A DNA stretch of 25,206 bases from a virus, in the IMG/VR virus record IMGVR_UViG_3300050123_000185, positions 1 through 25,206 of that record. One strand, written 5' to 3'. The notes under the pieces were generated by a model, which searched no databases, was not told the DNA's origin, and worked only from the letters and a program-made list of their open reading frames with translations. The position numbers and the translations under genes were made by a program. This document shows, in pieces, positions 1-25,206 of the stretch; positions within the stretch are counted from its first letter, which is position 1; the number at the start of each line of letters is the position of its first letter.

Positions 1-1530
1 ATGAACGGCTATATTTTGGCACATGATCTGGGCACAAGTGGTGATAAGGCAACCCTGTATGATTGGAACGGCAAACTTTGCTCCAGTGTCTTGTATGAAT
101 ATCCAACCTTTTATCCTCAAGAGGGTCGAGGACGTGTTGAGCAAAACTCCGAAGATTGGTGGAAAGGTGTTTGCACATCCACACACCAGCTGATTTCAAA
201 GTCCGGTATTGCCCCCGAGGGCATTGAATGCATCACGTTCAGCGGTCAGATGATGGGATGCCTGCCTGTCAATCGCGCGGGGGAAACGCTTCGTTCCAGT
301 ATTATCTGGGCGGACATGAGAAGTGAGGAACAGGCTGATACGATGACAAATTTGCTTGGCATGGAGGCTTGTTACAAAATCACCGGGCACCGCATCGGTT
401 CCTCCTATACTGCCGCAAAGATTCTTTGGATTAAGGAAAACGAGCCGGGAATTTATAATAAAACCTATAAGTTTCTGCAAGCCAAGGATTACATTGCACT
501 GAAACTTACCGGAAAATTTGTTACCGACTACAGTGATGCATCCAGTATGAATCTTCTTGATATTGAGAAGAAAGTCTGGTCCCAAGACATTCTTTCCGCT
601 CTCAAGATTGACGAAAATATGCTGCCTGAGCTTCACCGCTCAACCGATATGATCGGCAGGGTCACCTGTGAAGCTGCCCGCGCAGTGGGGCTGCTGGAAG
701 GCACGCCCGTAATTATCGGCGGTGGGGATGGAAGCTGCGCTGCTGTGGGTGCAGGTGCCGTGGAAGAGGGTATCACCTACAACGTCATTGGTACATCCTC
801 ATGGATTGCCTGTGCGACCCGAAAACCCTATCTGGACAAACAAATGCGCACCTTCAACTTTGTTCACCTTGATCCCGATTTTTACACCCCCTGTGGTACG
901 ATGCAGGCAGCAGGGCATTCCATGAGCTGGCTGAAAAACACCTTATGCGGTTCTGAATCTACGCAGGCAAAAGAGCAAAAGCGCAGTGCCTATGCAATTA
1001 TAGATGAAGAAATCCTAAGTTCAGCACCGGGCGCCGGAAAACTTATCTATCTGCCTTATCTGCTGGGTGAAAGATCCCCTCGCTGGAATGCCGATGCAAG
1101 GGGCGCATTTATCGGCTTGACAATGGCAAGCACCAAAGCGGAAATATGCAGAGCAGTGCTTGAGGGTGTGGGCTATAATTTAAAAGTGATTTTAGATGCA
1201 CTCAGCGAATCGGTTCCAATTGAAGCGGTGCATGTGATAGGAGGCGGCGCCAAAAGCGCTGTTTGGCTGCAAATTCTTGCGGATATATGGCAGAAACCTC
1301 TTCTGATTCCGGAATATCTGGAAGAAGCAACCTCAATGGGCGCAGCCGTTTGCGGCGGAGTCGGCGTGGGCATGTTTAAAGACTTCAAAGTGATAAGCCA
1401 GTTCAACAAGGTCAGAAAACAGATTCTGCCGCGCCCTGAAAATGCCTCGATTTACCATAAATTGTATTCCGTGTTTGAGGAATCCTATAAGCAATTGGTT
1501 CCAGTGTATGAGAAGTTAAAATTAATTTAG
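1..1530 (+). CDS. xylB: FGGY-family carbohydrate kinase, xylulokinase-like
   Basis: Cytoplasmic sugar kinase that would phosphorylate a ketopentose, probably D-xylulose, with ATP for entry into the pentose phosphate pathway. Seen in the 509-aa product: N-terminal phosphate-binding motif DLGTSG (residues 9-14), substrate-loop motif GQMMG (82-86), WAD (103-105), the GGGDG motif with the likely catalytic base Asp243, GTSSW (264-268) and the adenosine motif GGGAKS (414-419). The length matches the family (about 480-510 aa). E. coli XylB has GQMHG where this has GQMMG, so the exact sugar is uncertain; a related ketose or sugar alcohol is possible. The ATG is the first base of the window, so the RBS is not visible and the start could lie further upstream. 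The gene is richer in G+C than the phage DNA that follows and is read here as host. Its stop at 1528-1530 lies just before a truncated phage gene. Confidence 0.83.
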   Translation: MNGYILAHDLGTSGDKATLYDWNGKLCSSVLYEYPTFYPQEGRGRVEQNSEDWWKGVCTSTHQLISKSGIAPEGIECITFSGQMMGCLPVNRAGETLRSSIIWADMRSEEQADTMTNLLGMEACYKITGHRIGSSYTAAKILWIKENEPGIYNKTYKFLQAKDYIALKLTGKFVTDYSDASSMNLLDIEKKVWSQDILSALKIDENMLPELHRSTDMIGRVTCEAARAVGLLEGTPVIIGGGDGSCAAVGAGAVEEGITYNVIGTSSWIACATRKPYLDKQMRTFNFVHLDPDFYTPCGTMQAAGHSMSWLKNTLCGSESTQAKEQKRSAYAIIDEEILSSAPGAGKLIYLPYLLGERSPRWNADARGAFIGLTMASTKAEICRAVLEGVGYNLKVILDALSESVPIEAVHVIGGGAKSAVWLQILADIWQKPLLIPEYLEEATSMGAAVCGGVGVGMFKDFKVISQFNKVRKQILPRPENASIYHKLYSVFEESYKQLVPVYEKLKLI

Positions 1531-1619
1531 ATGAGATTAAACTGATAATAGACGGTGGCTATAAAGATGAGCTGCATCAGCTGATAGAAAGGGAAACAGG
1601 AAAATTATCAACCAAGACT

Positions 1620-1985
1620 TTGTCTGAAGCCGAAGCTAATAAAGTTATTATCGTTTTAAAGGATATGATGAAGTATAAAAATCATATCGCACCTCTTAAA
1701 AAAGAAAAATCTTCTCCAGTAGAGGTACCCGGTATGGTAACGATCGGGCAGCAGAAAAAAATTTGGTACTTAATGTATCAAATTGAAAAGTGTGATAAAA
1801 CGAAAAGTAAAGCTTCCCTCGGAGATCGCCTTTGTGGTATAATAAAAAGACAATTACATATTGATGCCATATCACAGGCTCCTTTTAAATTCATTAACTT
1901 CAAAAATGGAAATCAGTTAATTGAAATTTTGAAGAAATATGTTGCGAGTGCCCAAGGAAAAGCACAAAGGAGTGATGTGAGTTGA
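1620..1985 (+). CDS. GemA-like regulator (DUF1018), 5'-truncated remnant
   Basis: The product resembles the gp16/GemA (DUF1018) family that sits between the early region and mor in Mu-like phages; its biochemical role is unclear. The C-terminal half (motifs MVTIGQQKKIWYLMYQI, SLGDRLCGIIK, then a NGNQLIEILKKYV helix) is typical of Firmicute members. The frame is open back to 1512, and codons from about 1563 (KDELHQLIERETG) also look like the family, but no ATG, GTG or TTG occurs before TTG 1620, and nothing resembling the usual first 20-30 residues is present. TTG 1620 has no convincing RBS. I therefore read it as a fragment whose 5' end was lost at the junction with the host kinase gene. Its TGA overlaps the TTG start of mor (TTGA), so it may still matter for translational coupling. 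Confidence 0.62.
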   Translation: MSEAEANKVIIVLKDMMKYKNHIAPLKKEKSSPVEVPGMVTIGQQKKIWYLMYQIEKCDKTKSKASLGDRLCGIIKRQLHIDAISQAPFKFINFKNGNQLIEILKKYVASAQGKAQRSDVS

Positions 1986-2302
1986 ACTTGCTCGAACAGA
2001 TTACACTTGACAGCCTTCCGGTCGAACAACGTGAGATTGCCAGTATTGTGGGGATTGAAGCTTATACAAAACTTGTTGAGCAATATGGCGGATGCAATAT
2101 ATATATTTTTAAAGCCGATACACTTCTTAAGGATTTACGAGACGCACAAATTAAAGATGAATTCGATGGCTATAATCATCGGGAACTTGCATTAAAATAT
2201 GATTTAAGCGAAAGGACAATAAGAGATATTGTCTCTGAAATTTCAAAGGGATTAAAAATCAAACAAATTGAAGGGCAAATAAATCTTTTTGATTTGCAAT
2301 AA
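1982..2302 (+). CDS. mor: Mor-family transcriptional activator
   Basis: A 106-aa DNA-binding protein of the Mor/C family, which in Mu activates the middle promoter as a dimer. Seen: an N-terminal part with the family-like stretch EAYTKLVEQYGGCNIYI, which corresponds to the dimerisation region, and a C-terminal helix-turn-helix at about residues 58-82 (YNHRELALKYDLSERTIRDI). Start is TTG 1982, overlapping the gemA stop by 4 nt, with AAAGGAG at 1966-1972 at good spacing. It is followed by a strong hairpin with a T run (2337-2388). In Firmicute Mu-like phages a single Mor usually serves both middle and late activation. Its target here would be expected upstream of the late genes, but I could not identify one with confidence. 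Confidence 0.85.
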   Translation: MNLLEQITLDSLPVEQREIASIVGIEAYTKLVEQYGGCNIYIFKADTLLKDLRDAQIKDEFDGYNHRELALKYDLSERTIRDIVSEISKGLKIKQIEGQINLFDLQ

Positions 2303-2336
2303 ATTCCCGCAGTTCCTCATTAGACAACCACATTTT

Positions 2337-2388
2337 AATAAGGTAGACTATAGGTGATAAGCCGAAAGTCTACCTTATTTATTTTTTT
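2337..2388 (+). terminator. Intrinsic terminator-like hairpin after mor
   Basis: A 13-bp perfect stem (2337-2349 pairs with 2367-2379, core AAGGTAGACT/AGTCTACCTT), a 17-nt loop, then TATTTTTTT to 2388. The T run runs straight into the AGGAGG ribosome binding site (2389-2394) of the next gene, leaving no space for a promoter between them. Either transcripts read through it, or the dyad also serves as an activator site. Confidence 0.7.
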
Positions 2389-2400
2389 AGGAGGATTTCC

Positions 2401-2727
2401 ATGAGGACAGATACGCTCGTCTATATACTCATTTCCTGTGGAGTAGCTATTTTTGGTGTTATAGGATATTTCCTAAAAAGGAGCTTTTCAGATATTGATA
2501 AATGCAAGGTGGATATTGAGGGCATTAAAGAAACTTACATAACAAAAGATGAATTCAAAGATTCTAAGGACGATTTGAAGGAAAAGCTTGATAAAGTATC
2601 CAGTGATGTGGAGGGCATTAAATCAAATTATATTAAGCAAGACGATTTTTATCGTGCGCAGTCAAATACTGATCAAAAGTTACAACGTATATATGATATT
2701 TTGCTTGAAATGAAGGGGGATAAATAA
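2401..2727 (+). CDS. Membrane-anchored coiled-coil protein, Mu gp25/DUF2730-like
   Basis: A 108-aa protein with one N-terminal transmembrane segment (about residues 7-25, LVYILISCGVAIFGVIGYF), a positively charged KRS stop, and a charged helical tail likely to form a coiled coil. The tail holds two imperfect repeats: DIEGIKETYITKDEF (about 39-53) and DVEGIKSNYIKQDDF (about 69-83). Topology, size and position just before gp26- and gp27-like genes match Mu gp25 (DUF2730), whose function is unknown. A holin/antiholin or spanin-like role is possible from topology alone, but a separate holin lies at 22778. The start ATG 2401 has a very strong AGGAGG at 2389-2394. Confidence 0.6.
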   Translation: MRTDTLVYILISCGVAIFGVIGYFLKRSFSDIDKCKVDIEGIKETYITKDEFKDSKDDLKEKLDKVSSDVEGIKSNYIKQDDFYRAQSNTDQKLQRIYDILLEMKGDK

Positions 2728-2728
2728 A

Positions 2729-3055
2729 GTGAACAAGGAAGATTTAAACAAACGCATTGAAGCCGGAAATTTTAAAGAAAATAACGGCAGGATCCTCCGC
2801 ACCATTAATATTCTTTCAGGTAAAGATATTAAACTTAAAAGCATAGAATTCGCATTATCAGAAATAAAGAATCATGAGCTTTATGAATCTTTATTTTATC
2901 TTCAGGATTCAGGTTATATAAAAATTAGGAATATAAACAGCAAAATCGATATTGATATTTATGATGCTGATCCGGACGATACTGAAATACGCATTACACG
3001 TAAGGGCATGGAGCTTTTAAAAGGTTTTGATAATAATCCTGCAGTTGATGTTTAG
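2729..3055 (+). CDS. Small winged-helix-like phage protein, Mu gp26-type
   Basis: A 108-aa protein of unknown role in the place of Mu gp26 (VpaChn25_0724-type family). The pattern supports a winged helix: an N-terminal helix with ILRTINILSG, a helix pair ending ELYESLFYLQDSGYIKIR (about residues 51-68), a beta wing, and a terminal EIRITRKGMELLKG, the usual close of ArsR/PadR-like winged helices in this family. Start is GTG 2729, one base after the preceding stop, with AAGGGGGA at 2713-2720. It is co-transcribed with its neighbours. It could bind DNA or be a packaging accessory; family assignment rests on position and fold pattern only. Confidence 0.55.
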   Translation: MNKEDLNKRIEAGNFKENNGRILRTINILSGKDIKLKSIEFALSEIKNHELYESLFYLQDSGYIKIRNINSKIDIDIYDADPDDTEIRITRKGMELLKGFDNNPAVDV

Positions 3056-3063
3056 GTGATCGT

Positions 3064-3606
3064 ATGAGTAATCAGAATAGAAAGCACAGTATAATTGATG
3101 CTTTGTCCCCAGAGCTTAAATGGACTGTTGAGCAAATGCTGCTTACAGGAAGCACATATAACGATATAGTTGATTATCTCGCCGTAAATGATATATCCAT
3201 TTCCATGGCAAGTATCTGCAGATATGCAAAAGCCTATAATGCGAATATCCAAATGCTAAATATCGCGCAGCAGAATTTTGCTCGCATGATGGAAGAGCTT
3301 GATAAGTATCCTGACCTTGACAGTACCGAGGCAATTATTCGGCTTACATCACAAAACGTCTTTAATGCCATTGCAAGCACCGAAGAGGAAGAATGGTCTA
3401 AAATTGATAAGGATAAATTGCTATCATCCGCTCTCGGTCTTGTGCGTGCAGCTGCATATAAGAAAAAAATAGACCTGCAGAATAAAAATGAGCTTGACAC
3501 CGGAATAGAAGCGATTAAATCTATGGCTTTCAAGGCAATGGCAAAAGAAAAGCCGGAACTTTTCAAAGAAGTTTCCGATTATCTTAATAATATGAGGGAT
3601 AAGTAA
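3064..3606 (+). CDS. DUF3486 / Mu gp27-like protein, putative small terminase-like
   Basis: A 180-aa, mostly helical protein of the DUF3486 family (Mu gp27), usually found directly before the large terminase and suspected to act in DNA recognition for packaging. Seen: an opening HSIIDALSPELKWTVEQMLL, then a helix-turn-helix-like segment (about residues 30-60, YNDIVDYLAVNDISISMAS) typical of these proteins, then long helices ending with a conserved-looking IEAIKSMAFKAMAKEKPELF. Start ATG 3064 has an AGGTGAT RBS at about 3055. It overlaps the next gene by one base (TAATG), so the two are probably translationally coupled. Confidence 0.75.
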   Translation: MSNQNRKHSIIDALSPELKWTVEQMLLTGSTYNDIVDYLAVNDISISMASICRYAKAYNANIQMLNIAQQNFARMMEELDKYPDLDSTEAIIRLTSQNVFNAIASTEEEEWSKIDKDKLLSSALGLVRAAAYKKKIDLQNKNELDTGIEAIKSMAFKAMAKEKPELFKEVSDYLNNMRDK

Positions 3607-4109
3607 TGAAATGCTATGTGCTGAAAGTTTTATCCGGTAATGAGATAAAAATTAGCAATAGGCTCCGGCAAGACGGTTTTACAGTTTATGTCCCTCGAGA
3701 AGACCGGCTTATAAGATCTCACGGTCATTGGATTAATCGCGAATATGTTTTATTTACCGGATATGTTTTTATTGATTTGGAATTTTCGGCAGTCTTATAT
3801 CATCAAATCAAAGGCATTATAGGGAATATAAATTTTCTTGAACTTCATGCCGGAAATCCTTCGGCTCTTACTGATCAGGAGCAAGATTACATACATATGA
3901 CATGTAAAACAGAAGAGCCTCTGGTCCCATCCATCGTTGAGATTATAAATAATAAACCTATACCGCTCTCGGGTATCCTTAAGGAGTTTAGCAATTCCGG
4001 AACTTTTATAAAATACAATATTCACAGATGCCAGGCATTTGTCTACATACCTTTTCTTAATGATTTTAAAAGATTGTCGTTCTCTTTCAAAATAGCAAAT
4101 AAAAGCTAA
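3606..4109 (+). CDS. NusG-like transcription antiterminator (LoaP/UpxY-type specialised paralogue)
   Basis: A 167-aa NusG-family protein that would bind RNA polymerase and change its pausing and termination. The NGN domain covers about residues 1-105: opening CYVLKVLSGNE (3-13), then VPREDRLIRSHGHW, YVLFTGYVFIDLE (47-59) and a KIR-like KGIIGNINFL. The C-terminal part (about 115-160) follows the KOW pattern (IPLSGILKEFSNSGTFIKYN, CQAFVYIPFL), though the usual glycines of the KOW turn are partly lost. Unlike housekeeping NusG it is phage-borne and sits immediately before a 219-nt non-coding leader and the head-tail operon, the arrangement expected for operon-specific paralogues such as LoaP and RfaH. 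It starts at ATG 3606 overlapping the gp27-like stop, with GAGGGA just upstream. Confidence 0.85.
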   Translation: MKCYVLKVLSGNEIKISNRLRQDGFTVYVPREDRLIRSHGHWINREYVLFTGYVFIDLEFSAVLYHQIKGIIGNINFLELHAGNPSALTDQEQDYIHMTCKTEEPLVPSIVEIINNKPIPLSGILKEFSNSGTFIKYNIHRCQAFVYIPFLNDFKRLSFSFKIANKS

Positions 4110-4328
4110 TTGATTTATGCGGTTGATTCGTCCTGCATGAAGAAAAGGCGGTTATAAGAAGTCTAATTACCGAGTTTAATAACTTAAGCTCGGATGGCGA
4201 AGCATATTCTATCTAAGCACCCTTTTAAAACCCTTTTAAAAGCTTTTAAATCGCCATAAAAACTAATAATTGGGTAAACATCAAGATTAAGATTTGGAGT
4301 TATATAAGCCATAGAGGGGGGAGTAAAA
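4110..4328 (+). promoter_or_regulatory. Structured non-coding leader between the NusG-like gene and terminase
   Basis: No plausible gene is seen in these 219 nt. The stretch holds a perfect hairpin at 4170-4193 (CCGAGTTTAA, loop TAAC, TTAAGCTCGG; one G-U pair). Directly next to it, ATGGCGA (4194-4200) is exactly complementary to TCGCCAT (4251-4257), enclosing a short tandem repeat. No T run follows either stem, so neither is an ordinary terminator. Position, directly after a NusG-like gene and before the long morphogenesis operon, suggests an RNA recruitment site for that protein (inference by analogy with LoaP-controlled operons, whose leaders carry an RNA hairpin). I found no convincing sigma-A promoter inside it. 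Confidence 0.55.
4220..4250 (+). repeat. Tandem 11-bp repeat with TTTTAAAA palindromes
   Basis: CCCTTTTAAAA occurs twice back to back (4220-4230, 4231-4241), followed by a partial third copy GCTTTTAAA (4242-4250). Each unit centres on a TTTTAAAA or CTTTTAAA palindrome. The 11-bp period is close to one helical turn, which would place the units on the same DNA face; in RNA they would lie in the loop closed by ATGGCGA/TCGCCAT. Confidence 0.75.
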
Positions 4329-5666
4329 TTGATATCAAAAAAGCAAGATAGTATTAATAAGTTATATGAACTTGTTAGTGCTGCAAATTCAAAAAAAGTA
4401 AAATGTAGTAAGAAGATATCTGAGCAAAAAATAAAAAAGATTATATCCCCCTCGTTTTTTGATATACATGAAGATATAAAAGCAGGATTACATACCTACT
4501 ACAAAATTGACGGTGGGCGTGGAAGCTTAAAATCATCATTTGTCAGCGAAGAAATTATAAACGGTATTATGCGTGATGCTTATAATGGCAAAGTTACAAA
4601 TGCATTGATTTTGAGACGCTACAAAGAAAATCTGACGGGCAGCGTTTATGAGCAACTGATATGGGCCATAGACAAGCTGGAAGTATCGGACTTATGGCAC
4701 TCCTCATTAAGTCCACTGGCACTTACTTATTTGCCTACAGGACAAAAGGTTATATTCAGAGGAGCAGACAAACCAACAAAAATAAAATCAATCAAAATCG
4801 CCAAAGGGTATATAAAATATCTTTGGTTTGAAGAACTTGATGAATTCGAAGGCAAAGAAAAAATAAGAAGCATACAACAGTCAATGTTGAGAGGCGGTAA
4901 TGAATTTACCGTCTTTTATTCATATAATCCCCCACGTTCTCAAAGAAGCTGGGTGAATGATCCTGTAAATTTCTCATCTCAAGATATATTATGTCATCAC
5001 AGTACCTATCTAACCGCTCCTCCAGATTGGTTGGGAAAGCAATTCATAGCTGCAGCTGAAGATTTAAAGATATCAAATTATGACGCATATAGGCATGAAT
5101 ATCTTGGTGAGATAACAGGCACAGGCGCTGAAGTCTTTATAAATCTTAAAAATCGCAAACTTACTGATGTTGAGATTAAAGAATTTGACCGCATCCGCAG
5201 AGGCCTTGATTTTGGATTTGCCAGTGATCCGCTTCATTACGCAGAAAGTCATTTTGATAAGACCCGGAAACGCCTATATATTTTCTTCGAGATCCATGCA
5301 ACCCGGATGAGTAATTTTAAACTTACGCAGTTTATCAGGGCAGAAAATAAAGCTAACAAAGAAATTATTGCAGATTCTGCGGAACCAAAGAGCATATCTG
5401 AGATGAATGGTTATGGTCTCCATGTAAGAGGCGCAAAAAAAGGACCCGACAGTGTTGATTACGGTATCAAATGGATGCAGGACCTTAACGAAATAATTAT
5501 TGATGCAGAGCGCTGCCCAAATACCTGGCGCGAATTTTATGGTTATGAACTGGAGCGTGATGCGAACGGCAATCTCAAGGCTGAGTACCCTGACAAAAAC
5601 AACCATAGCATCGATGCAGTCCGATATAGCTTAAATGATGATATAAAAAATGTGAGGGTGGTTTAA
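4329..5666 (+). CDS. terL: Terminase large subunit (XtmB/Terminase_3 type)
   Basis: Packaging motor ATPase and headful/cos nuclease that pumps DNA into the prohead through the portal. The 445-aa product has a Walker A-like GGRGSLKS (residues 62-69), Walker B LWFEELDE (165-172), a coupling-motif candidate SYNPPRS (198-204), and an RNase-H-like nuclease domain with acidic residues D294 (GLDFG), D349 (ADSAEPKS) and D429 (HSIDAVRY). Length and motifs fit PBSX XtmB-type terminases, unlike the Mu gp28 type expected beside a gp27-like gene. Start is TTG 4329 behind an AGAGGGGGGAG RBS at 4313-4322; no better ATG exists upstream. It is the first gene after the structured leader. Confidence 0.9.
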   Translation: MISKKQDSINKLYELVSAANSKKVKCSKKISEQKIKKIISPSFFDIHEDIKAGLHTYYKIDGGRGSLKSSFVSEEIINGIMRDAYNGKVTNALILRRYKENLTGSVYEQLIWAIDKLEVSDLWHSSLSPLALTYLPTGQKVIFRGADKPTKIKSIKIAKGYIKYLWFEELDEFEGKEKIRSIQQSMLRGGNEFTVFYSYNPPRSQRSWVNDPVNFSSQDILCHHSTYLTAPPDWLGKQFIAAAEDLKISNYDAYRHEYLGEITGTGAEVFINLKNRKLTDVEIKEFDRIRRGLDFGFASDPLHYAESHFDKTRKRLYIFFEIHATRMSNFKLTQFIRAENKANKEIIADSAEPKSISEMNGYGLHVRGAKKGPDSVDYGIKWMQDLNEIIIDAERCPNTWREFYGYELERDANGNLKAEYPDKNNHSIDAVRYSLNDDIKNVRVV

Positions 5667-5667
5667 A

Positions 5668-5904
5668 ATGATGATTAAGCAGCAAATTCCAGATGGGGAT
5701 TTTTGTGGTTCTTATTCTCGTGAAAATGGTAAAGAGAAAATGTGCATTTTTATTGACAGAGGAGCGAACTTTGAAAATACAGATTTAAGCTGGCAATGTA
5801 GAAGAAATCCCAATGTTACACTTGGTTCAGAAATTGAATCGGGGCCATCACGTAATAAAAATATTGTAAAATGTCGCGCCTGTTTGAAAGAAAAGGTGAC
5901 ATAA
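5668..5904 (+). CDS. Small cysteine-rich protein of unknown function
   Basis: I do not recognise this 78-aa protein. It has five cysteines (13, 26, 44, 69, 72), including a C-terminal KCRACL pair, which could bind a metal as a degenerate zinc ribbon. It has no signal peptide or membrane segment. It lies between terminase and portal, 1 nt after the terminase stop and 3 nt before the portal start, with a GAGGGTGG RBS at 5654-5661, so it is clearly part of the packaging operon. Two ATG codons stand in tandem (5668, 5671). It could be a packaging accessory or a small DNA/protein-binding moron; nothing in the sequence decides. Confidence 0.65.
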   Translation: MMIKQQIPDGDFCGSYSRENGKEKMCIFIDRGANFENTDLSWQCRRNPNVTLGSEIESGPSRNKNIVKCRACLKEKVT

Positions 5905-5907
5905 TCG

Positions 5908-7434
5908 ATGTACATAACAGAATTAGATCTTTTAAAGCAAAAACTCAGTATCGAAGGCAAATTAAATATCAGTGAAATCATTAAGAATATCCTTAATGAT
6001 GCTGCCATTGAAGAACGCCGGATTTATATGAATGTTGGTGAGCGTTATTATGAAAATGGTCATGATATACTTTATCATGACTTTCGCTGCTCAACTATAT
6101 ATGATACGGTTGAGGATCCTGATAATTTCGGGCAAACAAAAGATGTTATAAATACAGTTACAAACAATAATAATTCCAATATGCATAATGTTCATAATTT
6201 TCATCAGTTGCAAGTTGACCAAAAAGTTAGTTATATAGCAGGCAAAGCTCCAACAATAAGCGTTGAAAATGATAAAGAATTTGAATCACTGTTAACAAAG
6301 CGCACAACTGATGAAGAATTTCCTGATCTTATATATGATTGGATCGAAGGCGCAAGCAATAAAGGTATTGAATGGATACATGTATATTATGATTTCAATG
6401 GTATTCTACAATATTGCATTGTTCCGGCACAAGAAGTGATTGCATTTTATGATTCTGAACATCAAAAAGAGCTTCAGGATATTGTAAGGTTTTATATGTT
6501 TGATGTTATAAGTAATGGCAAAACTGTTAAACGGCATAAAATCGAGTGGTGGGAAGTTGATAAAGTCACTTATTATATTGAGGATGAGCAGGGCAATTAC
6601 ATGCTTGATCCGTTATACCCTATAAACCCTATGCCGCACTGGTGGGATATTACTACCGTTGACAATATGGAACAAAGCAAAGTGCCGCAAACATGGGGGC
6701 GTGTACCTTTTATCCCTTTGCATAATAACAGTCATGACATAAGTGATCTTTTGCGAAATAAAAGCCTTATAGATGCCTATAACATGATATCATCAACAAG
6801 TACCAACAATCAGATTGATTTGGTTGAATTGTATTGGGTTATACATGGATATGGCGGAGAGACTGCAAAAGCGATTGCAAAAAAGCTGCAGATCAATAAA
6901 TCTGTAAGCATTAATAGTGAAGAAGGTTCTGTGACTGCCCAGCAAATAACTCTCAATGTTGAAGAGCGTGTTAAATGGCTGGAATTGTTAAGACACGATA
7001 TTTATCATTTTGGTATGGCCATTGACACAAGTGATGAGCAGCTCGGCAACAATCCTTCAGGCGTTTCATTAAAATTTAAATACACACAATTGGATTTAAA
7101 AGCCAATCCATTAATATTAAAACTTAAAAAGGCCTTAAAGGATCTATTTTGGTTTATTACAGTTGATATTAATCTTAAAAATAATGCCTCATATGATAGC
7201 AAAAAAATTGTTGTTGCTATTAATAAGTCAATGATAACCAATGACTTAGAGACGGTTAATATGATAAACGCCTCAAAAGGTCTTGTTCCCGATAATCTAT
7301 TGTTAGCAGCTCATCCACTTGTTGAGGATGCCAATCAAGCAGCAATAGATTTAAAGGCCCAGCAGGATGATTTAGATAAACGAAGAGCTAAGTTATTCGG
7401 AAATAATGATATTCCGCCTGGTGGTGAAGATTAA
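5908..7434 (+). CDS. Portal protein (SPP1 gp6-like)
   Basis: The 508-aa product would form the dodecameric portal at the special vertex, docking terminase and joining the tail. Its size and pattern match the SPP1 gp6/Phage_prot_Gp6 family: an early YENGHDILYHDF segment, LQVDQKVSYIAGKAPTI (about residues 108-124), YDWIEGASNKGIEW-HVYYDFNG (about 146-172), IVRFYMFD, WGRVPFIPLHNN (about 261-272), SLIDAYNMISS, and a DEQLGNNPSGVSLKFKYTQL stretch near residue 380-400 ahead of a long helix. Start ATG 5908 follows AGGTGA at about 5893. It overlaps the MuF gene by one base (TAATG), as is common for portal-MuF pairs. Confidence 0.88.
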   Translation: MYITELDLLKQKLSIEGKLNISEIIKNILNDAAIEERRIYMNVGERYYENGHDILYHDFRCSTIYDTVEDPDNFGQTKDVINTVTNNNNSNMHNVHNFHQLQVDQKVSYIAGKAPTISVENDKEFESLLTKRTTDEEFPDLIYDWIEGASNKGIEWIHVYYDFNGILQYCIVPAQEVIAFYDSEHQKELQDIVRFYMFDVISNGKTVKRHKIEWWEVDKVTYYIEDEQGNYMLDPLYPINPMPHWWDITTVDNMEQSKVPQTWGRVPFIPLHNNSHDISDLLRNKSLIDAYNMISSTSTNNQIDLVELYWVIHGYGGETAKAIAKKLQINKSVSINSEEGSVTAQQITLNVEERVKWLELLRHDIYHFGMAIDTSDEQLGNNPSGVSLKFKYTQLDLKANPLILKLKKALKDLFWFITVDINLKNNASYDSKKIVVAINKSMITNDLETVNMINASKGLVPDNLLLAAHPLVEDANQAAIDLKAQQDDLDKRRAKLFGNNDIPPGGED

Positions 7435-8999
7435 TGAATTCCAAGGATTATTGGGAAAAAAGGGCCCTGCAGCGTGAAAATAATACATATAATGAAACAT
7501 CTAAAACAATTGCACGGTTAAAGGTTATATATCAAAAAGCACTTAATCAATTGAATAAGGATTCCGATAGTATTTTTAAAAATTATGTAGGTAAATATGA
7601 TGGAGAAAAAGATGAAACATTAAAATACCTTACATCAAATGAATCTGCTGCTGTTTTGTCCGATTTAAGGAAAAGGGCAAGCCTTATAACTGATTCCGAC
7701 TTAAAAAAAGAGGTTTTAATAAGGCTTGAAGCGCCTGCTTATGGTTTCCGATTAAGCAGAGTAAAAGCAATGCAAAATTATATAATAGCTGAGCTTAATA
7801 AAATCTCCGATCAGGAAAATCAGATTGATGGCAATCACCTTGCAAATGTTTATGAAAATAGCTATTACCGAAATATATATGATACGGCACCACAAATCAA
7901 TGCAAGTTTTTCAATGATTTCCGCTCAGGTGATAAATGAAACTTTAAAAAGCAGCTGGTTGGGTGAAAATTATTCAGAGCGGGTATGGAAAAATACCCAT
8001 GTTTTAGCGCAAGAAGCAAGCGATATTATCCAAAGCGGAATCACATCCGGTAGAAGCATAAAGCAAATGCAGGATGAACTGGCCGATGTCATGGATGTTG
8101 GGAAATATGTTGCTGAGCGGTTAATCCGCACCGAAACCAATTATTTTCATAATCAGGCAGAAATGCAGTCTTATAAATCAATGGGTGTTGAGGAATATAT
8201 TTTCCTTGCCACACTTGACAGCCGTACATGCGCCAGATGCGGGGCATTGGATAAAAAAATATTCAAAGTCAGTGATATTATAGTTGGTGTAAATTATCCG
8301 CCGCTGCACCCTAATGATAGATGTGTAACAACTGCGAATGTAGAATCAGCGGGTAAAAGAATAGCCCGTGACCCAACCACAGGGCGCAATTATTATGTTG
8401 ACCATAATTTATCTTATACCGATTGGAAAAAACAGATTAATGAGAAATATGGTTCAAATACGTTAGAAAAAGCTCAAAAAATGTATTTCAATCGTAAATC
8501 TGATAAAGAAAATCTTGAAAAATATCAGGCGGTTTTAGGTAAGGATGCACCAAAAGCTCTGGCAGATTTTCAGAATATAAAGTATAGCAGTTCTGAAGAA
8601 TGGAAGAAAATTCAGCTTGATTACAGGCGCCGAAACAGATTAGTACAAAATTCTCGATTAGCGTTACCTAATGCCGAAAAAGCAAAGATTGATGAGCCTA
8701 AATTTACAAACTATTTTTTTGGCGGCAATAATAATGATGGACTTTCAAAGGGCATTGCATTTAACAGCCATTTAGGGTACAATATTAGCAACTGGAAAGA
8801 TTTCGAACAGGAAATATTAAGAAAATTGAAAGTTAATCCAGCAACACCTGACCGTATAACTGAGCACGGTTCATATTACAATCAATCAATGATTTTATAC
8901 GGCGTAAAAAATAACCCAATGGATATTAAATTTGTTTGGGAAGTAAAAAACGATATTACAAGGTTTGTAACAGCTTATCCCAATAGGAGTAGTGAATGA
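7434..8999 (+). CDS. MuF head morphogenesis protein with C-terminal toxin-like domain
   Basis: A 521-aa minor head protein. Residues about 1-180 are helical; the MuF core spans about 185-305, with ERLIRTETNYFHN (228-240), the Cys pair of SRTCARCG (263-270) and HPNDRC (292-297), which form the usual zinc motif. The remainder is not needed for a MuF protein: residues about 409-518 (PNAEKAKIDEPKFTNYFF, GIAFNSHLGYN, MILYG, a final RFVTAYP) resemble DUF6883/BECR-type toxin domains that are attached to MuF proteins in temperate phages and to polymorphic toxins. The immediately downstream 55-aa ORF fits a cognate immunity protein. MuF proteins are packaged in the head, so the domain could be injected with DNA (inference). 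Start ATG 7434 overlaps the portal stop. Confidence 0.85.
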   Translation: MNSKDYWEKRALQRENNTYNETSKTIARLKVIYQKALNQLNKDSDSIFKNYVGKYDGEKDETLKYLTSNESAAVLSDLRKRASLITDSDLKKEVLIRLEAPAYGFRLSRVKAMQNYIIAELNKISDQENQIDGNHLANVYENSYYRNIYDTAPQINASFSMISAQVINETLKSSWLGENYSERVWKNTHVLAQEASDIIQSGITSGRSIKQMQDELADVMDVGKYVAERLIRTETNYFHNQAEMQSYKSMGVEEYIFLATLDSRTCARCGALDKKIFKVSDIIVGVNYPPLHPNDRCVTTANVESAGKRIARDPTTGRNYYVDHNLSYTDWKKQINEKYGSNTLEKAQKMYFNRKSDKENLEKYQAVLGKDAPKALADFQNIKYSSSEEWKKIQLDYRRRNRLVQNSRLALPNAEKAKIDEPKFTNYFFGGNNNDGLSKGIAFNSHLGYNISNWKDFEQEILRKLKVNPATPDRITEHGSYYNQSMILYGVKNNPMDIKFVWEVKNDITRFVTAYPNRSSE

Positions 9000-9163
9000 T
9001 GGATATTAAAGAATTTGATAGAGTACGCCTTAAAGACGGTCGGGAAGGTACAATAGTTTGTATTTGTGAGCCTGATAAATTGTACTCTCTTGATATTGGC
9101 ACAGCTCCGGGGACGTGGGATAATATTTTTATTAAACCAGAAGAAATCGAAAAACGGATTTAA
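8996..9163 (+). CDS. Small SH3-like protein, putative immunity protein for the MuF toxin domain
   Basis: A 55-aa ORF that is easy to miss because of its length. It starts at ATG 8996 (or 8999) behind AGGAG at 8985-8989, and its start overlaps the MuF stop (ATGATGA). The product (FDRVRLKDGREGTIVCI, then LYSLDIG, ending NIFIKPEEIEKRI) has the pattern of a small SH3-like barrel similar to DUF4926: a 'D.V.LKDG..GTIV' opening and a terminal 'I.PEEIE' strand. DUF4926-type proteins are often found beside DUF6883-like domains. Overlap with the toxin-bearing gene and a terminator straight after the stop suggest a toxin-immunity pair. Assignment is by pattern only. Confidence 0.66.
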   Translation: MMDIKEFDRVRLKDGREGTIVCICEPDKLYSLDIGTAPGTWDNIFIKPEEIEKRI

Positions 9164-9191
9164 CCACTTTCAGCAATGATGGTGGTTTTTT
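9162..9191 (+). terminator. Intrinsic terminator overlapping the immunity stop codon
   Basis: Stem AACCAC (9162-9167) with GTGGTT (9182-9187), 14-nt loop, followed by TTTT (9188-9191). It begins inside the TAA stop of the 55-aa ORF. Confidence 0.55.
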
Positions 9192-9200
9192 CATGCCGAT

Positions 9201-9226
9201 TAGCCGCTTATTAGCGGTTATTTTTT
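9201..9226 (+). terminator. Second intrinsic terminator before the scaffold gene
   Basis: Stem TAGCCGC (9201-9207) with GCGGTTA (9214-9220, one G-U pair), 6-nt loop TTATTA, then TTTTTT (9221-9226). Together with the hairpin at 9162 it forms a double terminator inside the head operon. Confidence 0.75.
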
Positions 9227-9294
9227 ATATACAAATTTGCCTTCTTAGTATCACAGGCATTAAAGAGAGATATAAATTTGAATGGAGGATTATT

Positions 9295-9861
9295 ATGGAC
9301 AAAGAAGCACTTAAGGCAATGGGCCTTTCGGATGAGCAAATAACAAAGGTTATTGAGCAGCACGACAATGACATCAAAGGCGCATATATTCCCAAGACAC
9401 GCATGGACGAACTCAACGAAACCAACAAGGCACTGAAAGAGCAGCTTACCGGGCGCGATAAGGATATCGTGGACCTCAAAAAATCCACAGGTGACAATGC
9501 TGAGCTGTCAAAACAGTTTGCTGATCTTCAGGGCAAGTACAAAACTGACACTGAGGCACTGACCGGGAAGCTCAAGCAAAACGCTCTGAATGCCGCGCTT
9601 GACCTTGGTATCACTAAAGCAAAGGGCAAAGATTCCATAGCTATTAAAGCCCATATAGATCCTTCAAAGCTTACCCTGAAGGATGATGGCAGCGTGGATG
9701 GGCTTGATGCCACATTGGAAGATCTTAAAAAGAATAATTCCTATTTGTTTGAACAGGTGGAAACCAGGCAAGTCGGGAACGGCTTTAATGGCAGTAAAGT
9801 CGATATGACCCCGGAACTAACAACAGCTGCCGACACATTTACAAAAGCCTTAAATGGCTAA
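9295..9861 (+). CDS. Scaffold protein (phage minor structural GP20-like)
   Basis: A 188-aa scaffold that would direct capsid assembly and then leave or be degraded. Seen: a start typical of the family (MDKEALKAMGLSDEQITKVIEQHD), a central charged coiled coil (about residues 35-95) and a conserved GP20-like second half (AALDLGITKAKGKD, IKAHIDPSKL, then a GLDATLEDLKK segment and LFE). ATG 9295 is chosen because GGAGGA lies at 9285-9290; the open frame extends upstream to 9193, but that part crosses a terminator and lacks an RBS. The gene and the capsid gene after it are richer in G+C than their neighbours, consistent with high expression. Confidence 0.87.
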   Translation: MDKEALKAMGLSDEQITKVIEQHDNDIKGAYIPKTRMDELNETNKALKEQLTGRDKDIVDLKKSTGDNAELSKQFADLQGKYKTDTEALTGKLKQNALNAALDLGITKAKGKDSIAIKAHIDPSKLTLKDDGSVDGLDATLEDLKKNNSYLFEQVETRQVGNGFNGSKVDMTPELTTAADTFTKALNG

Positions 9862-9875
9862 AGGAGTGAATTTAA

Positions 9876-10793
9876 ATGCCAATTAATACTTTAGCAATGG
9901 CAACTCTTTTTCAAACAGCTCTTGATAGGCAGATGATCGAGGGTGCAACATCCGGATGGATGGAGGACAATGCCGGTGAGGTTAAGTATTCCGGCGGCAA
10001 CACAGTGAAAATACCAAAAATCAGCATGGACGGGCTTGCCAACTATGATCGTGATTTAGGATATGTTCAGGGTGGGGTAACACTTGCTTATGGCACATAC
10101 ACCATGACACAGGACAGAGGCCGCAAGTTTCAACTTGATGCCATGGATGTTGACGAGAGTAATTTTGTTGCAACAGCAGGGAACGTCATGGGCGAATTTC
10201 AGCGTACTAAGGTTATTCCTGAGGTTGATGCATACCGTTACAGCAAACTTTCAGCACTGGCAATTGCAGCCGGAAACACAGGTATATATGTGCCTGCTGT
10301 CGGTACAATTTTGAACCAGCTTAAAACGGATCTTGTTACTATACAGGATGTAATTGGCGGCAGCGAATCTCTTGTAGTCACCATGAGCAGACTTGTATAT
10401 GCAATTCTTGCGCAGTCATCCCAGGTGACACGTTTCCTTGATGCGGTTAATTTTAAACAGGGTGACGTGAATCTTGAAGTTAAATCTATTGACGGAACCC
10501 CAATTATACCTGTTCCTTCAGCTCGCCTTAAAACTGCCTATGTTTTCAATGACGGCAAAACAACAGGTCAGACAGTCGGTGGATTTGTTCCTGCAAGCGG
10601 AGCTAAGCAGATCAACTACATCATATCGGCAAGGAAGGCGCCAATTGCTGTTTCTAAAACAGACACAATGAAGATATTTGACCCGATTACCAATCAAACT
10701 GCGCAGGCGTGGCTAATTGAATATCGCAAATTTCATGAGTTGTGGGTTGCGGACAACACTCTGACCGGCACGTTCGCATCCACAGCATCGTAA
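9876..10793 (+). CDS. Major capsid protein
   Basis: A 305-aa protein that should build the icosahedral shell. The pattern is that of HK97-fold capsids found after GP20 scaffolds in Firmicute phages: TVKIPKISMDGLANYDRDLGY (first 60 residues), YGTYTMTQDRGRKFQLDAMDVDES (about 73-96), VIPEVDAYRYSKLS (about 114-127), an internal VTMSRLVYAIL segment, and a C-terminal IISARKAPIAVSKTDTMKIFDP. ATG 9876 is 14 nt after the scaffold stop with AAGGAG at 9860-9865. No cysteine-based crosslinking or protease gene is seen nearby, so assembly probably depends on the scaffold alone. Confidence 0.87.
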   Translation: MPINTLAMATLFQTALDRQMIEGATSGWMEDNAGEVKYSGGNTVKIPKISMDGLANYDRDLGYVQGGVTLAYGTYTMTQDRGRKFQLDAMDVDESNFVATAGNVMGEFQRTKVIPEVDAYRYSKLSALAIAAGNTGIYVPAVGTILNQLKTDLVTIQDVIGGSESLVVTMSRLVYAILAQSSQVTRFLDAVNFKQGDVNLEVKSIDGTPIIPVPSARLKTAYVFNDGKTTGQTVGGFVPASGAKQINYIISARKAPIAVSKTDTMKIFDPITNQTAQAWLIEYRKFHELWVADNTLTGTFASTAS

Positions 10794-10810
10794 AATTAGG
10801 AGGATAAATC

Positions 10811-11032
10811 ATGTTTGAACTAAAAAAACTAAACGTTCATCGTATTGTGGCCAGCGAAGAGGAACGCGATAAGCTGATTGCTGATGATTTTGAACTTGTC
10901 GGTGAAGCTGAGCCCGATTTTGACAGCATGAAAGTTGAAGAGCTCAAAGCTTATGCTGAGGGAAAAGATATTGACCTATCAAATGTTACAAAAAAAGCAG
11001 ATATCATTGCAAAACTTAAAGGCGGTCAATAG
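10811..11032 (+). CDS. Small HeH/LEM-like head-associated protein
   Basis: A 73-aa acidic protein directly after the capsid gene. The C-terminal third (DSMKVEELKAYAEGKDIDLS, TKKADIIAKLKG; about residues 38-71) is a helix-extension-helix of the HeH/LEM/SAP type, common in small phage proteins in this position and in Rho N-terminal-like domains; such domains bind DNA or proteins. The N-terminal part (KKLNVHRIVASEEERDKLIADDFEL) matches a pattern common in small proteins after capsid genes, possibly a head fibre or connector aid. Its RBS is a strong AGGAGG at 10799-10804. The stop codon lies within a hairpin (11021-11040). Confidence 0.65.
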   Translation: MFELKKLNVHRIVASEEERDKLIADDFELVGEAEPDFDSMKVEELKAYAEGKDIDLSNVTKKADIIAKLKGGQ

Positions 11033-11055
11033 TGGCCGCCTCCCTTCTTGGGAGG
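11021..11055 (+). promoter_or_regulatory. Two adjacent hairpins, the second masking a ribosome binding site
   Basis: Hairpin 1: GGCGGTC (11021-11027) with GGCCGCC (11034-11040, one G-U pair) around the TAG stop of the HeH-like gene. Hairpin 2: CCTCCC (11039-11044), loop TTCTT, GGGAGG (11050-11055). The 3' arm of hairpin 2 is the RBS of the connector gene. The two share 11039-11040, so they cannot both form fully. Neither is followed by a T run, so a translational or processing role is more likely than termination. Confidence 0.6.
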
Positions 11056-11062
11056 AATGAAA

Positions 11063-11395
11063 ATGTTAGATCAAATAAAATTATTACTTGGTATTTCAGA
11101 TGACAGCAAGGATGGTATATTAAATTATCTCATCAATGCGGTGACAGTGCTTGTTAAAAAATATTGCCACTTATCAGATGTTTCCTCGACTAATTTGCAA
11201 AATATCATTATTGACTTTATTGTCGATAGATACCGATCAAAGCAATATGGCAAATCAGATGCTCCTCAAATTGTATCAAGTATATCTGAAGGCGATACGA
11301 AAGTTAGTTTTAATACTGTTCAATATAGTATTTCAAATGCCCTGACGGATGATGAAAAGAAGATCCTTATACCATACAGAAAGCTGTGGCTGTAA
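11063..11395 (+). CDS. Head-tail connector protein (gp6/Phage_connect-like)
   Basis: A 110-aa, mostly helical adaptor that would bind below the portal. Seen: LDQIKLLLGISDDSKDGIL and INAVTVLVKKYCHL, the usual 'helix, DDS, helix' opening of HK97 gp6/SPP1 gp15-like connectors, then IIIDFIVDRYRSKQYG (about residues 47-62), SSISEGDTKVSF, and a terminal DDEKKILIPYRKLW. ATG 11063 is chosen because GGAGG ends at 11055; two in-frame starts (11048, 11057) lie within or against the RBS. The RBS is sequestered by hairpin 11039-11055, so translation may depend on ribosomes finishing the upstream gene. It overlaps the next gene by TAATG. Confidence 0.78.
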   Translation: MLDQIKLLLGISDDSKDGILNYLINAVTVLVKKYCHLSDVSSTNLQNIIIDFIVDRYRSKQYGKSDAPQIVSSISEGDTKVSFNTVQYSISNALTDDEKKILIPYRKLWL

Positions 11396-11763
11396 TGGAT
11401 ATTTCAAAGTACGGTAAATATTTAGCACCCTTACGGGATGAAAGCGTTCAACTCTTTATAAAACAAGAGGTGCCAAGCGATTATGTAGGAAATACGTACA
11501 TTTGGGTTAAAAGTAATGTTATTCAAGTTGATGATCAGGCTGCAGATGATAATCTGACGTTTGAAATCTATGGAGAACGGGTTAAGCGAATGCGCAAATT
11601 AATTTGCAATTTTGATTCAATCATTGATGACGGCATGGGTGTTTCGCTTGATATATCAGCTGATACCCCTTTATACAAAGTCATTTCTGCAAAAAACAAC
11701 GTATTGTCTAAAATTGTTTTAATCGAGGTGATCGGTATTGGAAATCCAAGTCAAGGGACTTGA
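11395..11763 (+). CDS. Putative head closure (stopper) protein
   Basis: A 122-aa beta-rich protein in the position of SPP1 gp16-like head closure proteins, between the connector and the HK97 gp10-like gene. Weak family signs: an early LRDESVQLFIKQEV, NTYIWVKSNVIQVDD and TFEIYGERVKRMRKLIC strand pattern and a final YKVISAKNN-KIVLIEVI. I choose ATG 11395, overlapping the connector stop (TAATG), rather than GTG 11386; neither has a good RBS, so coupling is likely. The 3' end overlaps the next gene by 26 nt. Assignment depends mostly on gene order. Confidence 0.6.
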   Translation: MDISKYGKYLAPLRDESVQLFIKQEVPSDYVGNTYIWVKSNVIQVDDQAADDNLTFEIYGERVKRMRKLICNFDSIIDDGMGVSLDISADTPLYKVISAKNNVLSKIVLIEVIGIGNPSQGT

Positions 11764-12181
11764 TAGCTTATTAAAAAAACTTAGTCAGCTTGGTGATGAT
11801 GTAAATGAAGGCTTGAAAGAGGCATTATTAGCTGGAGGTCAAGTGGTACAAAAATCTGCAAAAGAACTCTGCCCGGTAGATACTACTTATCTTCGTGAAA
11901 GCATTTCACTAAATGCTATAGATGATAATACGGTAGTCGTTAGTACAAACGTTGATTATGCCATTTTTGTTGAATTCGGTACCGGCCCAAAGGGTGATCC
12001 AGCTGTTGAACATACTTCAAAGCAATTCTGGAGATTTAAAGATAAAGACGGAAACTGGGTTACTTCTCATGGTCAGGCCCCGCAGCCTTTTATGAGACCG
12101 GCACTAGAAAATAATACGACTCAGATTGTGGAAGCCGTGAAAAACTTATTAAGTAACAGGTTAGAGGGGCTGAGCAGATGA
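11738..12181 (+). CDS. HK97 gp10-like tail completion/neck protein
   Basis: A 147-aa protein of the HK97 gp10 family, which acts at the neck or tail terminus. The family signature is clear: VKGLDSLLKKLSQLGDDV (residues 4-21), GGQVVQKSAKELCPVDTTYLRESI (28-51), NVDYAIFVEFGTGP (66-79, the Y-A-x-x-V-E-F-G-T core), and QAPQPFMRPALE (114-125). Start TTG 11738 has GAGGTGAT at 11724-11731; no ATG fits. It overlaps the previous gene by 26 nt and the next by 4 nt (ATGA). Confidence 0.85.
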   Translation: MEIQVKGLDSLLKKLSQLGDDVNEGLKEALLAGGQVVQKSAKELCPVDTTYLRESISLNAIDDNTVVVSTNVDYAIFVEFGTGPKGDPAVEHTSKQFWRFKDKDGNWVTSHGQAPQPFMRPALENNTTQIVEAVKNLLSNRLEGLSR

Positions 12182-12564
12182 CTGATATGAACCTTCGCAT
12201 AGATAATCTTGTTTCAGACTTGGCAACAACTGAATTAGGCTTTCCGGACACATTCAAAGGGAAATCATTACCTTTAATCACCATCACCGATTTAGACAAC
12301 AATAGCAATCTTATTTTAGATGGAGAAGAGCGTTTGTCAGCTATTTCTTATCAAATTGACATATGGGATTCTTCGGATAACGGAAAAACAAGACACACAT
12401 GTGAGCAGTTGGCAGCACAGATTAGCAGCAGACTTATCAGTGTCAACTTTACAAGGTCAGGAGCTCATTACATCAAAGATCCAAGCGGGCTTCATAGAAA
12501 GACTATGACGTTCAATGGGTTTTTGGATACACATACAAATATTATTTATAGGAGGGGATTCTAA
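12178..12564 (+). CDS. Tail terminator-like / minor capsid protein
   Basis: A 128-aa protein between gp10-like and tail tube genes, the usual place of the tail terminator (SPP1 gp17/lambda gpU type). Seen: an amphipathic N-terminal helix, LPLITITDLDN, then ISYQIDIWDSSDNGKTRHTCEQLAAQI (about residues 58-84), a pattern typical of these proteins ('YQIDIWD...' strand followed by a helix), and a terminal beta part HRKTMTFNGFLD. Starts at ATG 12178 with AGGGGCTGAGCAG upstream and ATGA overlap; ends in TAATG overlap with the tail tube gene. Confidence 0.7.
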   Translation: MTDMNLRIDNLVSDLATTELGFPDTFKGKSLPLITITDLDNNSNLILDGEERLSAISYQIDIWDSSDNGKTRHTCEQLAAQISSRLISVNFTRSGAHYIKDPSGLHRKTMTFNGFLDTHTNIIYRRGF

Positions 12565-13268
12565 TGGAACAGGCTTTTTTAGGCACAAAACTTTCTGTTT
12601 GTTCAACACAAGCCGGTACATATCAATGGTTATATGGCTTATCTAAGGTACCTGATTTTTCGTTTGAAGCCGACAAGGTTGAAGTAACAAATCTGTCGGA
12701 TACCAATAAGCGTTATGTGCCTGGCATCATTGATTTAGGAGAACCAGAATTTGAATTTTTCAATGATAACAGCGCTACTGAAGGTGATATTACAAAGCTA
12801 ATGAATTCATATAAAGCTTTAAGAGCATACGAAAAATCAGGCACAGCACCATGGTTTAAAATTGTTTACCCTGACGGTTCAGGATTTCAATGGCAGTCGT
12901 ATATTGTAACCACTCGCACAGGTGGAGGTACTGGTGATGCTTTGCAATTCAAATGCAAAATGCTATTCAAGAGCAATATCACTGATATACCTGGAATAGG
13001 CAACTTAGCATTCACCTGCGTGGCAGGTACGGCAACAGGGGCAACAAAGATAGCAACGGTTACTCCAGTTCTTACGGCTGGAAATAGTTATGTGTATGTT
13101 GTGGGTGCAGTTCTTAACTTGCCGGCTGCCGGTGCATTAGTCAGTGGAGCTGCATATACTCTTGGCACCGACATTATAGCAAGCGCTTCGCAATATGTTA
13201 TGCTCATTGAGGTGGATTCAGGCTGGCACGCAGTCAATGCGGGTATTGCAATTTCGGTACCACATTAA
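12564..13268 (+). CDS. Major tail tube protein
   Basis: A 234-aa protein expected to polymerise into the tail tube. Family signs: LGTKLSV, WLYGLSKVPDFSFEADKVEVT (about residues 23-43), LSDTNKRYVPGIIDLGEPEFEF (about 44-65), WFKIVYPDGSGFQW and FKCKMLFKSNITDIPG (about 127-142). Residues about 145-234 form an extra C-terminal domain rich in Ala, Gly, Thr and Val, probably an exposed Ig-like or beta decoration not required for the tube. Start ATG 12564 has GGAGGGGA at 12551-12558. A strong GC hairpin follows the stop (13273-13292), as often seen after highly expressed tube genes. Confidence 0.8.
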   Translation: MEQAFLGTKLSVCSTQAGTYQWLYGLSKVPDFSFEADKVEVTNLSDTNKRYVPGIIDLGEPEFEFFNDNSATEGDITKLMNSYKALRAYEKSGTAPWFKIVYPDGSGFQWQSYIVTTRTGGGTGDALQFKCKMLFKSNITDIPGIGNLAFTCVAGTATGATKIATVTPVLTAGNSYVYVVGAVLNLPAAGALVSGAAYTLGTDIIASASQYVMLIEVDSGWHAVNAGIAISVPH

Positions 13269-13272
13269 CATA

Positions 13273-13300
13273 TTGGGGGCTTTTGCCCCCAAATTTAATA
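13273..13300 (+). terminator. GC-rich hairpin after the tail tube gene
   Basis: TTGGGGGC (13273-13280), loop TTTT, GCCCCCAA (13285-13292), followed by ATTTAATA. The stem is strong, the T run poor. It could act as a partial terminator or a 3' stabiliser that gives more tube than downstream message. Confidence 0.6.
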
Positions 13301-13315
13301 TAAGGGAGATAATTT

Positions 13316-13669
13316 ATGTATACAATTTGGAATGTAAACGGTGAAGAATATAAGCTTAGGCTTACCACTCTTCAGGCAATGCAGGTTGAAAAACAGCTTG
13401 ACATGGGTATGACAGAGGCAGTCCAGCATTTAGCTGATTCAACAGTTATTGTGACAATTATTTGGGGATCAATGCAGCAGTTTCAGCATGGTACCAATAT
13501 TAAAGACGTTTGTGCAATTTATGACGAATATCTTGAGAGCGGCGGCAATCTTGAAGCAATACTTGATATCATCATGGAATTGCTTGCACAAATAGGTATA
13601 GGTGAAAAATCAGAAATAAAAAACAAGAAACGCCGGAAGACAGAGAAAGCGGAAATCTCAGCAGAATAA
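13316..13669 (+). CDS. Tail assembly chaperone, gpG-like
   Basis: A 117-aa protein between the tail tube and tape measure genes, where gpG-type chaperones that coat the tape measure are found. Seen: MYTIWNVNGEEYKLRLTT, QAMQVEKQLDMGMTEAVQHL, then VIVTIIWGSMQQFQHGTN and a helical LEAILDIIMELLAQIG, ending in a Lys-rich tail. Start ATG 13316 has AAGGGAGA at 13301-13309. The frame carries a perfect -1 slippery heptamer at 13618-13624 near its 3' end; the last 14 codons after it are lost in the shifted product. Confidence 0.78.
   Translation: MYTIWNVNGEEYKLRLTTLQAMQVEKQLDMGMTEAVQHLADSTVIVTIIWGSMQQFQHGTNIKDVCAIYDEYLESGGNLEAILDIIMELLAQIGIGEKSEIKNKKRRKTEKAEISAE
13618..13624 (+). other. Programmed -1 ribosomal frameshift site A AAA AAC
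   Basis: AAAAAAC read in the gpG frame as ATA AAA AAC, an X XXY YYZ heptamer in exact phase. The -1 frame is open from 13606 to the stop at 14008-14010, and the second gene has no RBS of its own. A short GC-rich stretch (CGCCGG, from 13631) follows, but I see no strong stem-loop. The arrangement matches the G/GT frameshift conserved in long-tailed phages. Confidence 0.82.
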
Positions 13670-14010
13670 CTGATGCCATTCTGGCGGTAAAACCTAATGC
13701 TCTATATATTGGCATAACCATTGAACGCTTTTGGTCTATGACTTATGTCGAGGTAATAGAAGAAATAAACGCTTTCAATAAAAGGCATGAGGAAAATTAT
13801 CAAGAGCAAATGCGGCTCAGGGCAAATATGGATTATCAACTTGCTCAATTAATTGGGATCGCGTTTAATGATCCTAAAAAATATCCAACAACTCTACAAA
13901 AAGCATATCCCGATTTGTTTAATAAGCAAAGTAAAAAAATGACATGGCAAGAGAATAAAGAGCAGCTAAAGATGTATGCTGCCGTACACAATCAGCAACG
14001 AGGGGGGTGA
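13624..14010 (+). CDS. gpT-like extension of the tail assembly chaperone (made by -1 frameshift)
   Basis: The -1 frame after the slippery site adds about 128 residues to the first 103 of gpG, giving a roughly 231-aa gpGT fusion. The extension is charged and helical (VEVIEEINAFNKRHEENYQEQM, then DYQLAQLIGIAFNDPKKYP and a KAYPDLF motif common in these proteins). An internal ATG at 13738 opens a 90-aa frame, but no ribosome binding site precedes it (CGCTTTTGGTCT), which supports the frameshift. It ends at TGA 14008-14010, immediately before the tape measure ATG. Known role of the family: recruits the tail tube protein to the chaperoned tape measure. Confidence 0.75.
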   Translation, partial: QETPEDRESGNLSRITDAILAVKPNALYIGITIERFWSMTYVEVIEEINAFNKRHEENYQEQMRLRANMDYQLAQLIGIAFNDPKKYPTTLQKAYPDLFNKQSKKMTWQENKEQLKMYAAVHNQQRGG

Positions 14011-16368
14011 ATGAGTTTGACGGTTGAAGAATTACAAATAATCATATCGGCTCAGACGGAAAAAGTTCAGGGCAAAATACAAAAGCTTAAAGATAGCCTT
14101 GCAGGACTTACCAGCAGAACACAATCGGCAGCAGTCAACATGGATACTTCGGGCGCACAAAATCAATTGAGAAGACTGCAGGCTGAAATGGATAAAACGC
14201 AAGCAAAGATTGACAGAATAAAACAAACGCTTGCGGGAGCTTATGCCAGGCAGGATGCTATCGCACAAAACTACTCACAAATGCCTCCGCTGACAGGTAT
14301 GTCAAGAGGTCAGTCAACTGATACTATGATCGGCCATGATACTGAATATCAAGGTCTTACCCAAAGAATCAACGATTTGGAAAATTCACTCAATCCTCTT
14401 AATCAAAGTCTTGCAGGAACCCAAGCAAGAATGAATGCGGTATCAGAACAAATGAGCCGTGCTGTACCCAAAAGTAATGCTGCAACAAAAAGTGTCAAGG
14501 CTATGGGTGATTCTTTTAACAGAACAAGCGGCCATACAAGCATGCTAACGCGAATGCTGCAAAGAATGTTTTTAGGTATGCTGCTATATAAGGGTATATC
14601 CTTTATATTCGGATCTGTTAAACAGGGGCTTGACAATTTGGTAATGGGCAATACCAGTGCCAATACTACTGTATCAGCTCTTGCAACTTCTTTTCTTTAT
14701 CTGCAAAACAGTTTAGCCACAGCATTCCTGCCCATTCTACAGGCCATAACACCAACACTTACAGGTGTAATGGATTCTATTTCCGGCTTTGCAAATTATA
14801 TCGGAATGATTTCAGCAGTTCTTTTTAATAATGCTTCAAGCTTTGTAGAAGCTAAGAAAGCAAATGTGGATTATGCTGCTGCACTTAGAAAGACAGGAGC
14901 TCTGGCAGGCATTGACGAGATAAACCATATTGGCACACCAACACCGGGTTACCCGGATCCGACACAGATGTTTCAAACTGTGAAAATACCGGATAGCGTT
15001 AAAACTACAGCAGAGGGCATTAAGAAGACACTCGAACCGTTATTTGATTTCATTGAAAAGCACGGACCGGCTGTAATTGGCGTGCTGGCCGGAATTGTCG
15101 CAGCTATTCTTTTATTCAAAGCAATTAGTTCAATAATCAGTTTTGTTACAGGCTTGGGTACAGCATTTGCTTTTCTTGCTGACCCGGTTACCTGGATAGT
15201 GATAGGTATACTTGCTCTGGCTGCCGTTTTAGTTTACTTATGGAATACCAACGCAGGATTTAGAGATGCTGTAATCGGAGCTTGGAATGACATAAAACAA
15301 ACAGCTTTTAATGTGTGGAATAGCATATCAGGTAAGGTATCTGAAGCCTGGAATAATATTTGTTCTATAGCTCAAAATGCTTATACAACGATTTTAAAGC
15401 CTGTATTTGATCAACTTGGAAAGACGTTTACAGAGCTTTGGGACAATCATTTAAAGCCGTTGTGGGATAATATATCTGCTTTCATTATGAAGTTTGTTAA
15501 TGACATGCTTGACCTTTGGAATACAACTTTGGCACCATTTTTAAATTGGTTCATCGTTAATTTTGGCCCGGTGATAGTAACTTGTTTCAATACAGTGATA
15601 ACAGTAGTAGGAATTGTATACGGAACTGTTTGCGATGTCATTTCTGGTATTCTTAAGGTTCTCGGCGGTATCATTGATTTCATAACAGGTGTATTCACAG
15701 GAAACTGGTCAAAGGCATGGCTGGGTATACAAGAAATCTTCGGGGGAATATGGGACATTATTTCCAGCGTATTTATGGGATTTATAAATATGGTACTTGC
15801 TGAGTTTACAGGAATATGGACGGCAATCACGCAAATATTTGGTGCAGTAGGTCCATGGTTTGCAGGTGTGTTCGAAGGCGCATGGAATGGGATAACCGGA
15901 GCTTTCTCAGCAATAGGGAGTTTTTTTGGCGGTCTATGGAGCGGTATCAAATCAGGCTTCGTGTCGCTCGTAAACTTTTTGATTGATGGCATAAACACCA
16001 TGATCAATGCCTTTCTTATTCCGTTAAATGTCCTGATTACCGGATGGAACAATAGTATCGGCAAGGTAATAGGAAGCATTCCTGCAATTACCGTTTCTAT
16101 TCCTCACATACCCAAATTAGCTGCGGGCGCTATAGTAAGCAGTCCCACTATTGCACAAATTGGTGAATCAGGCAAAGAAGCTGTTGTACCTCTTGAAAAC
16201 AATACCAGTTGGATATCCAAACTTGCCGCTGACATTAATAATGAAAATGGTGGCGGAGATACCTATCTTGAAACAACCATTATGCTTGACGGTGTGATAG
16301 CAGATAAGCAGACCAGAAAATTAACCAGACAGAGCAGAAATCGTAATAAGCCTGCATTTGGCTATTAA
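14011..16368 (+). CDS. Tail tape measure protein
   Basis: A 785-aa protein that sets tail length and is probably ejected into the cell on infection. Domains: a helical coiled-coil N-terminus (about residues 5-150), a hydrophobic segment near 181-201 (RMLQRMFLGMLLYKGISFIF), a long hydrophobic, Gly/Ala-rich centre with probable membrane segments (about 350-410, including GVLAGIVAAILLF and WIVIGILALAAVLVYLW), Trp-containing repeats (WNDIK, WNSIS, WNNIC, LWDN; about 420-560), and the usual C-terminal LAAGAIVSSPTIAQIGESG with a PLENN stretch. No peptidase domain is seen. Start ATG 14011 directly follows the gpT stop with GAGGGGGG upstream. At about 150 nm per 1000 residues it predicts a fairly short tail. 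Confidence 0.9.
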   Translation: MSLTVEELQIIISAQTEKVQGKIQKLKDSLAGLTSRTQSAAVNMDTSGAQNQLRRLQAEMDKTQAKIDRIKQTLAGAYARQDAIAQNYSQMPPLTGMSRGQSTDTMIGHDTEYQGLTQRINDLENSLNPLNQSLAGTQARMNAVSEQMSRAVPKSNAATKSVKAMGDSFNRTSGHTSMLTRMLQRMFLGMLLYKGISFIFGSVKQGLDNLVMGNTSANTTVSALATSFLYLQNSLATAFLPILQAITPTLTGVMDSISGFANYIGMISAVLFNNASSFVEAKKANVDYAAALRKTGALAGIDEINHIGTPTPGYPDPTQMFQTVKIPDSVKTTAEGIKKTLEPLFDFIEKHGPAVIGVLAGIVAAILLFKAISSIISFVTGLGTAFAFLADPVTWIVIGILALAAVLVYLWNTNAGFRDAVIGAWNDIKQTAFNVWNSISGKVSEAWNNICSIAQNAYTTILKPVFDQLGKTFTELWDNHLKPLWDNISAFIMKFVNDMLDLWNTTLAPFLNWFIVNFGPVIVTCFNTVITVVGIVYGTVCDVISGILKVLGGIIDFITGVFTGNWSKAWLGIQEIFGGIWDIISSVFMGFINMVLAEFTGIWTAITQIFGAVGPWFAGVFEGAWNGITGAFSAIGSFFGGLWSGIKSGFVSLVNFLIDGINTMINAFLIPLNVLITGWNNSIGKVIGSIPAITVSIPHIPKLAAGAIVSSPTIAQIGESGKEAVVPLENNTSWISKLAADINNENGGGDTYLETTIMLDGVIADKQTRKLTRQSRNRNKPAFGY

Positions 16369-16379
16369 GGAGGAACGGT

Positions 16380-16733
16380 ATGGCTTTTTTACAAATCAAC
16401 GGTGTCACAATGCCAACACCGTCCTCTTTAACTGCGGTTGCCTCTGACTTTGACAGCCCAAGCACAAGGCGAAATGAGCAGGGATATTTACAGCGATACA
16501 GAATAAGGCAGGGTGTAAGGAAAGTGAGCTGTAAATGGTCAGGACTATCACAGGCCGATGCTACTGCATTACTTATTGCAATTAGACCGGCATCATTCAG
16601 CTTGACTTACCCTGATCCGGAGCTTGGGACCAACACGATAAACGTTTATGTGGGTGACCGTACTCCTGATATGAAGCATTACAACAACGGAGCTCCGTAT
16701 TGGGATATAGCGTTTGACTTTATCCAGTATTAA
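16380..16733 (+). CDS. Small tail protein, DUF6711-like
   Basis: A 117-aa beta-rich protein between the tape measure and the large tail protein. The pattern FLQINGVTMPTPSSL, then LQRYRIRQGVRKVSCKWSGLS (about residues 38-58) and DPELGTNTINVYVGDRTPDM with a terminal WDIAFDFIQY, fits a family of small Firmicute phage tail proteins annotated DUF6711. Its position equals that of distal tail-hub components, so it may sit at the tube tip. Start ATG 16380 has a strong AAGGAGGA at 16367-16374. Confidence 0.7.
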   Translation: MAFLQINGVTMPTPSSLTAVASDFDSPSTRRNEQGYLQRYRIRQGVRKVSCKWSGLSQADATALLIAIRPASFSLTYPDPELGTNTINVYVGDRTPDMKHYNNGAPYWDIAFDFIQY

Positions 16734-16746
16734 AGGAAGTGGAATA

Positions 16747-18909
16747 ATGTACCCAGTGTCATTAGATTTTCAAACAGCAATTAAAAGCATTAACCAAACC
16801 TTAGCGATTAAAATAACAATAGAAACCGCATTTGAAACTCTTCAATTGACTGATGCTGATATTGTGCAAGGCAGTGCGAAGCTTATAACTGAATCCACTT
16901 CAACCGATAAATTTGAACTTGGTTCTGCAGTTGCAGCTGACTTTGCGGTGACCTTACTTAATGATGATGGTAGATTTCAGGACAAACAATTTAACGGCGG
17001 TGTTATGGTGCCCTGGGTAGGCGTACAGCTGCCAAACCAATCCTTTGAATATGTACCGCTTGGCGTTTTTAATATTGATGAAGTCAGCCGTACAACGACG
17101 GACATAACCCTTGAATCAGCTGACAATATACTTCTCTTTGATATACCTTTCAACAGCGTACCAATTAACTATCCCGCCACAGCATTACAGATATTACTCA
17201 CAATGTGCAGTGTTTGTGGTGTTACATTAAAAACCACAAGCTTTTTAAACAGCGGCGTAAGTTTGTCGGCTGCCCCGGACGGAAATCCAAGTTGCCGGGA
17301 TATATTAGAAGATATAGCTGAGATAGCCTGCTGCTTTGCGCGCTGTGACCGCACAGGGGAGCTTGAACTTGTATGGTATAGCAATCCCGGGTGCGTGGTG
17401 GAAGCAAATATAGACGGCAACACTGACAGCATTGATGGCGGTGATTTTAGTTGGTACAACAATAAAACATATGATGGCGGTTCTTTTGTTACTTTCAACC
17501 CTGCTGTCACGCTTGATTCATCCAACAGGTACAGCCTGAATGCTGATGATGATCCTATCACCATTACCGGCATATCCTATGCTGCAAAAGATCAGACCTA
17601 TTTATTGGGTTCCAACAATTACGCTTTACAAATCAGTGACAATCCGTTTATTAATACAGATCCAGTGAACATATTGCAATCTTTATCATCCCTGATAGGC
17701 TTTTGTTTCATGCCTTTTACATCCGATTGGCAAGGTAATCCGGCATTAGACTGTGGTGATGCAATCAGGCAGATAGATTTTAATGGCAATCCTTATAACA
17801 CTATTGTTACAAACAGCACTTATAAGTACCGTGATGTCAGCAATTTGGATGCAAAAGGCGCAAGTCTGGTAGCACAAGCTTTTCAAGGACAAATGACTAA
17901 AAAGGTCACGCAGCTGCTTAGACAAATAGACCAAAAGCAAGTACAGCTTGACAGCATGAATCAGGCGATCTTAAATGCAACAAATCTTATTGCCGGTGCT
18001 TTGGGTGGGTATGCGATACAAGGTACCGGACAATATGAAGGTAACTTCTTTATTGCTGATAATGCAGATATAACCCGTGCAGCTAAGGTATGGCGGTGGA
18101 ATCTTGGAGGGTTCGGATATTCATCAACAGGTGTTAACGGTCCTTATGCGACGGCTATTACAGCGGATGGAAGTATTGTGGCTAATGTTTTAACTGCTCA
18201 GATCATAACGGGTGCAATGATTAAGGCTGGCACAATCACAGGGGATAATATTAGTGCCGGAGCTATTACAGCAAATATGATCAAAACAGGGACTTTACAA
18301 TCTTTAAATGGGAGTTCTGCCATTAATCTTGATAATGGCTCATTTAGTTTTTCAAAGGGCGCTGCAACTTTTGATGATGTAAATGGATTAAAAGTAACAA
18401 ACGCAGACGGTACAATCAGCGTAAAAATGAACGCTACAAATTGTTTTGCTGTATATTCTATCAGTGGTGGAGTTTGGACTTTAATAAGTTCATTGGATGC
18501 TAATGGATTACAAGCAAATAAAATAATTTCTATGACAGATCCAAATTCTTATATAAATGTTGCTTCCAATGGTTCAATGACCATAAATAATTCTACTTAT
18601 GGGCAATTTTTATCTATAGGGATGGGAAGTGGTAATCCAACTATAAAATCAGGCAATGGTTCACTTTATTTAAAAGCTTCAACCGGAGGTGGTGTTACTG
18701 TAACTCCGCAAGGACTTATTATGGGAATAGGGTGTGGAGGAATTTGGACAGATGATGGTCCGGGGCATGGAGATATTGGGTGTGGTGGTGATTTAAATAT
18801 TCAAGGAGCTGTTAATATTAAAGGGAATTCAGGGTATTCAGGTATAATAACATTCGGAACTGGGCATTCAATGACTGTAACAAATGGTATAATTACATCT
18901 TATTCTTAA
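16747..18909 (+). CDS. Large phage tail / tip protein with beta-solenoid C-terminus
   Basis: A 720-aa tail-tip protein. The N-terminal half (about residues 1-370) is a hub-like domain: AVAADFAVTLLNDDGRFQD, VPLGVFNIDEVSRTTTDITLES, then RDILEDIAEIACCFARCDRTGELEL, a pattern common in Firmicute tail-hub (Tal/gp18-like) proteins. A short coiled coil follows (about 390-415). From about 450 a fibre-like part begins with the frequent VLTAQIITGAMIKAG and TITGDNISAGAIT-ANMIKTGTLQ repeats, then a Gly-rich beta-solenoid to the end. No M23 or lysozyme domain is present. I choose ATG 16747 with AAAGGAAG at 16733-16740; the open frame extends to 16714 but overlaps the previous gene without an RBS. Confidence 0.78.
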   Translation: MYPVSLDFQTAIKSINQTLAIKITIETAFETLQLTDADIVQGSAKLITESTSTDKFELGSAVAADFAVTLLNDDGRFQDKQFNGGVMVPWVGVQLPNQSFEYVPLGVFNIDEVSRTTTDITLESADNILLFDIPFNSVPINYPATALQILLTMCSVCGVTLKTTSFLNSGVSLSAAPDGNPSCRDILEDIAEIACCFARCDRTGELELVWYSNPGCVVEANIDGNTDSIDGGDFSWYNNKTYDGGSFVTFNPAVTLDSSNRYSLNADDDPITITGISYAAKDQTYLLGSNNYALQISDNPFINTDPVNILQSLSSLIGFCFMPFTSDWQGNPALDCGDAIRQIDFNGNPYNTIVTNSTYKYRDVSNLDAKGASLVAQAFQGQMTKKVTQLLRQIDQKQVQLDSMNQAILNATNLIAGALGGYAIQGTGQYEGNFFIADNADITRAAKVWRWNLGGFGYSSTGVNGPYATAITADGSIVANVLTAQIITGAMIKAGTITGDNISAGAITANMIKTGTLQSLNGSSAINLDNGSFSFSKGAATFDDVNGLKVTNADGTISVKMNATNCFAVYSISGGVWTLISSLDANGLQANKIISMTDPNSYINVASNGSMTINNSTYGQFLSIGMGSGNPTIKSGNGSLYLKASTGGGVTVTPQGLIMGIGCGGIWTDDGPGHGDIGCGGDLNIQGAVNIKGNSGYSGIITFGTGHSMTVTNGIITSYS

Positions 18910-18915
18910 TATCAC

Positions 18916-18943
18916 TTTACATTTAAAAATAAATGTATATAAT
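18916..18943 (+). promoter_or_regulatory. Sigma-A promoter of the exported moron
   Basis: TTTACA (18916-18921), 16-nt spacer, TATAAT (18938-18943), preceded by an AT-rich stretch. It lies between a tail gene stop and the next RBS (AAGAGGTG, 18951-18958), so the following gene has its own start of transcription inside the late operon. Confidence 0.7.
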
Positions 18944-18964
18944 GGTAATTAAGAGGTGTTATTA

Positions 18965-19714
18965 ATGCTAAAATTTATTTCAAATATGAATCTTAAGAAA
19001 AAGATTTTTTCCGGAATTATAGGGTTGGCTTTGATAGGCTCTGTTTCAGCGGCAACTATCGTAAATAATATAAATTCGGGTAATACAAGTTCGGATATAA
19101 GTTCAAATGTGAGTAGTTCTGTACCAAGTAGCCAAATAGACAATACAAGTAGTGATATAGCTGCCATTCAATCAGTAGTTAACCAAGGCGTTAGCAAGAT
19201 TCAACAAGTAACAAGCGATGCAGTTTCCAAGGTTCAAGCGACACAATCCAAAATAACATCAAGTACAGTTTCGGAGGTGCAAAAAGTGAGTAGTGATACA
19301 AGCAGTCAACAATTAACGTTTACATTTGTGCCTATCACAATGCAAGTGGACAAAATGGATTTAGGATTTCCTGATTCACCGCGCATTCAAGGAAATGTAT
19401 TAGATATTTTATTCGGCGGACATTTTAACGATGTTACTTTAATGAGTAAAAAAAGTGATATCCCATTTCCAGGCATAACAATAAAAGATTCAAGCGGAAA
19501 TAAAATAAATTATAGTGTTGATTCATATCAAATCCTAATTCCTATGTCTTCCATTCAAAAATTATCCAAGCTTTTCATTACCTATGACTTTATTAATCGT
19601 GATGCAAATTGGCAACAAGCCTATAACGACCTGCAAGCAGGAAAAATGACACAAGCGGATTATGATACCAAATATCCGGCAAACCCTCAGACAATTGAAA
19701 TGGATATTTCTTAA
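18965..19714 (+). CDS. Exported Ser/Thr-rich protein, probable lysogenic moron
   Basis: I do not recognise the family of this 249-aa protein. It has an N-terminal signal peptide or anchor (KKKIFSGIIGLALIGSVSA, about residues 11-29, with a plausible VSA-AT cleavage site), a Ser/Thr/Asn-rich linker with repeated SSD/SS motifs (about 40-65), a helical Gln/Ser/Val-rich segment with repeats like VSKIQQVTSDAVSKVQATQ (about 73-105), and a beta-rich C-terminal domain from about 118. It acts outside the cytoplasm. ATG 18965 fits AAGAGGTG (18951-18958); GTG 18956 lies inside the RBS. A promoter precedes it and two terminators follow, so it is likely expressed by the lysogen. Candidates: surface modifier, adhesion or superinfection factor. 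Confidence 0.72.
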   Translation: MLKFISNMNLKKKIFSGIIGLALIGSVSAATIVNNINSGNTSSDISSNVSSSVPSSQIDNTSSDIAAIQSVVNQGVSKIQQVTSDAVSKVQATQSKITSSTVSEVQKVSSDTSSQQLTFTFVPITMQVDKMDLGFPDSPRIQGNVLDILFGGHFNDVTLMSKKSDIPFPGITIKDSSGNKINYSVDSYQILIPMSSIQKLSKLFITYDFINRDANWQQAYNDLQAGKMTQADYDTKYPANPQTIEMDIS

Positions 19715-19732
19715 TAAATTTTAAACCAAATA

Positions 19733-19762
19733 AAAAGCTCTTACCAAATGGTAGGGGCTTTT
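19733..19762 (+). terminator. Terminator after the moron
   Basis: 13-bp stem AAAAGCTCTTACC (19733-19745) with GGTAGGGGCTTTT (19750-19762; three G-U pairs), loop AAAT, with the T run inside the 3' arm. Confidence 0.72.
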
Positions 19763-19772
19763 GTTATGCTCA

Positions 19773-19798
19773 AAGCGCCTTAAAAGGCGTTATTTTTA
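19773..19798 (+). terminator. Second terminator after the moron
   Basis: AGCGCC with GGCGTT (about 19774-19790; one G-U pair) around TTAAAA, then ATTTTTATA. It ends just before the AAGGAGGT RBS of the fibre gene, like the double terminator at 9162-9226. Confidence 0.62.
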
Positions 19799-19818
19799 TA
19801 CCCTTAAGGAGGTATCAC

Positions 19819-20709
19819 ATGGCAATTCAATTCAGACGTGGGCTTGAAAGCCTACTTAACAAAGCAAGCTTAGTATTAGGGGAACAGGCATTTTGTTCTG
19901 ATAGTAAAAAGCTTTTTATCAGTAATGGTGATGGCACTGCAATACAGGTCTTATCTGATGTAACGCATGCAAATGGTACGGGACAATCCAATACAAATAA
20001 AGTCGACCATGCTATATATGCGGATGGTTCAAGTTTACTGTATGTATCTGTGTCTGCGGCGATTACTTTAACAAATGCGCAATTTGGTTCTTTTATCAAA
20101 TTAACAGGAACAACTTACACGGTTGGAGTTCCCACACCCGTGGGTAACGCCGGCAAGATATTTGAATTTTACAATGCTGCAAGTGGGGTTGTAACATTAT
20201 CAACACCTGCAGGTAGTTTTGTTGGTTTTGGGATATCATCCGGTTCAACTTATGCTATTGCATCAGGGCAATATGTATCGTTAACATCGGATGGTTCAAA
20301 TTGGTTTACAGTTGATAGTTCAAAGGGCTCTGCATCAAGTGCTTTGGCAGGTTCAACACTTGCAAATCAAATAGCAGCTTTAGCACCAATATCACAACCG
20401 GCATGGATAACTCCAACACTTTTAAATAGTTGGGTAACATTTGGAGCACCGTGGATGACACCAGGATATTATAAAGATTCTTTTGGTATTGTTAGATTGC
20501 GTGGCATGGTTAAAAATGGTGCATCAAGCACTGATATTTTTCAACTTCCTGCGGGATGTAGACCCATTGGTGAATCCACACACTCAAATATATCTGGTGG
20601 TTCCTTCGGTGCAGTATCAATTTTGTCTACAACAGGAGGTGTAGAAAGTGTTGTGGGTTCTAATAGTTGGGTAAGCTTAGATGGAATTACTTTTAGAGCA
20701 GAACAATAG
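19819..20709 (+). CDS. Tail fibre / receptor-binding protein
   Basis: A 296-aa fibre. The N-terminus (AIQFRRGLESLLNKASLVLGEQAF, then DSKKLFISNGDGT, residues 2-42) is the attachment module seen in many phage fibre and tropism-determinant proteins. The middle is a Ser/Thr/Gly-rich beta region. The C-terminal domain (about residues 195-296: LLNSWVTFG, PGYYKDSFGIVRLRGMVKNG, FQLPAGCRPIGES) matches the receptor-binding tip repeated in unrelated Firmicute phages and predicts host range. Start ATG 19819 has AAGGAGGT at 19805-19812. A 120-aa fibre-associated protein follows. Confidence 0.8.
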   Translation: MAIQFRRGLESLLNKASLVLGEQAFCSDSKKLFISNGDGTAIQVLSDVTHANGTGQSNTNKVDHAIYADGSSLLYVSVSAAITLTNAQFGSFIKLTGTTYTVGVPTPVGNAGKIFEFYNAASGVVTLSTPAGSFVGFGISSGSTYAIASGQYVSLTSDGSNWFTVDSSKGSASSALAGSTLANQIAALAPISQPAWITPTLLNSWVTFGAPWMTPGYYKDSFGIVRLRGMVKNGASSTDIFQLPAGCRPIGESTHSNISGGSFGAVSILSTTGGVESVVGSNSWVSLDGITFRAEQ

Positions 20710-20722
20710 GAGGAATGGTAAA

Positions 20723-21085
20723 ATGAAACAAGTAATAAAAATTGATACTAACGGATTGTTTGTTGGAGATGTTATTCTGGAGGATGCAGACATTATGCCA
20801 AATGATTGTATTGAGATACCATGTCCTGAAGGATTTTATAAGCCAAAATGGGATGGTACACAATGGGTTGAGGGTATGTCGCAGACCGATATTGATATTT
20901 TAAGCAAAGCAACGCAAATTTCCGACATTAAATCTCAACTTGCAAACTTAGACACGGTACTACCTCGAAGTGTGGAGGATTTAATAACTTCTCAAAAAAC
21001 AGATATTACAACGCTTCCACAGATTATGCAGGACAGATTAAAACAAAAGCAGGCTTTAAGACAGTCGTTAAACGCTCAGAAATGA
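20723..21085 (+). CDS. Fibre-associated protein (XkdW/YorD-like)
   Basis: A 120-aa protein. The first half (VIKIDTNGLFVGDVIL, IEIPCPEGFYKPKWDGTQWVEGM; residues about 3-55) is the pattern of SP-beta YorD and PBSX XkdW-like proteins found next to fibre genes. The second half is helical and Gln/Leu-rich (ISDIKSQLANLD, TLPQIMQDRLKQKQALRQSL). It probably decorates or helps assemble the fibre. ATG 20723 has AGGAGGA at 20708-20714; the frame extends to 20681 but that overlaps the fibre gene and has no RBS. The stop codon lies in a hairpin. Confidence 0.7.
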   Translation: MKQVIKIDTNGLFVGDVILEDADIMPNDCIEIPCPEGFYKPKWDGTQWVEGMSQTDIDILSKATQISDIKSQLANLDTVLPRSVEDLITSQKTDITTLPQIMQDRLKQKQALRQSLNAQK

Positions 21086-21096
21086 GCGCTTTTCTT
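21073..21096 (+). terminator. Hairpin with T-rich tail after the fibre-associated gene
   Basis: CGCTCA (21073-21078), GAAA tetraloop, TGAGCG (21083-21088), then CTTTTCTT. It covers the TGA stop. The stem is short, so termination may be partial. Confidence 0.5.
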
Positions 21097-21121
21097 ATAT
21101 TAAATTTAGGAGGTCAAAAAA

Positions 21122-22138
21122 ATGAAAACACGTAATAGCAGTAACCTCAAGGGAATTGATATCTCACATGACAAAGGAAATATTGATTTTGCAAGGGTTA
21201 AAGGTGCAGGGATACAGGCAGTCTATATTAAAGTGTCAGAAGGACATACTTTTCTCGATCCACTATGTTCAAAAAATATGGCTAATGCTAAAGCAAACGG
21301 TTTAAATTTTGGTGGATTTCACTGGCTCACCGCAAACACAGATGATAGTACGATAGTGCTTCAAGCAAATTGGTTTTATGATCACATTAAAGACTCAGGA
21401 TTTAACTTGGTACCGGTTTTGGATGTGGAGGAGGATCCACTTAAATCACTGGGTAAGCAAATGGTCACTCATATTGTACATGTTTTCATGGACGAATTTA
21501 AAAGGCTTTCAAACATTGATTGTATGCTTTATGCATCCACAAATTTTATAGAAAACTATTTTGATAGCTCTCTTACAGGTTATTTGTTATGGGTTGCTCA
21601 CTACGGTGTGAGTGCTCCGGGTGAAAACGGTATATTCAATATTTATGATGGCTGGCAGTATTCTTCAATCGGTGCAATTGATGGAATTAGTGGAAATGTA
21701 GATATGGACACATTCTGTGATTCAATCATTATAAAACCTATTGAAGTTGCTAAACCTGCACCGCAGCCAACTCCAGTTACAGCGGTTGGTGGATTTTCAG
21801 TAGGTCAAACAGTTACAGTTAAAACCACCGCCAGCACATACGCCACAGGGCAGAATATAGCATCATTTGTCAAAGGCAGCAAGTATACCGTTGTACAATT
21901 AAAGTCAGACAGAGCCTTGCTTAGTGGCATTATGAGCTGGGTTTGGTTGAGTGATTTACAGATCGGAAGTGTGGCTGCTCCTCAACCGGCTCCTCAGGTT
22001 ATATATACCGTAGTCAAAGGTGATATTTTGAGTCGCATTGCCTCAAAGTATGGTAAGACGGTTGCTGAACTTGTAAAGTTAAACGGAATTCCAAATCCAG
22101 ACAGAATATTTGTAGGTCAGAAAATCAGAATTTCATAA
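21122..22138 (+). CDS. Endolysin: GH25 muramidase with C-terminal LysM
   Basis: A 338-aa cell wall lytic enzyme that cleaves the MurNAc-GlcNAc bond at the end of infection. Domains: GH25 lysozyme at about residues 9-205 with GIDISHD (Asp13), VYIKVSEG (34-41), VLDVEEDP with the catalytic D101/E103 pair, and a terminal NVDMDTF; an SH3-like linker domain (about 222-278: FSVGQTVTVKTTAS, ending SWVWLSDLQIG); and a LysM repeat (about 291-337: YTVVKGDILSRIASKYG, GQKIRI). It lacks a signal peptide and would need the holin at 22778 for release. RBS AGGAGGT at 21109-21115. Two other genes separate it from the methyltransferase. Confidence 0.93.
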   Translation: MKTRNSSNLKGIDISHDKGNIDFARVKGAGIQAVYIKVSEGHTFLDPLCSKNMANAKANGLNFGGFHWLTANTDDSTIVLQANWFYDHIKDSGFNLVPVLDVEEDPLKSLGKQMVTHIVHVFMDEFKRLSNIDCMLYASTNFIENYFDSSLTGYLLWVAHYGVSAPGENGIFNIYDGWQYSSIGAIDGISGNVDMDTFCDSIIIKPIEVAKPAPQPTPVTAVGGFSVGQTVTVKTTASTYATGQNIASFVKGSKYTVVQLKSDRALLSGIMSWVWLSDLQIGSVAAPQPAPQVIYTVVKGDILSRIASKYGKTVAELVKLNGIPNPDRIFVGQKIRIS

Positions 22139-22255
22139 TTTGACATAAATAGAAGAACTAAATGAAAGGTGGATTTGATAATGTCGGTATGATATCTGTC
22201 TAATATTTTAGATTTGATAAGATTATAAACATATTACAGAATCTGAGTGAATATT

Positions 22256-22744
22256 ATGGAAAAATATTTAGGCGTGAAACTTATCTCCGCAAAACCGATG
22301 AATTTGGGCGATTACAATAAATTCAAAGGTTGGACAATCCCTGAGGATGAAGATCCTACACGCGAAGGTTATCAAGTAATGTATTCTGACGATTATATTT
22401 CTTGGTCACCAAAAGAAGCTTTTGATAAGGCATATCGTAGAATTGATTATCTTACATTTGGTCTTGCAATTGAAGCACTTAAAAAAGGTTTCAAAATTGC
22501 TCGTAAAGGCTGGAACGGCAAAGGAATGTTTATTGTCATGATGGGTGCTCTATACTTGCCACCTTACATCACACAGGGCACCGAAAGAAAAGTCAATGAC
22601 CGTACAGCCAAATGGATAGGCATAGATAAACCACTTGATAGCCAGCCTTATATAGCAATGTTTACAGCATTGGGACAATGGCAACCAGGATGGAATGCTT
22701 CACAAGCAGATATATTTGCTGAAGATTGGCAAATAGTTGATTAA
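22256..22744 (+). CDS. tad2: Tad2-like (DUF2829) protein, putative anti-Thoeris, with N-terminal extension
   Basis: A 162-aa protein. Residues about 70-162 match the DUF2829/Tad2 family: LTFGLAIEALKKGFKIARKGWNGKGMFI, PPYITQGTE, PLDSQPYIAMFT, and a terminal PGWNASQADIFAEDWQIVD. Tad2 proteins of phages bind cyclic nucleotide signals of Thoeris and so block this immune system; some also bind CBASS signals. The N-terminal 65 residues (EKYLGVKLISAKPMNLGDYN, WTIPEDEDP, SWSPKEAF) form a small extra domain often joined to Tad2, of unknown role. ATG 22256 is the likely start (GTG 22247 is possible); the RBS is weak. It sits between lysin and holin, a common place for accessory genes. Confidence 0.83.
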   Translation: MEKYLGVKLISAKPMNLGDYNKFKGWTIPEDEDPTREGYQVMYSDDYISWSPKEAFDKAYRRIDYLTFGLAIEALKKGFKIARKGWNGKGMFIVMMGALYLPPYITQGTERKVNDRTAKWIGIDKPLDSQPYIAMFTALGQWQPGWNASQADIFAEDWQIVD

Positions 22745-22777
22745 TCAAATTTTAAAAATGAAAAGAGGACAAAAACA

Positions 22778-23245
22778 ATGTCAACAAATTCACTTATCCT
22801 ACTGATCGTTTTCGGTGCAATTTTACTTATCCTCGCCGCGGCATGGCTTGGAGATTTCTTTGCAAAGCACAACATCAATGAACCGGCTATTGCTCAAAAA
22901 GTCATAAAAGGACTATCGGTAGCTGAAGCCTTCGCACTTGCAATTACTCCGTTTCTTCCAATACCTTATGCTAATATCATATCAAAGTTATTTCAATTTA
23001 CAACTAATGGCGTTAACACGGCCGAAGCATTATATAAAGCTTCAGCGGTTTCGGCTGATCAGCGCAAGACCACGGCAACCAGTCTTATAACTTCCGAATT
23101 AACACAAGCAGGAGTTGTTCCGGATGATGAGATTAATAAGCTTATTAGCGTTTCTATTGATTTGATGTGCAGATTCTTGCCACACAAAAGTACAATACCT
23201 CCGGTAGTAACTCCGGAATCGGTGACCGCTGCAGCAAGTATATAA
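22778..23245 (+). CDS. Holin, LLH-type
   Basis: A 155-aa membrane protein. One strong transmembrane segment (about residues 5-26, SLILLIVFGAILLILAAAWL) and a second hydrophobic stretch (about 53-75, AFALAITPFLPIPYANIISK). The C-terminal half is helical, with SADQRKTTATSLITSELTQAGVVPDDEIN (about 92-120), the pattern of the phage_holin_LLH group ('...A..L...G..VDD.E...LI...'). Position after the lysin supports the holin role. The protein would form holes that let the GH25 lysin through. ATG 22778 has AAAGAGGA at 22761-22768. Ends 21 bp before a long hairpin. Confidence 0.72.
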   Translation: MSTNSLILLIVFGAILLILAAAWLGDFFAKHNINEPAIAQKVIKGLSVAEAFALAITPFLPIPYANIISKLFQFTTNGVNTAEALYKASAVSADQRKTTATSLITSELTQAGVVPDDEINKLISVSIDLMCRFLPHKSTIPPVVTPESVTAAASI

Positions 23246-23265
23246 ATTTTAACATATAAAATATC

Positions 23266-23364
23266 AGCCAACAGGGTATTGATATAATCCCCTTAGTGTA
23301 GTCTTGAAATCTTTTTGTTATTTCAAGTGTCTACTCTAAGGGGATCATATTATCTCTGTTGGCT
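23266..23364 (+). ncRNA. 99-nt long imperfect hairpin before the methyltransferase gene
   Basis: Three nested stems: AGCCAACAG (23266-23274) with CTGTTGGCT (23356-23364); ATCCCCTTAG (23287-23296) with CTAAGGGGAT (23336-23345); CTTGAAAT (23303-23310) with ATTTCAAG (23320-23327), loop CTTTTTGTT. The connecting parts also pair partly (GTAG/CTAC). No T run follows, so it is not a plain terminator. It lies in the 145-nt gap between holin and dam and may be a small RNA, a 5' leader control element or a DNA site. Confidence 0.6.
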
Positions 23365-23390
23365 TGATTTGTTTTGAAAGGAAGTTAATT

Positions 23391-24152
23391 ATGAATAGTT
23401 TTATTCCATGGATTGGCGGCAAAAAATTATTAAGAAAAACAATAGTTTCTTATTTTCCTGATGAAGATGAAATAGATCGTTATATTGAAGTCTTTGGTGG
23501 AGCGGCATGGGTTCTTTTTTATAAAGATAAACATGCAGATTTTGAAATATACAATGACATAAATAGCAATTTGGTAAATCTTTTTAGATGTATAAAATAT
23601 CATTATCAGGAGCTTCAAAGGGAGCTTAATTGGGTTTTAAATTCACGTGAAATGTTTGATGATATAAGAAATATTGAGGAAACAAAAGGGCTTACTGATA
23701 TACAAAGAGCTGCTCGGTATTTTACACTTATTAAAATTTCATTTGGTGCTGACAGAAGATCTTATGGTTGCAGTAAAAGAAGTCTTTTAAACTCTGTTAG
23801 TTACTTGTCTGCTATTCATGAGAGACTTGACAGAGTAATTATTGAAAATAAAAGCTATGATGCTTTATTAAAAGCATACGACAGACCCAAAGCATTATTT
23901 TATTTAGATCCTCCTTATCATGGCACCGAAAAATACTATGATGATGTTTTTACTGAGCAAAATCATGTTAAATTGAGAAATTGTCTTAAAAAAATAAAAG
24001 GAAAATTTTTATTGTCTTATAATGATGATGAGTATATAAGAAATCTATATAAAAGCTTTAATATAATCGAGCTTAGTCGTCAAAAAAATTTAACTGGAAA
24101 AACAAAAAGCCCCGATAATATTTACCGAGAATTATTAATTAAAAACTTTTAA
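23391..24152 (+). CDS. Orphan DNA adenine methyltransferase (D12 class / Dam-like)
   Basis: A 253-aa N6-adenine methyltransferase using S-adenosylmethionine. Motifs: FIPWIGGKKLL (residues 4-14, motif X), VFGGAAWVLF (motif I, about 34-43), a YNDIN acidic motif II (about 53-57), and the catalytic motif IV LDPPYHG (about 179-185), then LSYND and a terminal REL (family pattern). No partner restriction enzyme is nearby, so it is an orphan phage enzyme: protection of phage DNA from host restriction is the usual idea. ATG 23391 is preceded by AAAGGAAG (23377-23384); the frame runs upstream into the hairpin, but the earlier starts lack an RBS. Confidence 0.87.
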   Translation: MNSFIPWIGGKKLLRKTIVSYFPDEDEIDRYIEVFGGAAWVLFYKDKHADFEIYNDINSNLVNLFRCIKYHYQELQRELNWVLNSREMFDDIRNIEETKGLTDIQRAARYFTLIKISFGADRRSYGCSKRSLLNSVSYLSAIHERLDRVIIENKSYDALLKAYDRPKALFYLDPPYHGTEKYYDDVFTEQNHVKLRNCLKKIKGKFLLSYNDDEYIRNLYKSFNIIELSRQKNLTGKTKSPDNIYRELLIKNF

Positions 24153-24195
24153 TAGTATAATTTTTTTAGCTTATAAATAACTTATTACGTTATAA

Positions 24196-24234
24196 TCTAA
24201 CAAAATTACACTTAAAATTTATAATAGTGTTAGA
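24196..24234 (+). promoter_or_regulatory. Promoter with flanking inverted repeat (candidate operator) of the XRE gene
   Basis: TATAAT at 24220-24225, 17-nt spacer, CTAACA at 24197-24202 (4 of 6 matches to TTGACA). The exact inverted repeat TCTAACA (24196-24202) / TGTTAGA (24228-24234) overlaps the -35 and the start region, as expected for autorepression by the HTH protein encoded just downstream. No other function is seen in the 107-nt gap 24153-24259. Confidence 0.5.
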
Positions 24235-24259
24235 ATATCTCCAAAAGGGGGATTTTCTA

Positions 24260-24466
24260 ATGATTAGAATTTATTTGTCAAAATTATTAGGTGAAAAAAG
24301 AATAAATCAAGCAGAATTGGCACGCAAAACAGGCATTAGACCTACCACTATTAATGAGATGTACCACGAATTGATTGAAAGAGTTAATCTTGAACATTTG
24401 GATAAAATATGTGAGGCATTAGACTGTAAATTATCAGATCTTATTGAGTACATACCTAAAAAATAA
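24260..24466 (+). CDS. Small XRE-family (Cro/C1) transcriptional regulator
   Basis: A 68-aa protein that is almost only a helix-turn-helix domain: IRIYLSKLLGEKRINQAELARKTGI (recognition region RPTTINEMY, about residues 27-35), then LEHLDKICEALDCKLSDLIEYIP. It matches short XRE regulators (HTH_26) frequent in Firmicute phages. ATG 24260 has AAAAGGGGGA at 24243-24252. It has its own promoter with an inverted repeat and ends in the dyad 24461-24514, so it is a separate unit at the right end. In a phage without its repressor gene on the left, it may be a moron regulator; it is not in the expected repressor location. Confidence 0.78.
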   Translation: MIRIYLSKLLGEKRINQAELARKTGIRPTTINEMYHELIERVNLEHLDKICEALDCKLSDLIEYIPKK

Positions 24467-24514
24467 AACTACTTTTAAAGGCTTTTTAAAGTTTCTTTAA
24501 AAGTAGTTTTATTT
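24461..24514. terminator. Bidirectional terminator: 20-bp perfect inverted repeat
   Basis: 24461-24480 is exactly complementary to 24495-24514 (core ACTACTTTTAAAG / CTTTAAAAGTAGT), loop of 14 nt. TTTTATTTA on the right and AAATAAAA on the left give T-rich tails in both directions. It lies between the XRE gene and the convergent minus-strand host fragment, and contains the stop of the latter. Three CTTT(T)AAA cores (24472-24503) recall the tandem repeat at 4220-4250. Confidence 0.7.
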
Positions 24515-25206
24515 ATTAGATTTTTTGCAAATAGTGCGCAAATTTTTTGCAGTTTATCCGCAAAGCAACAATCGCCCCAGTATTTTTTAATTGTCATGTT
24601 TTTATTTTGACCATCAAAGATTAAATTTTCAAAATAGATATGATCTTTGCTAATGTTATATCGATTAATCGTACCAGTATTCGGATCATCTATTCTTGCA
24701 TTTTTAGTAATAGTTGTCATTGGTTCGCCATTAGAATCACGATTCAAGCCGACTAGAGACAGATTAACTTTTGAAAAGCGATCATATGCATCCGAATTAC
24801 TGTCATTATAAGTTCCGTCATCAAAGAAAACAGTTGAATTGTCTGTGAAAAAACTGCTAGCAGCGTTGATATCGCTACCATAATATACGCCTTTCAGCGG
24901 ATAAGATTTTCCCTGATACGATATTGATGTTAGTGTTGAATTTGCTGATACATTTGTGATAAGATAATACTTTGGCGATCCGTCAGAAAAGGTATTTGTT
25001 GGAGCCGCATAGGATGTTGAAGACTCCGTTGATACATCAAATGCTCCGCTGACCAGAGGCTGTTTCACACTTGTATTCACATCAGCGGAAGCTGACGCGA
25101 ATACAGGGATTGAAGTGAATACCATTAGTAACGCTAAAATACATGATATCGACTTCATTTTGCGTTTCTTCGTACGAGTGAAAAAATCTGCTTCGTCCTT
25201 GTTCAT
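24475..25206 (-). pseudogene. Secreted protein gene interrupted by the prophage right end (5' fragment)
   Basis: The visible frame gives 243 residues from the window edge: a charged start, a signal peptide (MKSISCILALLMVFTSIPVFA, residues about 17-37, cleavage near ASA), a Ser/Thr-rich stretch, then a beta-rich domain (YLITNVSANSTLTSISY, SSFFTDNSTVFFDDGTY, FENLIFDGQNKNMTI) typical of right-handed beta-helix/pectate-lyase-like wall or polysaccharide proteins. From residue 210 (W, codon TGG at 24579-24577) the codons come from the phage end; the Lys/Asn-rich tail (34 residues) is unlike the rest. The remaining part of the gene is not in this window. The real start may be ATG codon 17 or outside. 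Confidence 0.7.
24521..24564. repeat. Two abutting 22-bp direct repeats: candidate transposase-binding sites of the right end
   Basis: 24521-24542 and 24543-24564 both begin TTTTTTGCA and end CGCAAA; 16 of 22 positions agree, and there is no gap between them. In Mu-type phages the transposase binds 22-bp sites, of which R1 and R2 are adjacent near the right end. A CA dinucleotide stands 15 bp outside (24578-24579), equal to the TG-start required at the ends when read inward. This identifies the likely attR. Confidence 0.68.

Follow-up and report, generated by a model that had tools for sequence, protein, structure and literature searches.

Why would a phage carry a gene for a NusG paralogue between the genes for its two terminase subunits, and what lies in the gap that follows it? 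The locus was found in IMG/VR record IMGVR_UViG_3300050123_000185 (positions 1-25,206), and this whole 25,206-nt stretch is called the window here. In Bacillus velezensis, the NusG paralogue LoaP binds a UNCG hairpin, which is needed for readthrough in vivo and in vitro, and LoaP counteracts NusA at intrinsic terminators without further factors (PMC12691694). By analogy, the phage cassette would be a branch of LoaP processive antitermination with RAGATH-28, an RNA family detected in the gap, as its loading site. We give this reading a probability of about 0.8.

Layout of the locus

The following features of the window were annotated around the gene:

1982-2302, plus strand: Mor/C-family late transcription activator (Pfam Mor, 61.9 bits; phrog_836)
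3064-3606, plus strand: terminase small subunit (TerS), Mu Gp27-like (Pfam Phage_Mu_Gp27, 45.6 bits; phrog_426)
3606-4109, plus strand: NusG paralogue, LoaP-type (NGN and KOW domains), 167 aa (Pfam, PHROG, NCBIfam, AlphaFold model)
4117-4203, plus strand: RAGATH-28 RNA, proposed loading site of the NusG paralogue (cmscan; adjoins the NusG gene in all credible relatives)
4220-4250, no strand assigned: three CCCTTTTAAAA-type repeats between RAGATH-28 and terL (repeat and spacing analysis)
4329-5666, plus strand: terminase large subunit (TerL), the first gene 3' of the RNA (Pfam Terminase_3, 125.9 bits; TIGR01547 above cut-off)

The NusG-like ORF starts at 3606, which is the last base of the terS stop codon. 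The 219 nt at 4110-4328 contain no gene, as originally predicted. The Mor/C-family activator presumably drives the operon that holds the NusG gene.

The gap encodes a covarying RNA

Using cmscan, RAGATH-28 (RF03052) was detected at 4117-4203 over its full length (1-85) with 61.8 bits and an E-value of 1.9e-8. This covariance-model score is above the gathering score of 45.3 and places the RNA in the family. The original prediction described a different unit, a perfect 10-bp hairpin with a TAAC loop (4170-4193) followed by a 7-bp pair (4194-4200/4251-4257). That hairpin is the 3' half of RAGATH-28, and the conserved RNA starts further upstream, at 4115-4117, where a UNCG hairpin had been overlooked. 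The RNA has these parts:

4117-4138, plus strand: 5' hairpin with a 6-bp stem, a UU bulge, G-C and A-U pairs and a UUCG tetraloop at 4127-4130 (outer stem present in folds)
4147-4156, plus strand: GGCGGUUAUA, the counterpart of the relatives' GGNCAUA segment (alignments)
4170-4193, plus strand: 3' hairpin, 10 bp, TAAC loop (folds; conserved in relatives)
4192-4203, plus strand: GGAUGGCGAAGC, the most conserved segment (UGGCGNAGC), common to cellular loaP loci (alignments)

The 10-bp stem and the TAAC loop were described correctly, but one pair is G-U and the hairpin is not perfect. The two sides of the 7-bp pair are exact complements in the window, which is alone in this among 44 distinct loci. 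The free-energy fold pairs 4249-4255 with 4147-4153. The 7-bp pair, found in 1 of 44 loci, was rejected as part of the motif.

Conservation was examined in the 44 loci where a simple rule recognises both motifs. The tetraloop was UUCG in 30 loci, UGCG in 5, UACG in 5, UCCG in 3 and CUCG in 1, so that the UNCG rule was kept in 43 of 44 with all four bases found at the free second position, and the UGGCGNAGC segment was almost invariant; such counts of motif letters are biased upward because the loci were selected partly by these motifs. The stem letters played no part in the selection, apart from the share of the covariance models, and the outer stem of the 5' hairpin kept a mean of 5.4 of 6 pairs with varied pair types, compared with 3.3 when arms were swapped between loci. 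At least five outer-stem pairs were formed in 89% of the loci, compared with 17% when the arms came from different loci. Covariation in related loci had been proposed as a check of the original prediction, and the stems of RAGATH-28 do covary among relatives. Loss of the 3' hairpin in relatives had been set beforehand as grounds for giving up the prediction; the hairpin was at its place in 33 of 44 loci, compared with 5.2 in shuffles.

Pairing of the UNCG loop with CGNAGC to form a pseudoknot was considered and rejected, as the N of the tetraloop and the N of the motif vary independently (UGCG occurs with CGAA in L021, L028 and L059). Several type II hammerhead ribozymes were seen in phage loci that bear RAGATH-28 (six in L012, others in L016 and L007), and none scored above threshold in the window with the Rfam covariance models.

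The gene and the RNA occur together

The association of gene and RNA was found in both directions. A DNA pattern made from the RNA's two conserved ends alone recovered 11 viral and 5 genomic loci, and each of these 16 is closely preceded, on the same strand, by a NusG-like ORF. An Rfam search of Clostridia genomes found sites in 5 of 391 genomes at the class level, in 23 of 397 genomes from the family of G013 and in 2 of 299 from that of G015, many of them scoring under the gathering score. Every fetched site adjoined a NusG-like ORF, and in the G013 family the search gave 25 sites in 23 genomes with this ORF upstream. No RAGATH-28 site was found in 14 control genomes at E 0.001. In the reverse direction, a protein profile search alone gave 32 viral loci, and the RNA was directly 3' of the NusG-like gene in every tested profile-found locus with an uncut contig. 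Diverged loci (L040, L047 and L050-L054) agree with the coupling, with weak RNA scores of 17-31 bits. A direct query of viral contigs with the window protein found nothing, because the sequences have diverged.

At 90% protein identity, the phage-type set comprised 49 distinct loci, and L088 was added later; L044 ends at a contig edge and L026 partly duplicates L025. The usual order is TerS-NusG-RNA-TerL. TerS was adjacent in 46 of the 49 distinct loci, and of the remaining three, L065 is cut, L050 has a TerS by Pfam and L023 is cellular. TerL was seen downstream in 28 loci, a count mostly limited by the length of flank fetched. Rather than the one-phage system first proposed, the cassette represents a widespread class, with gene and RNA coupled at some 49 distinct loci. 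The two are inseparable across roughly 50 related phages, and for this reason the RNA is most likely a docking site, from which the protein would take RNA polymerase through stop signals in the virion genes. Candidate sites acting in trans elsewhere in host genomes were weak. Two of them, L125 and L128, sit at coding ORFs or within them, and inspection by eye revealed no such RNA at L127. All three were taken as chance matches.

Related RNA is found at cellular loaP genes

A related RNA was found at four cellular loaP loci (L085, L086, L112 and L023). Three of the LoaP genes, which score above the curated cut-off, come from two genomes (L085 and L112 in G015, L086 in G102), and the UGGCGNAGC segment and parts of the remaining RNA are in loaP's own leader. 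At L023, LoaP (176 bits) is followed by the related RNA and then by a gene that we read, from its start, as a capsule-type phosphatase; no terminase was seen at this locus. The RNA scores of single cellular sites are weak (17-22 bits, E 0.001-0.08 per genome), and the sites are credible because they are positioned at loaP. No related RNA was found at three thermophile-like LoaP loci (L082-L084).

The position of these sites suggests that RAGATH-28-like RNA is a general LoaP recognition RNA. We would put slightly better than even odds on a broader version, in which RAGATH-28 and its cellular cousins would serve as general recognition RNA for a large LoaP-like NusG superclass in Clostridia. Phages would use the RNA to gate packaging and morphogenesis, and cells would use it at capsule or polysaccharide loci. 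The shared UGGCGNAGC would touch the same part of the elongation complex in each case, and specificity would come from the loop of the 5' hairpin.

Terminators follow the RNA and occur in the late operon

If the RNA loads an antiterminator, the targets would be intrinsic terminators downstream. A rough terminator count in the leaders gave 33 forward, 29 reverse and 18.3 shuffled. As this count was not strand-specific, a stricter definition was applied: a hairpin of -9 kcal/mol or lower followed by TTTTT, within 250 nt after the RNA. With this rule, which was picked after the first result was known, 24 of 44 leaders had a terminator, compared with 9 on the reverse strand and a mean of 3.35 (maximum 7) in shuffles. 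In a subset (L003, L017, L024, L035, L039 and L080), the 5' arm of the terminator lies inside RAGATH-28. A long-range helix that closes on the 3' hairpin was also considered as a conserved feature. It was strong in these same six loci, where it forms a terminator, and absent or at chance in most other loci, including the window (z about 0), and it was rejected as a general part of the RNA. The hexamer TTACAG was observed in the first 150 nt beyond the RNA in 14 of 44 leaders, compared with 1.2 in shuffles, often just before the terminator hairpin.

The leader of the window has no clear U-tract terminator after the RNA in either the strict or the rough scan, which counts against LoaP-type antitermination. 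Further down, at least five terminator-like hairpins had been predicted in the operon. The hairpin scan found six in late-operon gaps, with positions adjusted:

9162-9187, plus strand: intrinsic-terminator-like hairpin
9201-9220, plus strand: intrinsic-terminator-like hairpin
13273-13292, plus strand: terminator-like hairpin, 8 bp with 6 G-C pairs and a weak U-tract
19734-19761, plus strand: intrinsic-terminator-like hairpin
19774-19791, plus strand: intrinsic-terminator-like hairpin
21073-21088, plus strand: intrinsic-terminator-like hairpin

Over the whole region, the number of terminator-like hairpins was not above chance (13, compared with 14.2 in shuffles). Five sites have at least 4 G-C pairs, and four of these five are both on the plus strand and in or at the edge of gaps, which make up 3.4% of the operon. 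In the late operons of relatives, noncoding gaps hold 1-3 terminator-like hairpins per 16-20 kb. These few gap hairpins count against LoaP-type antitermination. A terminator-laden late operon is therefore no general rule, and a long-range target is best supported in the window and in the leaders.

These terminators bear on whether the RNA could act purely locally, as feedback on how much of the NusG paralogue or of TerL is made, with no processive antitermination along the operon. The leader terminators are close to the RNA, and in cellular loaP genes the RNA sits in loaP's own leader, both of which fit such feedback. In the phages, the RNA lies 3' of the gene, a position that makes simple feedback through a leader unlikely for this gene, and intergenic terminators are found further down the operon of the window. 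We consider local feedback alone unlikely.

The protein is closest to LoaP

The product of 3606-4109 matched the Pfam NusG/NGN family with 40.4 bits, and its PHROG match was PHROG 6386, "transcription antiterminator". Among NCBIfam models the best was LoaP (NF033641) with 72.8 bits, followed by UpxY (33.3), NusG (26) and RfaH (17.9, with a cut-off of 144.5). The LoaP score is under the curated cut-off of 125, a divergence that counts against LoaP-type antitermination in the window, and relatives that share the RNA and the gene order do score above it (L049, 157.9; L053, 162.9; L055, 166.6). We therefore call the window protein LoaP-like, not LoaP. In a tree from which RfaH, UpxY and TaA were left out, housekeeping NusG was split off by a 100/100 branch and curated LoaP rows fell among the phage rows at two places; the window sequence forms a long branch of unsure placement.

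A template-free AlphaFold model of the protein had a pLDDT of 93.3, and its C-terminal domain is predicted as a beta-rich KOW fold. With Foldseek and VIA-align, the model ranked the NusG-RNA complex 8f5g first (Z 18.6, 2.0 A, 163 residues, both domains). The next structure had a Z of 13.3, and most other NusG and RfaH structures superpose on the NGN domain alone. The family profile scored 137.8 bits against 8f5g and 90 bits against NusG. Judging by its title, date and sequence, 8f5g is probably the LoaP-RNA structure cited in PMC12691694. By profile and by predicted fold, the closest NusG subfamily of the window protein is LoaP. The predicted NGN domain was thus borne out, and the KOW domain called degenerate is so in sequence but not in the predicted fold.

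Residues of LoaP were aligned through 8f5g, with the B. velezensis numbering mapped by inference. On this alignment, the arginine at LoaP R41 (R37 in the window) is invariant in 23 phage sequences. At the position of LoaP E40, some members have E and others I or V; the window protein has I36 there, which counts against LoaP-type antitermination.

The original label was LoaP/RfaH-type, and an RfaH-like protein would load at a paused polymerase and mainly couple transcription to translation or block Rho, with RAGATH-28 only as a pause or loading signal. The NGN domain is common to RfaH, and blocking Rho would also benefit a phage. The model lacks the helical KOW hairpin of free RfaH, although a prediction may capture a fold switcher in just one of its states. 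The arrangement of the two domains in the model fits the LoaP-RNA complex. With the RfaH score far below that of LoaP and a conserved site that is RNA with covariation and not a short DNA of the ops kind, we find RfaH-like action decidedly unlikely; the LoaP half of the label fits.

Phased repeats lie beside the RNA

After the RNA, at least two CCGTTTAAAA-like repeats were found in 29 of 44 loci (mean 1.9, compared with 0.4 in shuffles). In the window and its relatives, CCNTTTAAAA-type repeats are spaced at about 10.5, 21 and 32 bp, i.e., they are helically phased. Of the spacings between neighbouring copies, 43 of 45 were within 1.5 of a multiple of 10.5, with a best period of 10.6, a count that overstates independence because the loci share ancestry. 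This phasing means that the repeats are probably a DNA element and not part of the RNA, and it points to DNA bound on one face. Given their location between terS and terL, the repeats are a candidate packaging site and could possibly be the pac or cos site of the phage.

That the RNA segment itself is a pac/cos site recognised by the small terminase, its RNA-like look being secondary, would fit a place between terS and terL with phased repeats right beside it, but is very unlikely, as its stems covary and its tetraloop keeps the UNCG rule, a related element is found at cellular loaP loci (before the capsule-type gene at L023, where no terminase was seen, and in the leaders of L085, L086 and L112), and the repeats are separate, downstream and not obvious in cellular loaP leaders.

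Proposed mechanism

Coupling, covariation and the match to 8f5g strongly support the core of the prediction, in which a NusG paralogue and its own cis RNA target the morphogenesis operon. The steps beyond this (binding of the RNA, loading on the polymerase, antagonism of NusA, and readthrough) are inferred by analogy with B. velezensis LoaP. The transcript of the operon for packaging and morphogenesis would yield the NusG paralogue, and RAGATH-28 would emerge just downstream of its gene, between terS and terL. Both domains of the protein would take part in recognising the UNCG hairpin while the RNA is being made; the NGN domain would dock on the polymerase making that RNA, and NusA would be counteracted. 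The polymerase would then be carried past intrinsic terminators, in the leader in most relatives and between virion genes in the window. Transcripts would stop early until there is enough protein, and in this way the cassette would time the late genes or set a threshold for them. The layout suggests a two-step late switch, in which the Mor-family activator (1982-2302) would act first and antitermination second.

Comparison with known systems

The closest known system is LoaP at the dfn operon of B. velezensis (PMC12691694; 8f5g). Both have a NusG paralogue with NGN and KOW domains in a matching predicted fold and domain arrangement, a hairpin of the UNCG class (the match to the dfn hairpin rests on the UNCG description only) and, in most phage relatives, an intrinsic terminator after the hairpin; the arginine at R41 is shared by all 23 phage sequences. 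The phage system differs in that it is phage-encoded between terminase genes, its RNA is larger (two hairpins and the UGGCGNAGC segment) and this RNA comes just after the gene, whereas that of LoaP is in the leader of a biosynthetic operon. Many phage members have I or V in place of E40, and the window member is under the LoaP cut-off.

The other specialised NusG paralogues of long operons are RfaH/ops, UpxY, ActX and TaA. RfaH recognises non-template DNA, RfaH and UpxY score below LoaP, and the literature examined on these proteins describes no such RNA.

Lambda N/nut, Q/qut and HK022 put are also phage antitermination systems that load at a site, RNA or DNA, within the operon they protect. 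The N and Q proteins are unrelated to the window protein, and put works without a protein; in the phages described here, a NusG-fold protein would play the part of N. The window protein matched no Q or N family among Pfam, PHROGs and NCBIfam, and the system, first taken as a variation on Q/N-type control, is better described as a putative variation on LoaP.

The RNA belongs to RAGATH-28 by covariance model, well above the gathering score. Its Rfam type is gene/sRNA only, and here the family is tied to a NusG paralogue with a proposed function. A literature search, the scope of which did not extend to the original RAGATH description, returned no paper on RAGATH-28 and none joining RAGATH with NusG or LoaP. 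What appears to be new is that phages would use antitermination of the LoaP type, with a proposed site that belongs to an orphan RNA family. If this reading is correct, an RNA family listed only as sRNA gains a function, and Gram-positive phages gain a protein-plus-RNA route of late-gene antitermination comparable to lambda N/nut. The large set of phage relatives, each with a putative RNA target beside the gene, also provides dozens of natural protein-RNA pairs for the study of RNA recognition by NusG paralogues.

Other features of the window

Among the window genes searched, no integrase or transposase was seen. An FGGY carbohydrate kinase directly precedes a GemA-like ORF and the Mor gene (window 1-1530, 1620-1985 and the 24475-25206 region). 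These two observations suggest that the left end of the prophage may be cut or decayed. In the tail region, the C-terminal domain of the protein encoded at 12564-13268 matches the S-layer SbsC C-terminal family. The Mu F-like head protein encoded at 7434-8999 has a C-terminal DUF6883 domain, a domain of unknown function.

Follow-up and report, generated by a model that had tools for sequence, protein, structure and literature searches.

Transposable phages with TG-CA ends are already known in Firmicutes (Toussaint 2013 via PMC5883640; PMC8705779). In Mu the sites R1 and R2 at the end are bound by MuA; the joining of the two synapsed ends takes four MuA molecules and has a 5-bp stagger (PMC3362531). 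Replication by transposition, with a 5-bp repeat, has been shown experimentally for the Faecalibacterium phage FP_Mushu (MG711460) (PMC5883640). The deposited genomes of Mushu and of the Bacillus phage BalMu-1 (NC_030945) end in TGTAGC and that of Mu ends in TGAAGC, each being followed by the same tandem plan. The ends of Firmicute Mu-like phages, which a sequence-only reading of the present DNA had called poorly described, are known at least in part: BalMu-1 and Mushu were deposited from their true ends, and the 5-bp repeat of Mushu has been published (PMC5883640).

The window, i.e. the whole 25,206-nt stretch that was analysed, is a virus record whose two limits coincide with gene boundaries; it was cut there and not at the true phage ends. 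Its relevant features are the following.

1-1530: xylulokinase gene, directly before gemA
1531-1565, no strand: approximate xylulokinase-gemA junction; left end and early genes missing
1566-1985, plus strand: gemA, 5'-truncated (PF06252)
1982-2302, plus strand: Mor/C late transcription activator (PF08765, phrog_836)
3064-3606, plus strand: Mu Gp27-like protein, small terminase (PF11985, phrog_426)
3606-4109: gene of the NusG family (transcription antiterminator by phrog), flanked by the Gp27-like gene and the large terminase
7434-8999: head protein of the MuF type, in which residues 411-517 form a C-terminal DUF6883 domain
23391-24152, plus strand: Dam-type adenine methyltransferase (phrog_56)
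24227-24466, plus strand: HTH_26 (Cro/C1-type) regulator (PF13443), rightmost phage gene, in the same position in relatives
24464-24511, plus strand: strong hairpin, probable terminator, between the last phage gene (HTH) and R2 (-18.7 kcal/mol, z -5.0)
24521-24542, minus strand: R2, putative inner 22-bp transposase-binding site, nt 29-50 from the terminus, in tandem with R1
24543-24564, minus strand: R1, putative terminal 22-bp transposase-binding site, nt 7-28 from the terminus
24565-24570, minus strand: terminal hexamer GCAACA (TGTTGC inward), the predicted phage terminus lying after base 24570
24571-24575, no strand: predicted 5-bp target-site duplication ATCGC, host side, deduced from relatives
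24571-25206, minus strand: host secreted-protein gene with a signal-peptide-like N terminus, apparently interrupted by the prophage

The window shares with Mu the genes for GemA, Mor and Gp27, all three identified by Pfam profiles (PF06252, PF08765, PF11985). Profile matches also reveal a head module with an SPP1-type portal, Terminase_3 and MuF. The right side carries the series lysin, DUF2829, holin, Dam and HTH_26, in which the names lysin, DUF2829 and holin are our reading of the ORFs and the other module names are profile matches. No match to MuA or MuB, as a complete autonomous Mu-like phage would have, was found in the window, and the copy appears to be a truncated prophage rather than a complete phage. 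At its left side the GemA profile match begins at residue 19 of the frame, with no ATG, GTG or TTG before it, and GC content drops from 0.48 to 0.35 at the xylulokinase-gemA joint; the best match of the xylulokinase among 394 genomes of the order is 58%. Either a chromosomal deletion truncated the prophage on the left, or the contig is chimeric. A metagenomic chimera, in which a real right end is joined to unrelated xylulokinase DNA, is in our judgement somewhat improbable: the unequal GC of the flanks (0.48 left, 0.37 right) and the cut in the middle of gemA speak for it, but prophage decay through deletion is common. Such a chimera would touch the left side alone, and our reading of the right end does not depend on it.

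At the right end of the window the repeat region reads TTTTTTGCA...CGCAAAGCAACA. R2 is TTTTTTGCAAATAGTGCGCAAA (24521-24542) and R1 is TTTTTTGCAGTTTATCCGCAAA (24543-24564); the two are contiguous and gapless and match the motif TTTTTTGCA-N7-CGCAAA exactly, while other partial matches to this motif in the window have three mismatches each and none is better. The sequence-only reading had described two gapless 22-bp direct repeats with 16 identical positions. They are indeed gapless and in tandem, and the count is about as claimed, 17/22 in the best register. Identity of at least 16/22 at an offset of 22 occurs at the R1/R2 positions only in the whole 25-kb window, and the observed repeat identity was attained in 0.3% of trials with a shuffled 400-bp stretch. 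The R1/R2 tandem is genuine and non-random, and it is placed as in relatives, Mu, BalMu-1 and Mushu. As in a Mu-type right end, a TG lies at the host junction (CA outward) and two contiguous 22-bp direct sites begin about 6-7 bp from the end.

The right end of Mu (R1-R2-R3) likewise has a TG terminus and contiguous 22-bp direct repeats R1 and R2 (nt 6-27 and 28-49). However, its terminal hexamer is TGAAGC and that of the window TGTTGC, R1 of the window lies about one base further in, and the site sequences differ. Mu also has an inverted third site near nt 56, which our scan recovered; the same scan found no R3 at the right end of the window.

Alignment of the Dam protein led to 80 loci, nearly all in Clostridia and other Firmicutes, with Dam identities of 53-65% in the relatives. 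In the 44 loci with an HTH gene after Dam, a tandem was sought within 400 bp downstream. A 22-bp period with at least 16/22 identity followed the HTH gene in 23 of the 44, whereas control periods from 14 to 30 other than 22 gave 0-1 of 44 loci each. When the tandem was counted per genome together with a TGTWG(C/T)-type terminus, a MuA-family transposase was found in 28/31 genomes with the tandem versus 7/41 without it (Fisher p = 3e-10). Many tandem-bearing genomes have MuA and dam on one contig, ~31 kb apart. The MuA proteins of two viral-contig relatives and of BalMu-1 contain DDE_2 and Mu-transpos_C, and the Mu I-gamma DNA-binding domain was detected in two of these three.

As a general query the motif TTTTTTGCA-N7-CGCAAA, which had been recommended for this purpose, turned out to be lineage-specific. 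An exact scan of IMG/VR for its tandem form gave no match and its relaxed core matched two contigs, of which the one checked (the contig of L011) is a relative. The features common to the ends of the relatives, the TGTWG terminus and the 22-bp period, appear to be the better search rule. The holin as query found no relatives. The head module, queried through the terminase as a route to Mu-like relatives, gave many matches with no sign of Mu control genes and was abandoned. A Mu-like contig (G007) carries the segment TTTGACATTCTTTAGTGAGGA near both ends in the same orientation (L029, about 10375-10425; L133, left part) and has no clear 22-bp tandem.

To locate the terminus, the window was compared with L011 and 31 genome loci as well as with Mu, BalMu-1 and Mushu. 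All 33 aligned prophage right ends (the window, L011 and the 31 genome loci) run inward from TGTWG(C/T), with R1 from about nt 7 and R2 near nt 29. The relatives' ends were chosen partly by the hexamer rule GC[AT]ACA, and the independent check is provided by the duplications and the deposited phage ends. R1 is ~6 bp from the terminus in the relatives, BalMu-1 and Mushu, and in the window the distance is likewise 6 bp. L011, which was found via the HTH protein, has the same Dam-HTH genes and, behind them, an end that aligns at 81% with window positions 24519-24571. Beyond the phage end it runs into a GlgD-like host gene, whose interrupted frame stays in alignment with intact GlgD proteins until roughly where the rule puts the phage end.

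Of 15 prophages inspected on the left as well as the right, 11 have perfect 5-bp target duplications that abut the predicted terminus. The search took the 5 bp beyond the right terminus and looked for them before a TGT near MuA, where the chance expectation of a match is about 0.1 per prophage. At each of the 11 matching left ends there is an L1 site, inverted and in the same register. What had been asked of an intact left end, a TG start and a copy of the repeat with a 5-bp duplication, was thus found in these relatives, the window itself being without a left end. G029 and G018 have a left-end candidate with no matching duplication, and no recognisable left end was seen in the stretch examined in G023 and G013. 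In G029 (L203/L267) and G018 (L194/L270) the flanking 5 bp differ from those on the right side, perhaps through rearrangement after insertion.

Because the ends of the relatives, their duplications and the deposited phage ends set the TGTWG(C/T) rule, the phage is placed as ending at 24570, and the end proposed from the sequence alone, exactly at a CA/TG, lies 9 bp too far out. There is indeed a CA at 24578-24579, 15 bp beyond the second repeat, and the host frame is open on either side, as an end at this CA with the duplication GTATT would have it. Such an end is nevertheless very unlikely. In the relatives, BalMu-1 and Mushu the terminus lies ~6 bp past R1 in the same register, not 15; the 11 perfect duplications adjoin that terminus instead; and the host frame in L011 aligns with intact homologues to about the point that the TGTWG rule predicts. 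We rejected the CA as terminus on the alignment of the relatives' ends and their duplications. With the terminus at 24570, the CA and GTATT are host DNA, and the expected duplication is ATCGC (24571-24575) instead of GTATT. We infer this duplication from the relatives; its left-hand copy would lie outside the window, from which the left junction is absent.

The same terminus means that the host frame turns foreign at 24570/24571. Of the earlier suggestion that a secreted host protein is interrupted at the CA/TG, the interrupted secreted-protein ORF stands and the point of the switch moves. A Pfam search of the minus-strand ORF 24571-25206 gave no match. One homologue was found in 391 genomes of the class (L277) and none in 300 genomes of the family of G011. 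It has a frame of 430 residues and is 42% identical over residues 38-204. The homologue's frame continues well past the junction, which indicates that the host secreted-protein gene is interrupted, but at 42% identity it does not allow the joint to be placed with single-base precision. The proposed comparison with an empty-site strain yielded only this homologue.

Could the tandem instead regulate the HTH gene, as an operator or a terminator element? It does adjoin a Cro/C1-type gene and a terminator hairpin; an inverted repeat is also seen in some relatives at the hairpin position between the HTH gene and R2. Yet the tandem keeps a fixed distance from the host junction and tracks with MuA, the same site recurs as the inverted L1 at the far left end as placed by the duplication, >30 kb from the HTH gene, and in BalMu-1 and Mushu the tandem stands at an end for which no Dam-HTH pair is annotated. 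We give an operator or terminator function hardly any credence. What the comparison demonstrates is the architecture of the end, its conservation, the terminus rule and the 5-bp duplications of the relatives. It is highly probable, on comparative grounds, that 24521-24570 is the right terminus (R1-R2) of a transposable, Mu-like prophage in a host of the Clostridia, with sites and terminus as listed. The original proposal, that a Mu-like prophage of a Firmicute has here its right end, of the Mu type and bound by a transposase, is supported by the relatives' ends, the association with MuA and the duplications.

Inward from 24570 this right terminus would comprise TGTTGC, R1 (nt 7-28), R2 (nt 29-50) and the terminator hairpin, followed by the HTH and Dam genes. 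By analogy with Mu, we infer that a MuA-family DDE transposase binds R1 and R2, nicks 3' of the terminal CA and inserts the end into target DNA at positions staggered by 5 bp. The insertion would have left the predicted duplication ATCGC (24571-24575) inside the secreted-protein gene. Having neither left end nor transposase any more, the window copy would depend for its movement on a transposase and a partner left end provided from elsewhere.

A second left-end sequence resembling a transposase site, in inverted orientation, was found at about nt 127-136 from the left terminus in five of the 11 prophages scanned (G011, G012, G014, G015 and G030), while secondary left-end hits in Mu in the same scan, the strongest included, run in the L1 direction. 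The scan matrices were built from three sites each, and the inverted second site is a lead rather than a finding. The chances are just short of even that Clostridia Mu-like phages keep the tandem R1-R2 right end of Mu but differ at the left end (L1 at the tip and an inverted second site). Such a left end, if true, could mean another geometry of transpososome assembly.

A TGTWG(C/T) tip with a 22-bp tandem, together with an inverted L1 and the 5-bp duplication at the opposite end, gives base-exact ends in Clostridia Mu-like prophages. With exact ends, insertions can be tested against empty sites, the host genes around them can be annotated correctly, and mini-Mu tools can be made for gut Clostridia.

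Among described phages, BalMu-1 resembles the window in its tandem 22-bp sites from nt 7 (18/22 alike) behind a TGTAGC terminus, although the site sequence differs. Its gene order is repressor-A-B...GemA-Mor-Gp27-head, and its MuA is the nearest described one (about 32% to the MuA of the relative G004). Unlike the window, it has contractile tail genes, a diversity-generating retroelement and an endolysin at its right end, and lacks the Dam-HTH pair. FP_Mushu shares a 22-bp tandem (15/22) with a TGTAGC terminus, but has a distant transposase (22% to the MuA of the relatives) and other genes at the right end. The nearest complete genomic relative by end sequence is a prophage of Ruminococcaceae bacterium HV4-5-B5C (L216/G011), with the end TGTTGC followed by TTTGCGAATAAAATACAAAAAA/TTTGCACACAAAATACAAAAAA, the order DUF2829-Dam-HTH, MuA 32 kb away and the duplication GCGCA. 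It is complete with left end and transposase, whereas the window copy is left-truncated. The type of end is already known from Mu and from Mu-like phages of gut bacteria; what is new here is that the coordinates are corrected and that the end signature applies more generally.
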